A stretch of 64,000 bases of DNA from Geomonas agri (GTDB lineage Bacteria > Desulfobacterota > Desulfuromonadia > Geobacterales > Geobacteraceae). Both the position numbers and the translations under genes were made by a program. Shown in pieces: positions 1 to 64,000 of the stretch (position 1 is the stretch's first letter; each line of letters starts with the position of its first letter). The notes under the pieces are model-generated. The model made no database searches, was not told the origin of the DNA, and saw only the letters and a list, made by a program, of their open reading frames with translations. The DNA lies in assembly GCF_020179605.1 (NCBI RefSeq), contig NZ_JAINZO010000001.1:2454799-2518798 (forward strand). The letters are read 5' to 3'.

Positions 1-373
1 CGGCGGGGATGGAGCGCTCCGGCGAAAGGGATGCCGACAGGCCAAAGTGCTGCATGGCGGCCAGATGGCTGAAGGTGGCGTTGGGCCCGAGGAAGGCGAC
101 CTTCAGGGGCTTTTCCAGCGCCAGAGACGCGGAGATGATTTCACGGAAAACGCCGTGCACCGCCTCGGCCGGGAAGGGACCGGGGTTCGCCGCGGTGAGA
201 CGGTCGTAGATCTCCCTCTCGCGGCTGGGCACGTGGAAGTCGCTGCGGTTTTCGGTCTTCACCGCGCCGACCTGCATCACGAGTTTGGCCCGCTCGTTGA
301 GAAGTTCCAGGATGCGATCGTCTACCGCATCTATTTCCTGACGGAGTTTTGCCAGAGTCTGCTTTTCTTTCAA
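1..373 (-). CDS. pheA: Bifunctional chorismate mutase/prephenate dehydratase (P-protein), 5' part only
   Basis: This is the start of the phenylalanine-branch enzyme that converts chorismate to prephenate and then to phenylpyruvate in the cytoplasm. Reading leftward from 373, the first ~85 residues form an AroQ-type chorismate mutase helix bundle (LAKLRQEIDAVDDRILELL, NERAKLV, then the SRERE motif). The prephenate dehydratase domain then begins with KVAFLGPNATFSHLAA. The start is TTG at 373-371: an in-frame TGA at 385-383 rules out anything further upstream, and AGGTGA lies about 9 bases before it. The gene continues past the left edge, so the catalytic and ACT domains cannot be seen. Confidence 0.9.
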   Translation of the reverse strand, partial: MKEKQTLAKLRQEIDAVDDRILELLNERAKLVMQVGAVKTENRSDFHVPSREREIYDRLTAANPGPFPAEAVHGVFREIISASLALEKPLKVAFLGPNATFSHLAAMQHFGLSASLSPERSIPA

Positions 374-468
374 AGCTTTCGGTCACCTTTCAGGAGGGAT
401 AGTGGCTTTTTGCGGAGCTGATACTTATAAGGCACCCGTCGCAAATATGCAACTTATTTTCGCTTTCC

Positions 469-1227
469 TCAGGTCACCTCGGGGTGCGCCTCCGGGTTCA
501 TCGGGTTCATGCGGACCGCGAGCGAGAAGAGGTAAGGGTAGTCCTTCTGCAGGTGGGCCATGTAGGAAAGCCACTCAATGAGGAGGTAGGTGTGCGCCCG
601 TTTGATGTCGCCGCTCAAGTGATCCATGTCGCTGGCCGGCAACCCGGCGAGAGAGCGGCGGGCCTGGAGTTCCTCGATGAGGTGGAACACGGCCCAGAGG
701 AGATCGGTGAAGGAGTCATGCTCCAACAGGTTCGGGTTCTCCATGAGCGAGAGCATCACCCCTTTCTTCTCTGCCAGGAAGGTCCTGAGAGCGACGAGGT
801 CACCGGCGCGGGAATCAGGACGAACCTCGTGTTCCTTGAGGAATTCCCGCGCCGCCCGGTAATCCTCCTCGCGCCAGCGCACCGTGACCCTGAGTTTTTT
901 GGAGAGTTCCTCGCCGTCGGGGTAGAAGTCGTGCAGGTCCCGCAGCAGCGGAGAACCGACCTCGCTGAAGAAGATCCCGATGACCATGTTGAGCTTCTTG
1001 ATCATCGCCTCGCGTTCGCGTTCCTTGAGCACGCGCTCTATCATCAGCGTCACGAAGAGGACGTAGACCGGGAGGAAAGCCACGTTGGACATGAAGTTGA
1101 AGCCGATCTCCTCGACGCGTGGGAACAGGAAGTAGTCGGCCAGGTACAGGGCCAGGGAGATCAGGAGCAGCAGCCAAACAATGCGGTCCTTGGGCAGACG
1201 AAGAAATCTCAAAAAAACCTCCAGCAC
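469..1227 (-). CDS. Membrane-anchored protein of unknown function
   Basis: I do not recognise this 252-residue protein. Two hydrophobic segments near the N-terminus (about residues 16-35 and 44-64) look like a membrane hairpin. A charged stretch with EREREAMIKK follows, then a mainly helical cytoplasmic domain of ~180 residues with no catalytic motif I can name. The start is GTG at 1227, with GAGG five to six bases upstream. That GAGG lies inside the left arm of the intergenic repeat at 1233-1380, so the repeat may supply the ribosome-binding site. The gene shares a strand with the ABC exporter upstream, but the repeat separates them and co-transcription is uncertain. Confidence 0.75.
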   Translation of the reverse strand: MLEVFLRFLRLPKDRIVWLLLLISLALYLADYFLFPRVEEIGFNFMSNVAFLPVYVLFVTLMIERVLKEREREAMIKKLNMVIGIFFSEVGSPLLRDLHDFYPDGEELSKKLRVTVRWREEDYRAAREFLKEHEVRPDSRAGDLVALRTFLAEKKGVMLSLMENPNLLEHDSFTDLLWAVFHLIEELQARRSLAGLPASDMDHLSGDIKRAHTYLLIEWLSYMAHLQKDYPYLFSLAVRMNPMNPEAHPEVT

Positions 1228-1232
1228 GGCGC

Positions 1233-1380
1233 CTCACGCGAAGCCGCAAAGACGCCAAGAAAGTCAAAACATAGAAAGGAGAAGCGGAGGGCAATCTTAT
1301 CTGCTTTCAGCCAAAAGGCAAAGATGAAAAAAGAGCAGTTCTTAGCGTCTTTGCGGCTTTGCGTGACGGCTTTGCGTGAG
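1233..1380. repeat. Intergenic inverted repeat, 'GCGTCTTTGCGGCTT' type
   Basis: The left arm at 1233-1262 contains AAGCCGCAAAGACGCCAAG. The right arm at 1341-1366 contains CTTAGCGTCTTTGCGGCTT. They form an imperfect inverted repeat of about 25 bp around an ~80-bp centre. The tail of the right arm (CGGCTTTGCGTGA) is directly duplicated at 1367-1380. No coding sequence is evident. It lies exactly between two genes and looks like a dispersed intergenic element, though no second copy occurs in this window. Confidence 0.7.
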
Positions 1381-1385
1381 CAGGT

Positions 1386-2543
1386 TTATCCGATTCGCTT
1401 GAGGCCGTCGGCTATGCGGATGGTGGTGCCGCGCCAGGTGGGGAAGATCCCGGAGACGACTCCCACCGACAAGGCCGCCACTAGTTCCAGCATGATGGTC
1501 TCACTGGAAACGCTGAAGTAGGGGAAGAACTGGGCCAGTTCGGTCTCGATCCAGTGGGCCGCAGGGAAAGTCGCGGCCACACCGACCACACCTCCGGCAA
1601 GGGAAATCAGCACCGACTCCCCGAAGATGAGCCCACCCAGGTGTACCCCTTTGAAGCCCAGGGTTTTAAGGGTGGCGTATTCGCCGATCCGTTCGCGTGC
1701 GGTCATAGCCATGGTGTTGGCAGCCACGACCATGATAATGGCGATCACCATGTACGAGACGATCTGGATGGCGACCATGATCGCCTCGGTCATGGAGACG
1801 AAGCTCATGTGGAACGCCTTCTCCGTCTCGGTTAGCGTCTCCGCGAGCGAGTTCTTGAAGAGGGAGTCGATGGCGAGGGAAACTTCCGGAGCGAGCTCGG
1901 GCTTTTTCACCCCCACCACGAAATAGCCGACCTGATCGGCGCGGCGCGGGACGGTCTGGCGCATGGTTTCGTTGAGGTAGCTCCAGTGGAACAGCAGGAT
2001 GCGCTCCTCGGTCGCTTTCTCCCTGCCGTGGTAGATGCCGCGCAGCACGAACTCCCACTGCCCAGGATAGATGGTCCCCTTCAAGGTGATCAGGTCGCCC
2101 ACCTTCCAGCCGTAGGTCTTGGCCAGGCGCTCCCCGACGATGCATCCCTTGCGATCCAGAAGGAAATCGTTCTTCTCCTTGGGGGAGAGCATGAGTTCCG
2201 GATAGAGCTCCAGGTAGCCGCGCGGCTCAACGGCGTAGTTGGCGAAGAAGTTCTTCTGTTCCTTGTAGTAGGCGCCAAACCAGTTACCGTAGGAAACCGA
2301 GGTCACGCCGGGGACGCCGCGGATGCGATCCAGGTAGGAGATAGGGAGCGGGAAGACCAACGAGATGGAGTTGCGGGTGATTAGGCGCGTGTCCGAGGCG
2401 TGCTCGGCGCCGGCGTACCAAAGCCCGACCAGGGTGCGCAACAGGCCGAAGGCGAGCACCGCCACGGCCACCCCAACGATGGTGAGCACCGAGCGGAGCT
2501 TGTGCCGGAAGAGATTCCTGATGATGTATTTGAGGAGAAACAT
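1386..2543 (-). CDS. ABC transporter permease, FtsX/MacB type (second permease)
   Basis: This is an inner-membrane permease of the type VII ABC (MacB/LolCDE/FtsX) superfamily. It has an N-terminal membrane segment after the FRHKLRSVLTIVGVAV motif (about residues 10-38), then a large extracytoplasmic domain (~50-240). Three more membrane helices follow in the C-terminal ~130 residues, with the family motif GEYATLKTLGF. ATG at 2543 is preferred to the in-frame TTG at 2546, because GAGG lies five bases before the ATG. It is the last gene of an operon of adaptor, ATPase, permease and permease, and begins 8 bp after the previous stop. The two permeases probably form a heterodimer. The substrate is unknown. 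Confidence 0.9.
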   Translation of the reverse strand: MFLLKYIIRNLFRHKLRSVLTIVGVAVAVLAFGLLRTLVGLWYAGAEHASDTRLITRNSISLVFPLPISYLDRIRGVPGVTSVSYGNWFGAYYKEQKNFFANYAVEPRGYLELYPELMLSPKEKNDFLLDRKGCIVGERLAKTYGWKVGDLITLKGTIYPGQWEFVLRGIYHGREKATEERILLFHWSYLNETMRQTVPRRADQVGYFVVGVKKPELAPEVSLAIDSLFKNSLAETLTETEKAFHMSFVSMTEAIMVAIQIVSYMVIAIIMVVAANTMAMTARERIGEYATLKTLGFKGVHLGGLIFGESVLISLAGGVVGVAATFPAAHWIETELAQFFPYFSVSSETIMLELVAALSVGVVSGIFPTWRGTTIRIADGLKRIG

Positions 2544-2551
2544 CAAAACCT

Positions 2552-3718
2552 CTAGGTGGCGCGCAGGGCCTCAACTATATTCATCCGCGAAGCGCGCACC
2601 GCGGGGAGTGCACCGCCGACAAAACCCATCACGGCTGAAAAGAGCAGCGACTTCCACACGATGCTGAAGTTGAGCGTGAACGAAAAGGCCAGCTCCGAAA
2701 AGGAGGCCCAGTTCATGGTGGAAATGGTGATGAGCTGCATGAACGATGCGGCAAAGACCCCGAGAAACCCGCCGCACAACCCAAGCAGCAGCGCTTCGAT
2801 GATAAAGGCGGCTAGGATGCTCTTTCTCTGGAAGCCCAGGGCCCGCAAGGTCCCGATCTCGGTGACCCGGTTGGCGACGGCGGCGTACATGGTGATGGTC
2901 GCCCCAATCACGGCGCCGATGGAGAAGATGACGGTGAGCACCATTCCCAGGATGCGCAAGAACTTGGCCATCGCCTCGGACTGGTCCAGGTAGTACTGGG
3001 TCTCGCGCTTGGCCTCGACGGTGAGCCGCGGGTCGGACTCCACCCGCGCCTTGTAGGCGTCGAAGGCGCTAGGGTCCCGCATCCGGAAGATCATTGACGA
3101 GTAGACCGGCCGCCGGAAAGCCTGCATCATCTGGTCGCGGTCACCCCAGATCTCGGAGGAGAACCCGGTGGCCCCGGCATCGAAAACGCCGACGACGCGC
3201 CAGTCACGCATACCAAAGCGAAGGGTCTCGCCCAGCCCGCACCCCTTGAAGCGTTTGGCCACGCTCTCTCCGGTCACGACCTCGGCGGAACCGGGACGCG
3301 GCATGCGCCCCTCCTTCAGCCGGACCGCCGGGCGTAACTTCAGCGATGCAGCGTCGATGCCGCGGATGATGACGTTGGCGGGCTTGTCCCCCACCCGCTT
3401 CTTCAGGTTGATCAGGACCACCAGCTCCTTGGCCAGAAGCGGCATGCCGTCGGGCCCGATGGCGATCTCGGGCTGGCTCTCCAGGAGCGACGCCTGGTCG
3501 CGCTCCACGCCGCTTTGCACCTCTGAATTGGCGGATTTCCTGAGCAGCACCACGTTGTCGGGCGACCCGGTCTCCACCAGGGTCTTTTGCAGCCCCTCGG
3601 TCAGCATTAGCGTGGCGGCGAAGACGAACACCACCAGCCCCATACCGCTCGCGGTGAGGACGGTGGTGAGGCGCCGGGTCCAGAGGTTGCGGAAACTGTA
3701 GGAATAGGGAATGCCCAT
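2552..3718 (-). CDS. ABC transporter permease, FtsX/MacB type (first permease)
   Basis: A 388-residue permease of the same family as its downstream neighbour. It has an N-terminal helix (about 18-42), a periplasmic MacB_PCD-like domain, and three C-terminal helices. The cytoplasmic coupling motif is EIGTLRALGFQRKSI, and the C-terminus is PAVRASRMNIVEALRA, typical of MacB and LolC/E. Its ATG immediately follows the ATPase stop codon (TAA then ATG), so the two are translationally linked. It probably pairs with the second permease and the separate ATPase, moving a substrate mechanically across the periplasm through the adaptor. No TolC-like outer-membrane gene lies in the window. Confidence 0.92.
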   Translation of the reverse strand: MGIPYSYSFRNLWTRRLTTVLTASGMGLVVFVFAATLMLTEGLQKTLVETGSPDNVVLLRKSANSEVQSGVERDQASLLESQPEIAIGPDGMPLLAKELVVLINLKKRVGDKPANVIIRGIDAASLKLRPAVRLKEGRMPRPGSAEVVTGESVAKRFKGCGLGETLRFGMRDWRVVGVFDAGATGFSSEIWGDRDQMMQAFRRPVYSSMIFRMRDPSAFDAYKARVESDPRLTVEAKRETQYYLDQSEAMAKFLRILGMVLTVIFSIGAVIGATITMYAAVANRVTEIGTLRALGFQRKSILAAFIIEALLLGLCGGFLGVFAASFMQLITISTMNWASFSELAFSFTLNFSIVWKSLLFSAVMGFVGGALPAVRASRMNIVEALRAT

Positions 3719-4408
3719 TTAGGTCACACTCAGCTCGCCCTTCTCCAGGTGCCGGATCAGGTGGGCCTTCTCGGCCGCGCGCGGGTCGTGGGTCACCATG
3801 ATCACCGTCTTGCCGAACTCCCGCACCAGGCGGTCCATGAGCTGCAGGATCTCCTCTGCGGAGGCGCGGTCCAGGTCACCGGTGGGCTCGTCGGCCACCA
3901 GGATCTCGGGGTCGGTAACGATGGCGCGGGCGATGGCGACCCGTTGCTGTTGGCCGCCGGAAAGCTGGGAGGGGTAGTGGTCCATGCGGTCGGCAAGCCC
4001 CACCACGTTCAGGACCGCCTCCACGTGCTCGCGCCGCTCGCGCCGGTTCAGGTGGGTCAAAAGCAGCGGGAGTTCCACGTTCTCGTAAGCGGTCAGCACC
4101 GGGATCAGGTTGTAGAACTGGAAGATGAAGCCGACGTTGCCGGCGCGCCAACGCGCCAGGTCGCTTTCGCCCAACCCGGTGATCTCGACATCCCCCACCT
4201 GGACCGACCCTGCGTCGGCGCTGTCAATCCCGGCAATGAGGTTCAACAGCGTGCTCTTGCCCGACCCGGAAGGCCCCATGAGGGCGACAAATTCACCCCT
4301 GGCGATATCGAAGTTGATGTCGGTGAGGACGGGGATCACCTGGGTGCCCCGGCGGTAGGCCTTGGAAAGGTTTCTGATCCGGACAATCGGCTCGCTGGCT
4401 TCGGACAT
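3719..4408 (-). CDS. ABC transporter ATP-binding protein, LolD/MacB family
   Basis: Cytoplasmic ATPase of the exporter. Walker A is GPSGSGKST (residues 45-53), the signature is [14 protein letters not shown], Walker B with D-loop is [12 protein letters not shown], and the H-loop is VTHDPRA. At 229 residues it has the usual length for stand-alone LolD-type subunits, rather than the fused MacB form. It lies between the adaptor gene (two bases away) and the first permease (no gap), so the four genes form one transcription unit. Confidence 0.95.
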
Positions 4409-4410
4409 GG

Positions 4411-5625
4411 CTACTTTTCCGCCGTCTTGATGCGGCTGCCGTCACGCACCTGGTCCAGGGGCTTGGTGACGATGCGCTCACCCGCGTTGATGCCGGAGTT
4501 GACCTGTACCAGATCGCTGAGCTTGCCACCCAGCACCACCGGGGTCAGTACCGCCCAGTCCTTCACCACTTTAAAGACGTAGTCCTTGCCATCGCGGTGT
4601 ACCACCGCCGTCGGAGGGAGTCCTACGCGCGGGGTCCCCTCCCCCTGCCTGAGCTCGCGCTCAAGGAAGGCGACCTTGGCGCTCATCTCAGGGAGAATGC
4701 GCCGGTCCTTGTCCAGGAAGCGGACCTTCACCATAACGCTCCCCTTGCTGCGGTCGGCGGTGGGGACGATGGTGTAGAGCGCGCCGCGGAAACGGACGTC
4801 GGGGAGGGCGTCGAGAACGATCTCGCACGGCTGCCCCACCTTGACCTTGCCGAGGTTCGCCTCCGACACGTCGGCCTCCACCTGCAGCGATCCCATGTCG
4901 GCCATGGTGACCACGGCGGCCTTGGCGTTGGCGGCGGCGGCCAGCGGCGAGACGATGTCCCCAACGTCCGCGTTCTTCGTGAGCACCACGCCGTCGAAGG
5001 GGGCACGGATCAGGGTATAGTCGAGGGATGCCTCGGCTCCACGCAGGGCGCTTTGCGCGCCGCTTATGTTGGCCTGGGCCGCGGCCACCGCGGCAACCGC
5101 CCGCTGGTAGCGCGCCTCGGCACTGTCGTAATCGGCCTGGGCGATGATCCCCTGCCCGATCAGTTCCTTGGCCCGGGACAGGGCGCGGGCGGCGTCGGTA
5201 CGCTCCACCTTGGCCTGCTCCAGATTGTCACGCGCGGCCGAAAGCGCCGCCGACGCCTGTCCTTTCTGGGCGGCCACGTCACGGTTCTCCAGCCGGGCCA
5301 GCAACTGTCCCTCGCGCACCACGCTCCCCTCTTCCACGCCGAGCCATTCCAGCCTGCCGGTGGCCTTCGAGGAAACCGCCGCCTTGCGCTGGGCCACCAC
5401 GTAACCGCTTGCATTCAAGAGAGAGATAGTCTGCGAGGGGTAGACCAGGGAGACGGTGGCAACTTCAACTTCGATGCTGCGCCTGGTCGCCAGGGTCCAG
5501 ATCCCCAGCACCAGGGCCAAGAGCACCAGCGCCGCTATGATCTGGGTGCGCCGCTTTCTCGGGGTGCCGCCGGCGGGGGTAGAGGGTTGCTTGTCGATGG
5601 TCAATCTGTTCAGGTCATGTGCCAT
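4411..5625 (-). CDS. Periplasmic adaptor (membrane fusion) subunit of the ABC exporter, MacA/HlyD type
   Basis: A 404-residue membrane fusion protein. It has a short cytoplasmic N-terminus, one membrane anchor (about residues 29-49), and a split lipoyl/beta-barrel domain around a long alpha-helical hairpin rich in Ala, Gln and Glu (~115-200). A barrel and membrane-proximal domain follow. The family motifs RLEWLGVEEGSVVREGQLLA and IRAPFDGVVLTKN are visible. It is the first gene of the exporter operon. GGGGTG lies seven bases before the ATG. It should bridge the inner-membrane permeases to an outer-membrane channel encoded elsewhere. Confidence 0.93.
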   Translation of the reverse strand: MAHDLNRLTIDKQPSTPAGGTPRKRRTQIIAALVLLALVLGIWTLATRRSIEVEVATVSLVYPSQTISLLNASGYVVAQRKAAVSSKATGRLEWLGVEEGSVVREGQLLARLENRDVAAQKGQASAALSAARDNLEQAKVERTDAARALSRAKELIGQGIIAQADYDSAEARYQRAVAAVAAAQANISGAQSALRGAEASLDYTLIRAPFDGVVLTKNADVGDIVSPLAAAANAKAAVVTMADMGSLQVEADVSEANLGKVKVGQPCEIVLDALPDVRFRGALYTIVPTADRSKGSVMVKVRFLDKDRRILPEMSAKVAFLERELRQGEGTPRVGLPPTAVVHRDGKDYVFKVVKDWAVLTPVVLGGKLSDLVQVNSGINAGERIVTKPLDQVRDGSRIKTAEK

Positions 5626-5702
5626 GCACGGTCACCCCGATTAGCGGATTCATAGAAGCGGAAGCTAACACATTTTCAGATGGGTGGGAAGCGGCAATGC
5701 GG

Positions 5703-5984
5703 CTACAGATCTTCTACCTGCAGGTCGATGATTTGCAGGTCCGGCCGCTCCGACACCAGCCAGTACTCCAGTTCCTGCAAAAGCTGTCTGGAGCGGGTGG
5801 CACTGTTGGCGACGGTGACAAAGCAGAGTTCGGCGTCGGCAGGTTGGTCGTTGAGGGCGCTTTCGGAACAGGCGACGTTGAACCTGTTACGCGCTCGGGC
5901 CAGGACGCTCTTGACTATAGCCCTCTTCTCTTTGAGCGTGCGGCTTGGCAGTAACAGCCTCATCTGCAGCAATGCCACGTGCAT
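5703..5984 (-). CDS. DUF503 (YlxP-like) family protein
   Basis: A 93-residue protein of the DUF503 family. It opens with MHVALLQMRLLLP and carries the family signature TLKEKRAIVKSVLARARNRFNV. Relatives are small ferredoxin-like-fold proteins often found near translation genes (YlxP), and their biochemical role is unsettled. An in-frame open region extends to 6059, but ATG at 5984 is chosen because GGAGGGA sits just upstream of it. It is divergent from rdgC. Confidence 0.85.
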   Translation of the reverse strand: MHVALLQMRLLLPSRTLKEKRAIVKSVLARARNRFNVACSESALNDQPADAELCFVTVANSATRSRQLLQELEYWLVSERPDLQIIDLQVEDL

Positions 5985-6083
5985 ATCGGTCCCTCCTTTG
6001 ACGAAAGACAATGCAGCGATTCTACCACATCGATATTGGTACAGAGCACGCACTGCCACTTATGAGCGTCATGAAGCTTCCCC

Positions 6084-6142
6084 CTCCCTAACCCTCCCCC
6101 TCCGGGGGCGGGAACTGTCCCCCCTCCCCCTGGAGGGGGAGG
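6084..6142. repeat. GC-rich intergenic hairpin element
   Basis: Two adjacent palindromes made of CCCTCCCCCTCC/GGAGGGGGAGG-type arms lie in the rdgC upstream region. The clearest is the perfect hairpin at 6123-6142 (CCTCCCCCTGGAGGGGGAGG). Similar short elements occur at several other intergenic sites in the window, so this looks like a degenerate copy of a dispersed repeat. Confidence 0.6.
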
Positions 6143-6255
6143 ATTCTCCGCGTACTTTGCGTAACTTGCTTTTTTGCCTTGCCCCACAAGGGCAAAAGGT
6201 GTATCCATGCTGTCCCCGCTCACGAAGGACAAGAAATACAAGAAGGAGAATCATC

Positions 6256-7449
6256 ATGGGCATTCTCGCCAACACAGTAAGTGTCTGCCACTTCAAGGTC
6301 CAGGGGGATCTCCCGCCGCAGGAAGAGCTTCACGCCTGGGTCACCAAGCAGCTGGCAGCGAACAGGTTCAACCCGATCGACCAAGGCACCGAAGAAATGT
6401 CGGTCGGCTGGGTGCACCTGGACGATCCCCGAATCGCCGAGTTCGACTCCCCCGCGGCCTGCTGCCGCGAGCATTACTTCATGTTCACGCTGCGCCGCGA
6501 CAAGCGCGCCGTCCCCTCTGCGGTACTGAAGGCACACCTGGAGAAGGCCAAGGAGGAGTTTCTGGCCGAAAACCCGGGCTTCGCCAAGGTCCCCAAGCAG
6601 AAAAGGGAGGACCTCAAGGAGGCGGTGCACGCGATGCTCCTGTCGCAGACCCTGCCCACCCCGGCCACCTACGACGCGGTCTGGGACACCAAGAGCGGCA
6701 TCCTCACCTTCAGCTCGCTATCGCCCAAGGTGATCGAACTCTTTGAGGACATGTTCAAGAAGACCTTCGAGGGGCTCAGGGTTTCCGCGTTCCATCCCTA
6801 CGCCCGCGCCGAAAGTGTTCTCGACGACGGGAACAAGGTGCTGCTGGCGCAGGCCAACAAGGCCGGCGGCGACAACTACCTGGAGCTGATCAAGGAAAAC
6901 CAGTGGCTCGGCACCGACTTCTTGCTCTGGCTCATGTACCAGACCATGAACGAATCGTCCGAGTACGCCGTCAACCAGCCGGGCGTTCTGCTCGCCAAGG
7001 AACCGTTCGTGGCCTACTTGGACGACCGCGTCGTGCTACTTGGCTCCGGCGAAAACGGCGCCCAGAAAATCACCGTAGCGGGCCCGCAGGACCACTTCAA
7101 CGAGGTGAGAAGCGCGCTCTTGAACAAGAAGCAGATCACCGAGGCGACCCTGCACATGGAGGCGGGAGACGACCACTACAAGCTGACCCTGAAGGGGGAG
7201 CTGTTCCACTTCGCCTCCTTCAAGTCCCCGGCGGTCCAGTTGGAGAAGGACAGCACGGTGGACGAAGCGATGGAGCGGGAGGCGGTTTTCTTTGAGAGGA
7301 TGCTGCTGCTTGAGAAAGGGACCCAGCTCTTCGACTCGGTCTTCGCGACCTTCCTGAAGCTGAGGCTGGGCAATCAGTGGGAAGAGCAGGCAACGGCGAT
7401 CCAGAAATGGCTCAACGTCTGCACCTACTGCAACAGTCAGCTGGCGTAG
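6256..7449 (+). CDS. rdgC: Recombination-associated protein RdgC family
   Basis: A 397-residue protein with the RdgC N-terminal pattern (MGILANTVSVCHFKVQGD, then VGWVHLDDPR). RdgC binds double-stranded DNA non-specifically as a ring dimer and restrains RecA in beta- and gamma-proteobacteria. ATG at 6256 is chosen because AGAAGGAGAA lies seven bases upstream. The open frame to the left of it is non-coding and crosses an intergenic repeat. It is about 100 residues longer than the ~300-residue E. coli protein, and the extra length is spread through the C-terminal half. A bidirectional terminator follows. Confidence 0.8.
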   Translation: MGILANTVSVCHFKVQGDLPPQEELHAWVTKQLAANRFNPIDQGTEEMSVGWVHLDDPRIAEFDSPAACCREHYFMFTLRRDKRAVPSAVLKAHLEKAKEEFLAENPGFAKVPKQKREDLKEAVHAMLLSQTLPTPATYDAVWDTKSGILTFSSLSPKVIELFEDMFKKTFEGLRVSAFHPYARAESVLDDGNKVLLAQANKAGGDNYLELIKENQWLGTDFLLWLMYQTMNESSEYAVNQPGVLLAKEPFVAYLDDRVVLLGSGENGAQKITVAGPQDHFNEVRSALLNKKQITEATLHMEAGDDHYKLTLKGELFHFASFKSPAVQLEKDSTVDEAMEREAVFFERMLLLEKGTQLFDSVFATFLKLRLGNQWEEQATAIQKWLNVCTYCNSQLA

Positions 7450-7483
7450 GCCGCTTCGGCGGATCGACACCACAGGGTAAAAC

Positions 7484-7518
7484 AAAAGGGCGCGGGGGAA
7501 TTTCCCCGCGCCCTTTTT
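7484..7518. terminator. Bidirectional intrinsic terminator between rdgC and mnmA
   Basis: A 14-bp GC-rich stem (AAAAGGGCGCGGGG with its complement) has a 6-base loop and a run of T on the + strand. The matching A run serves the minus strand. It sits between two convergent genes. Confidence 0.9.
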
Positions 7519-7533
7519 ACGGCTGTAGCATCC

Positions 7534-7552
7534 CCTCCCCCGGAGGGGGAGG
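7534..7552. repeat. GC-rich intergenic palindrome
   Basis: CCTCCCCCGGAGGGGGAGG forms a short perfect palindrome just beyond the rdgC/mnmA terminator. It belongs to the same loose family as 6123-6142. Confidence 0.5.
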
Positions 7553-7562
7553 CTGACATCAA

Positions 7563-8642
7563 TTACTCGTCTGAGCGGAGCGCCTTGACGATGCGGCCTC
7601 CGCCGACCAGTTCGTCGCCTTGGTAGAACACCACCGACTGTCCCGCCGTCACCGACTTCTGCGGTTCGGCAAAGAACACTTCGCCCAGCCCCTCACCCAA
7701 GAGCTTCACCCGGCACGCGATCGGCTCCTGACGATAGCGGATTTTGCAGGTGGTTTCGACGTAGTCCCCCTCAACAGGAACCACCCAGTTCAGGTCACAA
7801 GCCACCAGCCCAGGAGCGAACAAGCCCCCGACCTCGCCGACCACGACCTTCGCCTCGGCAGCGTCGATGGCGACCACGTACAAGGGCTCCTTCCAGGCGA
7901 TGCCCAATCCCCTTCTCTGTCCGATGGTGTAACGATGGGTACCGTTGTGGCGCCCGAGGACGGTGCCGTCCACGTGCACGATTTCGCCGCTTCTGCCGGC
8001 GAGCCCGCCATCCTTTTCCAGAAAAGCAACGTAATCGTCACCGGGAACGAAGCAGATCTCCTGGCTGTCGCTTTTCTGCGCCACCGGGATACCGAACCCT
8101 TCGGCCAGCCTTCTCACCTCGTCCTTGCTCGGCATGTCCCCCAGCGGGAAAATCACCCGGGCCAGTTGCCGCTGGGTCAGGGTGTAGAGGAAATAGGACT
8201 GGTCCTTGGCGAGGTAGGCCGCCTTCAAAAGATGCCAGGTCCCGTTTTCGTCCCTGCTGGTCCTCACGTAGTGCCCGGTGGCAAGGTAGTCGGCGCCCAA
8301 TTCCACCGCCTTGTCCAACAAGAGTCCGAATTTGACGTACTTGTTGCAGCGTACGCACGGGTTCGGGGTCTCCCCGGCAACGTACTGGGCACGGAAGTCG
8401 TCCATGATGAGGCGGCCGAACTCCTGCTCCAGGTGCACCTGGTGAAACTCTATGCCGAGATACTCGGCAACGATCTGGGCGTCCCCCTTGGCGTTCGGGT
8501 CCTCGCCTTCCCGGTTGAACAGCTTCATGTTGATGCCGATCACCTCCGCCCCCTGCTCTTTCAGAAGCGCCGCGACCGTCGATGAATCCACGCCGCCGCT
8601 CATGGCGACGGCTACCTTCTTGCCTTTATACTCTGCTGACAT
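7563..8642 (-). CDS. mnmA: tRNA-specific 2-thiouridylase MnmA
   Basis: MnmA puts sulfur on U34 of tRNA-Lys, -Glu and -Gln in the cytoplasm, using ATP and a sulfur relay. The 359-residue protein has the PP-loop AMSGGVDSSTVA near the N-terminus. The two catalytic cysteines lie in NPCVRCNKYVKF and SQEICFVPGDDY. The C-terminal beta-barrel domain with GQRRGLGIA is present. ATG at 8642 is chosen over in-frame codons to 8702 because it matches the family N-terminus and has GGAG six bases upstream. Confidence 0.97.
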   Translation of the reverse strand: MSAEYKGKKVAVAMSGGVDSSTVAALLKEQGAEVIGINMKLFNREGEDPNAKGDAQIVAEYLGIEFHQVHLEQEFGRLIMDDFRAQYVAGETPNPCVRCNKYVKFGLLLDKAVELGADYLATGHYVRTSRDENGTWHLLKAAYLAKDQSYFLYTLTQRQLARVIFPLGDMPSKDEVRRLAEGFGIPVAQKSDSQEICFVPGDDYVAFLEKDGGLAGRSGEIVHVDGTVLGRHNGTHRYTIGQRRGLGIAWKEPLYVVAIDAAEAKVVVGEVGGLFAPGLVACDLNWVVPVEGDYVETTCKIRYRQEPIACRVKLLGEGLGEVFFAEPQKSVTAGQSVVFYQGDELVGGGRIVKALRSDE

Positions 8643-8754
8643 ATCCGCTCCGTTGTGCTGCCGTGTGCTGCGCGTCCATAGTTGACCAAATCGCTGCCGC
8701 AAGGCAACCTTTTTCTCCTCAACGCCGATTCATCTCCGGCCGCAATACCGGCGC

Positions 8755-8781
8755 TCAAGTTCCAGCGCAACCAGCCGATTT
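8755..8781 (+). promoter_or_regulatory. Sigma-28 (FliA)-like promoter for the HDOD gene
   Basis: TCAAGTTC (8755-8762), exactly 11 bp, then GCCGATTT (8774-8781). Compared with the E. coli flagellar consensus TAAAGTTT-N11-GCCGATAA, this is 6/8 and 6/8 with correct spacing. It lies about 70 bp before the HDOD start codon. Confidence 0.5.
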
Positions 8782-8850
8782 GTATTGTTAAGGGCTGGCC
8801 GGGTGGATTAAAGTGACTCTTGGCCCGAGCCCAGCACAAGGAGAATCGTC

Positions 8851-9681
8851 ATGCCCCTGTCGCTCACCATCAGGCGTCTGCTGACCAACCAACCTATCGA
8901 CCTCCCGGTCTTCCACCCCATCGCCGTGCACATCCTGCACCTGCTGCAGACTCCAGACTTCACCATGACCCAGGTCACCGATCTCGCCAACGAGGACCAG
9001 TCCCTTGCGGGGCAGATCCTGAAGATGGCCAACTCCCCCATGTACATCGGCCGGGTCCGGACCGAGACCATCAAAGAGGCGGTGGTCAGGCTGGGTGGGC
9101 AGGAAATCGCTAACCTCGCCATGGCGGCCTCGCAGGCGAGCCTGCACACCTCGGAAAACCGGACCATCAACAGCTTCCTGCAATCGCTTTGGCTGCACAG
9201 CCACGCCTGCGCCCTGGGGAGCCGGTGGCTGGCGCGCCGCGCGGGATACCCGCAGCACGGCGACCAGGCGTACATGGCCGGGCTGCTGCACGACATCGGC
9301 AAGTTGTACCTGTTGAAGGCGCTGGAGCGACTGAACCAGATGGGGGTGGCGCACGCGGCGCTTGAGGAGGACCTGCTGCTGGAGATCTTCGCGGAACTGC
9401 ACGTCGAGCAGGGTTGCCGGCTCATGGAACACTGGAACATGCCCAAGGTCTACTACAACGTGGTCGCCAACCACCACGACGACAACTTCGACACCCAGGA
9501 CATCGTGCTGACGGTAGTGCGGCTGGTGAACACGGCCTGCAGGATGAGGGGGATCGGCCTGTTGCACGACCCGACCATCGATCTCGGCGAGCAGACCGAG
9601 GCGGCCCTGCTGCAACTTTCCGACGAAGAGATAGACGATCTGCTGGACGTGTTGGACGACTCGCAGGAACTGGTATTGTAA
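8851..9681 (+). CDS. HDOD domain signalling protein
   Basis: A 276-residue protein that is almost entirely an HDOD domain (about residues 15-215). It shows VTDLANEDQSLAGQILKMANSPMY, then an HD-like LLHDIGKLYLL. The C-terminal helical tail ends in a run of acidic residues. HDOD proteins are non-enzymatic relatives of HD phosphohydrolases that act as signalling scaffolds, often for motility or c-di-GMP circuits. AAGGAG lies eight bases upstream of the ATG. A sigma-28-like promoter upstream suggests expression with flagellar genes. No effector domain is attached. Confidence 0.9.
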   Translation: MPLSLTIRRLLTNQPIDLPVFHPIAVHILHLLQTPDFTMTQVTDLANEDQSLAGQILKMANSPMYIGRVRTETIKEAVVRLGGQEIANLAMAASQASLHTSENRTINSFLQSLWLHSHACALGSRWLARRAGYPQHGDQAYMAGLLHDIGKLYLLKALERLNQMGVAHAALEEDLLLEIFAELHVEQGCRLMEHWNMPKVYYNVVANHHDDNFDTQDIVLTVVRLVNTACRMRGIGLLHDPTIDLGEQTEAALLQLSDEEIDDLLDVLDDSQELVL

Positions 9682-9697
9682 AAACCGGGGCTAGGGA

Positions 9698-10114
9698 CTA
9701 GCCCCTGCCTTTGGCCTGCCCTTGGTACTCCAAGATAATGGGGAGATCGGCGTCCGCCCACTCCAGTTCCAGCATCCGCTCGGGGGGGAGCCAGGTCATG
9801 GCCGAGTGTTCGTGCAAGATGATCTCGCCGGAGACGATGCTGCAGACGTACGGATAGAGGGTCACGTCGAAGGTCGGGTAGCTGTGGGTGGTCGGTGTGA
9901 GCGCGCGCCCCACCGCTATCGCCACCCCCATTTCCTCCACCAACTCACGCTTCAGGCATTCCTCGCGCCCCTCTCCGGGCTCAATCTTCCCACCAGGAAA
10001 TTCCCACCTCAAAGGCAGGTTCATGGACGCGCTGCGCCGGGCCGACAGCACCAGCCCGTCACGCTCGATGATGGCGCAGGCTACGTGGACGTGTTTTCGC
10101 TCTAGTTGTGTCAT
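9698..10114 (-). CDS. Nudix (MutT/NudG-like) nucleotide pyrophosphohydrolase
   Basis: A 138-residue single-domain Nudix hydrolase with a complete Nudix box: GKIEPGE, seven residues, then RELVEEMGV. HVACAIIERDG at the N-terminus and LPLRWEFPGGK match the MutT/NudG group, which hydrolyses oxidised or modified (d)NTPs to monophosphates. Substrate cannot be read from sequence, but a role in cleaning the nucleotide pool is likely. It is convergent with the HDOD gene, with only 16 bp between stops and no clear terminator. Confidence 0.9.
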   Translation of the reverse strand: MTQLERKHVHVACAIIERDGLVLSARRSASMNLPLRWEFPGGKIEPGEGREECLKRELVEEMGVAIAVGRALTPTTHSYPTFDVTLYPYVCSIVSGEIILHEHSAMTWLPPERMLELEWADADLPIILEYQGQAKGRG

Positions 10115-10152
10115 GGCGCAGCACTATAGCATCTTTGCCCGTCCAGACACAG

Positions 10153-11286
10153 CTAATTTGGGGTAGACAGGACGGGGTCGGCGTCCGGCAACACCAGCGG
10201 GATCTGCAACTGGAAAACCGAGCCGCCACCGGGGGCGTTTTCGGCCCAGATGCTGCCGTCCATCAACTCGGTCATGCGCCGCGCCAGGGTGAGCCCGAGG
10301 CCGAGGCCGGGATAGGAGCGGGTGATGGAACCGTCGGACTGGGTGAAGTCGCTGAAGATACGCTCCAGGTCGGCCTGCTCGATGCCAACGCCGGTATCCG
10401 AAATGGCAAACTGCAGCATCCGCTCCCCGGCGACTTCCTGCTGGCGCACCTCCAGCCCGACCGAACCGGCGGGGGTAAACTTCACCGCGTTGCCCAGCAG
10501 CATTGTGAGCACCTTGTGCAGCATCCCCTGGTCGGTTACCACCACTTCCGGCAGCGGGGGATCGACCTGGACCTTGAAGGTGAGCCCCTTGCCGTCGGCC
10601 ATGGCCCGCCCCTCCATGATCACGGTGTCGAGAAAGCTCTTGAGACAGAACGGCGCCTTTTCCGGCGCCCCCCCCTCCCCTTCCAACCGGCTGGTCTCGA
10701 TGAGATCTTCAATGATCCCCAATAGCCTCGCGGCTGACTTCTGGACCATGCCCAGGTACTTGCGCTTGTTGTCGTCCTCTTCCTGGTTGAGCACGAGGTC
10801 GGTCATGCCGATAATCGGGGTGAGCGGCGTGCGTAGTTCGTGGCTGACGCTGCGCAGGAATTCCTTCTTGGCGCGGTCCGCGGCACTGGCCAGCGTCTCC
10901 AGCAAGTCACGGTAGCGCTTCAGTTCCAGGTGGTTCTTGACCCGGGCCCGGACAATGTGCGGGCTGATCGGCTTGGTAAGGTAATCGATGGCGCCGAGCT
11001 CGAGCCCCTTGATTTCCTGCTCCTCCTCTATCATCGCGGTCACGAATATGATCGGGATGTCACGGGTCGAGGGATCGCCCTTCAAGATGCGGCACAACTC
11101 GAACCCGTCCATCCCCGGCATCATGATGTCTAAAAGGATCAGGTCCGGTTTGTCGGCGCGGATCAGTTCCAGCGCATCCAGGCCGCTGGTGGCAAAGAAC
11201 AGTTCGTAGTCGTCTCCCAGGCTCTCGCTCAGGATCTCAATATTGGCGGGTGTGTCGTCGACTATCATCACCGTCTGGCGTTTCAT
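10153..11286 (-). CDS. Response-regulator/histidine-kinase hybrid (REC-HisKA-HATPase)
   Basis: A soluble 377-residue protein with an N-terminal receiver (residues ~5-120; phospho-acceptor D53 in LILLDIMMPG). A HisKA domain follows with phospho-His in SVSHELRTPL, then an HATPase domain (N box NAVKFTPAG; G boxes SDTGVGIEQ and GLGLGLTLARR). The receiver-first order is typical of kinases that take phosphate or contacts from a partner kinase. It starts right at the stop of the 930-residue kinase upstream (ATG 11286, stop at 11291-11289) and is probably its partner. Confidence 0.95.
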   Translation of the reverse strand: MKRQTVMIVDDTPANIEILSESLGDDYELFFATSGLDALELIRADKPDLILLDIMMPGMDGFELCRILKGDPSTRDIPIIFVTAMIEEEQEIKGLELGAIDYLTKPISPHIVRARVKNHLELKRYRDLLETLASAADRAKKEFLRSVSHELRTPLTPIIGMTDLVLNQEEDDNKRKYLGMVQKSAARLLGIIEDLIETSRLEGEGGAPEKAPFCLKSFLDTVIMEGRAMADGKGLTFKVQVDPPLPEVVVTDQGMLHKVLTMLLGNAVKFTPAGSVGLEVRQQEVAGERMLQFAISDTGVGIEQADLERIFSDFTQSDGSITRSYPGLGLGLTLARRMTELMDGSIWAENAPGGGSVFQLQIPLVLPDADPVLSTPN

Positions 11287-11288
11287 GG

Positions 11289-14081
11289 CTACTCCCTGGT
11301 GTGGGTATGAACATCTTGCGCTGCCGGGAAAATGGCCAGCAGCTGGCGTGCCTTCCTGAAATCGAGTTTGTCCATGCAGACCTGCAGCGCCTGCAGCTCC
11401 TTGGCGAAGCTGCCGCGCGGTACCTCGCCGCAGAACTTCTCGAACTGGCGCTTGGCGTCCAGGCTGTTCCTGGCCAGCAGGCGCTCAAGCTTCGTCTTCT
11501 CGGCTGCGAAACGATCCGGGGCGAAGGTCCCTGCCGTTGACGTCCGAACCGGCCGCGCCGCCGGGGGGGGAGCCGACGCGGGTGCCGTCTGGTGTGCGGC
11601 GGCCCGGGCCAAGGCCCGGATCATGCCGTCGACCAGCAGCGACGGGCGCACCGAAACGGGGTACACCGCGCTCACTCCCCACTCATCCCCCAATTGCCGC
11701 ACCGCTTCCAACTGCTCCGGCGGGACCGTGGCCAGCACCGGCACTTCCCGGTGGTACCGGCTCGAGATGCTGCGGGCAAGCTCTTCGAGCCCGTCCTCAC
11801 CGGCAGTGTCGGCGTCGATCACCACCATGTCGAACGGGAACCGCCCCGCCGGCGCTTCCTTGAGCGCCTCGCTGGCCGCGGCAAAGGTCGGCACCGCTTC
11901 AAGGTCGATAGGCATCCCCTGCAACATCTCCGCGATCCCTTCCACCGATGCAGGATTGCCGTCCAGCACCAGGAGCCTCAGGTTGCGCAGTTCCTCTTTG
12001 CTGGACTCCGGGATTGCATTCCCGGCAGCCGGGACGGCGAAACCGACCGTGAAGGAAAAACTGCTCCCCGTTCCGGCAATACTCTGCACCTTCAGTTCCC
12101 CTCCCATCAGTTCGACCAGCTGACGGCTGATGGACAGCCCCAAGCCGGTGCCGCCGTAGCGGCGCGTGGTGGAGCTGTCGGCCTGGGTGAACGGCGTGAA
12201 GATCCTCTCCATCTGTTCGGGGGTGATGCCGATGCCGGTGTCCTGTACGCAGAAGTTGACCTGCACCACCCCATCCGCCTGCTCGACCGGCTTCACCGCG
12301 ATCACGACTTCGCCCCGGTCGGTGAACTTGAGCGCGTTGCCGATCAGGTTGTTCAGCACCTGGGTGAGGCGCAGCGGGTCGCCGAGCAGTTTTCTGGGAA
12401 GCTCCGGAGCGAGCCGCATCTTGAAGTCGAGCCCCTTTTCCTGCGCCTTCAGGTGGTGCATGTCCGAGATGTTGCCGAGCACCTCCTGCAGGCTCAGTTC
12501 GGTCGTTTCCAGCTCCAGCTTGCCCGCCTCCATCTTGGAGAAGTCCAGGATGTCGTTGATGATGTTCAACAGCGTCCTGCTGGCCGAGCAGATCTTCTCG
12601 AGATACTCGCGCTGCTTGGGTATGAGCTCGGTCTTCAGGGCGAGGCGACTGAGGCCCATCACGGCGTTCATCGGGGTCCTGATTTCATGTCCCATGTTCG
12701 CCAGGAACTCAGTCTTGGCCTGGCTGGCGGCCTGTACCAGGTCGCGTTCCCGACGCAGTTCCTGGGCCTCCCGCTTGGCGGTGACATCCTCGATGACGCC
12801 GATCAGGTACTTGGGCTCCCCCTTGGGGCCGCACACCAGAGACTTGGTGAGATTCACCCACACCACGGAGCCGTCCTTCCTGAGCTGGCGCATTTCGATG
12901 CTGTAGTTGTCTATCTCTCGGTTGACCAGGCGGGAGAGCTGCCCCTGCTCGGCGGCCCGGTCGTCGGGATGGATGGTCTGCTCCAGGGTCCACCCCAGGA
13001 GCTCCTCCTGGGTGTAGCCCAGGATGTCGCAGAAGCGACCGTTGATCCGGATCAGGATGTCGCTCAGGGCAATGTGGCAGATGCCGACAGCCGCCTGCTC
13101 AAAGGTGTTGCGGAAGCGCTCCTCGCTCTCCTTCAGCTGCTCTTCGGCCTTCTTGCGGAAGGTGATGTCGGTCAGGACACCAAGCAGGGCATAGACACGG
13201 TCATGATCGTCCTTGAGCGGGATGAGGGCCTTACTGACCCAGTTGCCATCCCGTTCGCGCTGCTCATCTCGCTCGACGGCCGTCCCCGCCGCTATCACCC
13301 TCTGGTCTTCCTCCTGGCGTTTGCGGGCCAAGGGGGACTCGAACAGGTCGTAGTCGTTTTTGCCGAATATGTCGGCTGGCTCCAGTCCCAGTTCGCGGGC
13401 GAAGCTGGAGTTGCAGGAGAGATAGACCAGGTTGCAGTCTTTGAGGAAGATGCGCTGGGGCAGGTTTTCGATCAGCCCCCGGTAGCGCTTCTCGAAGAAC
13501 AGCGCGCTCTCCGCCTCCTTGCGCTCGGTGATGTCGTGCACCACGCACACCACCCGGAGCGCCGTGCCGGAATAGTTGCGGAACACCTCGCCCACCACCG
13601 AGAGGTATCGATCGCTGCCGTCAGGACGGACAACGGGGAATTCCACGTCAAAGGAATCATCGCCCGCGAGCCCCCTTTCCACCACGGCCGTCATGGTTTC
13701 GCGCGCCTCGACCGGGAGCAGTTCCAGGAAATCGTCGCATGTCTGGGGCGCCTCCTCAAACGAGATCCCGAAGATGCGGCACAGCTCCTCGGAGCAGTCC
13801 AAACGGCCGCTGGCCACGTCCCAGTCCCAGCTCCCGATGTGGGCGATGCGCTGCGATATGCGCAACTGCTCCACGCTACGCCTCAGTTCAACCTCCGACT
13901 GGCGGCGCCACTTCAGGCGCAGGGCGTGCAGCCCCCCCACGAACACCATGGCCAAAGCTCCCACCGGCCCGGCCTGGGGGCGCAAGACCGCCGCGACCAG
14001 GACCAGCAGCACGCAGGCGCAGATGGCCAGGGCCAACGTGCTTCGGCTATGCATGGCTGCGGATCGGAAGATGAACAACAT
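11289..14081 (-). CDS. Membrane-bound multi-PAS hybrid histidine kinase
   Basis: A 930-residue kinase. It has two N-terminal membrane helices (about 16-58), three PAS domains (~75-195, 200-320, 325-445), and a HisKA domain with [15 protein letters not shown]. An HATPase domain follows ([34 protein letters not shown]), then a C-terminal receiver-like domain and a helical tail. The receiver is degenerate: VVIDAD keeps an Asp, but the Lys motif is replaced (VYPVSVRPS) and the N-terminal acidic pair is reduced to [10 protein letters not shown] at 14081 has AAAGGAG four bases upstream. The gene is co-transcribed with the REC-kinase and stands behind a sigma-28-like promoter at 14176-14202. Confidence 0.95.
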
Positions 14082-14406
14082 GGACTCCTTTGGCTACCGG
14101 AGGGGGTGCCTGATCGTGCCGCGGACCTGACATGGGCGCAGCGGTCGCCCCGCCGTCTGCAAGGGCATAGCCACATTATCGGCTCGACGCCCCAAAACAT
14201 TAATGAAATTAGCGGGAATCGGCAGGAAATTATGGCCGTGCAGGGGGACCGTTACAGGGACTCACAAGCCATTGATCTGGGCGGTGCCGGCATCGACCAC
14301 GGGTCCTTTGTCTGGGTTGCCTCGATATTTTGGAACGCTCTATGCTCTTTAATCGGGTAACCTGCCCGCACCGGGCAGTTTCAATCGTCGTAAGGGGGTG
14401 AAATTC
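14082..14406. other. Divergent regulatory region between the kinase operon and the ANTAR gene
   Basis: There is no gene in these 325 bp. It contains the sigma-28-like promoter facing left and a plausible sigma-70 promoter facing right (TTGCCT 14317-14322, 18 bp, TATGCT 14341-14346). It also contains a perfect 7-bp hairpin, CTGCCCG-CAC-CGGGCAG (14362-14378), at the expected 5' end of the ANTAR transcript. Confidence 0.5.
14176..14202 (-). promoter_or_regulatory. Sigma-28 (FliA) promoter for the kinase pair
   Basis: Reading the minus strand, TAATGTTT (14202-14195), exactly 11 bp, then GCCGATAA (14183-14176). This matches the enterobacterial flagellar consensus TAAAGTTT-N11-GCCGATAA at 15 of 16 positions. 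Transcription would begin near 14168, about 87 bases upstream of the kinase start. Confidence 0.7.
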
Positions 14407-14982
14407 ATGGGAAAAGCGGTCATGCACATTCGCGACGAGGAGCTCCTGGAGAGCCTAAAAAACAGGCTGCGGGAGCGGGGGTTTGCTGAAATAATAGCGT
14501 CCGGCAGCGCCAGCGAGTTGCTGAGCGAGGCCCTGGTCAACCATCCGGAAGTGGCCGTAGTCGAATTCCGCGCCGGCGACCAGGACATCGCCGCTACGGT
14601 GAAAAAGCTCTGGGACAAGCTCAGCCTCCCGATCGTGATGATCGCGGAGAGTTACGACATGGAGGACGTGCAGACCTGGGGCGAGTCGGCGGTCTCCACC
14701 GTCCTGGCCAAGCCGGTTCGGGAGGAGGAGCTGGTGGCGGCGCTGGTCCTTTCCATCGCCGCGGCACGGCGGGTCGAGCGGCTCAAGGAAGAAGTATCGT
14801 CACTGAAGGAGAGCATCGAAAGCCGGAAGGTGATCGAGAAGGCCAAGGGACGACTGATGGAGCGCGACAAGCTCTCCGAGGCGGAGGCATTCCGCAGGAT
14901 GCAGCGGCTCGCCATGGACCGCAGGATCTCTATGCGGCAGCTAGCCGACGCCATCCTGCTCACAGAGAGCATCGCCGGGTGA
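14407..14982 (+). CDS. ANTAR-domain response regulator with a non-canonical receiver
   Basis: A 191-residue protein with a receiver-like domain (~1-120), a coiled linker (RLKEEVSSLKESIESR), and a C-terminal ANTAR domain (~135-190; VIEKAKGRLMERDKLSEAEA and RISMRQLADAIL). ANTAR proteins bind paired hairpins in RNA and prevent transcription termination. The position that should be the phospho-Asp reads PEVAVVEF, with Glu at residue 53. The switch Lys is present (LAKPVREEEL). ATG at 14407 is chosen because AAGGGGG lies nine bases upstream; the in-frame GTG at 14398 overlaps that site. It is divergent from the two kinases. RNA targets are not evident nearby. Confidence 0.88.
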   Translation: MGKAVMHIRDEELLESLKNRLRERGFAEIIASGSASELLSEALVNHPEVAVVEFRAGDQDIAATVKKLWDKLSLPIVMIAESYDMEDVQTWGESAVSTVLAKPVREEELVAALVLSIAAARRVERLKEEVSSLKESIESRKVIEKAKGRLMERDKLSEAEAFRRMQRLAMDRRISMRQLADAILLTESIAG

Positions 14983-15020
14983 GACTAGATTCCCCGGCGA
15001 GGTAGCAGACAAAGAAACGG

Positions 15021-15049
15021 TTGACACCAGTGCCTCCCTTACCTATATT
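15021..15049 (+). promoter_or_regulatory. Sigma-70 promoter of the htpX-terC operon
   Basis: TTGACA (15021-15026), 17 bp, TATATT (15044-15049). The expected start site near 15056 coincides with the first bases of the riboswitch. Confidence 0.8.
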
Positions 15050-15056
15050 TCATGTT

Positions 15057-15206
15057 GGTAAAGGGGAGTAGCTATCGGTTGACACGGCAACCGACCCGTG
15101 TTCGTCAAGACGGCCGCATCGGCCCGGACATGGGGCATGACAATCCTGTCAGAGCAAGCAAGACCTTTACCCAGTGCACGCACGCCTGGGTAAAGGTCTT
15201 TTTATT
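15057..15206 (+). promoter_or_regulatory. yybP-ykoY family manganese riboswitch with intrinsic terminator
   Basis: The leader opens with GGTAAAGG (15057-15064) and the family's conserved GGGGAGTAGC loop (15063-15072). The TCGTCAAGACGGCCG region and GGGGCATGACAATCCTGTCA follow. It closes with GCAAGACCTTTACC (15158-15171), whose CCTTTACC pairs with the first strand to form P1. The same 3' strand is the left arm of a perfect 13-bp terminator stem (15161-15173 with 15187-15199) followed by TTTTTATTT. P1 and terminator are therefore mutually exclusive, as expected for a transcriptional ON switch in which Mn2+ binding permits read-through. The family assignment is from recalled consensus; it was not run against a covariance model. 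Confidence 0.85.
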
Positions 15207-15236
15207 TGACCAGGCGATCCGGCAAGGAGGTACGTC

Positions 15237-16076
15237 ATGAACCGATTCAAAACAGCGGTCCTTCTCACCACCCTCACACTGATCATGGTGGCGCTAGGCA
15301 GCGCCATCGGCGGCCGGGGCGGGATGTACTTCGCCTTCTTCATAGCCTGCGCCATGAACCTCTTCTCCTACTGGTTCTCGGACAAGATCGTGCTGCGCAT
15401 GTACGGGGCGCAGGAGATCACCGAGGCGGAGAACCCGGCCTTCTACGGCATGATCCGGAGGCTGGCCGTCCAGGGGGGACTCCCCATGCCCCGGGTCTAC
15501 ATCATCCCCTCGGAGAGCCCCAACGCCTTCGCCACCGGCAGGAACCCGGAACACGCCGCGGTGGCAGCGACCGAGGGGATACTGCGCATCCTGACTCCCG
15601 AAGAAATGGAGGGGGTGATGGCGCACGAGCTGAGCCATGTCGCCAACCGCGACATCCTCATTTCCAGCATCGCCGCCACCATCGCCGGCGCCATCTCCAT
15701 GCTGGCCAACATGGTGCAGTGGGCGGCCATCTTCGGCGGGCGCAGGGACGACGAAGAAGGTGGGGGCTGGGGCGGCCTGGCGCTCGCCATCATCGCGCCC
15801 ATCGCCGCCATGCTGATCCAGCTCGCCGTCTCCAGGAGCCGCGAGTACCTTGCCGACGAGAGCGGCGCGAGGCTGTGCGGCAAGCCACGCTCCCTGGCCA
15901 GCGCGCTCAGGAAGCTGGACCAGGCATCCCGGGCCCTGCCTATGTACGAGGCACGGCCGGCGACGGCGCACATGTTCATCGTCAACCCGTTGAGCGCTGG
16001 AATGCTGATGCAGCTTTTTTCCACGCACCCCCCGATGGAGGAGCGTATCGCCCGACTGGAGCAGATGGGGCATTAA
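15237..16076 (+). CDS. htpX: Membrane zinc metalloprotease HtpX
   Basis: A 279-residue M48-family endopeptidase of the inner membrane that degrades misfolded membrane proteins. It has two N-terminal helices (about 8-28 and 31-48), the zinc motif HELSH and the downstream glutamate in [13 protein letters not shown]. Two further hydrophobic segments flank the [10 protein letters not shown] and [13 protein letters not shown] stretches. AAGGAGG lies seven bases before the ATG. It is the first gene after the manganese riboswitch and is followed by terC after 12 bp, so both should be under Mn control. HtpX is more commonly linked to heat or envelope stress, which makes the arrangement noteworthy. 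Confidence 0.96.
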
Positions 16077-16088
16077 CCGGAGGGAGTT

Positions 16089-17006
16089 TTGACCAACAGA
16101 GAGATGATGTGGATCGCCTTCGCGGGGATCATCACCGTGATGTTCATCCTGGACCTCTTCGTCTTCAACAGGAAGAGTCACGAGATAGGGTTTCGCGAGG
16201 CGCTGACCTGGACGGCAGTCTGGGTCGGTCTGGCCATGGCCTTCAACGTCGGCGTCTGGTACGAGCTGGGGTCGGCCAAAGCCTTGGAATTCCTCACCGG
16301 CTACATCATCGAGGAGTCCCTCTCCGTCGACAACCTCTTCGTGTTCATCATGATCTTCTCGTACTTTAAGGTGTCGAGGGCGCTCCAGCCCAAGATACTG
16401 AAATGGGGGATCATCGGTGCGCTGGTGATGCGAGGCATTTTCATCGTGGTGGGGATAGAACTCATCGAGCGTTTCCACTGGATGATCTACGTGTTCGGCG
16501 CGGTGCTGATCTACACCGGTTTCAAGATGGCGTTCGGGGACGACGAGGAAGTCCACCCGGAGCACAACCCGCTGGTACGTCTGGTGCGCCGCTTCGTCCC
16601 CATCACCAAGCGGGCGCGCGGGGACCGCTTCTTCATCAGGAAGCGCGGCATCTGGGCCGCCACCCCACTGTTTCTGACCTTGGTCGTGGTCGAATCTAGC
16701 GACGTGATCTTCGCCGTCGACTCCATCCCCGCGGTGCTCGCGGTCACCCACGATCCCTTCATCGTGTACAGCTCCAACGTCTTCGCCATCATGGGGCTGC
16801 GCTCGCTGTACTACCTGTTGGCCAACGTCATGGAGATGTTCGCCCACCTGAAGCTCGGCGTTTCCGTGATCCTCGCTTTCGTGGGGTCGAAGATGCTCCT
16901 GTCGAACCTGGTCGAGATCCCGCTGCAACTCTCCCTGGGCGTCATCCTCGGCGCCCTGACCATTTCCATGCTCACGTCCGTAGTGGCGGCCCGCAAACAC
17001 AGGTAA
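16089..17006 (+). CDS. TerC/Alx-family membrane protein, probable manganese exporter
   Basis: A 305-residue polytopic protein of the TerC family. It has about eight or nine membrane helices, the family motif EESLSVDNLFVF, and a later acidic intramembrane motif, VESSDVIFAVDSIPAV. Both contain the Asp/Glu residues thought to bind metal. E. coli Alx and related TerC proteins export Mn2+ or help metallate secreted proteins, and their genes are classic yybP-ykoY targets, which fits the upstream element here. The start is TTG at 16089, with GGAGGG four bases before it; the first in-frame ATG (16104) is too far from that site. Confidence 0.93.
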   Translation: MTNREMMWIAFAGIITVMFILDLFVFNRKSHEIGFREALTWTAVWVGLAMAFNVGVWYELGSAKALEFLTGYIIEESLSVDNLFVFIMIFSYFKVSRALQPKILKWGIIGALVMRGIFIVVGIELIERFHWMIYVFGAVLIYTGFKMAFGDDEEVHPEHNPLVRLVRRFVPITKRARGDRFFIRKRGIWAATPLFLTLVVVESSDVIFAVDSIPAVLAVTHDPFIVYSSNVFAIMGLRSLYYLLANVMEMFAHLKLGVSVILAFVGSKMLLSNLVEIPLQLSLGVILGALTISMLTSVVAARKHR

Positions 17007-17058
17007 AGCAGAAAAAACATGACCTCAGCTGCCAAATGGGCTAAATGCCTCCACATCT

Positions 17059-17152
17059 CCTCTCCCTCCGGGAGAGGGCTAGGGTGAGGGGATGACAGCA
17101 CTTGGCAGCGCCCTCACCCGCCCTTCGGGCACCCTCTCCCGGAGGGAGAGGG
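17059..17152. repeat. Dispersed intergenic repeat with 20-bp terminal inverted repeats, copy 1
   Basis: The ends CCTCTCCCTCCGGGAGAGGG and CCCTCTCCCGGAGGGAGAGG are perfect 20-bp inverted repeats. Inside are a second pair (AGGGTGAGGGG and CCCTCACCC) and a small hairpin, GCCCTTCGGGC. A second copy sharing both outer blocks but with a different centre lies at 54627-54739. It occupies the gap between the convergent terC and CNNM genes and could also act as a structural terminator. Confidence 0.8.
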
Positions 17153-17165
17153 AACAGTACCCACC

Positions 17166-18482
17166 TTAAACTTTGTCGCGCTCTTCCTCTCTCTTCACAA
17201 TGCGTACTTGGGTGATGCCGGTGCGGGTCACTTCCTCACAGGTCAGCAGGTACTCGCCCAACTCGACCTTCTCCCCCTGCTCGGGGAAGCGCCCGATCCG
17301 GTTCAGGATGAGCCCCGCCAGCGTGTCGTAGGGAAGATCATCGCCGAGGTCTACCTCCAAAAGATCCTCGAGATCCGAGATGGAGATCAGGGCGTCGACC
17401 AGGAAGCTCCCGTCCGCCAGCACCTGCACCCGGCTCGGTTCCCCCACGTCATGCTCGTCCTCGATCTCGCCCACCAGCTCCTCGAGCAGATCCTCCGTCG
17501 TCACGATACCGCTGATGCTGCCGTACTCGTCCACCACGAACGCCATGTGTACCCGCGTTTTCTGCATCTCCTTCAGCAGCTCGCTCACCTTCTTCCCCTC
17601 GGGGACGAACACCGGCGGGCGCACGATGGAACGGATGTCGAAGTCGGGCTCGCGCACCATGCGCCCCAATAGGTCCTTGCCATGGATGAAGCCGACCGTC
17701 TCCTCGATGCTGCCGAGGTACACCGGGTAACGGGAGTACATGTTGTCCAGCACTCCGTTCAGGATCTCCTCGTTGGAGAGGTTCAGGTCGAAGGCGACCA
17801 CGCGGGTGCGCGGCACCATCACCTCGCGCACGGCGGTGTGGGTGAAGTCGAAGAGGTTGTCGATGAAGGTGTGCTCGGTCTCGCTAAAGATGCCGCTTTC
17901 ATGCCCCTCGGCGACGATGTGCTGCACCTCCTCGCGGGTCATGAAGGCCTTCCCCTCACCCTTCAATCCGAACAGGGCCAAGGTGAACTTGGTGGAGTAG
18001 CTGAGAAAGGACACCAGCACCCCCGCCACCCGGGCCAGGGAGGTGATGGTCTTCACCACCCGCAGCGCGACCGGCTCGGCGTACTGCAACCCGGCAGTCT
18101 TGGGGACCAGTTCCCCGAGGATCAGTTGCAGGTAGGAGATGGCGCTAACCACGATGCCGATGGCGAGCGGTTCGGCGGCGTTGCGAACCATGGCGATGGG
18201 GGAGACCTGCAGCACGGGGCGAATGTAGTCTACGGCGATGACGCCGCCAACCGCCGAGGCAGTCGAACCTACTACGGTGACGCCGATCTGCACGATGGCG
18301 AGCAGGCGGTGCGGGTCGTTTTGCAGTGACTCCACCAGCGCGGCCCGCTGGTCCCCCATGGCGACCAACTGCGCGACCCTGCTTTTACGAATGGAGATGA
18401 TGGCGAACTCAGCGCAGGAGAAAAATCCGTTCAACAGAATGAGGACGGCGATGACCAGCAGTTCGACGAAGACGGTATCCAA
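17166..18482 (-). CDS. CNNM/CorC-family membrane protein (DUF21-CBS-CorC_HlyC)
   Basis: A 438-residue protein with an N-terminal DUF21 domain of four hydrophobic helices (~1-190; FFSCAEFAIISIRKSR motif), a CBS pair (~205-335), and a C-terminal CorC_HlyC domain. Members of this family bind Mg2+ and ATP, and several are implicated in Mg2+ or Co2+ transport; the older name is hemolysin-like. The start is TTG at 18482, supported by GGAGGGGC immediately upstream and the lack of a nearby ATG. It ends near a repeat element and is convergent with terC. Confidence 0.93.
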   Translation of the reverse strand: MDTVFVELLVIAVLILLNGFFSCAEFAIISIRKSRVAQLVAMGDQRAALVESLQNDPHRLLAIVQIGVTVVGSTASAVGGVIAVDYIRPVLQVSPIAMVRNAAEPLAIGIVVSAISYLQLILGELVPKTAGLQYAEPVALRVVKTITSLARVAGVLVSFLSYSTKFTLALFGLKGEGKAFMTREEVQHIVAEGHESGIFSETEHTFIDNLFDFTHTAVREVMVPRTRVVAFDLNLSNEEILNGVLDNMYSRYPVYLGSIEETVGFIHGKDLLGRMVREPDFDIRSIVRPPVFVPEGKKVSELLKEMQKTRVHMAFVVDEYGSISGIVTTEDLLEELVGEIEDEHDVGEPSRVQVLADGSFLVDALISISDLEDLLEVDLGDDLPYDTLAGLILNRIGRFPEQGEKVELGEYLLTCEEVTRTGITQVRIVKREEERDKV

Positions 18483-18735
18483 TGCCCCTCCGGATTAGTT
18501 CATGGTCCGCCCGAAATTGCTCCCGGACGCACCAAAATTCAACAGTTGCTCATTTTCAACGCTAACGGCCACCTTGTCAACCTTTTGATGGACTAAACCC
18601 ATGCTAGCGCCCGACATTCCCCCTCCCTCGAGGGCTGCACCGCCGAAGGGCTGGAACCTTCGCACTCCCCTCCAAAAACAAACAGCGGCCACCGCTGTGG
18701 TGGCCGCTGCCGGTAAGTCAACTTGCAAGGAGAGA

Positions 18736-19236
18736 CTACTTGCCGATCTTGAACGAGAGCAAGAAACGCTCATCCCCGCAGGTAAAAGGCATCACCAATG
18801 ATTCGGCGCTGGAGATGCTCTCCAGGGCGTAGTCATTGCCGTAGATCACGGTGGGTATGGAGAGGTTGATGTCGGCACCCTTGGGGGAGAAGATGTGCTT
18901 CACGTCCCCCCCGACCATGTTGGCGATCTCGCCCATGGCATCGTTGACATCCTCGTCCACTTCGGTCACGTCCATCCCCAGCATATTCGAGGTCACCAAC
19001 AGTGCCAGCTTCTTCGGGCAGTGGATGGCCAGGATGCCGGAGTGACTGCCGGCCAGGCCCACCATGCTGGTCACCGTTTCATGGAAGGTCAAGACCGGCT
19101 CATCCAAGGGAGGCTCATCGGCCACTTCAAGCATCACCATGGTGGAGAAGACCCCCTTGGTGATGTTCGCAATGGTTTTCCTGACTTCGTCCTCGGTGGT
19201 GTTGGCCTCGCTGAGCACCGCTGCATCAAGCCCCAT
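18736..19236 (-). CDS. CheX-like chemotaxis phosphatase
   Basis: A 166-residue protein of the CheC/CheX phosphatase family. The diagnostic helix reads EDVNDAMGEIANMVGGDVK, with the catalytic Glu and Asn positions and the GEI(A/G)NM pattern. CheX dephosphorylates response regulators, most often CheY-P. A strong GAGGAGG lies before the ATG. No other che gene adjoins it. The 250-bp stretch downstream (18483-18735) holds no gene that I can see. Confidence 0.85.
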   Translation of the reverse strand: MGLDAAVLSEANTTEDEVRKTIANITKGVFSTMVMLEVADEPPLDEPVLTFHETVTSMVGLAGSHSGILAIHCPKKLALLVTSNMLGMDVTEVDEDVNDAMGEIANMVGGDVKHIFSPKGADINLSIPTVIYGNDYALESISSAESLVMPFTCGDERFLLSFKIGK

Positions 19237-19357
19237 GTTCCGTCCTCCTCACCGCATCGATTAGGTAGCGTAGTCCAGCACCTGACTAAAGAAGATCAGG
19301 TAGATAAAGATGCGTATAAATGCATTCGGCATATATGCGCCGGTCTTTAGTAATTTT

Positions 19358-20563
19358 TTAACAGACCGGGAAGTCCCCCCGGGCCAAGGCATGGCAGAAC
19401 TCCATGATACCCGACAGGTGGCGCTGCATGACCTCCCGTACCTTACCCTCCACATCTGCCACGCTACGCCGGGGTTCCATGACCAGTTGGGCGGTGGCCA
19501 TCTGCGGCCGGTCCACCGGGTCGCCGATCCTGCTCAAGAGCATGACGTAAGCGCCCTCTACGCCTGCCACGGACGTGCAGATATCACGTGCCATTTGGTG
19601 TGACAGCACGTTGTAGATCTTGCCGACGTGGCTCATCGGGTTTTTCCCCGCGGCGGCCTCGGTGCCGATGGCGCGCGCGATGGGGATCAGGCCGTTGACG
19701 CGGTTGCCCCGCCCGACCTGCCCGGAATCGGCGTCCTCGGCCGAGGTGCCCAGGAGCGAGAGGTAGACGCCGGCAAGGCCGCGGCCTGCTTGGTCCAGCG
19801 TGTTGTAGTGCACCCGGATCCGCTCGAAGCCGCGGTGCTCCTGCTCTAGAAAGTCACGCATTTCCGTCTCGATGGCGTGCTTTCTCTCGAAGTACTCCCG
19901 TTCCGACCCGATGAATTCGGCAAGAAGCGGCATGGCGATGGTGAGATCGAGTTCGTCGCCGTTTCTGAGCCCCATGACCTTGACGTCTTCGCCGGTCTCC
20001 GGGAAGAGCCCCTTGAACCGCGCGCCGTTCAACTCTCGCTCCAGGGTGAGCACGGCTCGCTCGGTCGAGCTCAGGGGGTAGTAGCCGACGGCGGCCGAGG
20101 TGTCGTTCGCCCCCCTCACCTCGCCGGGGCGCGCGAAGATGTCAGTCAACTCCTGCGAGCCCGGTGCCAGCTTCAGGCGGTAGCTGACGTGGCGCTCCGG
20201 GTCCACGTGACGCAGGTTGCGCGAGATCCATCCTTTGGCCGCGCCGACCGCGATATCGTGCACCGGGATCTCCTTCCCTGCCAGGCTGAAGGTGGCGCGG
20301 TCGCCGATAGTCAACTCCATCGGCTCGATGACCTCACCGCCGCCAAAGCGCAAGTTGACGCGGCCGGCGGCCAGCAGCCCCTTGTCGATGTTGTGGTGCA
20401 GGATCGTACCGAACTCGGAGAGGTAAGCCTGGGACAGCGCGACCGAGATGGAGTCCATGATGCAATCGCAGATCTGGTCGGGGTGGCCGGTCCCCTTGCG
20501 CTCCACCATCTCGACTCGCTGCTGCGTCACCTGCGTGCCGTGAAATTGTTCCACCACCAACAT
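19358..20563 (-). CDS. S-adenosylmethionine synthetase, archaeal type
   Basis: A 401-residue methionine adenosyltransferase of the archaeal family (PF01941 type). The N-terminal signature is VERKGTGHPDQICD (residues ~20-33). Further motifs are GTSAEDADSGQVGRGNRVNG and GKNPMSHVGKIYN. It makes AdoMet from methionine and ATP in the cytoplasm. It is unrelated at the sequence level to bacterial MetK motifs, but is known in some bacteria, including deltaproteobacteria. ATG at 20563 has a GA-rich ribosome site. It stands alone between cheX-like and fxsA, with about 180 bp on the upstream side that contain a small CCCTCTCC/GGAGAGGG hairpin. Confidence 0.93.
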   Translation of the reverse strand: MLVVEQFHGTQVTQQRVEMVERKGTGHPDQICDCIMDSISVALSQAYLSEFGTILHHNIDKGLLAAGRVNLRFGGGEVIEPMELTIGDRATFSLAGKEIPVHDIAVGAAKGWISRNLRHVDPERHVSYRLKLAPGSQELTDIFARPGEVRGANDTSAAVGYYPLSSTERAVLTLERELNGARFKGLFPETGEDVKVMGLRNGDELDLTIAMPLLAEFIGSEREYFERKHAIETEMRDFLEQEHRGFERIRVHYNTLDQAGRGLAGVYLSLLGTSAEDADSGQVGRGNRVNGLIPIARAIGTEAAAGKNPMSHVGKIYNVLSHQMARDICTSVAGVEGAYVMLLSRIGDPVDRPQMATAQLVMEPRRSVADVEGKVREVMQRHLSGIMEFCHALARGDFPVC

Positions 20564-20668
20564 GGTCTTCCCCTTTCCTCCCGGCGGGTGCGGGTACGGC
20601 CGCCGGGCAACCCGAAAATAGTAGCCGAAAAAGGTGGGGGCGCAATTGGAGGCGGCAAGGCCAGCATT

Positions 20669-20688
20669 CCCTCTCCCCGGGAGAGGGG
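20669..20688. repeat. GC-rich intergenic palindrome
   Basis: CCCTCTCCCCGGGAGAGGGG forms a short hairpin between fxsA and the AdoMet synthetase gene. It resembles one arm of the elements at 17059 and 54627. As it lies downstream of fxsA on the minus strand, it may help end that transcript. Confidence 0.5.
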
Positions 20689-20746
20689 ATTATTTGGGAA
20701 AGGTTCGACTTTGGGCGGGATAGGAGCGGATGACGACGGAAAGGAA

Positions 20747-21142
20747 TCAGAAGTGGCGGCGCACCACGAAGCCGCCGCGGGAGATCTTGTTCTGCAGCCA
20801 CAGGCCGATCCAGAGTTTGATGAAGCGCCTGGTGACCGGGATCAGGAAGAAGATGCCGAGGAAATCGGTGAAGAAGCCGGGAGTGGTAAGGAGGACGCCC
20901 CCGACGAAGATGAGGGCGCCGTCGAGCAGCTGCGCGGCAGGCAGCCGTCCCAAGGAAAGCTCGTCGCGGATCTGGGTGAGCACCCTGGCCCCCTGGTGGC
21001 GGATCAGCCAGGCGCCCGTGAGGCTCATGAGCAGCAGGATGGCGACCGTGGCCGCACCGCCGATCACCTGGCCGACCTTGATAATCAGGTAGATCTCGAT
21101 GACCGGCACGATCAGGAGAATGAGGAACAGTCTAAAGAACAT
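20747..21142 (-). CDS. fxsA: FxsA family membrane protein
   Basis: A 131-residue protein with three to four hydrophobic segments. It has the FxsA pattern: an IEIYLIIKVGQVIG N-terminal helix, GAWLIRHQG, and LLTTPGFFTDFLGIFFLIP. FxsA is an inner-membrane protein whose overproduction relieves F exclusion of phage T7; its normal role is unknown. It lies 9 bp after the NtrC-type regulator and is likely the third gene of that operon. Confidence 0.92.
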   Translation of the reverse strand: MFFRLFLILLIVPVIEIYLIIKVGQVIGGAATVAILLLMSLTGAWLIRHQGARVLTQIRDELSLGRLPAAQLLDGALIFVGGVLLTTPGFFTDFLGIFFLIPVTRRFIKLWIGLWLQNKISRGGFVVRRHF

Positions 21143-21151
21143 GGCGCCCCG

Positions 21152-22525
<1,374 letters not shown>

Positions 22526-22536
22526 GGTGGTCCCTT

Positions 22537-23730
22537 CTATCCGGGCAGCCCTGCCTCTTTGGCCAGTTCGCGCCAAGCCGGTATGCTCCGCTCGATCATC
22601 CCCTTGTCGACGCAGTAGGCGATGCGGAAGAAGCCAGGGGCGCCGAAGCCGGCACCCGGCACCAGCAGGATGCGGTGCTTCTGCGCCATCTTCACGAACT
22701 CGACGTCATCGGCAAGCGGCGACTTGGGGAAGAGGTAGAAGGCGCCGTCAGGCTTGACCATGGAGAATCCCATGGAGTTCAGCGAGTTGTAGAGCAGGTC
22801 GCGCTTGACCCGGTAGGCCTCGATGTCGACCGAGACGTGCTGCAGCCCGGCCACCAGGCGCTGCATCAGGGCCGGCGCGTTGACGAAGCCGAGCACGCGG
22901 TTGGAGAACACCGCCCCTTCCATGAACTGGTCCACGTTCTTCATCCTGGGGCTCGCTGCCAGATAGCCGATGCGCTCGCCGGGGAGCGCCAAGTCCTTCG
23001 AGTGCGAGGTCACGATGACCGAGTTCTGGACGTAGCGGAAAATATTGGGCACGCTCTTGCCGTCGTAGGCGATGCGCGCATACGGCTCGTCGGAGATGAC
23101 CAGGATCTGCTTGCCGAACTCCGCTTCCTTGGCGGCAATCATCTCGCCCAGTGTCTGCAGGCTTTCAGCCGGGTAGATGACACCGGTCGGGTTGTTCGGG
23201 GAGCAGATGATGATGGCGCGGGTCTTGTCGGTCACCGCCGCGGCAATGGCCGGGATATCGAGCTGGAAGGTCTCGCGGTCGGTCCAGACCTCGACCGGCA
23301 CACCGCCGTGGTTGTCGATGTAGAAGCGGTACTCGACGAAGAAGGGGGTAAGGAGGATCACTTCGTCGCCCGGGTTCAAGATGGTCTTCAGCACCACGTT
23401 GAGGGCACCGCCGGCGCCGCAGGTCATCACCACCTGGCTTCCCTGCACCGGGAGATCGGACGCGGCGGAGAGCATGCGCGCCACGGCATTCCTGGTCTCG
23501 GGGTAGCCGGCGTTATTCATGTAGCGGTGCATGCCCGGGACCGGCTGTTTGGCCAGCTTGAGGAAGTCGTCATGGAACGCCGCGGGGGGCTCGACGTCGG
23601 GGTTTCCCAGGGTGAAGTCGTAAACCTTGTTGGCACCGAACTCCTTCCTGAGCTTCTCACCCTCCTCGAACATCTTCCTGATCCACGACGATTTCGCAAT
23701 AAATCCGGCGATCTTATCTGCGACGGGCAT
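22537..23730 (-). CDS. PLP-dependent class I/II aminotransferase
   Basis: A 397-residue fold-type I aminotransferase. Visible features are DFTLGNPDVEPP near the N-terminus, CSPNNPTG, an ISDEPYARIAYDG motif, and the PLP-lysine region SHSKDLALPGERIGY. It transfers amino groups to 2-oxo acids, and the specific pair (aspartate-, alanine- or branched-chain-like) cannot be read. ATG 23730 has AAGGAGGGG upstream. It begins the operon aminotransferase - NtrC-type regulator - fxsA and is divergent from metY. Confidence 0.9.
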   Translation of the reverse strand: MPVADKIAGFIAKSSWIRKMFEEGEKLRKEFGANKVYDFTLGNPDVEPPAAFHDDFLKLAKQPVPGMHRYMNNAGYPETRNAVARMLSAASDLPVQGSQVVMTCGAGGALNVVLKTILNPGDEVILLTPFFVEYRFYIDNHGGVPVEVWTDRETFQLDIPAIAAAVTDKTRAIIICSPNNPTGVIYPAESLQTLGEMIAAKEAEFGKQILVISDEPYARIAYDGKSVPNIFRYVQNSVIVTSHSKDLALPGERIGYLAASPRMKNVDQFMEGAVFSNRVLGFVNAPALMQRLVAGLQHVSVDIEAYRVKRDLLYNSLNSMGFSMVKPDGAFYLFPKSPLADDVEFVKMAQKHRILLVPGAGFGAPGFFRIAYCVDKGMIERSIPAWRELAKEAGLPG

Positions 23731-23860
23731 GCATCCCCTCCTTGATTTTGGTGTCCAATTTTTTAACACATTCCGGAAACCGGGGCAAGGCGTATTCCCC
23801 CCGACGGTCAGGCCACCAAAGCACCATTCTAATATTTCCCTGCACCAGTCGAGACAATCA

Positions 23861-23869
23861 TGCTATAGT
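23861..23869 (+). promoter_or_regulatory. Extended -10 promoter of metY
   Basis: TGCTATAGT is an extended -10 (TGn plus TATAGT), with only a weak -35 (TGCACC at 23841-23846). The start near 23876 leaves a leader of about 35 bases, too short for a SAM riboswitch. Confidence 0.5.
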
Positions 23870-23911
23870 GCGGCCCTTGCCTTGCCATACGACTTACGAA
23901 GGAGGGAACCA

Positions 23912-25195
23912 ATGAAGAAGAATTGGCGCATCGAGACCCAGGCGATCCAGGAGGGGTTCGTCCCCAAGGACGGCGACCCGCGCATCCTGCCCATCTATCA
24001 GAGCACGACCTTCAAGTTTTCCAGCGCCGAGCACGTTGCCAAGCTGTTCGACCTCGAGGTCGGCGGGCATTTCTACACCCGGCTTTCCAACCCGACGGCG
24101 GAAGGATTCGAAATGAAGATCGCCGCCATGGAGGGAGGGATCGCGGCCATGGCGACTTCCAGTGGCCAGGCAGCCTCCACCATCGCCGTCATGAACATCT
24201 GCCAGGCAGGTCAGCACGTGGTCGCGGCCAGCACCCTGTACGGCGGCACCTACTCGCTCTTTGCCAACACCTTCCCGAAAATGGGGATCGAGGTAACCTT
24301 TGTCGATCCCGAAGCGGACGAGGCGACCATCGTCGCGGCCTTCCGCCCCGAAACCCGCTGCCTTTTCGGTGAGACCATCGGCAACCCGGGGCTCAACATC
24401 CTCGATTTCGACAAGTTCTCCCGCATCGCCAAGAAGATGCAGGTGCCCCTCATCATCGACAACACCTTCCCAACGCCGTACCTGTGCCGGCCGTTCGAGC
24501 ACGGTGCCGACATCGTCATCCACTCCGCCACCAAGTACATCGACGGCCACGCCACCAGCGTGGGCGGCGTGATCGTGGACAGCGGAAACTTCGACTGGGG
24601 CAACGGCAAATATCCAGAAATGACCGAGCCCGACGAGAGCTACCACGGCCTGCAGTACCTGAAGACCTTCGGCAAGCTCGCCTACATCGTCAAGGCGCGC
24701 GTGCAGCTCATGCGCGACATCGGCCCCTGCCCGGCGCCGATGAACGCCTTCCTGTTCAACCTGGGACTGGAGACACTGCCGCTTCGCATGCAGCGCCACT
24801 CCGAGAACGCGCTCGCCATGGCCAAATTCCTGGAGAAGCACGAGGCGGTATCCTGGGTGAGCTATCCGGGACTGGAGAGCCACACGAGCTACGCCCGGGC
24901 CCAGAAGTACCTCCCCAAAGGCGCGAGCGGGGTGCTCACCTTCGGCATCAAGGGTGGCGCCGCGGCGGGCAAGAAGTTCATGGAGAGCTGCCAATTGGTG
25001 GCGCTGGTGGTGCACGTGGGCGACGCGAGAAGCTGCGTCCTGCACCCGGCCAGCACCACGCACCGCCAGCTTAGCGAGGAGCAGCAGATCGCCTCCGGCG
25101 TCACTCCAGACCTGATCCGGCTCTCGGTGGGCATCGAGCACATCGACGACATCATAGAGGACGTAAACCAGGCGCTGGCGGCAAGCCAGAAGTAA
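23912..25195 (+). CDS. metY: O-acetylhomoserine sulfhydrylase family enzyme
   Basis: A 427-residue PLP enzyme of the Cys/Met metabolism family. It has the SATKYIDGH motif carrying the PLP lysine, GGTYSLFANTFPKMGIEV, and the C-terminal RLSVGIEHIDDIIEDV. The length and the QTxAI..GF..-like start fit MetY, which makes homocysteine from O-acetylhomoserine and sulfide. Methionine gamma-lyase is the main alternative. ATG 23912 is chosen over open frame to the left because GAAGGAGGG lies seven bases before it. A bidirectional terminator follows. Confidence 0.9.
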   Translation: MKKNWRIETQAIQEGFVPKDGDPRILPIYQSTTFKFSSAEHVAKLFDLEVGGHFYTRLSNPTAEGFEMKIAAMEGGIAAMATSSGQAASTIAVMNICQAGQHVVAASTLYGGTYSLFANTFPKMGIEVTFVDPEADEATIVAAFRPETRCLFGETIGNPGLNILDFDKFSRIAKKMQVPLIIDNTFPTPYLCRPFEHGADIVIHSATKYIDGHATSVGGVIVDSGNFDWGNGKYPEMTEPDESYHGLQYLKTFGKLAYIVKARVQLMRDIGPCPAPMNAFLFNLGLETLPLRMQRHSENALAMAKFLEKHEAVSWVSYPGLESHTSYARAQKYLPKGASGVLTFGIKGGAAAGKKFMESCQLVALVVHVGDARSCVLHPASTTHRQLSEEQQIASGVTPDLIRLSVGIEHIDDIIEDVNQALAASQK

Positions 25196-25318
25196 GGGGC
25201 TTGGACAAAGGCAAATCCCCCCTGTCCCCCCTTTCTCAAAGGGGGGACGCTAGGGCATCGACGGCGGTTGGGGGGGCAGCATACTCGACACTCCCCGCAG
25301 ATCTCCGAAGAACACAAA

Positions 25319-25351
25319 AAGGGGCGAGTGGATTTTCCACTCGCCCCTTTC
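25319..25351. terminator. Bidirectional terminator between metY and the YchJ gene
   Basis: A 15-bp near-perfect stem (AAAGGGGCGAGTGGA and its complement) has a TTT loop, flanked by A and T runs. A GGGGGG-rich stretch with a looser hairpin lies just upstream at about 25217-25246. Confidence 0.85.
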
Positions 25352-25385
25352 CATTCCTGCTTCAGCCATTCTTACCGCGGCCGGT

Positions 25386-25874
25386 TTACTTGCCGCAGCA
25401 CTTCTTGTACTTGATGCCGCTACCGCAGCTGCAGGGATCGTTGCGCCCGATCTTGGGCGAGGTCCTCACGATCGGCTGTGCGGTTACCGCTTTGCCGTCG
25501 GTGAAGAGCCAGGTCTCCTTCTCCTTCTTGAACAGGGCGCGCTCGTGGTGCACCCGGTCCTGCCCCTGCTCTTTCCAGCGCGCGATGAACTCCACCTCGC
25601 CGGTGGTGTCGTCCTTGCCGCCGTCCTTGGTGGAGACAATCTCCAGCCCCTGCCAGTCGGACTTCTCCGCCCACTCGCGGGTACCCTCGGCGTCGTACCC
25701 CTCGCGGTGCTTGGGGTGGGTGCTCTCCAGTATGAAATCGGTCTCGACGTTGGCATACGCGGCGTAACGCGCGCGCATCAGCGCCTCTGCCGTCTCAGCG
25801 CGGCGCTCCCCCTTTATAATGGGGCGACAGCATTCGGCGTAAGCCACGCCGCTGCCACAGGCACACAGCTCCAT
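25386..25874 (-). CDS. YchJ/UPF0225 family SEC-C motif protein
   Basis: A 162-residue protein with a zinc-binding SEC-C motif at each end: [13 protein letters not shown] at the N-terminus and [16 protein letters not shown] at the C-terminus. Between them is an NTF2-like domain with [10 protein letters not shown]. This arrangement is that of YchJ proteins. The molecular role is not known. AGGAG lies before the ATG. Confidence 0.92.
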
Positions 25875-25913
25875 CAGTTACTCCTCCTCATTGCTCTTTT
25901 TGTGGTGCTCTAA

Positions 25914-26204
25914 TCAGATTTCGTAGTCAGCGGCGACCACCGAGGAGCAGACGCTCCTCATGTAGGCGGCCACTTCGTTAGCATGGTACGGATGCACCTG
26001 GTAGGCCTGCAGGTCCTCCAGGGAGTCGAACTTGGTGTACAGGGCGATGTCCGCGGAACGCTCCGAGCGGATCAGGTCCACCCCCACCTCGAGATGACGC
26101 AGCAATTCAACCTTGCCGTCCATGCTCAAAAGACGCTGCCGGGCAGCCTCGACGTTCTCAGCAGTAGCCTCTTTCAACTTGAAAAGCACTATGTGCACGA
26201 TCAT
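25914..26204 (-). CDS. Dabb (stress-responsive A/B barrel) family protein
   Basis: A 96-residue single-domain ferredoxin-like barrel. It opens with MIVHIVLFKLKE, has the mid-domain DIALYTKFDSLEDLQAYQVHP, and ends in a short helix. Dabb proteins are dimeric and usually of unknown function. GGGGG lies before the ATG at 26204. Confidence 0.9.
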   Translation of the reverse strand: MIVHIVLFKLKEATAENVEAARQRLLSMDGKVELLRHLEVGVDLIRSERSADIALYTKFDSLEDLQAYQVHPYHANEVAAYMRSVCSSVVAADYEI

Positions 26205-26388
26205 GTATAGCCCCCAGAATCAGTGATGACGTTCTCCGGATACCTGTAATACATCGGCGCCCGCCCCCCTGTCAACGATGGCAGTCCCGTAGACACAAAA
26301 AAGTTGTTGCGTGGTCGAAACAATGCTGCTATAAGGACCAACAGGATCAAAAAGGTCTTTTTTAAATTTTCATGCAATGGAGGATTAA

Positions 26389-27141
26389 ATGACTGGCGCT
26401 TTGAGATTCATGAGTATAATTGTACTGGCGTTCTTAATGATGACCGCTCCCGTGCTGGCCGCGGAGAAGGTTCTGTTCGACAACGGGCACGGCCAACGTT
26501 TTCAGATTAAGGAGCAGGGACCGCTGCAACTGTCCGGACTGGCCAAAGTGATCCAGGCTGCCGGTCTCGAGGTCGGCACGGTGGACCAGCCCCTCTCCGA
26601 CGCCACCCTTGCCGGCGCGCGCGCCCTGGTCATCAGTGGCGCCTTCAGACCACTTGACCCCAGCGAGGCCGATGCGGTGGCGAGGTTCATCCAAAACGGC
26701 GGTCGCGTTGCCGTCATGCTGCACATCGCGCCTCCCATGGCTACCTTTTTGGACCGGCTGGAGGTACGCTACACCAACGGCGTGATCCAGGAGCGCGAGA
26801 ACGTCATCGACGGCAATCTGCTCAATTTCCGGGTTGTCCGCATGAAGGAGCACCCCCTGTTCAAAGGGGTAAACGACTTTGCCGTACACGGTGCCTGGGG
26901 GCTGATCAACCAGACCGACAGCGCACAGGTTATCGCGGCCACCGGTTTCCAGGCCTGGATCGACGTCGACCAGGACCAGAAACAGTCCAAGGAGGAAACG
27001 GCCTCCTATGGCCTGGTGGTTCTCGGCACCATGGGCAAAGGCTCCTTCCTCGTATTCGGCGACGACGCCATCTTCCAGAACAAGTTCCTGGAAGGCAATA
27101 ACAAGATTCTCGCGGCAAATCTTGCCGCCTGGCTCAAATAG
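26389..27141 (+). CDS. Exported DUF4350-like protein
   Basis: A 250-residue protein with a signal peptide (hydrophobic core about 8-22, cleavage near APVLAAE). The mature domain resembles DUF4350/GATase-like folds: [40 protein letters not shown], and a C-terminal [16 protein letters not shown]. No enzymatic residues can be assigned. TGGAGGATTAA precedes the ATG. The desulfoferrodoxin gene follows after 37 bp with no terminator between them, so the two are probably co-transcribed. Confidence 0.75.
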
Positions 27142-27178
27142 CGGCACCAACTACACCAACAAAAACAGGAGGGATTCA

Positions 27179-27553
27179 ATGGCTCAGGCTCTGGAAATCT
27201 ACAAGTGTGAAATGTGCGGCAATATAGTCGAGGTCTTCCACGCCGGCGGCGGCCAGCTGGTCTGCTGCGGTGAGGAGATGAAGTTGCAGAAGGAAAACAC
27301 GGTCGACGCTTCCAAGGAGAAGCACGTACCCGTCATCGAGCGCGGCGCCGGGACCATCACCGTTAAGGTCGGTAGCGTTCCGCACCCGATGGAAAGCGCC
27401 CATTACATCGAGTGGATCGAAGTGATCGCCGACGGCAAGGTCTACCGCGCGCAGTTGCAGCCGGGTCAGGCTCCGGAAGCGACCTTCCCGATCACCGCCG
27501 CCGATATCAAGGTGCGCGAGTACTGCAACCTGCACGGCCAGTGGTCCGCCTAG
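27179..27553 (+). CDS. dfx: Desulfoferrodoxin (superoxide reductase)
   Basis: A 124-residue two-domain superoxide reductase. The N-terminal desulforedoxin-like iron site is CEMCGN...CCGEEM. The C-terminal catalytic site has the EKHVPVIE motif, [11 protein letters not shown] and the ligand pair in CNLHG. It reduces superoxide to peroxide in the cytoplasm of anaerobes without making oxygen. The start ATG 27179 follows AGGAGGG. A strong terminator follows. Confidence 0.97.
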
Positions 27554-27580
27554 ACACGCACGGCACGCTTTAGACGCACG

Positions 27581-27618
27581 AAGGGGGGACGGCATGAAGC
27601 CGTCCCCCCTTTTTTTTA
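27581..27618 (+). terminator. Intrinsic terminator after desulfoferrodoxin
   Basis: A 13-bp stem (AAGGGGGGACGGC and its complement) with a 5-base loop, followed by eight T. Confidence 0.93.
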
Positions 27619-27776
27619 TTGCAGCCGGCGGGAGGAAAATCCCCCCTGTCTCCTTTTCGCAAAAGGGGAACAATTGGTCACGTGCAGCACTCTGTGGTCA
27701 ACATGGTCTAGGCTCCTCCGCAGTCCCGATGCGACGGCATCGTAAACTCACCCCAGCGCCCGTTGGCGGGGCCGGT

Positions 27777-29150
27777 TCAGGCCAGCAGGTGGCTCGCGAC
27801 GTTGATGTTTTTCAAAAGCGGATCCACCGGAGCGATGATCGAGGCGTAGCGTGTCCCCCTCTGCGGGGCCAGGGTGACCAGCATCGGCGTCTCCAGCGCC
27901 TGCCCTTGGGCGTCGAGCAGGATCTTCACCGACGGCTCCGCGCACTCCATCGGGTGCGGCTTGAGCACCAGCGCGATTTCGTTGGTGTCCAGGCGCACCA
28001 GGCTCCCCACCGGGTATTCCCCCATCATCGACTCGAACTGCTCCACCAGTTCCATGTTGAGCGAGGAACCGGCCAGACGATGCATGATCTCCATGGCTTC
28101 CTTGGGGAGGGTCGGCCGCTGGTAGGTGCGCAGCGTGGTGATGGCGTCGTAGCAATCGGCTACCGAAACGATCTCGGTGTACAGGCCGAAGTGCATCTCG
28201 CGAGCCCACTCGGGGTAGCCGGTGCGGTCGTGGCGGATATGGTGCCCCAGCACCGCTTCCGCAACCGCCGGGGGAATGTTCTTCATCTTTTTGACGATCT
28301 CGGACCCTTCCTCGGCGTGGCGCTTCATCTCCTTGAACTCGGTGTCCGAAAGCTTGCCGGGGCTGTTGAGGATGGTCTTGTCGATCCTGGTCTTGCCGAT
28401 GTCGTGCAACAGCCCCGCCGTGTTGATCTCGTGCAGCGCTTCTTTTTCCAGGCCCAGAAAGGCGGCCAAGGTGAGCGCCAGGATGCCGACGTTGACGGAA
28501 TGGCTGAAAGTGTAGTTGTCGTAGTCCTTGATCATGGCGAGGCCGAGCAGAGTGGTCGGCTCCTCCATGGTGACCGAGACCATGTTCTCGACCACGCCGT
28601 TGATCCACTCGCCGCTGGGGATGCGGCCGTTGTCGATCTCGCGCATGGTGTCGCGCACCGCCTTGAGCGCGTCCCGGTAGATGGCGGCGGGGACCAGGGT
28701 TTCCCCCTTACCTTCCTCACCTTCCCCTGCGACCATCTCGTCGATACCGAGCCGGACGTTGCTGATCCCCTTGCGCTCGAGCTCGGCCGCAAAGGTATCG
28801 GCGCTCACCTGCCGGTTCGCCAGAAGCGCCGCAAAGCCGAACAGGTCGTCAGGGGTGACCCCGGGGTAGATGGTGACGGCGTCTATCCCCTTCTGCAGCA
28901 GGCGCTCGACCAGTTCGGTGACGGCGGCGTTGGGGGCGACCAGCAGGCACCCTTCGATGAAGAAGGTACCCTCCACCACCCCCAGGTGCAGTTCATGCCG
29001 CTCCCCCATCATCTCACCCATGAGCCCCACCAGTTCCTGCAGGGGCTGGCGTACCGCCGGATGCGCCAGGGGATAGAGCAGCACCGACTTGATGGAGGCA
29101 GTAAACAGCATCGCCGCGCGCTGCACGTCCTGCTTGGTGATCTCACTCAT
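27777..29150 (-). CDS. HD-GYP domain cyclic-di-GMP phosphodiesterase-type protein
   Basis: A 457-residue protein. An N-terminal ~170-residue region resembles the beginning of the HEAT-repeat partner (both start with a helical segment and then YP..HP). An HD-GYP domain follows (~200-400): FSHSVNVG, LLHDIGKTRIDK, a later His pair in LGHHIRHDRTGYP, and ADCYDAITTLRTYQR. HD-GYP proteins hydrolyse c-di-GMP, and the metal ligands look intact. The HHE.xDGxGYP signature is altered (E to I, G to T). The ATG at 29150 overlaps the HEAT-repeat stop by 8 bp (ATGAGTGA), so translation is coupled. Confidence 0.93.
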   Translation of the reverse strand: MSEITKQDVQRAAMLFTASIKSVLLYPLAHPAVRQPLQELVGLMGEMMGERHELHLGVVEGTFFIEGCLLVAPNAAVTELVERLLQKGIDAVTIYPGVTPDDLFGFAALLANRQVSADTFAAELERKGISNVRLGIDEMVAGEGEEGKGETLVPAAIYRDALKAVRDTMREIDNGRIPSGEWINGVVENMVSVTMEEPTTLLGLAMIKDYDNYTFSHSVNVGILALTLAAFLGLEKEALHEINTAGLLHDIGKTRIDKTILNSPGKLSDTEFKEMKRHAEEGSEIVKKMKNIPPAVAEAVLGHHIRHDRTGYPEWAREMHFGLYTEIVSVADCYDAITTLRTYQRPTLPKEAMEIMHRLAGSSLNMELVEQFESMMGEYPVGSLVRLDTNEIALVLKPHPMECAEPSVKILLDAQGQALETPMLVTLAPQRGTRYASIIAPVDPLLKNINVASHLLA

Positions 29151-30750
29151 GTGTTGCTTCCCTTTGTGCCATTGCCTGCAGCGCCGCGGCAGCGGCCTCG
29201 GCCAACTCTCCGGTGCCCGAGGCATAGCGCTGCAAGAAGCCCCGCGCCTGCTCTCCGCCCAGGGCAGCGATGGCATCGACGGCGACCAACTTCTGCTCCA
29301 GGCGCCGGGTGGTACCGATCAGGCAGCGCCGGCGCACCAGCTTGAACAGCGCGTCCAGCGCGCGCCGATCGCCGATGCATCCTATCGCCCGCAGCGCCTC
29401 CATCTGGAGCGCGTGCAGCTTTCCCCTCAGGTCACGCTTCCCCGCCAACCGCAGCAGCGGTTCGAGCGCCGCCTGGTTCCGGCAGCTCCCCAGGCAGGAG
29501 ATCGCCTGCAGCGCGGTTGCCTCGTCCCCCTCCTGCACCAGGGAGAGCAGCACGCCGGTAGCTTCCATGCCCCCGATACGCGCCAGCGCCCTGATGCTTT
29601 CCATGCGCACCCGGCTCTCCGGGTGATACGCCGTCAGCGCCAGTCCCTTCACCGCCTCACGGTTGCCGATCTCGGCGAGAATGGCCACCGCCATCTGCAC
29701 CACCTGCGCCCTGGCGTCCTTGAGCAGCACCAGCAACTGCGGCTGCGCCTGCACCCCGATGCGGACCAGCGCAGTGCCCAGGGCCTTGCGTGCGGCCCTG
29801 CTGCCGCTCGCGGTCAGGCGCCGCACCACCGCGTCCACTACTTCGGGACCGGACAGCCTGAGCATGCGGCAGATGGCCTCCTTGGCCGGGAAATCGACAT
29901 CCTCCAGGTGATTCAACAGGTGTTCCGCCATCTCCCCCAGGATGAGCTGCTGCAGCGCCGTGTGCGCCGCGTCGCGGCAGACCGTACTCTTGTCCGGATC
30001 CGCCTGCTGGTCCGCCAGGTGCGACAACACCACGTAGAGCCGGTCGCAGTTCCCCTCCAGTTTCAGCGGCAGGGCCTTTTTCAGCAGCAGGCGCGCCAGC
30101 TGCCGGTAGCGCTCCTCGTCGGTCTCGGCCACCAGAGCGGCCAGGATCTGGTCGATACCGGGCTCAGACGTCTGCCCGGCCGCGTTCCCCGGTGCCGGGG
30201 CGGCCTCGGCCGCGCGCTCCTCGATAACCTCGGCGCCACTCTCGCCCGCCTCCTCCTCGGTCTGTGCCACCGTTTTCTTGGTGTACACGGCGCTCACGTC
30301 GATCTGGTTCACCATGACCGCGGAGATGCCGTTGCGGGCCAGCATGCCGGCCACGCCCCCTTCCTCGGCGATCTTCTGCGGGGGCACCGCCAGCGCGGAA
30401 AGGAGGGCAGAGAGGTCCGTCTGGGACACCTCCGGAAGGAAGGTGAGTCGCTGCAGCTCGCGGGCGAACAGCTCCTGGGCCAGTGCCTTGGTCATCGGGT
30501 TGCTTTCGATGGTCTCCGGGCGCCCGGCAATGGCGAAGCCGCCGCGCTGCACGATCAGGGTGACCGGCGCGTGTCGGACCAGGTTGGTAATGGCCTCATA
30601 GGCAGAAGAGAGTATTTGCGAACGCAGGGGATGGTTTTCGGGATAGAAAGAAAAGGCCTTCAATGCCTTGGAGGTCTCGGCGAGCGCTTTCTGGCAAGCC
30701 GCACCGAGATCTTCGTTGTCTTCGAGTAAATTTCTTTGGTCTTCCGGCAT
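29143..30750 (-). CDS. HEAT-repeat protein paired with the HD-GYP protein
   Basis: A 535-residue soluble protein. Residues ~1-140 form a helical/mixed domain with FYPENHPLRSQILSSAYEAI and LPEVSQTDLSALLSAL. A linker rich in Glu and Ala follows (~165-200). The C-terminal ~300 residues form HEAT repeats, for example VVDAVVRRLTASGSRAARKALG, MAVAILAEIGNREAV, IRALARIGGMEATGVL and AISCLGSCRNQAALEPLLRLAG. HEAT arrays are protein-binding scaffolds. Overlap with the HD-GYP gene implies a stoichiometric complex, and the N-terminal similarity suggests a shared origin. Confidence 0.85.
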   Translation of the reverse strand: MPEDQRNLLEDNEDLGAACQKALAETSKALKAFSFYPENHPLRSQILSSAYEAITNLVRHAPVTLIVQRGGFAIAGRPETIESNPMTKALAQELFARELQRLTFLPEVSQTDLSALLSALAVPPQKIAEEGGVAGMLARNGISAVMVNQIDVSAVYTKKTVAQTEEEAGESGAEVIEERAAEAAPAPGNAAGQTSEPGIDQILAALVAETDEERYRQLARLLLKKALPLKLEGNCDRLYVVLSHLADQQADPDKSTVCRDAAHTALQQLILGEMAEHLLNHLEDVDFPAKEAICRMLRLSGPEVVDAVVRRLTASGSRAARKALGTALVRIGVQAQPQLLVLLKDARAQVVQMAVAILAEIGNREAVKGLALTAYHPESRVRMESIRALARIGGMEATGVLLSLVQEGDEATALQAISCLGSCRNQAALEPLLRLAGKRDLRGKLHALQMEALRAIGCIGDRRALDALFKLVRRRCLIGTTRRLEQKLVAVDAIAALGGEQARGFLQRYASGTGELAEAAAAALQAMAQREATHE

Positions 30751-30788
30751 TTTCCATTCCCGTTGATAGGACGCCAGATTCTAGCCGA

Positions 30789-30805
30789 GATAATGATAAT
30801 TATCA
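30789..30805. promoter_or_regulatory. Fur-box-like site upstream of the Nramp gene
   Basis: GATAATGATAATTATCA contains two GATAAT hexamers and the perfect palindrome TGATAATTATCA (30794-30805). This is close to the classical Fur box GATAATGATAATCATTATC. A -10-like TATACT lies at 30841-30846 on the + strand with no good -35. The site lies between the divergent HEAT-repeat and Nramp genes and could serve either. Confidence 0.6.
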
Positions 30806-31004
30806 AACCATTTTGCAGCGGCCGCCATGACCGCCTCGGCTATACTACTTCACCGTCGCTTTTACCATGCTCGCAGGTCCGCTGCCAACTCATTTCGCAG
30901 CAGGTGACAACTGGACATCTTTTTCAAAGCATACAGTTGCTCTTGATGCTATCGCAGATAGAATTAGGGGACGTTTTCGCTCAACAACCGCAGCCGAGGT
31001 AACA

Positions 31005-32300
31005 TTGCCCAAAAACAGCAGCAGCAACCTTGACTCGAGGACCGTCCAGTCCGCCCTGGAGGCCCTGTCGCGCGAAACGAAGCAATCACGACTCGCCCGC
31101 GTCTTCCCCTTCCTCGGCCCCGCCTTCATCGCCAGCGTCGCCTACGTCGATCCCGGCAACTTCGCCACCAATATCCAGGGGGGCGCCCAGTTCGGCTACC
31201 TGCTGCTGTGGGTGATCATCGCCAGCAACCTGATGGCCATGCTGATCCAGACCCTGTCGGCCAAGCTGGGGCTCGCCACCGGCCAGAACCTTGCCGAGCA
31301 CTGCCGCAACCAGTTTCCCAAGCCTGTCTCCATCGCCATGTGGGTCATCATGGAGGCGGTCGCCATGGCTACCGACCTGGCCGAGTTCATGGGGGCCGCA
31401 CTCGGGTTCCAGCTCCTGTTCGGCATCCCGCTTCTGGCCGGGGCCATCCTTACCGCCCTGGCCACCATCGCCATCCTCGGCATGGAGCGCTTCGGCTTCA
31501 GGCCACTGGAGGCAGTCATTTCCGCCATGGTCGCCGTGATCGCCCTGTGCTACGTCGCCGAGATCTTCATCGCCAGCCCGAACTGGGGCGACATCGCCGG
31601 CCACGTGGTGCGCCCCGCATTCGCGGGGCGCGAGAGCGTGCTCCTCGCAACCGGCATCATCGGCGCCACGGTCATGCCCCACGCCATCTTCCTGCACTCC
31701 TCGCTGATGCAGGGGAGGATCGTGGTGAAGGACAGAAGGAAACTGCGCACCCTGTACCGCTACGAGATCATGGACGTGGTGATCGCCATGGGGATCGCGA
31801 GTTTCGTCAACATGTCCATGCTGATCATGGCAGCCTCCACCTTCTACGCCACCGGAAAGACCTCTATCGCCACCATCGAAGAGGCCTACCGGACCTTGGA
31901 GCCGCTCCTGGGCCCGGCGGCGAAGTTCATCTTCGGGGTATCCCTGCTCTTCTCAGGCCTCTCCTCCAGCAGCGTGGGGACCAGTGCCGGGCAGGTGATC
32001 ATGCAGGGCTTCATCCAGCGCCACATCAGGCCCTGGATCCGGCGCGTGGTCACCATGGCCCCGTCCCTGTTCGTCATCGCCATGGGGTACGACCCGACCC
32101 GCACCCTGGTGATCAGCCAGGTGGTGCTCTCCTTCGGGCTCCCCTTCGCCATCATCCCGCTGGTGCTGTTTACCCGCCGCCGCGACCTGATGGGCGACCT
32201 GGTCAACAAACCGGTGACGACGGTCTTTGCCTCACTGGCGGCCACCCTCATCGTCGCCCTCAACATCTACCTGATTGTCGCAACCTTTTTCCCAGGATGA
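31005..32300 (+). CDS. Nramp family divalent metal ion transporter
   Basis: A 431-residue inner-membrane transporter with about eleven helices. The Nramp signature in helix 1 is DPGNFATNIQGGAQFGY, including the metal-binding Asp and Asn. Helix 6 carries MPHAIFLHSSLMQ; here the usual MPHN reads MPHA in the helix-6 metal site region. It should take up Mn2+ or Fe2+ with protons. No ATG precedes the conserved region. TTG at 31005 is chosen because GAGGT lies four bases upstream. The longer frame back to 30867 has no ribosome site and unlike composition. It overlaps the Usp gene at ATGA. Confidence 0.88.
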   Translation: MPKNSSSNLDSRTVQSALEALSRETKQSRLARVFPFLGPAFIASVAYVDPGNFATNIQGGAQFGYLLLWVIIASNLMAMLIQTLSAKLGLATGQNLAEHCRNQFPKPVSIAMWVIMEAVAMATDLAEFMGAALGFQLLFGIPLLAGAILTALATIAILGMERFGFRPLEAVISAMVAVIALCYVAEIFIASPNWGDIAGHVVRPAFAGRESVLLATGIIGATVMPHAIFLHSSLMQGRIVVKDRRKLRTLYRYEIMDVVIAMGIASFVNMSMLIMAASTFYATGKTSIATIEEAYRTLEPLLGPAAKFIFGVSLLFSGLSSSSVGTSAGQVIMQGFIQRHIRPWIRRVVTMAPSLFVIAMGYDPTRTLVISQVVLSFGLPFAIIPLVLFTRRRDLMGDLVNKPVTTVFASLAATLIVALNIYLIVATFFPG

Positions 32301-32305
32301 TCGCC

Positions 32306-33223
32306 ATGTTCAAGCACATTCTCGTCCCGATGGACGGATCCAAACTCGCCGAAGCCGCCCTCCCCGCCGCCCGTTTCATGGCCGAAAAGCTGCAGGCCCA
32401 GGTGACCCTCTTCCACGTGGTGGAGAAGGACGCCCCGAGCCAGGTGCACGGCCAGAAGCACCTGACCGGTCCCGAGGAAGCGGAACGCTACCTACAGGAG
32501 GTAGCCGCCACCTGGTTTCAAGGCATCCCCAAAGTCGAGTGTCACGTGCACGAGACCGAGACCCCGCTGGTCTCCGAGAGCATCGTCGCCCACGCCGCCG
32601 AACTGGGCCACGACTTGGTAGTGATGTGTTCGCACGGGCGCGGCAAGGCCTTTCACCTGCTCTTTGGATCCATCGCCCAGAAGGTGATCGCCGGAGGGAC
32701 CCTGCCGGTGTTGATCACCCACCCCGACGACCGGGGCGAGCCCCCGCCGTTTTGCTGCTGCCAAATCCTGCTGCCGCTCGACACCGATCCCGAGCACGAG
32801 AAGGGACTGCCGGTGGTGAAATCGGTGGCACGCATCTGCAATGCCGACCTGCACATCACCACGGTGATCCCCACCTACGAGTCGCTACCTCCCGACGAGA
32901 AGGTGACGGCGCGCACCCTGCCGGCCACCGCGGCGCGCATGCTCGACCTGGAGGCCCGTGACGCCTCTGAGCACTTGCAGGATCTGGTGCGGGGGCTGGT
33001 AGCGGAGGGGATCCACGCCTCGGCCCACGTGCTCCGGGGAGATCCGGCCGAGACTATCGCCCGGGCGGCGCAGGAGGCGAAGATCGACCTCATGGTGCTC
33101 CCAACCCACGGCAAGACCGGCATGGCTGCCTTCTGGACCGGCAGCGTCGCCCACGGTATCTGCAGCCGCAGCAAGTGCCCCCTGTTGCTGGTGCCAATCT
33201 CCGAGCCCTCCGCCGGCGACTGA
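32306..33223 (+). CDS. Universal stress protein, two tandem UspA domains
   Basis: A 305-residue protein with two Usp domains: residues 1-145 open with MFKHILVPMDGSKLAEAAL, and the second spans ~150-300. The second carries an ATP-type glycine motif, HGKTGMAAFWTGSVA; the first has the looser HGRGKAFHLLFGSIA. An alternative start at 32297 overlaps the Nramp stop codon (ATGA). ATG 32306 is preferred as the family start, with AGGA eight bases upstream. Co-transcription with a metal transporter suggests a regulatory or stress link. A terminator follows. Confidence 0.92.
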   Translation: MFKHILVPMDGSKLAEAALPAARFMAEKLQAQVTLFHVVEKDAPSQVHGQKHLTGPEEAERYLQEVAATWFQGIPKVECHVHETETPLVSESIVAHAAELGHDLVVMCSHGRGKAFHLLFGSIAQKVIAGGTLPVLITHPDDRGEPPPFCCCQILLPLDTDPEHEKGLPVVKSVARICNADLHITTVIPTYESLPPDEKVTARTLPATAARMLDLEARDASEHLQDLVRGLVAEGIHASAHVLRGDPAETIARAAQEAKIDLMVLPTHGKTGMAAFWTGSVAHGICSRSKCPLLLVPISEPSAGD

Positions 33224-33263
33224 GCCTTCCGCTTCTTTCGCGGCAACCATGCAGCTAACGAGC

Positions 33264-33296
33264 AAAGGGGGAGGCCGCAACGGCCTCCCCCCCTTT
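33264..33296 (+). terminator. Intrinsic terminator after the Nramp-Usp operon
   Basis: A stem of AAAGGGGGAGGCCG with CGGCCTCCCCCCCTTT around a 3-base loop, ending in a short T run. Confidence 0.85.
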
Positions 33297-33352
33297 CATT
33301 GCCAGTGACAACGGGCGTTCATCTGTCGTCTATTCCTTCTTGCTGCGCGTCT

Positions 33353-33475
33353 CTATTTCCTTCCCGACCCCTTGCACATGGTGCAGGGCACTTCCTCGAC
33401 GTCGTATCCGGACTGCCGCGAAGCCATCAGGATTTTTCCTCTACCGTTGCATTTAGGGCATCTCGATCCAAGCAT
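33353..33475 (-). CDS. Forty-residue DnaJ-type zinc-ribbon miniprotein
   Basis: A very short gene, 40 codons plus stop. The protein has two motifs of the DnaJ Cys-rich type, CPKCNGRGKI near the N-terminus and CTMCKGSGRK at the C-terminus, separated by about 20 residues (MASRQSGYDVEEVP). Four cysteines could bind one zinc. GAGGAGG lies six bases before the ATG at 33475, an unusually strong site, which supports real translation. It may be a small RNA- or protein-binding factor. It is convergent with the Usp operon. Confidence 0.75.
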   Translation of the reverse strand: MLGSRCPKCNGRGKILMASRQSGYDVEEVPCTMCKGSGRK

Positions 33476-33611
33476 GGCGTACCTCCTCTGACAGTAGCTA
33501 TCTTCTTCTGTGACAACAATTTTAGCAAAAAAGCGTAGAATGGAATAGCTACAACTGTACCGTGACTGTGAACACAGCCCTTATGAGAGAGCTTTCAAGG
33601 AGGTGACCACC

Positions 33612-33800
33612 ATGGCATGCAACAAGGAAGGGCACAGCGAGCACATCTGCGCCCTGACCGCGCGAGGAGAGATAGAAAAGGTCCACCAGCTCACGCTGCA
33701 GCCCACCGTCGAATGCGGCAACTGCGGCGCCAAGGCGAAGGAGGTGGATGCGGTCTGCGACCCGGTGCAGCTCCCCGAGGCGGGATGGCTGGGAGACTGA
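33612..33800 (+). CDS. Small conserved-looking protein with a CxxC pair
   Basis: A 62-residue protein that I do not recognise. It begins MACNKEGHSEHICAL and has a CGNCGAKAKEVDAVC segment, giving five to six cysteines and possible metal or thiol chemistry. The ribosome site AAGGAGGTGA is near perfect, seven to eight bases before the ATG, which argues that it is expressed. It stands alone between two terminators. Confidence 0.7.
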   Translation: MACNKEGHSEHICALTARGEIEKVHQLTLQPTVECGNCGAKAKEVDAVCDPVQLPEAGWLGD

Positions 33801-33819
33801 GGCCGACAGCTAGCATGAA

Positions 33820-33851
33820 AAAAGGGGAACGTTGCAAGACGTTCCCCTTTT
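33820..33851. terminator. Bidirectional terminator between the 62-residue protein gene and rhlE
   Basis: AAAAGGGGAACGT and ACGTTCCCCTTTT form a perfect 13-bp stem with a 6-base loop. T-rich sequence follows on the + strand and the A run serves the minus strand. Confidence 0.9.
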
Positions 33852-33879
33852 CTTTTGCGCTGTAACCACCGCGGCAGCC

Positions 33880-35325
33880 TTACTTTCCACTGCGGCGGGC
33901 GGCGTGGTTGCCGGGACGCTGAACGCCGGCGCGATGCCCTTCGCCTGTGCCCTGGCCGGCGGGGCGGTTGCCACCCTGGCGCGGCCCGGCTTGGTGCCGG
34001 TTACCGCCGGGGCCTCGCGATGCACCGGGGCCGCGGCTGCTACCGGGCTGGGCAGGTCTCCCCGCACCCTGGCCGCTCCTGGCTTCGGCGGGTTTGCCTT
34101 GGGCCGGGGCAGCAGGCTTGCCCTGGGCCGGTGCGGCGGACTGCTTCTTACGCTGCGGCTCGCGCGGCGGGCGGGCGAACTCCGCGTCCTTCTTGGGCGC
34201 AGGGACGGTGTAGTCGAAGCCTTCCACGCGGCGCCGCTCGATCTTGGCACCGAGCACGCGCTCAATGCTTCTCACCATCTGCTCGTCCTCGCCGGTCACC
34301 ATGGTGAAGGCGTCGCCGGTCTTGGCGGCACGGCCGGTACGGCCGATCCGGTGCGTGTAGGCCTCCGGCGTGTCCGGGATGTCGTAGTTGATGACGTGCG
34401 AAATCAGGGAGACGTCGATGCCGCGGGCGGCGATGTCGGTGGCAACCATGATCTGGTAGGTCCCATCCCTGAAGCCGTCCAAGGCGGCCTGCCTGCGGTT
34501 CTGGGACAGGTTCCCCTGCAGCGAGGTGGCCTTGTAGCCCGCCTTTTCCAGCTGTTCCCCTACCCTCTTGGCACGATGCTTGGTCTTGGTGAAGATGAGC
34601 ACGCTCTCGGTGTCGGTGTGCTTCAAAAGTTCGAAGAGAAGCGGAGTCTTCAGGTGCTGCCCCACCGGGTAAAGCGCGTGGGAGACGGTCGCCGCGGGGG
34701 CAGTGCGGCTCACCTGCACGGTGACCGGGCGGCACAGGATCTCGTGCGCCAGCCGGCGAATGTCGTCGGGCATGGTGGCCGAGAACATGAGGTTCTGCCT
34801 CTTGCCGGGAAGGGCACGGAGGATCTTTCTCACGTCCGGCAGAAAGCCCATGTCGAACATCTGGTCCGCCTCGTCCAGGACCAGCACCTCGACCTGGGAA
34901 AGGTTGACCGTCCCCTGGGAGATGTGATCCAAAAGGCGTCCCGGGCAGGCGACCACGATATCGGCACCTTCCTTCAGCTTCTTGATCTGGGTGTTGATGT
35001 TGACGCCGCCGTAGACAGTGATGCTTTTCAGCCGGGTCTGCTGCGCCAGCGCGTTGAGCGAATCATTGATCTGCTCCGCGAGCTCCCTGGTAGGGGCCAG
35101 TACCAGCGCGCGCACGTGGCCACGCGCGCCGTCGGCCAGACGATGCAGCAGGGGAAGGCCGAACGCGGCGGTCTTGCCGGTGCCGGTCTGGGCCAGCCCG
35201 AGCACGTCCTGGCCGGCTATGACGGGGGGAATTGCCTGCAACTGAATGGGGGTAGGGGTCTGGTACCCCACGGCCTCTACACCTGCCTGGACCTTGGGGT
35301 GCAAGTTAAACTGTTTGAAATCCAC
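33880..35325 (-). CDS. rhlE: DEAD-box RNA helicase, RhlE type
   Basis: A 481-residue ATP-dependent RNA helicase. The Q motif (FNLHPKVQAGVEAVGYQTPTPIQ), motif I AQTGTGKT, Ia APTRELAEQ, II VLDEADQMFDMGF, III SATMP, and VI HRIGRTGRA are all present. The C-terminal ~110 residues are a low-complexity Gly/Pro/Arg/Gln tail with repeated PAQGKPA units, probably RNA binding. The start is GTG at 35325 with AGGAG five bases upstream. The frame left open to 35400 crosses a terminator hairpin and is unlikely to be translated. Confidence 0.93.
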   Translation of the reverse strand: MDFKQFNLHPKVQAGVEAVGYQTPTPIQLQAIPPVIAGQDVLGLAQTGTGKTAAFGLPLLHRLADGARGHVRALVLAPTRELAEQINDSLNALAQQTRLKSITVYGGVNINTQIKKLKEGADIVVACPGRLLDHISQGTVNLSQVEVLVLDEADQMFDMGFLPDVRKILRALPGKRQNLMFSATMPDDIRRLAHEILCRPVTVQVSRTAPAATVSHALYPVGQHLKTPLLFELLKHTDTESVLIFTKTKHRAKRVGEQLEKAGYKATSLQGNLSQNRRQAALDGFRDGTYQIMVATDIAARGIDVSLISHVINYDIPDTPEAYTHRIGRTGRAAKTGDAFTMVTGEDEQMVRSIERVLGAKIERRRVEGFDYTVPAPKKDAEFARPPREPQRKKQSAAPAQGKPAAPAQGKPAEARSGQGAGRPAQPGSSRGPGASRGPGGNRHQAGPRQGGNRPAGQGTGEGHRAGVQRPGNHAARRSGK

Positions 35326-35354
35326 TGATACTCCTGTTTCTTGGTGTGACGCCA

Positions 35355-35389
35355 CAAAAAACCCCAGAAGCCTGAAAGGCCCATGGGGT
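35355..35389 (-). terminator. Intrinsic terminator inside the rhlE leader
   Basis: On the minus strand, ACCCCA and TGGGGT (35389-35384 and 35366-35361) enclose an inner GCCT/AGGC stem, followed directly by TTTTTT. It ends about 20 bases before the rhlE ribosome site. A -10-like TATAGT lies upstream at about 35411-35416, so a short attenuated leader is plausible. Confidence 0.65.
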
Positions 35390-35560
35390 CCGTGACTCAT
35401 TAGAGATTGAACTATAGCATGAAACGGGAGGAAAAGGGCTCAAATTTATCTAATGCTGCGTTTTACCGTCGGAAAGGCTTCTCCCTCCCGCCCTGCCCCT
35501 CCGGGGGAAGGAGGAGAGCCCGGAGGTCGCAGGTGCGGGAGAAAGTTGCCCAGCGCGGGA

Positions 35561-36178
35561 TCAGTGGCGATCCCTGTCGTCGCGATGATCATCCCTGCGG
35601 TCGTCGCGGCGGTCATCCCGCCGGTTGTCGCGCCGATCCTCCCGGGCCCCGTCACGATACCCGTTGCGGTAGCCGTCGCGGTAGTAATCCTTACGTTCGC
35701 CCCAGCGCCCGTCGCGGCGCTCGGCCACCGGGCGGTACCAGTTGCCGCGGTAGTGGTCACGGTCGTTCAGGTAGGTGCGGTACTCGTAGTCGCGGTAGTA
35801 GCGGATCTGCTCGTAGCGATGCCGGTGCAACCCGTAGGGGAGGTAGCGCGGCGCCACATAGGTCCACGGTCCGCGGTAGCTGCCAGCCACGTACCAGTAG
35901 CCGTTCCGGTACTGGTAGTAGTTGCTGTCCATGTAGACCACGTCGTAGGGAAGCCCGACCGAGACGTAGAACCCGAGGGTCGGCGAGTAGATGAAGCTGG
36001 GGGGCTCGGCGTAGGCGACCGGTGCCGGAGGAGCCGGGTAGGCGACCGGCGGGGGCGCCACGGGCACCGGGGCGACGGCGACCGGCACGCCGATGTTGAC
36101 GCTGAAATCCACCCTTGCCTGGGCCGTGGCGGCTCCGGCAAGTACGATGACGAATGCCAATGCGGTGAGCTTTTTCAT
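35561..36178 (-). CDS. Periplasmic protein with Pro/Tyr-rich core and RDD-repeat tail
   Basis: A 205-residue protein with a signal peptide (MKKLTALAFVIVLAGAATAQA). A Pro/Ala/Val stretch follows (~28-60), then a Tyr-rich domain with YYQYRNGYWYVAGSYRGPW. The C-terminal tail is built of RDDRRDD-type repeats (~175-205) and so is strongly zwitterionic. The central part resembles small WXXGXW/YXWGXW-type exported proteins, but the assignment is loose. GGAG precedes the ATG. It is divergent from the two-component pair and may be one of its targets. Confidence 0.75.
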   Translation of the reverse strand: MKKLTALAFVIVLAGAATAQARVDFSVNIGVPVAVAPVPVAPPPVAYPAPPAPVAYAEPPSFIYSPTLGFYVSVGLPYDVVYMDSNYYQYRNGYWYVAGSYRGPWTYVAPRYLPYGLHRHRYEQIRYYRDYEYRTYLNDRDHYRGNWYRPVAERRDGRWGERKDYYRDGYRNGYRDGAREDRRDNRRDDRRDDRRDDHRDDRDRH

Positions 36179-36284
36179 GATCTTCTCCTTGCGGCCTCAG
36201 GCCGTCTTCCTTGCGTGACTGTTCCCGTACTTTGCATTTCCCGCAGCCGTGTTGTTCGCGGCCGGGTCCATTCATTCTTTGAGA

Positions 36285-36396
36285 ACAAAGCTACCAGCAC
36301 AATAAGGAACAATTGTGAAGCAAATATGGAATTTCCATCCTGCATAAAGATGCAATGGCACATTAGTCACAACTGTGCTAATACAAAGCTGTACCA
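36285..36396. promoter_or_regulatory. Direct and inverted repeats between the periplasmic gene and the kinase
   Basis: ACAAAGCTACCA (36285-36296) recurs as ACAAAGCT-GTACCA (36383-36396). Between them lie CACAAT/ATTGTG half-sites (about 36299-36317), TGGAATTTCCA, and an imperfect palindrome, ATTAGTCACA...TGTGCTAAT (36363-36382). The density of symmetric motifs suggests regulator binding. The owner is unknown; the adjacent response regulator is the obvious candidate. Confidence 0.4.
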
Positions 36397-36417
36397 ATGA
36401 CTTAAATGGTGGATGCT

Positions 36418-37866
36418 ATGAAGGTAAAGATCAAGTACAGGCTCTTTTTCACCATGCTTGCCGCAACAGGAGCGGTGGTGATCAGCATGTTCCTCATCAT
36501 GCAGTGGAGCATCGGGCACGGCTTTCTCGCCTACGTGAACACCATGGAGAAGGACCGGCTGCAGCGGCTGGCACACGTGCTTGAGCAGTCATACAGCCAA
36601 AACGGCAACTGGGATTTCCTGCAGCACGAGCCTTCCACCTGGTTCGACACGGTCGCCGCGACCCGGGAAGGGCGCGAGGGGGGCGAACCCGACCCCGGCC
36701 AGCGCAGGATGGGTCGGCGCGGTTTCATGAACCTGAGCGGCCAGGGGCAGCACCTACCGCAGCGCTTCCTCTACCGTTTCGAAGGGCGCGTGGTGCTGCT
36801 CGACCCCGACAAGCGCCTCATCCAGGGCGCCCCGGGCAACCTCGACACCGCACAGGTGAAGAAGCTGACCAGCGACGGCGAGGTGATCGGGTACCTGGCG
36901 CTACGCCCAAGACAACGGCTCACCGACACCTACCAGCTCCTCTTCGTGCAGCAGCAGAAGCTCACCATGGGACTGGTCGCCATCGTGATGCTGCTCGTCT
37001 CGGCGGCGCTGTCGCTTCCGTTGGCGCACCGCCTGGTCGAGCCGATCAAGCGACTGGCGGGTTCCCTGCACCGGCTCGCCTCGGGCGAGTACGACACCAG
37101 GGTCCCGGTGCACTCAAGCGACGAACTGGGGCAACTCGCCCGCGACTTCAACACCCTGGCCCTCTCCCTGGAAAACAACGAGCGGGCCCGCCGGCGCTAC
37201 CTGGCCGACATCTCCCACGAACTGCGCACCCCACTTGCCATCCTGCGCGGCGAGATCGAGGCGCTGCAAGACGGGGTACGCCCACTGGGACCGGAGTCGA
37301 TGCGCTCGCTGCACGCCGAGGTGATGCACCTGGGGCGGCTGGTCGAAGACCTGTACCAGATATCAATGTCCGATATCGGTGCGCTCAACTACCGAAAGGA
37401 ACTGGTCGATCTGACCGAGATCCTGGAAGACGCGCTGGAACCGTTTGCCGCCAAGTTCCACCAGAAAAACATCGCCTTGCGGCAGGAACTACCGGACGAG
37501 GAGCTGACCGTTTTCGCGGACGGCGTACGCCTGAACCAGCTTTTCAGCAACCTCCTGGGCAACTCGCTCAAATACACTGACCAAGGGGGCGAGCTGTCGG
37601 TGCGGCTCTCCCGCGACGATGGCCGGGCCGTGGTGGAATTCGCCGACTCGGCTCCCGGCGTGCAGCCGGAGGAACTTGCCCGGCTCTTCGACCGGCTGTT
37701 CCGGGTGGAGAATTCGAGGAACCGGGCCCTGGGCGGCGCAGGTCTTGGTCTCGCCATCTGCAAGAACATCGTCGAAGCGCACGAAGGCACCATCACCGCG
37801 CACCCCTCCCCCAAGGGCGGGGTGCTGATCAGGATAGAACTGCCGCTTACCGGGAGCAGGACATGA
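36418..37866 (+). CDS. Membrane sensor histidine kinase, BaeS/CpxA-like
   Basis: A 482-residue kinase. Helix 1 is at ~10-32, followed by a ~130-residue periplasmic domain rich in Gly, Arg and Gln. Helix 2 spans ~185-205, then HAMP, HisKA with phospho-His in DISHELRTPLAIL, and HATPase (NLLGNSLKYTDQGG, GGAGLGLAICKNI). The middle G box reads DSAPGVQPEE rather than DxGxG, as in BaeS. ATG 36418 is preferred to in-frame ATG 36406, which lacks a ribosome site. It overlaps the regulator gene at ATGA. The stimulus is unknown, but envelope stress fits the BaeS-like form. Confidence 0.93.
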   Translation: MKVKIKYRLFFTMLAATGAVVISMFLIMQWSIGHGFLAYVNTMEKDRLQRLAHVLEQSYSQNGNWDFLQHEPSTWFDTVAATREGREGGEPDPGQRRMGRRGFMNLSGQGQHLPQRFLYRFEGRVVLLDPDKRLIQGAPGNLDTAQVKKLTSDGEVIGYLALRPRQRLTDTYQLLFVQQQKLTMGLVAIVMLLVSAALSLPLAHRLVEPIKRLAGSLHRLASGEYDTRVPVHSSDELGQLARDFNTLALSLENNERARRRYLADISHELRTPLAILRGEIEALQDGVRPLGPESMRSLHAEVMHLGRLVEDLYQISMSDIGALNYRKELVDLTEILEDALEPFAAKFHQKNIALRQELPDEELTVFADGVRLNQLFSNLLGNSLKYTDQGGELSVRLSRDDGRAVVEFADSAPGVQPEELARLFDRLFRVENSRNRALGGAGLGLAICKNIVEAHEGTITAHPSPKGGVLIRIELPLTGSRT

Positions 37867-38543
37867 CACAGACCATCATGATCGTCGAAGACGAGGAAAA
37901 ACTGGCCAGCCTGTTGGGGGACTACCTGAAGCAATCCGGCTTCGAAACCGTCTGGATCGCCAACGGCACCGAGGTGGTGCCCAGGGTGCGCGAGCGGCAG
38001 CCCGACCTGGTGCTGCTCGACCTGATGCTCCCCGGGCGGGACGGGCTGGAGATCTGCAAAGAGATACGCACCTTCTCGCAACTCCCCATCATCATGATCA
38101 CGGCCCGAGTTGAGGAGATCGACCGGTTGCTCGGCCTGGAACTGGGCGCCGACGACTACATCTGCAAGCCCTTCAGCCCCCGTGAGGTGGTGGCGCGGGT
38201 GAAGACCGTGCTGCGCCGAACCGTGGAACCGCCGGCAGCGTCCAACGGCGGCCTGACGCTGGACCAGGATCGCTACTCCGCGCAGTGGCAGGGTCACGAC
38301 CTCGACCTGACCGTGGTCGAGTTCAAGCTGCTGCACTTTCTCTACCTGAACCCGGGGCGCATCTACTCCCGGACGCAGCTGATGGACCGCATCTACTCGG
38401 ACCAGCGCATCGTGAGCGACCGGACCATCGACAGCCACATCAAGAAGCTGCGCAAGAAGATCTCCGCCGTCGCCCCGGACCAGGAGCTGATCCACTCCAT
38501 CTACGGCGCCGGATACAAGTACGAGCCCCCCAGTCAGAATTAG
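37863..38543 (+). CDS. OmpR/PhoB-family response regulator, BaeR-like
   Basis: A 226-residue regulator. The receiver has phospho-Asp in LVLLDLMLPGRDG and the switch Lys in YICKPFSPREVV. A C-terminal winged helix follows (VEFKLLHFLYLNPGRIYSRTQL, SDRTIDSHIKKLRKKI, YGAGYKYE). It is coupled to the kinase gene through an ATGA overlap. A GC-rich hairpin (38523-38552) includes its stop codon, but no T run follows. Confidence 0.95.
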   Translation: MTQTIMIVEDEEKLASLLGDYLKQSGFETVWIANGTEVVPRVRERQPDLVLLDLMLPGRDGLEICKEIRTFSQLPIIMITARVEEIDRLLGLELGADDYICKPFSPREVVARVKTVLRRTVEPPAASNGGLTLDQDRYSAQWQGHDLDLTVVEFKLLHFLYLNPGRIYSRTQLMDRIYSDQRIVSDRTIDSHIKKLRKKISAVAPDQELIHSIYGAGYKYEPPSQN

Positions 38544-38879
38544 GGGGGGCTCCCCTCTCCCCCAAACTGTCACACCTCCTCGTTGCATCTTTCAAAGGTC
38601 ATCCTGCCACGACTCACCCCTAAAGCTGTGCGTGCCTCTTTGTCACTGGGACCACTTTCCACCCATATCTCAAATCTTTACTTAAGAAAATCCCTCCGCC
38701 TCCGATATCCACATTAGTTCCCGGGAAAAGTGACAATCCCCCTAGCCTTGATACGCCAAGCCAGCGGGAGTTTCCGAAACTGCAAGTTCCAACAGGACCA
38801 TGTCGTATGCGCCGCCACAGTCGATACGTCAGATAACTGAGACGTTACAGATAGGCGTTCTGCCTAAGGGGGGAATAAA
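38544..38879. other. Gene-free leader region of the chemoreceptor gene
   Basis: These 336 bp hold no gene. A sigma-28-like promoter candidate lies at 38682-38708 (TTAAGAAA, 11 bp, TCCGATAT), weaker than those at 8755 and 14176. A small TAGGC/GCCTA hairpin lies just before the ribosome site of the chemoreceptor gene. I see no c-di-GMP riboswitch pattern. Confidence 0.4.
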
Positions 38880-40559
38880 ATGCTCAAGAACATGAAGATC
38901 GGTACAAGGTTGCTGCTGAGTTTCGGGCTCGTCGTGTTGCTGCTCGTGGGAGTCGCCGGCACCGGTTACTGGGGGGTCAAGGACGGTGAAAACACGATGG
39001 TCAACGTGCTTGACGGTGAAGCCAAGATCGCCGAAAACGCTGCCAGGGCCAGGGCCAACGTCTTAGGAATGAGGCGCTATGAAAAGGACATGTTCCTCAA
39101 CATCGCCGATGTCAAGAAGGTCGAGGAGTACTACGCCAAGTGGAACGAGGAGGCGACTAAGACAGCCGAGCGCGTAGCCGACCTGGAAAAGGTGGTGCGC
39201 AATAAGGAAGATGTGGAGCAGGTGAAGGTAATCAAAGATAACTTCCTTGCCTACAAGGCCGGGTTCGCCAAGGTGGCCGGTTCCATCCTGGACGGAAAAC
39301 TGAAGAATCCCGCCGAGGCCAACGCCGCGGTGGGCGCGTTCAAAGACGAAACCCACAAGATGGAGAATACCGCCATCGTCATGGCCCAGGAGTCGAACAA
39401 GGTCATGGAGCAGGAGAAGGGCGTGGTTCAAAAGGCCACCCAGCGCGTCGTCACCCTGCTGGTCACCATTTCCATAGTTGCGGTGCTGCTTGCCGTCGCC
39501 CTCAGTTTCCTCGTGACAGCCAGCATAAAGAAACCGCTGCAGGTCGGCGTCGATACGGCGAACCGCCTTGCCGACGGTGACCTGACCTTTGAAATCGGCC
39601 AGACCGCGAAGGACGAAACCGGGCAGCTTCTTGCCGCCATGAGCATCATGCTGAACAAGCTCAAAGAGGTGGTGACCGAGGTGAAAGCGGCCACCAACTA
39701 CGTGGCGCAGGGGAGCCAGGAACTCTCGTCCAGCTCCGAGGAGATGTCACAGGGGGCGAGCGAGCAGGCGGCCGCCGCCGAGGAAGCCTCCTCCAGCATG
39801 GAGCAGATGACCTCCAACATCAGGCAGAACGCCGACAACGCCATCCAGACCGAAAAGATCGCGGTGAAGTCTGCGGAAGACGCCAAGGACGGCGGCAAGG
39901 CCGTACAGGAAACCGTCCACGCCATGAAGGAGATCGCCAGCAAGATCAACATCATCGAGGAAATCGCCCGTCAGACCAACCTCTTGGCCCTGAACGCCGC
40001 CATCGAGGCGGCCCGCGCCGGCGAGCACGGCAAGGGTTTCGCCGTAGTTGCCAGCGAAGTGAGGAAACTTGCGGAAAGGAGCCAGAAGGCGGCAGGCGAG
40101 ATATCCGAACTCTCCGCCAACAGCGTGAGCATCGCGGAAAAGGCTGGCGAACTTTTGGCCAAGATGGTTCCGGACATCCAGAAGACCGCCGAACTGGTCC
40201 AGGAAATCAGCGCCGCCAGCCGCGAGCAGGACACCGGCGCCGAGCAGATCAACAAGGCGATCCAGCAGCTCGACCAGGTCATCCAGCAAAACGCCAGCGC
40301 TTCCGAGGAGATGTCCTCCACCGCCGAAGAGCTCGCCTCGCAGGCCGAGCAGCTGCAGAGCACCATCGCCTTCTTCAAGACAGGAGACGAGGCCAGAACC
40401 AAGACAAGGTCGATCACCCATGCCAAAGCAAAGGATAAGCCGGGCGCTAAACAGATGACCGTGGCCAAGGTAGCGACTGTGCAGAGCGGTTCCGGACAGG
40501 TGGGCAAGGCCGTCGGGGCCGACTTGGAGATGGACGACGATTCTTTCGAGCGGTTCTAG
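38880..40559 (+). CDS. Methyl-accepting chemotaxis protein with a four-helix-bundle sensor
   Basis: A 559-residue chemoreceptor. It has an N-terminal helix (~11-31), a periplasmic four-helix-bundle-type domain (~33-185, with [18 protein letters not shown]), a second helix (~190-212) and HAMP. The long signalling coiled coil has the hairpin tip [31 protein letters not shown] in family form. The C-terminus is acidic and ends ERF. It binds CheW/CheA at the inner membrane. AGGGGGG precedes the ATG. Confidence 0.96.
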
Positions 40560-40580
40560 AAACTGACCGACAACAATAAC

Positions 40581-40633
40581 AAAGCCGGGTGCCCGGTGAC
40601 CATGATGGTCGCCTGTGGCACCCGGCTTTTTTT
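40581..40633 (+). terminator. Intrinsic terminator after the chemoreceptor gene
   Basis: AAAGCCGGGTGCC and GGCACCCGGCTTT form a 13-bp stem with a structured loop (GACCA/TGGTC), followed by a T run. Confidence 0.9.
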
Positions 40634-40653
40634 GCGTCTTGCCATTGCCGCGG

Positions 40654-40962
40654 CTAGATGAGTTCCACCTCGCTCGCCCTGACGATCAGCAGCGCCTGCC
40701 GGAAATCCGCCGTCAACTGCTGCCGGTACGTCCTCCACCAGGCTCGGTCCAGTTCCTTGGTCATCACCTCGTAGATGACGATATCGTCCTGGACCGTGGT
40801 CTCCTTGGTCTCCTTCCAGAGCCCTCGCGCCGGAGAGCGCATGTAGGTGGTGATGCCGCCGAAGCGTTCGGAAAGTTCGTCGCGCACCTTGAGAAACTCG
40901 TCCTGGGTGAACTGGTTCCCGTCGTTGTCATACAGCGGCAGCAGGATCTGGATCAGGTGCAT
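40654..40962 (-). CDS. Small protein of unknown function downstream of the CBS-ACT gene
   Basis: A 102-residue acidic protein. It begins MHLIQILLPLYDNDGNQF and has FGGITTYMRSPARGLWKE and DIVIYEVMTKELDRAWWRTYR. It looks like a small compact alpha/beta domain. I cannot name the family with confidence. GGGGGC precedes ATG 40962, and the gene lies 13 bp after the CBS-ACT stop, so it is co-transcribed. Confidence 0.8.
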   Translation of the reverse strand: MHLIQILLPLYDNDGNQFTQDEFLKVRDELSERFGGITTYMRSPARGLWKETKETTVQDDIVIYEVMTKELDRAWWRTYRQQLTADFRQALLIVRASEVELI

Positions 40963-40975
40963 GTCGCCCCCGGGA

Positions 40976-41629
40976 TTACGAAGTTTCTCGCACGTCCATG
41001 ATCTCGCGGACGTGCGGCCGGATCGCCTCCACCAGTTTGTCCTTGGGAACCCCCTGCACCTTGAAGGTGTTGATCCAGGTGTCTGCCTGGTTGCCGTCGA
41101 CCTCGCTGAAACCAAGGCCCACGATGTTGCCGCCGGCCTCGTAGATGGTCTTGGTCACGTCGGCGAGAGTCCCCTTGGCGCCGGTGGTGGCTACGGTGAG
41201 GCGCACCCCCTGGCGGCGGCCACCCAGGAGCTCGAGCAGGATGTTGAACAGGTCGGATTCCGTGATGATGCCAACCAGTTTACCCTCTCTCACCACCGGC
41301 AATCCGCCGATGCGGCGATCGACCATGATGCGCGCCGCCTCCTCGAGCGGAGTGTCCTCGGAGACGGTGATCACGTCCTTCGCCATGCACTTCTCCACGG
41401 TGAGCTTGGCCAGCAAGTCGTGAATCTCCCAGACGGCCAGCGAGGTGGCCGGCGACGGGGAGGCCTGGAACAGGTCGCGGTCAGAGACAATACCGACCAA
41501 CTGCCCGGAGCGATCTACTACGGGGAGGCGCCGGATCTTCTTTTCGCCCATCAGACGCAACCCCTCGGTCACTGAGATGTCGGGAATGATGGTAATCGGG
41601 TTTTGAGTCATCCTGTCTCGTACAAGCAT
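40976..41629 (-). CDS. CBS-pair/ACT domain protein, AcuB-like
   Basis: A 217-residue protein with two CBS domains (~1-130; MLVRDRMTQNPITI and KCMAKDVITVSED) and a C-terminal ACT domain (~140-205; VTKTIYEAGGNIVGLGFSE). CBS pairs bind adenine nucleotides and ACT domains bind amino acids, so this is a likely metabolite-sensing regulator. AGGAGGG lies eight bases before the ATG. Confidence 0.92.
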   Translation of the reverse strand: MLVRDRMTQNPITIIPDISVTEGLRLMGEKKIRRLPVVDRSGQLVGIVSDRDLFQASPSPATSLAVWEIHDLLAKLTVEKCMAKDVITVSEDTPLEEAARIMVDRRIGGLPVVREGKLVGIITESDLFNILLELLGGRRQGVRLTVATTGAKGTLADVTKTIYEAGGNIVGLGFSEVDGNQADTWINTFKVQGVPKDKLVEAIRPHVREIMDVRETS

Positions 41630-41697
41630 TGTGGCACCCTCCTAGGTTGGTAAATACAGCCGGCACCTTCGCTGGCTGAGAATGACATGATTGACGA

Positions 41698-42573
41698 TTA
41701 CCTGGGCAACAGTCCTTGCACCAGGTCGAGCACCGCCTTGTCGCGGTTCAACGTGTAGATGTGCACCCCGGGGACGCCGGCGGCCAGCAGTTCCTCGGCC
41801 TGCCTGCGCGCGTGGGCCACCCCGACCTCCTGAACGGCGGCTGCCCCACCCCGCCGGTCAGCCTCCTCCAGTTCGGCCAGGTAGGCAACTGGAAGAGTCG
41901 CCCCACACAGGGAGATGATGCGCTGGATCACCTTGAGGCTCACCACGGGGATGATACCGGGAATGATAGGCTTGTCAATGCCGATGGAACGGGCCTTCGC
42001 GACGAAATCGAAGTAGAGCGCGTTGTCGAAAAAGAGCTGGGTGATAGCGAAGTCGCCCCCTTCGTCGAGCTTAAGTTTCAGGTAGGAGAGGTCGTGTTCG
42101 GCATCGACCGCCTCCGGGTGCACCTCGGGATACCCCGCCACGCCGATCCCCATGCCGGGGTGGGACTCCTTGATGAAGGCGGCCAGGTCGGAAGCGTGCA
42201 AGAGCGTGCGGCAGGCGGAGAACTCCGGAGGTGCGTCCTTGGGCAAGTCCCCGCGCAGGGCCAGTACGTCGTTCACGCCAGCCTCGGCCAGGCTGTCCAG
42301 GAAGAGCTGCAGATCGCCGCGGTAGGCGCCGATGCAGGTCAGGTGTGCCATGGTGTCCAGGCCGTGCTCGTTTTTCAACCGGCTCACGATTTCAAGGGTA
42401 TCCCCCTTGGTGCTGCCGCCGGCACCGTAGGTGACCGAGGCGAAGAGCGGCTTGAGCGCTGTCAGACGATCGACCACCTGGAAGAAAGCGGGCCACTCGT
42501 TCTTGTCTTTGGGCGGAAAAAACTCAAGAGAGATGAACTGACTGTCACGGTTCATCTTGTCTATTATCTTCAT
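41698..42573 (-). CDS. metF: 5,10-methylenetetrahydrofolate reductase
   Basis: A 291-residue TIM-barrel flavoenzyme reducing methylene-THF to methyl-THF for methionine synthesis. Recognisable segments are SLEFFPPKDKNE, TYGAGGSTKGDTLEIVSRL, NDVLALRGDLP and GVHIYTLNRD. ATG 42573 is chosen over open frame to 42642 because CGGAG lies five bases upstream. It is divergent from the ABC-F gene. In Wood-Ljungdahl organisms the same family can act in C1 metabolism, but nothing nearby suggests that here. Confidence 0.95.
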   Translation of the reverse strand: MKIIDKMNRDSQFISLEFFPPKDKNEWPAFFQVVDRLTALKPLFASVTYGAGGSTKGDTLEIVSRLKNEHGLDTMAHLTCIGAYRGDLQLFLDSLAEAGVNDVLALRGDLPKDAPPEFSACRTLLHASDLAAFIKESHPGMGIGVAGYPEVHPEAVDAEHDLSYLKLKLDEGGDFAITQLFFDNALYFDFVAKARSIGIDKPIIPGIIPVVSLKVIQRIISLCGATLPVAYLAELEEADRRGGAAAVQEVGVAHARRQAEELLAAGVPGVHIYTLNRDKAVLDLVQGLLPR

Positions 42574-42756
42574 GTATGCTCCGTCTGCTGCCCGGCCTTC
42601 AGACGACGTTTTTGACAACGGCCGGATGACCGGGGCAGGCATCTTTGTCTCCTCGACAGCGGTGGGCGTGACTTTAGCATTTTTTTATAAGAAAAGCGAC
42701 TGCGCCGTACCGTGTCGGCGACGCCGTTAAAATCGTGTCAGAAGAGAAAAAAGACG

Positions 42757-42786
42757 TTGCTCCGCCAGTTGCAAGAGTGCTATAAA
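42757..42786 (+). promoter_or_regulatory. Sigma-70 promoter of the ABC-F gene
   Basis: TTGCTC (42757-42762), 18 bp, TATAAA (42781-42786). The start site would fall near 42793, only a few bases before the leader hairpin. Confidence 0.6.
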
Positions 42787-42798
42787 TACGAGATTCAT

Positions 42799-42830
42799 GA
42801 CCACAGGCTATCCTGTGGTCTTTTCATTTT
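42799..42830 (+). terminator. Intrinsic terminator in the ABC-F leader (attenuator candidate)
   Basis: A perfect 9-bp stem, GACCACAGG-CTAT-CCTGTGGTC, is followed by TTTTCATTTT. It ends just before the ribosome site of the ABC-F gene and almost fills the expected leader. An in-frame ATG at 42797 opens directly before the hairpin. Confidence 0.8.
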
Positions 42831-42847
42831 GCACAGAAGGAGCACGC

Positions 42848-44482
42848 ATGATCAGCGCATCAAACGTCACCCTGTCCTACGGCAAGAGGGTGCTGTTCAA
42901 GGACGTAAACATAAAGTTCACCCCCGGCAACTGCTACGGCCTGATCGGCGCCAACGGCGCCGGCAAGTCGACCTTCCTCAAGATCCTGTCCGGCGAGATC
43001 GATCCCGACAAGGGCGAGATCTCGGTCGGCAAAGGGAGGATCGCGGTCCTCAAGCAGGACCAGTTCGCCTACGACGAGCACACCGTCTTCAACACGGTGA
43101 TCATGGGGCACAAGAAGCTGTACGAAGTGATGGCGGAGCGTGAGGCCATCTACTCCAAGGCCGAGTTCACCGAAGAGGACGGCATCCGTTCCGCGGAACT
43201 CGAGGGTGAGTTTGCCGAGATGAACGGCTACGAGGCGGAGAGCGAGGCGGCGGTGCTGCTGAACGGCCTCGGCATCCCGGAGGAACTGCGCGGCAAGCTG
43301 ATGAAGGAACTGGAAGCGGGCGAGAAGGTGCGCGTGCTCCTGGCGCAGGCGCTTTTCGGCAACCCGGACGTGCTCCTTCTGGACGAACCGACCAACCACC
43401 TGGACCTGAAATCGATCTCCTGGCTGGAGGACTTCCTGTACCGTTTCCAGAACACCGTGATCGTGGTCTCCCACGACCGACACTTCCTGAACCAGGTCTG
43501 CACCCACATAGCCGACATCGACTTCGGCCGCATCCAGGTCTACGTCGGCAACTACGACTTCTGGTACCAGGCCAGCCAGTTGAACCTGAAGCAGCGCCAG
43601 GACGAGACCAAGAAGGTCTTGGACAAGGCCGCTGAGCTGAAGGAGTTCATCCAGCGCTTCTCCTCCAACGCATCGAAGGCGAAGCAGGCGACCTCCAGGA
43701 AGAAGCTCCTCGAGAAGCTGACCATCGAGGACATGCCGATCTCTTCCCGCAAGTATCCGTGGGTGGTGTTCAAACCGGAGCGCCCCTGCGGCGACATCAT
43801 CCTCGAGGTGAAGGGGCTTACCAAGACCGTGGACGGCGTGCAGGTGTTCAAGGACCTGGACCTGATCGTGAGGAAAGGTGACAAGATCGCCTTCGTGGGG
43901 AGCAACTCCCTGGCCAAGACCACGCTGTTCCAGATTCTCGCTGGCGAACTGGAGCCGGACGCAGGGACCTTCCGCTGGGGCGTCACCATCACTAGCGCCT
44001 ACTTCCCGAAAGAGAACGGCGACTTCTTCAAAGGGGACCTGAACCTGATCGAGTGGCTGGGACAGTACTCCCCGCCCACCGAGGGAGAGAGCTTCGCGCG
44101 CGGCTTTTTGGGAAGGATGCTCTTCTCCGGGGACGAAGCGACCAAAAAGACCAGCGTCCTCTCTGGTGGCGAGCGAGTGCGCTGCATGCTCTCCAGGATG
44201 ATGCTGACCGGCGCCAACGCGCTCATCCTGGATGAGCCGACCAACCACCTGGACTTGGAGTCGATCACCGCCCTCAACAACGGTCTCATCTCCTACACCG
44301 AAGTAGTGCTGTTCGCCTCCCACGACCACGAGTTCGTCTCCACTGTGGCCAACAGGATCATCGAGATCACCCCGGGCGGCATCATCGACCGCGACATGAA
44401 CTTCGACGATTACCTTGAGGACGCCGACGTCATCGCCGAGCGCGACAGACTGTGCAACGGGCACGCGGAGTTGAGCCTGTAA
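42848..44482 (+). CDS. ABC-F family ATPase, YbiT-like
   Basis: A 544-residue soluble protein with two ABC cassettes and a linker. ABC-F proteins bind the ribosomal E site and act in translation or antibiotic protection. Cassette 1 has Walker A GANGAGKST (34-42) and LLLDEPTNHLD, but its signature reads LEAGEKVRV rather than LSGGE. Cassette 2 has LSGGERVRC and LILDEPTNHLD, but its Walker A reads GSNSLAKTT (351-359), lacking the glycine before Lys. Each composite site therefore has one irregular motif. ATG 42848 has AAGGAG upstream; an in-frame ATG at 42797 would add 17 residues encoded by the leader hairpin. Confidence 0.92.
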   Translation: MISASNVTLSYGKRVLFKDVNIKFTPGNCYGLIGANGAGKSTFLKILSGEIDPDKGEISVGKGRIAVLKQDQFAYDEHTVFNTVIMGHKKLYEVMAEREAIYSKAEFTEEDGIRSAELEGEFAEMNGYEAESEAAVLLNGLGIPEELRGKLMKELEAGEKVRVLLAQALFGNPDVLLLDEPTNHLDLKSISWLEDFLYRFQNTVIVVSHDRHFLNQVCTHIADIDFGRIQVYVGNYDFWYQASQLNLKQRQDETKKVLDKAAELKEFIQRFSSNASKAKQATSRKKLLEKLTIEDMPISSRKYPWVVFKPERPCGDIILEVKGLTKTVDGVQVFKDLDLIVRKGDKIAFVGSNSLAKTTLFQILAGELEPDAGTFRWGVTITSAYFPKENGDFFKGDLNLIEWLGQYSPPTEGESFARGFLGRMLFSGDEATKKTSVLSGGERVRCMLSRMMLTGANALILDEPTNHLDLESITALNNGLISYTEVVLFASHDHEFVSTVANRIIEITPGGIIDRDMNFDDYLEDADVIAERDRLCNGHAELSL

Positions 44483-44506
44483 GGCGTAATCGAAAAGGGA
44501 TAAAGG

Positions 44507-44541
44507 AAAAGGGGGCTCCGGTAAACGGAGCCCCCTTTTTT
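44507..44541 (+). terminator. Intrinsic terminator after the ABC-F gene
   Basis: GGGGGCTCCG-GTAAA-CGGAGCCCCC, with a preceding A run and a following T run, so it may work in both directions. Confidence 0.93.
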
Positions 44542-44550
44542 AATGCGGAA

Positions 44551-44643
44551 AAGCGGAACACAGAGGACACAAAGGAAAGCTGTAAGTTTCCCCCCCTAGA
44601 GTCTTTGCTCTGTGTCCTCTGAGATCCTCGGTGTCCTCTGTGA
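44551..44643. repeat. Left 'CACAGAGGACAC' repeat flanking marC
   Basis: AAGCGGAACACAGAGGACAC plus six more bases (44551-44576) is the exact inverse of 45406-45431, giving 26 bp perfect. Within the same element, CTCTGTGTCCTCTGAGATCC and GGTGTCCTCTGTG (44608-44642) are inverse copies of the core, so the element is itself an imperfect inverted repeat. Confidence 0.85.
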
Positions 44644-44659
44644 TAAAGCTTTTTAGGTT

Positions 44660-45271
44660 TTACGCGCCGATCTTCAGGAAGTTCCTGACGCCGGTGAAGA
44701 CGATCTGGGCGGCGAGCGCGGCGACAAAGAGGCCGGTCAGCTTGCTCAAGATGGTGATCCCCTTCTTGCCGACGATGTGCTCGATGAAGGAGGCGCAGAC
44801 CAAGAGGATGCCGACGCAGAGGACGGCCATGGCGAGGGCGGCAAGACCCACAAAGACCTGCCAATTATGCTGCACCTCGGCGCCCATGACTAAAAGCGCG
44901 CCGGTAGTCCCGGGGCCGACGGTGACGGGTATCGCCAGGGGCACCACGGAGATGGCACCGCGCTTTTCGCTGGGAGGGGCGCTGTCGTCGCCGTGCACCA
45001 TGTGCACGGCCGAGAGGAACAGGAGGCTCCCCGCCCCAATCCTGAAGGAGTCGAGCGTGATCCCAAACAGGGAGAAGAGGGTGTTGCCGAAGGAGTACAG
45101 GACGAAGCAGGCGACCATGACGGCGAGGGTCACCCTGACGGCGGTGGAGCGCCGCTCGCGGGCGGTGAGCTCGGGGGTCATGGCCAGGAAGGTGGAGAGC
45201 ACGAAGAAGGGGGTGAGCAGGAAGAAGAACCTGATCCACACGGTGAAGAAAAAATCCGAATAAGCTTCCAT
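44660..45271 (-). CDS. marC: MarC family membrane protein
   Basis: A 203-residue protein with six hydrophobic helices and the MarC/NAAT family motifs PFFVLSTFLAMTPE and IPVTVGPGTTGALLVMG. The family was once linked to antibiotic resistance, and its transport role is unproven. The start ATG 45271 opens MEAYSDFFFTVW. The nearest GGAGAG is about 12 bases upstream, which is a long spacing. The gene is bracketed by perfect inverted repeats and lies on the opposite strand to the ABC-F gene. Confidence 0.88.
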   Translation of the reverse strand: MEAYSDFFFTVWIRFFFLLTPFFVLSTFLAMTPELTARERRSTAVRVTLAVMVACFVLYSFGNTLFSLFGITLDSFRIGAGSLLFLSAVHMVHGDDSAPPSEKRGAISVVPLAIPVTVGPGTTGALLVMGAEVQHNWQVFVGLAALAMAVLCVGILLVCASFIEHIVGKKGITILSKLTGLFVAALAAQIVFTGVRNFLKIGA

Positions 45272-45312
45272 CCTGTAGCTGTACTCTCCTTTGTTACCCG
45301 CCCAAAGCATTA

Positions 45313-45431
45313 CCACAGAGGACACCGAGGTCCACAGAGGGCACAGGGGGAAAACTTGAATCGGGTTTAAAAACCTTCAAGCCTTTCTCTCAGTGTCCTC
45401 TGTGCTCCTTTGTGTCCTCTGTGTTCCGCTT
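45313..45431. repeat. Right 'CACAGAGGACAC' repeat flanking marC
   Basis: Core copies CCACAGAGGACACCGAGG (45313-45330) and CCACAGAGGGCACAGG face inverse copies AGTGTCCTCTGTGCTCC and TTTGTGTCCTCTGTGTTCCG (45392-45428). The last 26 bp (45406-45431) are the perfect inverse of 44551-44576. Confidence 0.85.
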
Positions 45432-45442
45432 GTGGGTTTGGT

Positions 45443-46432
45443 TTATTGCGCTATCTTCAGCACGATCTTGCCGAAGTGCTTGTCTTCTTCCATCATCCGG
45501 TGCGCCTCGACCACCTGGTCGATGGGGAACACCTTCTCGATGATGGGAACGATGGTGCGGTCAGCGAACTTGGGCATGGCGCGACGCACGAACTCTGCCG
45601 CGATTTCCCCCTTCTCGGAAACGGGACGGGAGCGAAGCACGCTGCCGATGATCTGCTGACGCTTCACCATCATGAGCGCCAGGTTCAGCTCAGCCTTGAT
45701 GCCGGAGATGACGCCGATGACGACCAGTCGTCCCTTGTACCCCAACGAGTTCATGTTGGGGGCGAGGTACTTGGCACCGACGTGGTCCAGGATCACGTCC
45801 ACCCCTTTCTTGTTGGTGAACTCCTTGACGGCCTCGCTGAAGTCCGGGGTCTCGCGGAAATTGATCACCAGGTCTGCGCCCAGTTCCTTGACCCGCTCGA
45901 GCTTCTCCGGGGAGGCGGTGACGATCAGCTTGGTGTTGGGCACCAGTGCCTTGCAGAGCTGGATGGCCGCGGTGTTGACCCCGCCGCCGCCGCCGTGCAG
46001 GATCGCGGTCTGGCCATCTTCGAGGCCGCCGATCATGAACACGTTGAGAAACGCGGTGATGTACGACTCGCAGATGCAGGCGGCTTCCTCGAAGCTGACG
46101 GTTTCGGGGATCGGCATCAGGTGATTGGCGTAGGCCACGGCGTACTCGGCGTAACCGCCGCCGCCGACCAGTGACACCACGCGGTCACCCACTTTCCAGC
46201 CGCTAACGCCTGCTCCAAGCGCCTCGACGACGCCGGCCACTTCGAGCCCCAGGATCTCGGAGTCGCCGGGCGGGGGGGGGTATTTTCCCTCGCGCTGCAC
46301 CAGGTCGGGGCGGTTGATCGAGGTGGCGTGAACCTTGATCAGCACCTCGTTTTCCTTGGGGACAGGCTTGTCCACCTCGCCCACCTTGAGCACCTCGACG
46401 CCGCCGAAACCTTCCATCAGTACCGCTTTCAT
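45443..46432 (-). CDS. Zinc-free NAD(P)H:quinone oxidoreductase, PIG3/QOR type
   Basis: A 329-residue medium-chain dehydrogenase/reductase. It has the substrate-domain motif ATSINRPDLVQREGKYPPPPG and a Rossmann glycine region, HGGGGGVNTAAIQL. It lacks the catalytic zinc ligands of alcohol dehydrogenases, and the GxGxxG motif is read as GGGGGV. It should reduce quinones or enones with NADPH. ATG 46432 has AGGAGGAA upstream. A palindrome at 46485-46509 lies in its promoter region. Confidence 0.92.
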   Translation of the reverse strand: MKAVLMEGFGGVEVLKVGEVDKPVPKENEVLIKVHATSINRPDLVQREGKYPPPPGDSEILGLEVAGVVEALGAGVSGWKVGDRVVSLVGGGGYAEYAVAYANHLMPIPETVSFEEAACICESYITAFLNVFMIGGLEDGQTAILHGGGGGVNTAAIQLCKALVPNTKLIVTASPEKLERVKELGADLVINFRETPDFSEAVKEFTNKKGVDVILDHVGAKYLAPNMNSLGYKGRLVVIGVISGIKAELNLALMMVKRQQIIGSVLRSRPVSEKGEIAAEFVRRAMPKFADRTIVPIIEKVFPIDQVVEAHRMMEEDKHFGKIVLKIAQ

Positions 46433-46484
46433 GGCCTTCCTCCTGTATCGAATTGAATTCATGGCAGCCGAGTGACTCGGCCAC

Positions 46485-46509
46485 GATAGTGTATACGGCG
46501 CACACTATC
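46485..46509. promoter_or_regulatory. Operator-like inverted repeat upstream of the quinone oxidoreductase
   Basis: GATAGTGT and ACACTATC are perfect 8-bp half-sites with a 9-bp spacer, 50-80 bp upstream of the start codon. The form is that expected for a dimeric repressor. I could not place a convincing -35/-10 pair around it. Confidence 0.5.
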
Positions 46510-46560
46510 TCAAAAATGTGCGCCCTTTATCAACGGAATTTTCTCAGGAGGAGGAAAAAA

Positions 46561-46929
46561 TCAGCGGAATTTTATGGCAGTCCCGCGCGCGGTAATCTCG
46601 CTCTTGGGGAAGAAGATGTAGGTATCCATCTCTACTTTGACTTCGGGCAGGATCACGGCGTCGGCTCCGATCTTGGCCGCCTCGGCGCGTAGGGCATTGT
46701 TGGCCCAGCTGTAATCGGCGGGGGTGAGATCCTCCTTGTCGCCGTAGCGCACGCGGTGTACCTCGATGGTTCCCACTTTCTTGTAGGGACGCAGCAGTTC
46801 GTCCTGTGCCAGTACGGGCGGGGCATCGCTTCTGATAACCACCCTGGTGCAGCCGGCGGCGGACAGCATGAGGCACAGCAGCAAAAGCAGAGGCGAGAAG
46901 TGTTTCAGTGTCCGGTTAATCAGGTCCAT
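46561..46929 (-). CDS. Small lipoprotein of unknown function
   Basis: A 122-residue protein with a lipoprotein signal: a hydrophobic core at ~11-25 and lipobox LSAAGC with Cys27. The mature part contains YKKVGTIEVHR and ALRAEAAKIGADAVILPEV, a small alpha/beta fold like those of YbjQ- or DUF4156-like lipoproteins. No function can be assigned. GGGAGAG lies before the ATG. Confidence 0.8.
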   Translation of the reverse strand: MDLINRTLKHFSPLLLLLCLMLSAAGCTRVVIRSDAPPVLAQDELLRPYKKVGTIEVHRVRYGDKEDLTPADYSWANNALRAEAAKIGADAVILPEVKVEMDTYIFFPKSEITARGTAIKFR

Positions 46930-47002
46930 GATCTCTCCCTAGCGGAGTTGAGTCCCCGCTCGATGCGGGATCAGCCACACAGTTTAGCTGCCATTTTCCC
47001 AC

Positions 47003-47032
47003 TTTACAACACTCTTTTGGGCGTGCTAGTAT
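47003..47032 (+). promoter_or_regulatory. Candidate promoter of yebC
   Basis: TTTACA (47003-47008), 18 bp, TAGTAT (47027-47032), with the gene starting 42 bp further on. Confidence 0.4.
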
Positions 47033-47073
47033 TTCGCGTTTCATTCACAAACTGATCAGAAAGGAAGCAGCTC

Positions 47074-47817
47074 ATGTCAGGCCATAATAAATGGAGTACC
47101 ATCAAGCACAAGAAGGGCGCCGCGGATGCCAAGCGCGGCAAGATATTCACCAAGCTGATCAAGGAAATCACCGTTGCCGCAAAGCTCGGCGGTGGCGACC
47201 CGGATGGGAACCCGCGCCTGAGAACTGCTATCGATAAGGCAAAAGGCGAGAACATGCCCAAAGACAACGTCGAGCGCGCCATCAAGAAGGGCGTCGGCGG
47301 GATGGAAGGCGTGAACTACGAGGAGACCACCTACGAAGGGTACGGTCCGGGCGGCACCGCGGTGCTGGTGGAGGTCATGACCGACAACCGCAACCGCACC
47401 GTTTCCGACGTCAGGAGCACCTTCTCCAAGTGCAACGGCAACATGGGCGAGACCGGCTGCGTCTCCTGGCTCTTCGACAAGAAGGGACTCCTCGTATACC
47501 CGAAGAGCACCGACTTCGACAAGCTCTTCGAAGCCGCCATCGAGGCCGGTGCCGACGACGTGGCCGATGAAGACGAGCAGTACGAGGTCCTCACCGACCC
47601 GACCGCGTTCCACCAGGTGAAGACGGCGCTTGAGGCGGCAGGCTTCAAGCCGGAGTCCGCTGAGATCACCATGATCCCGCAGACCATGGTCAAGCTGGAA
47701 GGCAAGAACGCCGAGAACATGCTGAAACTGATGGACCGTCTCGAGGACAACGATGACGTCCAGAACGTCTACGCCAACTTCGACATCTCCGCCGAGGACA
47801 TGGAAAAGATGATGTAG
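47074..47817 (+). CDS. yebC: YebC/PmpR family regulator
   Basis: A 247-residue protein starting [20 protein letters not shown], the family signature, with [14 protein letters not shown] and [11 protein letters not shown]. YebC proteins act as transcription regulators, and recent work on some members links them to relief of ribosome stalling at polyproline. It precedes ruvC, as is common, but with a terminator between. Confidence 0.96.
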
Positions 47818-47845
47818 CAAAAGCAGGTTATTTTGTGGTACTAAG

Positions 47846-47873
47846 AGCGCGGGCATCCCCCCGCGCTTTTTTT
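47846..47873 (+). terminator. Intrinsic terminator between yebC and ruvC
   Basis: AGCGCGGG and CCCGCGCT around a short loop, followed by seven T. ruvC begins about 20 bp later, so some read-through or a nearby promoter is needed. Confidence 0.85.
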
Positions 47874-47893
47874 ATTCAGGATAAGGTTTAGAC

Positions 47894-48388
47894 ATGATTA
47901 TTCTCGGCATCGACCCCGGCTCGCGCAAGACCGGTTACGGCCTCATCTCCAAGCAGGGCAACCGCCTGGTCCACATTGACAACGGCGCCATCTTCACCCA
48001 GAGCGCAAAAGACTTCCCGCAGCGACTGGAGAAGATCTTCACTGGCCTCTCCGCGATCATCGCCGAATACCAGCCGGAAGTGGTGGCTGTCGAGGACGTG
48101 TTCCTGGCCAAAAACGCCATGAGCGCGCTGAAACTGGGACAGGCGCGCGGGGCCGCCATCGTCGCCGCGGTCAACGTGGGGCTGCCGGTGCACGAGTACA
48201 CAGCGATGCAGGTGAAGCAGGCGGTGGTGGGGACCGGCCGCGCCGAGAAAACCCAGGTGCAGCAGATGATCAAGGCTCTCTTGAACCTCCCCGAGGTGGC
48301 CCAGGAGGACGCCTCCGACGCCCTTGCCGTCGCCATCTGCCACGCCCACTCCGCCGGCATCAGCACCCTCTTGAAGAGCATCCGGTAG
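47894..48388 (+). CDS. ruvC: Holliday junction resolvase RuvC
   Basis: A 164-residue endonuclease with the acidic catalytic set: Asp in [14 protein letters not shown], Glu in [11 protein letters not shown], and the C-terminal Asp pair in [14 protein letters not shown]. It cuts Holliday junctions produced by recombination. ATG 47894 follows AAGG. Confidence 0.97.
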
Positions 48389-48440
48389 CGTAGGGCAGGC
48401 AGGCGCCGGCCCCATCGAGTTGGATCGTCTATCTCCGCCA

Positions 48441-48467
48441 CTCCCCTCTCCCAGAGGGAGAGGGGAG
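48441..48467. repeat. GC-rich hairpin between ruvC and ruvA
   Basis: CTCCCCTCTCCC-AGA-GGGAGAGGGGAG is a perfect 12-bp stem-loop in the 136-bp ruvC-ruvA gap, and a member of the short repeat family seen elsewhere. No T run follows, so it is more likely an RNA-processing or REP-like element than a terminator. Confidence 0.6.
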
Positions 48468-48524
48468 TGTAAAGGTCCGGAAGAGCATGGATCGGCACCA
48501 TACCAATTTCCCATCGAGGTTCAA

Positions 48525-49124
48525 ATGATCGCCCTTCTCACCGGCAAGATCGCGCACAAGGCCCCCGACTACGTCATCCTGGACGTGAACGGCGTGGGCT
48601 ACCAGGTCTTCATCCCCTTCTCTACCTACTACGCCCTTCCCGCCGAGGGGAGCATGACCACCCTGCAGATCCACACCTCCGTGAAGGAGGATGCCATCAA
48701 CCTGTATGGCTTCCGCACCCAGCAGGAGAAGGAGCTGTTCCAGTTGCTGATCGGAGTTTCCGGCGTCGGGCCCAAGCTCGCCAACAGCATCCTCTCCAAC
48801 AGCGAGCCGGCCGAACTCTCCGAATCACTGGTGAGCGGTAACATCGCCCGGTTGTCGGCTATCCCCGGCATCGGCAAGAAAACCGCCGAGCGGCTGGTGC
48901 TGGAGCTCAAGGAAAAGATCAAGAAGCTCGGAATGGCGGCGGCAGCACCCGGCGCCGCGGCCGCGCCCCCCAAGGCAGAAATCCGCGACGACGTCCTCTC
49001 CGCTTTGATCAACCTGGGCTACAAGGAGAACGTAGTACAAAAAGCATTGGCTGATTTGAAATTTCCCGAAGATGCTACCGTGGAGTCACTACTTAAGCTG
49101 GCGCTGAAGAAATTGATGAAATAA
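48525..49124 (+). CDS. ruvA: Holliday junction branch migration protein RuvA
   Basis: A 199-residue protein. Domain I is the OB-fold (MIALLTGKIAHKAPDYVILDVNGVGYQV). Domain II has two helix-hairpin-helix motifs (LLIGVSGVGPKLA and LSAIPGIGKKTAERL). A flexible Ala/Pro linker leads to domain III, which contacts RuvB. ATG 48525 has GAGGT upstream. It is followed by a hairpin terminator rather than by ruvB. Confidence 0.97.
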   Translation: MIALLTGKIAHKAPDYVILDVNGVGYQVFIPFSTYYALPAEGSMTTLQIHTSVKEDAINLYGFRTQQEKELFQLLIGVSGVGPKLANSILSNSEPAELSESLVSGNIARLSAIPGIGKKTAERLVLELKEKIKKLGMAAAAPGAAAAPPKAEIRDDVLSALINLGYKENVVQKALADLKFPEDATVESLLKLALKKLMK

Positions 49125-49128
49125 CAAC

Positions 49129-49156
49129 GCGCCGGAGCACGAAAATGCTCCGGCGC
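49129..49156 (+). terminator. Hairpin after ruvA
   Basis: GCGCCGGAGCA and TGCTCCGGCGC form a perfect 11-bp stem. The T run (TTTTT) begins six bases later, so termination may be partial. Confidence 0.7.
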
Positions 49157-49257
49157 TAACAGTTTTTCGCTCTTATCACCAACGCTATTCACAGTACAAT
49201 TTATTCCCTCCTCTAGAATTTCACCTTCTCTCCTCCCAGGTCTTCCCGCAAGCTTCA

Positions 49258-49285
49258 TTGAAGCTGATACATAACGGGATATAAT
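49258..49285 (+). promoter_or_regulatory. Sigma-70 promoter of the transglutaminase gene
   Basis: TTGAAG (49258-49263), 16 bp, TATAAT (49280-49285), about 50 bp before the start codon. Confidence 0.65.
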
Positions 49286-49338
49286 TTCGCAGACCACATA
49301 CACTATTTGGCAAGGCGTGATCCTGAAGAGGAGAGACT

Positions 49339-50358
49339 ATGCGCGCAGCATTCATGGCAGCGGTGGGTTTCTTGATGGTTTTCACAGTCCCTCTGACAGT
49401 ACTGTGCGCCCCCCCCAAAGAGAGAAGAGGTTCGGTGACCTTTGCCATAAACATCAACTCCCCCCAGCAGGTTCAGGACGTCAAGATGTGGTTCCCCTAC
49501 CCCACCTCAGACCTCAACCAGAAGATCGAGAACCTCCATTTCGACGGCAACTATTCCACCTTCACGCTTTCGCGTGAACCACAAAGCGGTGCACTGTACC
49601 TGTTCACCGAGTGGCGCGGTCCTCAAAAGGACCGTCACCTGACCGTCACCTTCGACGCCACCGCCCAGGAGCGCAAGGTAACCAGACTGGTCGAGCAGAC
49701 AACACCCATCCCGCCCGAAGTCGCCAAGTACGTGAAAGCGGAATTCTGGATTCCGTCGAACGAGAAGAAAGTGAAGGCATTGGCGCACCGCATCACCGCC
49801 GGCAAGAAAGGCATCCTCAAGAAATCGCGCGCCATCTACGACTGGGTGGTCGACAACACCAAGCGGGATCCCAAGGTGCCGGGTTGCGGCGTTGGTAACG
49901 TCCAGGCCACCCTGGCCGCCCGTAGCGGCAAGTGCGCCGACATCAGCACCCTTTACGTGGCGCTGGCCCGCGCCGCCGGTGTCCCCGCCCGGGAAGTCTT
50001 CGGGTTGAGGCTTGGGCGCCCGGGACAGACCGACATATCAAACGGCCACCACTGCTGGGCCGAGTTCTACCTCCCCGGGACCGGGTGGGTGCCGGTGGAC
50101 CCTGCCGACGTCACCAAGGCGGTCCTCGAAAAGCAGCTCACTCCGGCAGCCGCCAAACCGTACCGGGAGTACTACTTCGGTGCGGTCGACGAATTCCGTA
50201 TCGTGCTGCAAAAAGGAGGGCGCGGCATCGTCTTCAACGAGGGGAACAAGGAGAAGGTGAACTACTTCATGTACCCCTACGCGGAGGTCGACGGCAAGAG
50301 CCTCGACTACTGCCGCCCTGACAGCTTCGCCTACACCGTGTCCTTCCGGGAACGCTGA
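49339..50358 (+). CDS. Exported transglutaminase-like (cysteine protease fold) protein
   Basis: A 339-residue protein with a signal peptide (hydrophobic ~5-22, cleavage near VLCA). A beta-rich N-terminal domain precedes a transglutaminase-like domain. The catalytic triad is visible: Cys in ARSGKCADISTLYVAL, His in NGHHCWAEFYLPG and Asp in GWVPVDPADV. Bacterial members are mostly periplasmic proteases or amidases. It has its own promoter and sits between ruvA and the hybrid kinase, on the same strand. Confidence 0.9.
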   Translation: MRAAFMAAVGFLMVFTVPLTVLCAPPKERRGSVTFAININSPQQVQDVKMWFPYPTSDLNQKIENLHFDGNYSTFTLSREPQSGALYLFTEWRGPQKDRHLTVTFDATAQERKVTRLVEQTTPIPPEVAKYVKAEFWIPSNEKKVKALAHRITAGKKGILKKSRAIYDWVVDNTKRDPKVPGCGVGNVQATLAARSGKCADISTLYVALARAAGVPAREVFGLRLGRPGQTDISNGHHCWAEFYLPGTGWVPVDPADVTKAVLEKQLTPAAAKPYREYYFGAVDEFRIVLQKGGRGIVFNEGNKEKVNYFMYPYAEVDGKSLDYCRPDSFAYTVSFRER

Positions 50359-50435
50359 CATCCGGGGCCGCCCCCACGCCCTGGACAACAGTGCCGGACT
50401 CCCCGCCCTCCAGCAGAGGGTCAGCAGGAGCCCAC

Positions 50436-52775
50436 ATGCGCCTGAGCCTCAACATCTCCATCAACCTGATACTTCTGGTCGTCATACTGGCGCTGGGCAG
50501 CACCATCAGCTTTTTCTTCGTTTCTCAGCAGAGGGCGACCCTCCGCAATGACCTGGAGCACCGGGTGGAGATGGTTGGGCGCCAGGTGACCGGCGAGGTC
50601 TACGCCCCGCTGCAAAAGGGCGATCTGGGGCACGTCGGACACATCCTCGAGGCAGCCACCGCTGACCCGGAAGTCGCTTTCGTGATGGTGAAGTCCCTGG
50701 ACGGGGAGGTGCTGGCGGCACGTTGGATGAACGAGGTAACCGGAGGCGTGAAGGAATACGACTTCCCCGTACGCGCCCGGTCCAAGGAAAGCGTCGCCCG
50801 AAGCGAGAGGACCTTCGGCACCATAACCTCCGTTGCCGGCGGGGGCCCGATCGCCGTGGTCGCTGTAGGCGTCGATCTGAACCCTCTCACCAAAACTGAG
50901 CGGGCACTGGTTATCCGGACCGCGATGGCGGTGGTACTGGGATCGGTCATCGCACTGACCCTTGGCCTCGCCATCGTGCGCAGGCTGCTCAACCGCTCCA
51001 TCACTCCTTTGCTCGACGGCATCCGCACCATTACGTCAGGGGATTTCTCCAGCAGGGTCCAACCCGACCCACACCGGGAGATCGCGGAAATCGGCGCTGC
51101 TTTCAACGAAATGGCAGAACGTTTTTCGACCACGCTCATCTCAAAGCACGAACTCGAGGAGACCGTCACCAAACGCACCGCACAACTGCAGCGGGCCCTG
51201 GAGGAGCAGATCCGGGTGCGCGAGGCACTGGCCGAACGAGAAGAACACATCCGTCTACTCTTCAATTCCACGGCGGAAGCCATCTTCGCCATCAACCGCG
51301 ATGGAACCTGCACCTTCTGCAACCCCGCCTGTGTCAGGGTACTGGGGTACGACGCCCCCGACGAAATCGTCGGCAATCACATGCACAGCTTCCTTGGGCA
51401 CACCGCTTCGGATGGAACCGTCATTGAAGAACAGGATTGTCCTATCTGCCTGACACTCTCAGCCGGCCACGGCAGCCACAACGTCAACGAAATTTTCCGG
51501 CAGAAGGACGGTGCGGCCATCCCCGTCGAGTACTGGTCCCACCCCATTCTGCGGGACGGCAAGCTGGTCGGCTGCGTAGTCACCTTCCTCGATATCACCC
51601 AGCGCAACATGCTCGAGAGACAGCTGCTCCAGGCGCAGAAGCTTGAGGGAATCGGGGTGCTGGCGGGAGGAATCGCTCACGACTTCAACAACCTGCTCAC
51701 CGCCATCATCGGCGGGGCCGAAATAGCACTCATGGACATCCCTCCTGACAGTAAGGGGGCCAAGGCGATCCACGGTGTCCTCGACGCAGCCACCCGTGCC
51801 GCCGATCTCACCCGGCAGATCCTCGCCTTCAGCCGGAAACAGGTCCTCACCATGAAGGAGCTGAACCTGAACGACGAGGTACTGTCACAATCCAAGATGC
51901 TGCGCCGCCTGATCAGCGAAGACCTCAAGTTCCAGGTGAACCTTACTCCCGAAGAGCTCTGCATAAGGGCCGACCCGGCACAGTTACAGCAGGTCCTTTT
52001 GAATCTCGCGGTCAATGCGCGCGATGCCATGTCACCCGGAGGGGGCATCACCATCGAGACCACCGCGGTGGTCCTGCAGCGCTCGGACCGTTGGCTGGAG
52101 GAGGGCATGGCGCCGGGCAGGTATGCCGTGATCTCGGTCAGCGACACCGGTGCGGGAATGGACGAGGAAACGAGGTCCCGCATCTTCGAGCCTTTCTTCA
52201 CCACCAAGGCGCCCGGCGAGGGGACCGGGCTCGGCCTCTCCACCGTTCACGGCGTGGTCAAGCAACACCAGGGAAGCATCTCGGTGTACAGCGAGCTGGG
52301 CAAGGGAACCACCTTCCGCATCTACCTTCCCTGCGTCCAGAGGAGTGAGGCTGTGCAGGCCGTTCCTGAACCGGTGCCCGTTCCGCGCGGAGCAGGGAAC
52401 ATCCTGGTGGTCGAGGATGAAAAAGCGGTGCGCGACTTCCTGGAGAGTGCGCTCGAGGATAACGGCTTCACCGTGACCAGCGTGGGGAGCGCCGCGGAGG
52501 CGATCGAGGCGTGTGACGCAACACGTTACGACCTGATGGTGTCCGACGTGGTCATGCCGGGGATGAGCGGCCCGGACCTGTACCAGGTGCTCAAAGAGCG
52601 ACAGCCGCAGCTCAAAGTGATGTTCATCTCGGGGTACCCCGCCAAATCGATTTCGTTGCAGGACATGCTCAAGTGGGATGCCCCCTTCCTCGCCAAGCCC
52701 TTCTCCGCCAAGGTATTCCTCGCCAAGACCCACGAGCTCATGAACTCCGCTGCGCCAGCCGGGCATGCCCCTTGA
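50436..52775 (+). CDS. Membrane hybrid histidine kinase (sensor-HAMP-PAS-HK-REC)
   Basis: A 779-residue kinase. Helix 1 is at ~8-30, followed by a ~120-residue periplasmic sensor, helix 2 (~165-188), HAMP and a coiled coil. A PAS domain follows ([21 protein letters not shown] in family form) with a [12 protein letters not shown] cysteine pair. HisKA has phospho-His in [13 protein letters not shown], then come HATPase ([21 protein letters not shown]) and a C-terminal receiver (Asp in [13 protein letters not shown]; Lys in FLAKPFS). ATG 50436 has AGGAG five bases upstream. It lies inside the ruv gene cluster. The sensor input is unknown. Confidence 0.94.
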
Positions 52776-52798
52776 CCTTTACCCTCAACTGTTATAAT
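52772..52798 (+). promoter_or_regulatory. Candidate promoter of ruvB-hda
   Basis: TTGACC (52772-52777), 15 bp, TATAAT (52793-52798). The spacing is short, but the -10 is consensus. It overlaps the kinase stop codon. Confidence 0.5.
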
Positions 52799-52844
52799 TT
52801 GGCTCCCTGCATTCAGGCGGCATAAGCCGCCGGCAAGGAGAGGT

Positions 52845-53858
52845 ATGACCCGCTTTATCAGCGCCGAGAGATCCGAAGACGACCTCCTTGAAGCATCGCT
52901 GCGCCCCCGGGCGCTGGCGGACTACGTGGGACAGGAAAAGGCCAAGGGGAACCTCGGGCTCTTCATCGATGCCGCGCGCGGCAGGGGCGAGGCGCTGGAC
53001 CACGTGCTGCTGTACGGCCCCCCCGGCCTCGGCAAGACCACCCTGGCCAACATCATCGCCTGCGAGATGGGCGTGAACATCAAGTCCACCTCGGGCCCGG
53101 TGATCGAGCGCCCTGGAGACCTGGCCGCCATCCTCACCAACCTCGAGCCGCACGACGTCCTCTTCATCGACGAGATCCACCGTCTCTCCCACGTGGTCGA
53201 GGAGATCCTCTACCCCGCCATGGAGGACTTCCAGCTCGATATCATCATCGGCCAGGGGCCGAGCGCGCGCACCATCAAGCTCGACCTCCCCAAGTTCACC
53301 CTGGTCGGCGCCACCACCCGCGCCGGGCTGCTCTCCTCGCCCCTGAGGGACCGCTTCGGCGTCATTTCCCGGCTGGAGTTCTACACCCACGACGAGCTTG
53401 CCTTCATCATCACCCGCTCCGCGCGCATCTTCGGGATGGAGATCGCGCCGGACGGCGCGCTGGAACTTGCGCGCAGAAGCCGCGGCACGCCGAGGATCGC
53501 CAACCGCCTGCTACGCCGCGTGCGCGACTTCGCCCAGGTGCGCGCCGACGGCGTGATCACCCGCGAGGTTGCGGACCAGGCGCTGGCGCTTTTAGAGATC
53601 GACGACATGGGCTTCGACACCATGGACCGCGCCATCCTGCTGACCATCATCGACAAGTTCGGGGGGGGACCGGTGGGGCTGGACACCATCGCGGCCGCCA
53701 TCAGCGAGGAGAGCGACACCATCGAGGATGTCTACGAGCCCTTCCTGATCCAGAACGGTTTCCTGAACCGCACCCCCAGGGGACGCGTGGCCACCGCCGC
53801 GGCCTACAGCCATTTCGGCAGGATCGCTCCCGAGCCGCCGCAGGGAAGGTTGTTCTAG
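52845..53858 (+). CDS. ruvB: Holliday junction DNA helicase RuvB
   Basis: A 337-residue AAA+ motor that drives branch migration with RuvA. It has Walker [10 protein letters not shown], Walker [11 protein letters not shown], sensor 1 in [20 protein letters not shown], and a C-terminal winged helix ([10 protein letters not shown]). AAGGAGAGGT precedes the ATG. It is separated from ruvCA by two unrelated genes, and the hda-like gene follows after 3 bp. Confidence 0.98.
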
Positions 53859-53861
53859 GCT

Positions 53862-54569
53862 ATGCAGCTGATCTTCGATTTCCCGGTCGTGCCACGCTTT
53901 TGCTTCGAGAACTTCGTGGTCTGCGGCGGCAACAAGACCGCCTACCAGTTCGCCCAGAGGCTTGCCAGCGGCTCCGACGCGGAAAATCTCCTCTACATCT
54001 ACGGCCCTGAAGGTTCCGGCAAGACCCACCTCTTGACCGCCCTTTCCAGCGCTATCGACGGCAGGTACTTCTCCTTCCGCGACGCCGATGCCCTGTACGG
54101 CACCAGCTACGGCAGCGAAGGCCCCTCGCGCCTTGCCGAGTACTTCGCCGGTGCCAAGGCACTCATCCTTGACGACCTGAACCTGCTACCGGACCGCCAG
54201 GAGTTGCGGGTTGAGCTTTGGGAACTATTCAACGCCTTCTACAGCGCCGGCAAGAAGATCGCCATCTCCGGTCTCACACCACCGAAAGAACTGCCCCACC
54301 TGGACGGGCACCTGACCAGCCGGCTGTTGTGGGGGCTGGTGGCGCGCATGGACGTCTCCGACGACGAGTCCCGGCGCATGATCCTGAAGAAGCTTGCCGA
54401 AGACCGGCAGATGACACTGCCCGACGACGTGATCGACGAGATGCTGTTGAAGGTTCGGCGCGACATCCCATCCCTGGTCTACGCGCTGGAGACCATCAAC
54501 CGCACCGCCATCGCCACCAAGAGGAAGGTGAGCTTGAGACTGGCAAAAGAGATCTTCAAAAGTAGTTGA
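53862..54569 (+). CDS. DnaA-related AAA+ protein, Hda-like
   Basis: A 235-residue protein homologous to the AAA+ part of DnaA but lacking its DNA-binding domain. It has Walker A GPEGSGKTH, Walker B ALILDDLNLLP and a sensor region, HLTSRLLWGLVARMD. The N-terminus MQLIFDF fits a beta-clamp-binding motif (QL.LF-type), as in Hda, which promotes ATP hydrolysis on DnaA after replication starts. It begins 3 bp after ruvB and must be co-transcribed. Confidence 0.88.
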   Translation: MQLIFDFPVVPRFCFENFVVCGGNKTAYQFAQRLASGSDAENLLYIYGPEGSGKTHLLTALSSAIDGRYFSFRDADALYGTSYGSEGPSRLAEYFAGAKALILDDLNLLPDRQELRVELWELFNAFYSAGKKIAISGLTPPKELPHLDGHLTSRLLWGLVARMDVSDDESRRMILKKLAEDRQMTLPDDVIDEMLLKVRRDIPSLVYALETINRTAIATKRKVSLRLAKEIFKSS

Positions 54570-54626
54570 GGCAATCGACCAAGTAGGCCGCTGATCGGCT
54601 GCCGTCGGCGCCACGCCAACCACATC

Positions 54627-54739
54627 CCCCTCTCCCTGTGGGAGAGGGCTAGGGTGAGGGAGTTGCCAAAGGCAACATAACGGCTGCCGGCAGAGCCCTC
54701 ACCCGCCCTTCGGGCACCCTCTCCCGGAGGGAGAGGGGA
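54627..54739. repeat. Dispersed intergenic repeat, copy 2
   Basis: Shares AGAGGGCTAGGGTGAGGG and CCCTCACCCGCCCTTCGGGC with the copy at 17059-17152. It has a longer, different centre that includes its own hairpin (GTTGCC/GGCAAC). The outer inverted repeats are slightly decayed (a TG insertion in the left arm). It lies between the convergent hda-like and uup genes. Confidence 0.8.
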
Positions 54740-54753
54740 TCCACGCCGCTATG

Positions 54754-54793
54754 AAAAAGGCTTCTGCAGGGACACCCGCAGAAGCCTTTTTAT
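54754..54793. terminator. Bidirectional terminator between the hda-like gene and uup
   Basis: AAAAAGGCTTCTGC and GCAGAAGCCTTTTT form a 14-bp stem around a 10-base loop, with T on one side and A on the other. Confidence 0.92.
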
Positions 54794-54817
54794 ATTAGGA
54801 AACGAACGACTCCACCG

Positions 54818-56716
54818 TCAGCCGCCCTTCTTCGTCTCCAACTCCTCCCACCGTCCGTACGCCGCGGCGAGTTCCGCCTCGAGCCTGCCGTAATCGGCGG
54901 TGATGGCGGCTATGCCACCCGCCACCGTGTCGTAGCTGGCAGGATCCCCCAAGAGTTCCTGCACCCGGGCGAATTCCTGCTCCAGCACCTCGATGCTCCC
55001 CTCCAGCTTTTCCAACTCGATGCGCTCGGCGTAGGTGAGCCCCTTCTTGGGCTTCTCCACCTTGGCCGCCTGGGCCTCCTTCTTCTCGACCCGCTGTGCG
55101 GCCGCCTCAACACGGGCCGCCTCCTTGCGCTCCCGGTAGTTGGTGTAGTTCCCCTCGTAGAAGACCACCTTGCCATCACCTTCGAAGGCCAACACGCCGG
55201 TCGCCACCTTGTCCAGGAAGAAGCGGTCATGGGTTACCATGAGGACGCAGCCGGGAAAGGCGGAGATCGAGGCGTCCAAAAGCTGCAGGGTCGGGATGTC
55301 TAGATCGTTGGTCGGCTCGTCCAACACCAGCAGGTTGGAATCCTGCAGCATGAGTCTCGCCAGGATAAGCCGGCTCTTCTCGCCGCCGGAGAGACTTCCC
55401 ACCGGGCGTCTGCGGTCCTCGCCGGAGAACAGGAAATCCTCGAGGTAACCGATCTTGTGCCGCTTCTCCCCGTTGGCGGTGGTCACATAGTCCCCTTCGC
55501 CGAAGAAGTCGTAGATAGTCTGGGTGGGATCGAGCACCTCGCGCAGCTGGTCGAAGTAGGAGATCTTGGTCTTCTTGCCGACCACGACCTTCCCCTGGTC
55601 GGGCTCCTCCTCCCCCATGATCATCCGGATCAGGGTGGTCTTGCCGCAGCCGTTGGGGCCGATCACGCCGATGCGGTCCCCGCGCTTCATACCGAAGCTG
55701 AGACGGTTCACCAGCGTCCGCTCGCCGTACCCCTTGACGACGCCGTCCAGTTCCAGGATGGTCCCGCCCAGCCCCTCCTCGGTGTTGAAGCCGATCTTCA
55801 GGTCGCGGCGCGCCGGGCCGGAGAGGCTCTCTTCCAGGGCGTTGTAGCGGTCGATTCGCGCCTTCTGCTTTGTGGAGCGCGCCGGGGGGCCGCGCCGGAT
55901 CCAGTCAGTCTCGATGCGCAACAGGTTCAAAAGGCGCGAGCGGCGGCTCGCCTCGTTCATGAGCCGTTCTTCCCTCAAGGTAAGATAGGTGGAGTATCCC
56001 CCCTGGTAGGAGATGAGGGCGCCGCGCTCGAGTTCCAGCATCCGGGTCACCACCTGGTCCAGGAAGTAGCGGTCGTGGGTGATCAGCATGACCGCACCGG
56101 GATACGCCTTCAGGTGCTCCTGGAGCCATTGCGTGGTGTCGGCGTCCAGGTGGTTGGTCGGCTCGTCCAGGAGCAGCAACTCCGGCGCCTGCAGCAAGAG
56201 CTTGGCCAGTGCCACGCGGCGTTTGGTGCCGCCGGAAAGGGTGCCAATGATCTGGTTGGGGTCGGGAAGCTGCAGGTGGGTCATCATCTCCAGGACGCGG
56301 TGGTCGGTGTTCCAGCCGCCGTGGTGCTCGATCCAGACCGAGAGTTCCCCCTGGCGGGCGAGCAGCCGGTCCATGTCGGGAGGGTTGGCCGCCATCTTTT
56401 CGGAGAGCTCGTTGAAGCTCGCCATGGCGGCGCGAATGGCGGTGAGGCCGCTCTCGATCTCGGCTGCAACAGTGGCGCTGTCATCGAGCACCGGCTCCTG
56501 GCTCAGGTAGCCCACGGAGGCCCCGCGTTTCATGGCAATGGAGCCACCGTCGCGGTCCTCGGCCCCGGCAAGGATGGTGAGCAGCGTCGACTTACCGGCG
56601 CCGTTGGCACCGATCAACCCCACCCGCTCGTCCTCCCCCACCGCGAAGGTAACGCCGTCCATCAAAACACGCGGGCCAAAGCTCTTGGAAAGCCCGGTGA
56701 TATCTACAACGTTCAT
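54818..56716 (-). CDS. uup: ABC-F family ATPase Uup
   Basis: A 632-residue protein with two ABC cassettes (Walker A GANGAGKST and GPNGCGKTT; signatures LSGGTKRRVALAK and LSGGEKSRLILAR; both DEPTN.LD), and a C-terminal coiled-coil domain (~540-632). That arrangement is typical of Uup, which suppresses precise transposon excision and acts on the ribosome or on branched DNA. GGAG lies before the ATG at 56716. Unlike the YbiT-like gene at 42848, its motifs are all canonical. Confidence 0.95.
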   Translation of the reverse strand: MNVVDITGLSKSFGPRVLMDGVTFAVGEDERVGLIGANGAGKSTLLTILAGAEDRDGGSIAMKRGASVGYLSQEPVLDDSATVAAEIESGLTAIRAAMASFNELSEKMAANPPDMDRLLARQGELSVWIEHHGGWNTDHRVLEMMTHLQLPDPNQIIGTLSGGTKRRVALAKLLLQAPELLLLDEPTNHLDADTTQWLQEHLKAYPGAVMLITHDRYFLDQVVTRMLELERGALISYQGGYSTYLTLREERLMNEASRRSRLLNLLRIETDWIRRGPPARSTKQKARIDRYNALEESLSGPARRDLKIGFNTEEGLGGTILELDGVVKGYGERTLVNRLSFGMKRGDRIGVIGPNGCGKTTLIRMIMGEEEPDQGKVVVGKKTKISYFDQLREVLDPTQTIYDFFGEGDYVTTANGEKRHKIGYLEDFLFSGEDRRRPVGSLSGGEKSRLILARLMLQDSNLLVLDEPTNDLDIPTLQLLDASISAFPGCVLMVTHDRFFLDKVATGVLAFEGDGKVVFYEGNYTNYRERKEAARVEAAAQRVEKKEAQAAKVEKPKKGLTYAERIELEKLEGSIEVLEQEFARVQELLGDPASYDTVAGGIAAITADYGRLEAELAAAYGRWEELETKKGG

Positions 56717-56793
56717 AAAATCTCCAACAAATTCCTTAGTAGGCGGTGATCTAGGTTGGCGTCGATGCCGACGATCGCCACAGGCGTCTACAA

Positions 56794-56818
56794 TCCCCTC
56801 TCCTTTCGGGAGAGGGGA
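56794..56818. repeat. GC-rich intergenic hairpin
   Basis: TCCCCTCTCC and GGAGAGGGGA around a 5-base loop. It lies between the LEA2-type lipoprotein gene and uup and belongs to the short hairpin family. Confidence 0.6.
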
Positions 56819-56845
56819 CCAGCGGAAGATTCATCTGTAATGTGG

Positions 56846-57340
56846 TTAGAATTTGAAAAAGTCGGCGAGCTTGCCGAAGATGGCAGCCGGACGGTACTTC
56901 TTGGGAATGGCGTAGGTGCCGTTTTTCTTGACCGGCACGGTCATCTGTCCCACCGGGGTATCCAGGTCGAGGCCGGCCACCAGTTGGTACGGGATCTTGT
57001 CCGGGTCCGGCTTGCGCTTCAGGATTTCCAGCAGGTCGGCATAGGTGATGCGGATCGGGATGCGGACGTCGGTCTCCTCGTTAGCGGGGAAATTGACCTC
57101 TTCCCGCGCGCCCCCCTTGGCCAGCGGCAGAGCCATGATCTTGATGTCATAGCTGTACCCCTGCAGCTTGACGTCGAAGCTGTTAGTGTTCTGCACCCGC
57201 AAGTAGAGTTCCATTCCCGCGCCGGTCGGATCGACCGAGACCACGTTCAGGTCCTGAACGGTAACCACCGGGGCGTTGACCAGTTTGCTGCACCCGGAAA
57301 AAAGGACGACGACCAACAAAAGGGCAAACAGTTTTCTCAC
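56846..57340 (-). CDS. LEA type 2 (WHy domain) lipoprotein
   Basis: A 164-residue lipoprotein. The signal has a hydrophobic core LFALLLVVVL and lipobox LFSGC. One LEA2/WHy beta-sandwich domain follows (VTVQDLNVVSVDPTGAGMEL, LRVQNTNSFDVKLQGYSYDI). The domain is known from desiccation-related proteins and bacterial envelope proteins. The start is GTG at 57340, with AGGAG six bases upstream; the longer open frame to 57427 has no such site. Confidence 0.85.
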   Translation of the reverse strand: MRKLFALLLVVVLFSGCSKLVNAPVVTVQDLNVVSVDPTGAGMELYLRVQNTNSFDVKLQGYSYDIKIMALPLAKGGAREEVNFPANEETDVRIPIRITYADLLEILKRKPDPDKIPYQLVAGLDLDTPVGQMTVPVKKNGTYAIPKKYRPAAIFGKLADFFKF

Positions 57341-57385
57341 AACAGACTCCTGAAAAAGCGGTAGCCCGGAAACAAAGCGGGCGGG

Positions 57386-57413
57386 TCCCCGAAAGAACCC
57401 GCCCACTATAGCA
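57386..57413 (-). terminator. Hairpin terminator after the transglycosylase-like gene
   Basis: GGGCGGGT and ACCCGCCC pair with a GA-rich loop. On the minus strand the sequence then runs GCTTTGTTT. It lies between two lipoprotein genes. Confidence 0.6.
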
Positions 57414-57439
57414 CAACCAAACATCAAACAGCAAAAGGA

Positions 57440-58132
57440 CTATCGGTTGACTGCCACCTGCTGCATCAGCATGCCCCTTTGCATCTCCCGCAGTATCTCC
57501 GTCCTGAAGCGCTTGCGGATCTTGTCGTAGGCCCTGGCCGCCGGCCCGGTGCCACAGTAGAGCCTCTTGGCGCGGCCCATGTTCCCCTTGGCCATGTCCA
57601 GCTTCTCGTGCAGTTCCTTCACGGCCGCTTCCGCGCACTTCTCGTCGTCCCACATGTCCTGCGGCGTGTAGCCGTGGCTTTCCGCCCGCTCCGGCATCAG
57701 CTGCCAGACCCCCAGGGCACCCTTGGGGGATACCGCTCTCGATGAGAGTTTGTGTCCGCCTGTTTCCGCCAGAGCTATCTCAGCCAGGTCCAGCGGCGTG
57801 AATTTGGTTCCTTCCGTCTTTTCATAGCAGATTTCAGCGAGCCACTTGGCCCGGGCCGGTGTAGTCCGGCGGGCAAACGTGGCGTAGATGGCCGGAACCA
57901 GCTTCTTCCTCCCGTCCAGTTCTGCCGCTCTGGGCAGATCCATCTGCACAGCGGGGGCCGAGGCGGGCGATTTCTCACCCTGCTTCTCGCTCCCCTCTGC
58001 CCAGGTCAGCAGCGCCCGGTCCGACTCCGACACCGAGGGAGTCACCGGTACCTGCGCCTGCTGCAGGTGGGACTGGTCGCACGATGCCGTCATCATGAGC
58101 AACGCGACCAGCAATGCAAGTTTTCGTTTCAT
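57440..58132 (-). CDS. SLT-type lytic transglycosylase-like lipoprotein
   Basis: A 230-residue lipoprotein (lipobox MTASC, Cys18). A linker is followed by a transglycosylase SLT-like domain: ALAETGGHKLSSRAVSPKGALGVWQLMP, with the likely catalytic Glu in AETGG and the GALGVWQLMP pattern, then YCGTGPAARAY. It probably cleaves peptidoglycan glycan strands from the outer-membrane side. No good ribosome site is seen before ATG 58132. Confidence 0.8.
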   Translation of the reverse strand: MKRKLALLVALLMMTASCDQSHLQQAQVPVTPSVSESDRALLTWAEGSEKQGEKSPASAPAVQMDLPRAAELDGRKKLVPAIYATFARRTTPARAKWLAEICYEKTEGTKFTPLDLAEIALAETGGHKLSSRAVSPKGALGVWQLMPERAESHGYTPQDMWDDEKCAEAAVKELHEKLDMAKGNMGRAKRLYCGTGPAARAYDKIRKRFRTEILREMQRGMLMQQVAVNR

Positions 58133-58312
58133 AAATTGTTGAATGGCTTTTGCCGGCTTTAGGTAGAGATACTAAATGTCGGTAGTGAAGCCCGCGCCAA
58201 TCATCTCCTTTCATTAGAATCACATTGGCTCGTTGCCAATCTGAGGTTATTAGTGTAATCAAATCCGACTAACATTGCAAGCCACACATTAGATTTATGC
58301 AATCATACCGAA

Positions 58313-58345
58313 TAAAAAGGGAGCCCCGCCCAGCGGAGCTCCCCC
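58313..58345 (-). terminator. Intrinsic terminator after trpB
   Basis: On the minus strand, GGGAGCTCCG and GGGGCTCCC form an imperfect stem followed by TTTTTATT. The rest of the gap to 58132 holds no recognisable feature. Confidence 0.8.
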
Positions 58346-58368
58346 ACTAAAGCCTCGAATTTTCTATA

Positions 58369-59559
58369 TTAAAGCTGCACCCCCATAACATCAGCCACGG
58401 TATGGATGTCCTTGTCGCCCCTGCCCGACAGACAGACGACGATGCTCTCATTGGCGGAAAGTGTCGGAGCCAGACGCAGTGCGTGGGCGACTGCGTGGGA
58501 AGACTCCAGTGCGGGGATGATCCCCTCTTCGCGGGTCAGCACCTGGAATGCGTCCAGGGCCTCGTCATCGGTGACGGAGACGTAGCTGGCCCGTCCAATC
58601 TCCTTCAGGTACGAGTGCTCCGGTCCCACGCCCGGGTAGTCCAGTCCAGCCGAAATGGAATGGGCATGGGCGATCTGACCGAATTCGTCCTGCAGGAGGT
58701 ACGTTTTGTTGCCGTGCAGCACCCCGACGCTGCCGGCGGAAAGCGGTGCGGCGTGCTTGCCGCTGTCGATGCCGTAGCCGGCGGCTTCGACGCCGATCAT
58801 CTGCACCGACTCGTCGTTGACGAAGGGGTGGAACAGCCCGATGGCGTTGCTGCCTCCCCCTACCGCCGCGATCAGGTAATCCGGAAGCCTCCCCTCGGCC
58901 TCAAGGTGCTGTGCCCTCGCCTCCTGGCCGATGATGGCCTGGAAGTCGCGCACCATCACCGGGTAGGGATGGGGGCCGGCGACGGTGCCGATGATGTAGA
59001 AGGTATCCTCTACGTTGGTTACCCACTGGCGCATCGCCTCGTTCATGGCGTCCTTCAGGGTCGCGGTGCCTGAGCTTACCGGGTTGACCTTGGCGCCCAG
59101 AAGCTTCATCCGGAACACGTTCAAGGATTGGCGGCGGATATCCTCCTCGCCCATGAACACCTCGCACTCCATGCCGAAGAGCGCCGCGACGGTCGCGGTC
59201 GCCACGCCGTGCTGGCCGGCACCGGTTTCGGCGATCACCTTGTTCTTGCCCATGCGCTTGGCCAAAAGGGCCTGGCCGATGGTGTTGTTCACCTTGTGCG
59301 CGCCGGTGTGGTTCAGGTCCTCGCGCTTCAGATAGATCTTGGCGCCCCCCATTTTGCGGCTCAGTTTTTCGGCAAAATAGAGCGGGTTGGGGCGGCCGAC
59401 GTACTGGCGCAGGTAGTAGGCGAACTCCTCCTGGAACCCCTTTTCGTTGCGAAAATGGTTGTACGCTTGCTCGAGTTCGAGCAGCGCCGGCATGAGCGTT
59501 TCCGACACGTATCTGCCGCCGAAACGTCCGAAGTGACCACTGTTGTCAGGCGTGTCCAA
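58369..59559 (-). CDS. trpB: Tryptophan synthase beta chain
   Basis: A 396-residue PLP enzyme that joins indole and serine. It has the PLP lysine in [10 protein letters not shown], the phosphate loop VGGGSNAIG, and the start region [21 protein letters not shown]. The start is TTG at 59559 with CGGAGG five bases upstream. It ends at its own terminator and no trpA follows, so the alpha subunit gene must be elsewhere. Confidence 0.97.
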
Positions 59560-59823
59560 AGCTGCCTCCGGTAGGTGTGTGAGGGGGACAGCATAGACTA
59601 TTTGTCGATAAATTGCAAGCTTACAGAGCCTACCCCCCAGACAACCCCCCGCCGTTACAGGCTTTTAGCCGTTTATCTTTGCCTTATTTTTTGCTTTGAG
59701 CTACAAATATTCCCTGTCCTGGAAGCTCATTTTTGAGCTAAAAATTCGGCTCACCCTGTCCCTTTTTTTCCTGTGACAGAGTCCATTTTTGCTCCCAGAA
59801 AAGCATCCTTTTCGAGGTCACCG
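59560..59823. other. Divergent gap between trpB and trmL
   Basis: These 264 bp hold no gene. The part from 59665 to 59780 is AT-richer than the surroundings, with CCCTGTCC repeated and GAGCT/AGCTC half-sites (about 59697-59750). No T-box or attenuator pattern for trpB is visible. Confidence 0.4.
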
Positions 59824-60300
59824 ATGTCCTTGCAACAACCGTTTCATATAGTGCTGGTGGAGCCCGAGATTCCACCCAACACCGGCAACATTGCCAGGCT
59901 CTGCGGAGCGACCGGAACCATCCTGCACCTGGTCGGCAAACTCGGCTTCTCCACCGACGACCGCTACCTGAAGCGCGCCGGGCTCGACTACTGGAGCGAA
60001 GTCGACATCCGCTACTGGGACGATCTCGACGCCTTGAAGCACGCCTTCCCCGACGGGCGCTTCGTCTATACCAGTAAGAAGGCCCCGCAAAGCTACCTCC
60101 AGTTCGGGTTCCTGCCCGGCGACTTCATCGTTTTCGGCAAGGAGACCAAGGGGCTCCCCGAGGACCTCATCGAGGCGAACCTGCAGACCGCGGTGCGTAT
60201 CCCGATCATCGGCAAGGTGCGCAGCCTGAACCTGTCCACCTCGGCGGGCATCGTGCTCTACGAGGCGCTGCGTCAGACCGGCGCCCTGGAGGGGGCGTAG
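59824..60300 (+). CDS. trmL: tRNA (cytidine/uridine-2'-O-)-methyltransferase TrmL
   Basis: A 158-residue SPOUT methyltransferase that modifies the wobble base ribose of tRNA-Leu. It has the N-terminal VLVEPEIPPNTGNIARLC, the knot motif FGKETKGLPEDL, and the C-terminal SLNLSTSAGIVLYEALRQ. ATG 59824 follows GAGGTCACCG; an ORF upstream to 59773 is not needed. Confidence 0.95.
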   Translation: MSLQQPFHIVLVEPEIPPNTGNIARLCGATGTILHLVGKLGFSTDDRYLKRAGLDYWSEVDIRYWDDLDALKHAFPDGRFVYTSKKAPQSYLQFGFLPGDFIVFGKETKGLPEDLIEANLQTAVRIPIIGKVRSLNLSTSAGIVLYEALRQTGALEGA

Positions 60301-60311
60301 GCATCCTATCA

Positions 60312-60347
60312 GTTTCCCCTCCCTTGCGCGAAGGCGGGAAGGGAAAC
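60312..60347. repeat. Imperfect hairpin between trmL and the cupin gene
   Basis: GTTTCCCCTCCC and GGGAAGGGAAAC pair with one mismatch around a 12-base loop. The cupin ribosome site follows immediately. Confidence 0.5.
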
Positions 60348-60360
60348 AAAAGGAGAAGAA

Positions 60361-60684
60361 ATGTTCGAGAAGAGAAGCAACGAGGGATACCAGCAGGTAC
60401 TGCCGGGGATCCGCCAGAAAACCCTGGTGCACGGCGAGAAGACGCTGATGGTGGAATTCCTCCTGGAAAAGGCGGCGCTGCTTCCATTGCACAGCCACCC
60501 GCACGAACAGACCGGGTACCTGGTAAGCGGCCGGATCAGGCTTAGCATCGACGGGAACAAACACGAGGTACTGCCGGGGGACAGCTGGTGCATCGCGGGA
60601 GGGGCCCAGCACAACGCCGAGATACTGGAGGACTCCGTGGCCATCGAGGTGTTCTCGCCGGTGCGCGAGGATTATCTTCCCTAG
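60361..60684 (+). CDS. Cupin domain protein
   Basis: A 107-residue single cupin barrel with the metal-binding motif HSHPHEQTGYLVSG and the second motif PGDSWCIAGGAQHNAE. Such small cupins can be dioxygenases, isomerases or sensors, and the substrate is not evident. AAGGAGAA precedes the ATG. Confidence 0.9.
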   Translation: MFEKRSNEGYQQVLPGIRQKTLVHGEKTLMVEFLLEKAALLPLHSHPHEQTGYLVSGRIRLSIDGNKHEVLPGDSWCIAGGAQHNAEILEDSVAIEVFSPVREDYLP

Positions 60685-60685
60685 A

Positions 60686-61270
60686 TCAGTTGAAGTTGTA
60701 GATAACGAAACCAAAACTCACGGCGGTGACTGCGAAGGCGATCAGCGCCAGCAGGCCGTCGCGCGAGATGAGGGCAAGGCCGAAAGCGGACAGGGCCAGG
60801 CCCGCGCCATGCGCGGAAAACGGAACCAGCTCCATCATCGGCATTACGATGGCGATGGCAGCGCACACAAACGATATCAGGTAGATACTTCCTCCCTTGA
60901 TCAGCACTGGCAGGCGGGGCTGCAACCAGCGGTCGATGAAGCGCGCCACAGGGCGCAGCCACCGGATTGCCTTCTGCACATGGTCTTTGCCTAGCGAGCG
61001 CCGCAGCAGCCACTTAGGGAGCCAGAAATGATCCCGGCGGAAAAATAGCTGCGCCGCGATCAGCAGTATAAGGAGCCCTGTCCCCGTCGGCACCCCCGGC
61101 ATGCCGCTCAACGGCGACGCGGCGATGACCCCCACCATGAGCAGCAGCGGTCCGAAGGAGCGGTTGCCCACGGATTCCACAATTTCTCCCAAAGAGACAC
61201 GCCCCTGGTCGTCTCCAGAATCGTGGATTCGATCGAGCATCTCCTGAAGAGTCGTAATCTCTTGCGTCAT
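60686..61270 (-). CDS. exoD: ExoD family membrane protein
   Basis: A 194-residue protein with a short cytoplasmic N-terminus (TLQEMLDRI, GRVSLGEIVESVGNRSFGPLLL) and about four hydrophobic segments. The N-terminal motif is that of the ExoD family, named from rhizobial exopolysaccharide mutants; its function is unknown. ATG 61270 has GAGG six bases upstream. It is convergent with the cupin gene, one base apart. Confidence 0.92.
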   Translation of the reverse strand: MTQEITTLQEMLDRIHDSGDDQGRVSLGEIVESVGNRSFGPLLLMVGVIAASPLSGMPGVPTGTGLLILLIAAQLFFRRDHFWLPKWLLRRSLGKDHVQKAIRWLRPVARFIDRWLQPRLPVLIKGGSIYLISFVCAAIAIVMPMMELVPFSAHGAGLALSAFGLALISRDGLLALIAFAVTAVSFGFVIYNFN

Positions 61271-61416
61271 GCAGGGCCTCACAGGTGCCGCCGTAAAGCA
61301 CACCCACGCTCCTCAGCGACACCAACGAAGATTACTTTGGCATATGTTAATGTCAAGAATACTGCCCTACCCCAAAATCCGTATACATATCAAGTAAATA
61401 TAATCTATCCAGCGCC

Positions 61417-61444
61417 TTGACTGGGACCGCTGCCTCGTTATATT
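61417..61444 (+). promoter_or_regulatory. Promoter of the rubrerythrin gene
   Basis: TTGACT (61417-61422), 16 bp, TATATT (61439-61444), about 34 bp before the start codon. The 90 bp upstream are AT-rich for this genome, with a further TATAAT at 61399. Confidence 0.6.
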
Positions 61445-61477
61445 AAGCTGCACATTTTCAATAATGAGGAGGAAGAG

Positions 61478-61978
61478 ATGTCGACCAAGGAGAATCTTGC
61501 CGAGGCGTTTGCCGGAGAGAGTCAAGCCAACCGTAAATATCTTGCTTTTGCCAAGAAGGCCGAAGCGGAGGGGCTGCCGCAGGTAGCCAAGCTGTTCCGC
61601 GCGGCGGCACACGCCGAAACCGTGCATGCCCATGCGCACCTGCGCGCCATGGACGGGATCAAGAGCACCGTCGAAAACCTCAAAGAGGCCATCGAGGGGG
61701 AAGGGTTCGAATTCCAGAAGATGTACCCGCCGTTTCTCGAGCAGGCCAAGCAGGAGGGGCACCGCGCCGCGGAGAACTCCTTTAAGTTCGCCCTCGCGGT
61801 GGAAGAGGTCCATCACGACCTGTACCAGCAGGCCCTGGCGGCGGTGCAAAACGGCGTCGACCTCGCCGACCGCCCCGTCTACGTCTGCGAAGTCTGCGGC
61901 AACACCGTGTACGACGAAGCCCCCGACAAGTGCGCGGTCTGTCTCGTCCCCAAAGACAAGTTCACCAGGATCGCCTAA
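61478..61978 (+). CDS. Rubrerythrin
   Basis: A 166-residue peroxide-reducing protein of anaerobes. The ferritin-like di-iron domain shows E-x-x-H pairs (FAGESQANRKYLAFA, AAAHAETVHAHAHL, ALAVEEVHHDLY). A C-terminal rubredoxin-like iron site is made by CEVCGN and CAVCLVPK. GAGGAGGAAG precedes the ATG. Together with desulfoferrodoxin it would complete superoxide and peroxide removal without oxygen release. Confidence 0.96.
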   Translation: MSTKENLAEAFAGESQANRKYLAFAKKAEAEGLPQVAKLFRAAAHAETVHAHAHLRAMDGIKSTVENLKEAIEGEGFEFQKMYPPFLEQAKQEGHRAAENSFKFALAVEEVHHDLYQQALAAVQNGVDLADRPVYVCEVCGNTVYDEAPDKCAVCLVPKDKFTRIA

Positions 61979-61984
61979 AAAGAG

Positions 61985-62013
61985 AGGCGCCGCCAAAATC
62001 GGCGGCGCCTTTT
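61985..62013. terminator. Terminator between rubrerythrin and the alpha/beta hydrolase gene
   Basis: AGGCGCCGCC and GGCGGCGCCT form a perfect 10-bp stem with a 6-base loop, followed by TTT. Confidence 0.8.
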
Positions 62014-62017
62014 AGTT

Positions 62018-62755
62018 TCAAGGGTTCCTGATGTTCACCCGCCCCGGCGTCGCCCAGTCGTTGTGCCCACCTTCGATCTCCCTGAATACCGCACCTGGCC
62101 TGCTCTCCGCAAGGCTCCTGGCGAATCTCTCCGGGATCACCTTGTCCTCCCTGGCGCCGAAGATATCCACCCTGCCCCGATACCCCTTGAGTGCCTCGAT
62201 GTTGTCCCAGTCATCGGGAAGGAGTAGGCGCACCGGCAAAAACCAGTAGTGGTACTGCCCCACCCGGTGCAGCTTGTCGAACGGCACAACCAGCACGATC
62301 TTGTCCGGCGGCGGCTGTACGCCGCCCAAATAGCAGGCAGGGCCGCTGCCAATTGACTCCCCCACCACGCAGACCGGCGTGTCCGGGTACTGCTGCCGCA
62401 GCGACAGGTACCCCTGCCGAGCCGCCAGGTCCAGTGCCTCCTTGGAAGGGGAACCGGGGCGTTGGCCGTAGCCGGGGTACTCAAGGATATAGACACTGTC
62501 GTCTCTGGCGAACGAGGGGAGCGCGTAGGCACGGTCGCTGGCCTGTCCGCCGTTGCCGTGCAGCATGAGCCAGACGTTCCTGGGGCTGGGGACGACCCGC
62601 GCGTAGCCGATCACCTCCCCCTGATCGCGCCAGGGGACCAGCCCGTTGCTGCGATCGTGATGGGTGGGGAAGTACAGCAACTGCCGCTGCCAGGAAGCCC
62701 CGCTCAGCACGAGCGAAACCAGGGCAACAAGTAACAGCAGGCGAAATCGTCCCAT
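62018..62755 (-). CDS. Alpha/beta hydrolase
   Basis: A 245-residue protein with an N-terminal signal or anchor segment (LLLLVALVSLVLSG). An alpha/beta hydrolase core follows: oxyanion region LMLHGNGGQASD, nucleophile Ser in VVGESIGSG, acid in IFGAREDKVIP, and His in EIEGGHNDW. It resembles BEM46/ABHD17-like hydrolases, and the substrate is unknown. It begins 11 bp after the partial kinase's stop. Confidence 0.9.
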   Translation of the reverse strand: MGRFRLLLLVALVSLVLSGASWQRQLLYFPTHHDRSNGLVPWRDQGEVIGYARVVPSPRNVWLMLHGNGGQASDRAYALPSFARDDSVYILEYPGYGQRPGSPSKEALDLAARQGYLSLRQQYPDTPVCVVGESIGSGPACYLGGVQPPPDKIVLVVPFDKLHRVGQYHYWFLPVRLLLPDDWDNIEALKGYRGRVDIFGAREDKVIPERFARSLAESRPGAVFREIEGGHNDWATPGRVNIRNP

Positions 62756-62766
62756 GCCATGTCCCC

Positions 62767-64000
62767 CTATCCCCTCGTTAAAGTAAAGTAAACGGTGGCG
62801 CCCTGGTCCACCACCCCGTGCGCCCAGACCAAACCTCCGTGTCGCTCAACGATCCGTTTCACCGTGGCCAGCCCGATCCCCGTCCCCTCGAACTCGGCGC
62901 CGTGCAACCGTTGGAACTCCCCGAACAACTTGTCCTGATAGGCCATATCGAACCCGACGCCATTGTCCCTTATGAAAAAGGCTTCCCTGCCGTCGTGCTG
63001 GCAGCAGCCAAGTTCTATTCTGGCCCGGTCCCGCACGCTGGAGTACTTCCAGGCATTGCCCACCAGGTTTTCCAGCATCAACTCCAACAGCAAGCGGTCA
63101 CCCTCGACATGTAGACCGGGCTCGATGAGAAAGTCGACCCGCCGCCCCGGCTCGGCATCCTGAAATTTACAGCTAACGCCGAAGGTAAGCTCGCTGAGGC
63201 TGACCGTGCCCCTGCTCAACTCGGAGCGACCGATGCGGGAGAGTTCCAGCAGCCCGTCGATCAGATCCCCCATCCTCTTGCTGGAGGTACGGATCCGCTC
63301 CAGGTATCCACGAGCCTCGGGCACCAGGTCGGCACCGAACTCCTCGAGCAGGATGGAACCGTAGCTGTTGATATGCCGCAGGGGTCCGCGCAGGTCATGG
63401 GAGACCGAGTAGCTGAACGCCTCCTGCTCCCTCATGGCAGTTTCCAGTCGCGCCGTGCGCTCCGCTACCCGCCGCTCCAGTTCCTCGTTCAACAGGCGCA
63501 GTTCCGCCGCCATGCGGCGGCTCTGGGTGACGTCACGGGCGATCCCGAAGAGACCAACCACCTGTCCCTGCTTGTTGTGCAGCGGCCCCTTGATCACCTC
63601 GACCACAAAGCGCCCCCCACAGCCGCCATCCAGCTCCCGCTCCCCCATCTGCGCCAGGTTACTCGTCAACACCTCCTGGTCCACCGTCATGACCGAACGC
63701 GCCACATCGGGGGGGAAGACCGCCGTGTCATCCCTGCCCAGCACCTCGTTCTGGGTCTTGCCAGTCATGTGGCAGGCCGCCGCGTTGAAGAGGAGGTAGC
63801 GGCCGCTGATGTCCTTGACAAAGACTGCATCGGTCGTCCCGTCGATCACCGAATTGAGCAATTCCCGGTTTTGCAGCAGCGCGCCTTCCACCGCGGTACG
63901 CTCCACGATGACGCGCTGCAGTTCCTCGTTCACGGAAACCAGCCGGTTTTGTTCTTTCTCGTAGTTTCTCAGCAGTGACCACAACATCACCGCGCAACAC
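62767..64000 (-). CDS. PAS-containing sensor histidine kinase, 5' end outside the window
   Basis: At least 411 residues. A probable membrane-exit helix and coiled coil (LWSLLRNYEKEQNRLVSVNEEL) are followed by a PAS domain (ELLNSVIDGTTDAVFVKD; residues ~45-160 of the visible part). A phytochrome-type HisKA with phospho-His in YSVSHDLRGPLRHINSYG comes next, then HATPase (ENLVGNAWKYS, DNGVGFD, GTGIGLATVKRI). The frame stays open past 64000, so the listed end is the window edge, and sensor domains upstream are missing. Confidence 0.9.
   Translation of the reverse strand, partial: CCAVMLWSLLRNYEKEQNRLVSVNEELQRVIVERTAVEGALLQNRELLNSVIDGTTDAVFVKDISGRYLLFNAAACHMTGKTQNEVLGRDDTAVFPPDVARSVMTVDQEVLTSNLAQMGERELDGGCGGRFVVEVIKGPLHNKQGQVVGLFGIARDVTQSRRMAAELRLLNEELERRVAERTARLETAMREQEAFSYSVSHDLRGPLRHINSYGSILLEEFGADLVPEARGYLERIRTSSKRMGDLIDGLLELSRIGRSELSRGTVSLSELTFGVSCKFQDAEPGRRVDFLIEPGLHVEGDRLLLELMLENLVGNAWKYSSVRDRARIELGCCQHDGREAFFIRDNGVGFDMAYQDKLFGEFQRLHGAEFEGTGIGLATVKRIVERHGGLVWAHGVVDQGATVYFTLTRG

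Follow-up and report, generated by a model that had tools for sequence, protein, structure and literature searches.

A yybP-ykoY-type riboswitch leader precedes the membrane protease gene htpX and terC in Geomonas agri and recurs before htpX in related bacteria

The window, the whole 64,000-nucleotide stretch of Geomonas agri DNA analyzed here, sits on contig C1 of a 4.68 Mb genome. Its positions 15021-15207 hold a sigma-70-type promoter, a four-way-junction aptamer of the yybP-ykoY type and a terminator, followed on the same strand by a membrane protease gene and a TerC-family gene. The features are given below in window coordinates; the 73 leaders and the covariance model R1 are described further on.

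15021-15049, + strand: promoter, TTGACA-17-TATATT (consensus score 11/12)
15057-15171, + strand: yybP-ykoY-type aptamer with P1.1, L1, P1.2, P2, P3.1, L3, P3.2 and P4 (fold, covariation, R1 match of 94.0 bits)
15057-15064, + strand: 5′ strand of P1.1, GGTAAAGG (sequence and fold)
15063-15071, + strand: L1 core, GGGGAGTAG (in 73 of 73 leaders)
15103-15107, + strand: P3.1/L3 core, CGTCA (in 73 of 73 leaders)
15158-15165, + strand: GCAAGACC, 3′ side of L1 and beginning of the P1.1 3′ strand (sequence)
15162-15207, + strand: intrinsic terminator, 13-bp stem and T-run (sequence and fold)
15164-15171, + strand: switch segment CCTTTACC, common to P1.1 and the terminator (sequence and folds)
15224-15230, + strand: AAGGAGG, probable ribosome-binding site of htpX (sequence)
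15237-16076, + strand: htpX, M48 zinc metalloprotease of 279 aa (NF002826, 402.7 bits; cut-off 369)
16089-17006, + strand: terC, TerC/Alx type, 305 aa, TTG start (TIGR03718, 427.9 bits; cut-off 246.4)

The original prediction had named htpX and terC as the genes of an operon; both identities stand, each product scoring above the cut-off of its model, and the two genes are 12 nt apart. The curated model and the HExxH motif, present as HELSH in the translation of 15624-15638, mark HtpX as an M48 family member with a putative role in membrane proteolysis. The TerC/Alx protein also matches PF03741 (168.6 bits, cut-off 27.8), and its predicted activity is the Mn2+ export or metalation ascribed to its relatives in the accessible text of a Bacillus subtilis study (PMC10550928). 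A Geomonas azotofigens contig (L257) encodes an HtpX 97% identical and a TerC 94% identical to the window proteins. Past terC lies an inverted-repeat element (17050-17156) with 42 matches in its own genome, itself included; it is a dispersed repeat outside the operon. A convergent CNNM/CorC-type gene of a cation-transport family (17166-18482) adjoins the operon.

The consensus promoter said to head the leader is there: TTGACA-17-TATATT matches in 11 of 12 positions, three promoter-like sites being found in the 2.6 kb scanned versus 0.6 expected from shuffles. Transcription would start near 15056. All 73 leaders have a TTGACA at most 75 nt before the aptamer. Folded alone, 15056-15172 adopts the four-way junction at −51.2 kcal/mol (z −4.56), a value that none of 200 shuffles equals. 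Lengthening the RNA by 34 nt to 15206 abolishes P1.1 in favor of the terminator (−68.8 kcal/mol, z −6.58), whose long hairpin takes up the P1.1 3′ strand. The two 13-bp arms, GACCTTTACCCAG (15162-15174) and CTGGGTAAAGGTC (15186-15198), are directly followed by TTTTTATTT (15199-15207), and the 5′ arm doubles as the P1.1 3′ strand of the aptamer. The switch that had been read between P1 and a 13-bp terminator sharing CCTTTACC is borne out in both computed folds, with the overlap at 15164-15171. A simple terminator scan passed over this hairpin because its loop limit is 8 nt and the actual loop has 11 nt. The P1.1 3′ strand lies inside the terminator stem in 73 of 73 leaders, with every T-run tried, and in all 73 at least five of the six bases CCUUUA are paired in a hairpin of −17.3 to −31.9 kcal/mol that a T-run follows. 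In Lactococcus lactis, according to the available portion of a mechanistic study, P1.1 is the switch helix, its 3′ segment joins the terminator in the ligand-free state, and Mn2+ brings about antitermination (PMC11087558). Because the P1.1–terminator layout matches that of the L. lactis riboswitch, the window leader would be expected to be ON with Mn2+.

Judged by its predicted fold and conserved cores, the window RNA is a member of the known yybP-ykoY riboswitch class, and would bind Mn2+ selectively, with docking of L1 and L3. It has the attributes of the class: a four-way junction built from P1.1/P1.2, P2, P3.1/P3.2 and P4; the L1 core GGGGAGUAG with GCAAGA opposite; an expression platform of the transcriptional type that competes with P1.1; and, in the presumed register, an L3 with an invariable adenosine four bases past the closing C-G pair. 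The accessible text on the Xanthomonas oryzae structure places the invariable adenosine of the Mn2+ site at the fourth base after the closing C-G pair (PMC6754395). Aligned to that structure in a register that we infer, A15107 is this fourth base and is probably the Mn2+-contacting adenosine. The yybP-ykoY-type conserved loops originally noted agree with the four-way-junction fold and with L1 and L3 cores that are invariant in 73 of 73 leaders.

The Rfam model of the class is a poor detector here. RF00080 scores 21.3 bits at 15051-15150 (261 nt searched, E 3.4e-4) against a gathering score of 45, which is a detection threshold and not a structural definition, and no Rfam family reaches its gathering score anywhere in the window. 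The original prediction had named the lack of an above-threshold RF00080 hit as its own refutation, and formally that is the outcome; the cut-off is indecisive, though, because it also misses other such aptamers. Among ten pattern-defined aptamers in eight test loci it was exceeded once (L208, 51.6 bits); two more scored below it (L218, 35 bits; L217, 28.2 bits), and the remaining seven were not detected at E up to 0.05. In strict-filter mode RF00080 matched in 10 of the 78 genomes of the order, and five of the 11 listed matches span merely 26-32 nt. A third RF00080 match in the window's own genome (L003) was set aside as chance (E 6.2). Since RF00080 is too weak in this group, a covariance model, R1, was built from the leaders themselves.

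These leaders come from HtpX matches in the 78 genomes of the order: of 122 strong ones, 110 had their neighborhoods fetched. By motif search, 73 of the 110 have an aptamer leader, and a covariance search of the remaining 37 added five, bringing the total with an aptamer to 78 of 110. One aptamer (L036:1273-1432) carries an insert in the P3.2 region and exceeds its relatives in length by about 40 nt. Alignment A1 comprises 41 of the 73 leaders, near-copies having been dropped and the insert-bearing L036 left out. On A1, RNAalifold recovers P1.1, P1.2, P2, P3.1, P3.2 and P4, and 21 of 32 pairs show changes on both sides. Paired cells amount to 94.6%, whereas shuffles give 83.6% and slid structures no more than 51.1%, and none of 500 shuffles was as high. 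One of five covariation measures (further pair types) is unremarkable, with 149 of 500 shuffles as high, and P1.1 hardly varies, so covariation neither backs nor refutes that helix. Run on 80 of the 120 public pattern-scan loci listed, R1 recovers all 83 pattern-picked aptamers in them.

Across the 78 genomes R1 gives at least 136 matches, a number that is no census because of strict filters. Of these 136, 82 share the strand of an htpX and lie less than 500 nt ahead of it, where about 0.013 would be expected under even placement; R1 was trained on htpX leaders, and htpX-type matches are therefore favored in this fraction. Of the 54 matches not directly before htpX, 20 were read. Genomes with strong htpX matches number 77, a count that leaves out distant M48 relatives below 192 bits; 37 have linked htpX only, 19 have both kinds and 21 have unlinked htpX only, and these 21 mean that the link is not essential to the order. 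Within the window's genus, all strong HtpX matches are riboswitch-linked in 18 of 19 genomes. The placement of HtpX first behind the leader, once called unusual, is real, but it is no local oddity, given that the aptamer is present in 78 of the 110 htpX neighborhoods from the order. Mapped onto a 121-row HtpX tree (89 rows linked, 32 unlinked; three are repeat fetches, L178 of L067, and L246 and L257 of L026 and L019), the linked label requires 4 changes, whereas shuffling gives 28.5 on average. The tree splits into a part with 82 linked and 3 unlinked rows and a part with 29 unlinked and 7 linked rows; these 7 belong to Nitrospirota, to families f52 and f63 and to an unassigned contig. On this quick tree, whose deep branches are weakly supported and which has several long rows, the linked HtpX of Nitrospirota, f52 and f63 stand apart from the order's linked HtpX. 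A search for a sequence hallmark of linked HtpX turned up nothing striking: five positions differ consistently from the unlinked clade, none of them obviously catalytic.

Beyond the order, the htpX link is also found in further families of the phylum and in Nitrospirota. Among the 23 R1 matches listed outside the order, 20 were read, and six of these precede htpX: two within the class (L183, family f5; L185, f6) and four in the phylum (L189, f52; L192, L194 and L197, f63). A separate pattern scan returned at least 120 loci, with 123 aptamers among the matches listed, whose neighboring gene families were assigned by tblastn with our own queries. The first matched gene within 900 nt of these 123 was TerC-type (TerC, YkoY, YjbE) in 72 cases, a P-type ATPase in 13 and HtpX in eight; the ORF family of query L213 accounted for four, Zn-ribbon for two, and UPF0182 and Tim44 for one each, while 17 aptamers had no match to any query and five had less than 300 nt downstream. 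The eight before htpX are L230, L246, L257, L259, L267, L298, L308 and L317, none of them titled as Bacillota. L246, L257, L298 and L308 had already been counted in the order, which leaves four new ones, and so 4 of the 123 listed aptamers precede htpX beyond the order: L230, L267 and L317, whose titles read Nitrospirae or Thermodesulfovibrionia, and L259, which is unassigned. In L230:3330-7403 (Nitrospirae bacterium MnB_6, Mn-Nitrospirae-1) an aptamer and htpX are followed by an aptamer and a P-type ATPase gene, each with a terminator-like T-run. An aptamer on a contig titled Syntrophales (L276:1476-1587) scores 106.4 bits, level with those of Geobacterales, and precedes a TerC-type gene; it may reflect transfer or misbinning.

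In its own genome the window leader is one of four R1 matches (window, L001/L078, L162, L163), and both strong HtpX matches and all three TerC matches lie behind such matches. At L001/L078 a second htpX is followed about 166 nt on by a second TerC gene, with repeat-like inverted sequence in the gap; the two are presumably co-transcribed. About 9.4 kb before the window, L162:130-1724 (G000:C1:2445195-2449500) has an R1 match with a terminator, a short ORF and the third TerC gene, of 408 aa. The R1 match of L163:130-1697 (G000:C1:2114351-2118651) likewise has a terminator of its own, and the genes after it encode a ribbon-helix-helix protein and a Tim44-domain protein; aptamers of this kind are repeatedly followed by Tim44-like genes. 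UPF0182 and Zn_ribbon_TFIIB genes also stand behind or near an aptamer (L168, L176, L179, L181, L165, L182, L191), and are possible further members of a manganese regulon.

Exporter-type genes accompany linked htpX. An exporter-type gene (TerC, GDT1/MneA, P-type ATPase or YjbE) occurs within 2 kb in 69 of 78 linked versus 1 of 32 unlinked loci, with one linked locus that ends 35 nt past htpX (L082) counted as without exporter. For TerC alone, with a start less than 700 nt past htpX, the figures are 61 of 78 linked and 1 of 32 unlinked loci. The unlinked exception with an exporter, from the same genus (G017; L027:1350-1460), has kept the leader promoter and terminator, and its aptamer is missing; unless this is an assembly fault, it is a natural deletion that should leave htpX-terC mostly off. 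In L077, L089 and L092, htpX is followed by LemA- and GDT1/MneA-type and then TerC-type genes, all on one strand behind one aptamer. It might be argued that the switch exists for TerC and that htpX is a passenger, merely sitting between leader and exporter: both window genes stand behind one leader, terC is a known kind of target for the class, and TerC lies that close in those 61 of 78 linked loci. This account is unlikely, however, on several grounds. In the linked loci htpX is the first gene behind the aptamer; in the stretch read around the linked htpX of L192, L194 and L197 no exporter-type query matched; and in L230 htpX and the P-type ATPase gene have one aptamer each. Conversely, the terC genes of L164 and L180 have an aptamer and no htpX, so that the two genes are separable, yet widely kept together. 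HtpX probably has a genuine part in the manganese response.

The E. coli alx member of this riboswitch class responds to alkaline pH as well. That cue, touched on in the available text of PMC9603457, together with a review that, in its accessible part, allows for yybP variants specific for other ions and regards some associated genes as out of keeping with Mn2+ sensing (PMC7266159), leaves some room for an aptamer that senses another divalent ion, or mainly pH. Such a ligand is nevertheless distinctly improbable, since all 73 leaders share the L3 core CGTCA, as do 112 of the 123 aptamers among the pattern-scan matches listed, and these listed aptamers precede TerC-type genes (72) and P-type ATPase genes (13). 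A constitutive attenuator, or a chance resemblance that senses no ligand, would fit the RF00080 match below gathering, but is scarcely credible in the face of the covariation, the invariant cores, the conserved P1.1–terminator overlap and the fold z of −4.56.

From the fold, the P1.1–terminator overlap, the gene order and their conservation, all read from sequence, we infer a Mn2+-ON transcriptional riboswitch that co-induces exporters and the membrane protease HtpX, with a probability of about 0.7. Within this reading, Mn2+ as the ligand together with the ON direction is very probable. With little Mn2+ the leader would form the terminator, and transcription would halt ahead of htpX. Mn2+ held between L1 and L3 would stabilize P1.1 and withhold its 3′ strand from the terminator, and the polymerase would then continue into htpX and terC. 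TerC may lower cytosolic Mn2+ or hand it to exported proteins. HtpX, made alongside, may remove membrane proteins damaged or mismetallated by surplus Mn2+, or made a liability by it, metal importers for example. The recurrence of the htpX-aptamer arrangement in many related bacteria suggests that Mn-overloaded cells also switch on membrane protein clean-up; the likeliest task for HtpX, at roughly even odds, would be to clear the membrane proteins that Mn2+ excess harms or makes dangerous. The supposition that TerC and HtpX belong together draws outside support from B. subtilis, where HtpX, by the available account, is among the membrane proteins that co-purify with the TerC proteins MeeF and MeeY, beside Sec components and FtsH (PMC10550928). 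In the same organism, as described in the accessible sections of another study, YqgP and FtsH remove the Mg2+ transporter MgtE at high Mn2+ and low Mg2+, protecting the cell (PMC7231995). A bolder and more tentative proposal, which we put at somewhat under even odds, makes HtpX a dedicated manganese-stress protease in bacteria that cycle metals, across two phyla or more. It would be produced once the riboswitch detects excess Mn2+ and would act at the membrane, next to TerC or some other exporter, to remove mismetallated proteins or the importers that let Mn2+ in. Its main cue would then be manganese rather than heat or envelope stress, in keeping with the 18 of 19 genomes of the genus whose strong HtpX matches are all riboswitch-linked.

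Many Geobacteraceae reduce manganese oxides, and hence face Mn2+. Carriers of the arrangement include Geobacteraceae and the Mn-Nitrospirae-1 contig. With a protease as a conserved target, quality control of membrane proteins would be coupled directly to metal sensing by RNA, and two questions would gain a genetic entry: the purpose of HtpX, and the way in which TerC proteins work together with the secretion machinery. In the literature, as far as its accessible text goes, the named targets of yybP-ykoY are mostly exporters and TerC-type proteins, and a review, in its available part, refers to diverse other associated genes that it leaves unnamed (PMC7266159). A full-text literature search, with subscription papers mostly outside its coverage, returned no earlier report of HtpX behind a yybP-ykoY riboswitch, and an earlier mention is possible. 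Two papers that contain both words make no HtpX–riboswitch connection in their accessible passages (PMC6337395, PMC8546594), and the main text of two Geobacter genome papers mentions none of htpX, TerC or yybP. The protease as a conserved riboswitch target looks to be the new part.

Known systems resemble the window in several respects and differ in others. The yybP-ykoY (Mn2+) riboswitch of L. lactis has, in the available text, the same four-way junction, the same L1 and L3 cores and the same sharing of the P1.1 3′ strand with the terminator (PMC11087558). It controls the exporter-type gene yoaB, by the accessible account (PMC9190785), whereas the first gene in the window is a membrane protease. 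In Vibrio parahaemolyticus, TerC- and GDT1/MneA-type genes (terC and mneA) likewise lie behind yybP-ykoY and, in the part available, are Mn-induced; HtpX is unmentioned in the main text (PMC13274385). B. subtilis meeY (ykoY) is likewise a TerC-family gene under a manganese riboswitch, in an organism whose HtpX co-purifies with TerC proteins; the accessible text does not place htpX under the riboswitch, whereas the window has protease and TerC gene behind one leader (PMC10550928). The YqgP-FtsH/MgtE system of B. subtilis likewise employs membrane proteolysis against Mn2+ excess; there, by the accessible account, Mn2+ acts through a metal-binding domain of the rhomboid protease (PMC7231995), whereas in the window control would fall on how much M48 protease is made, through an RNA switch.
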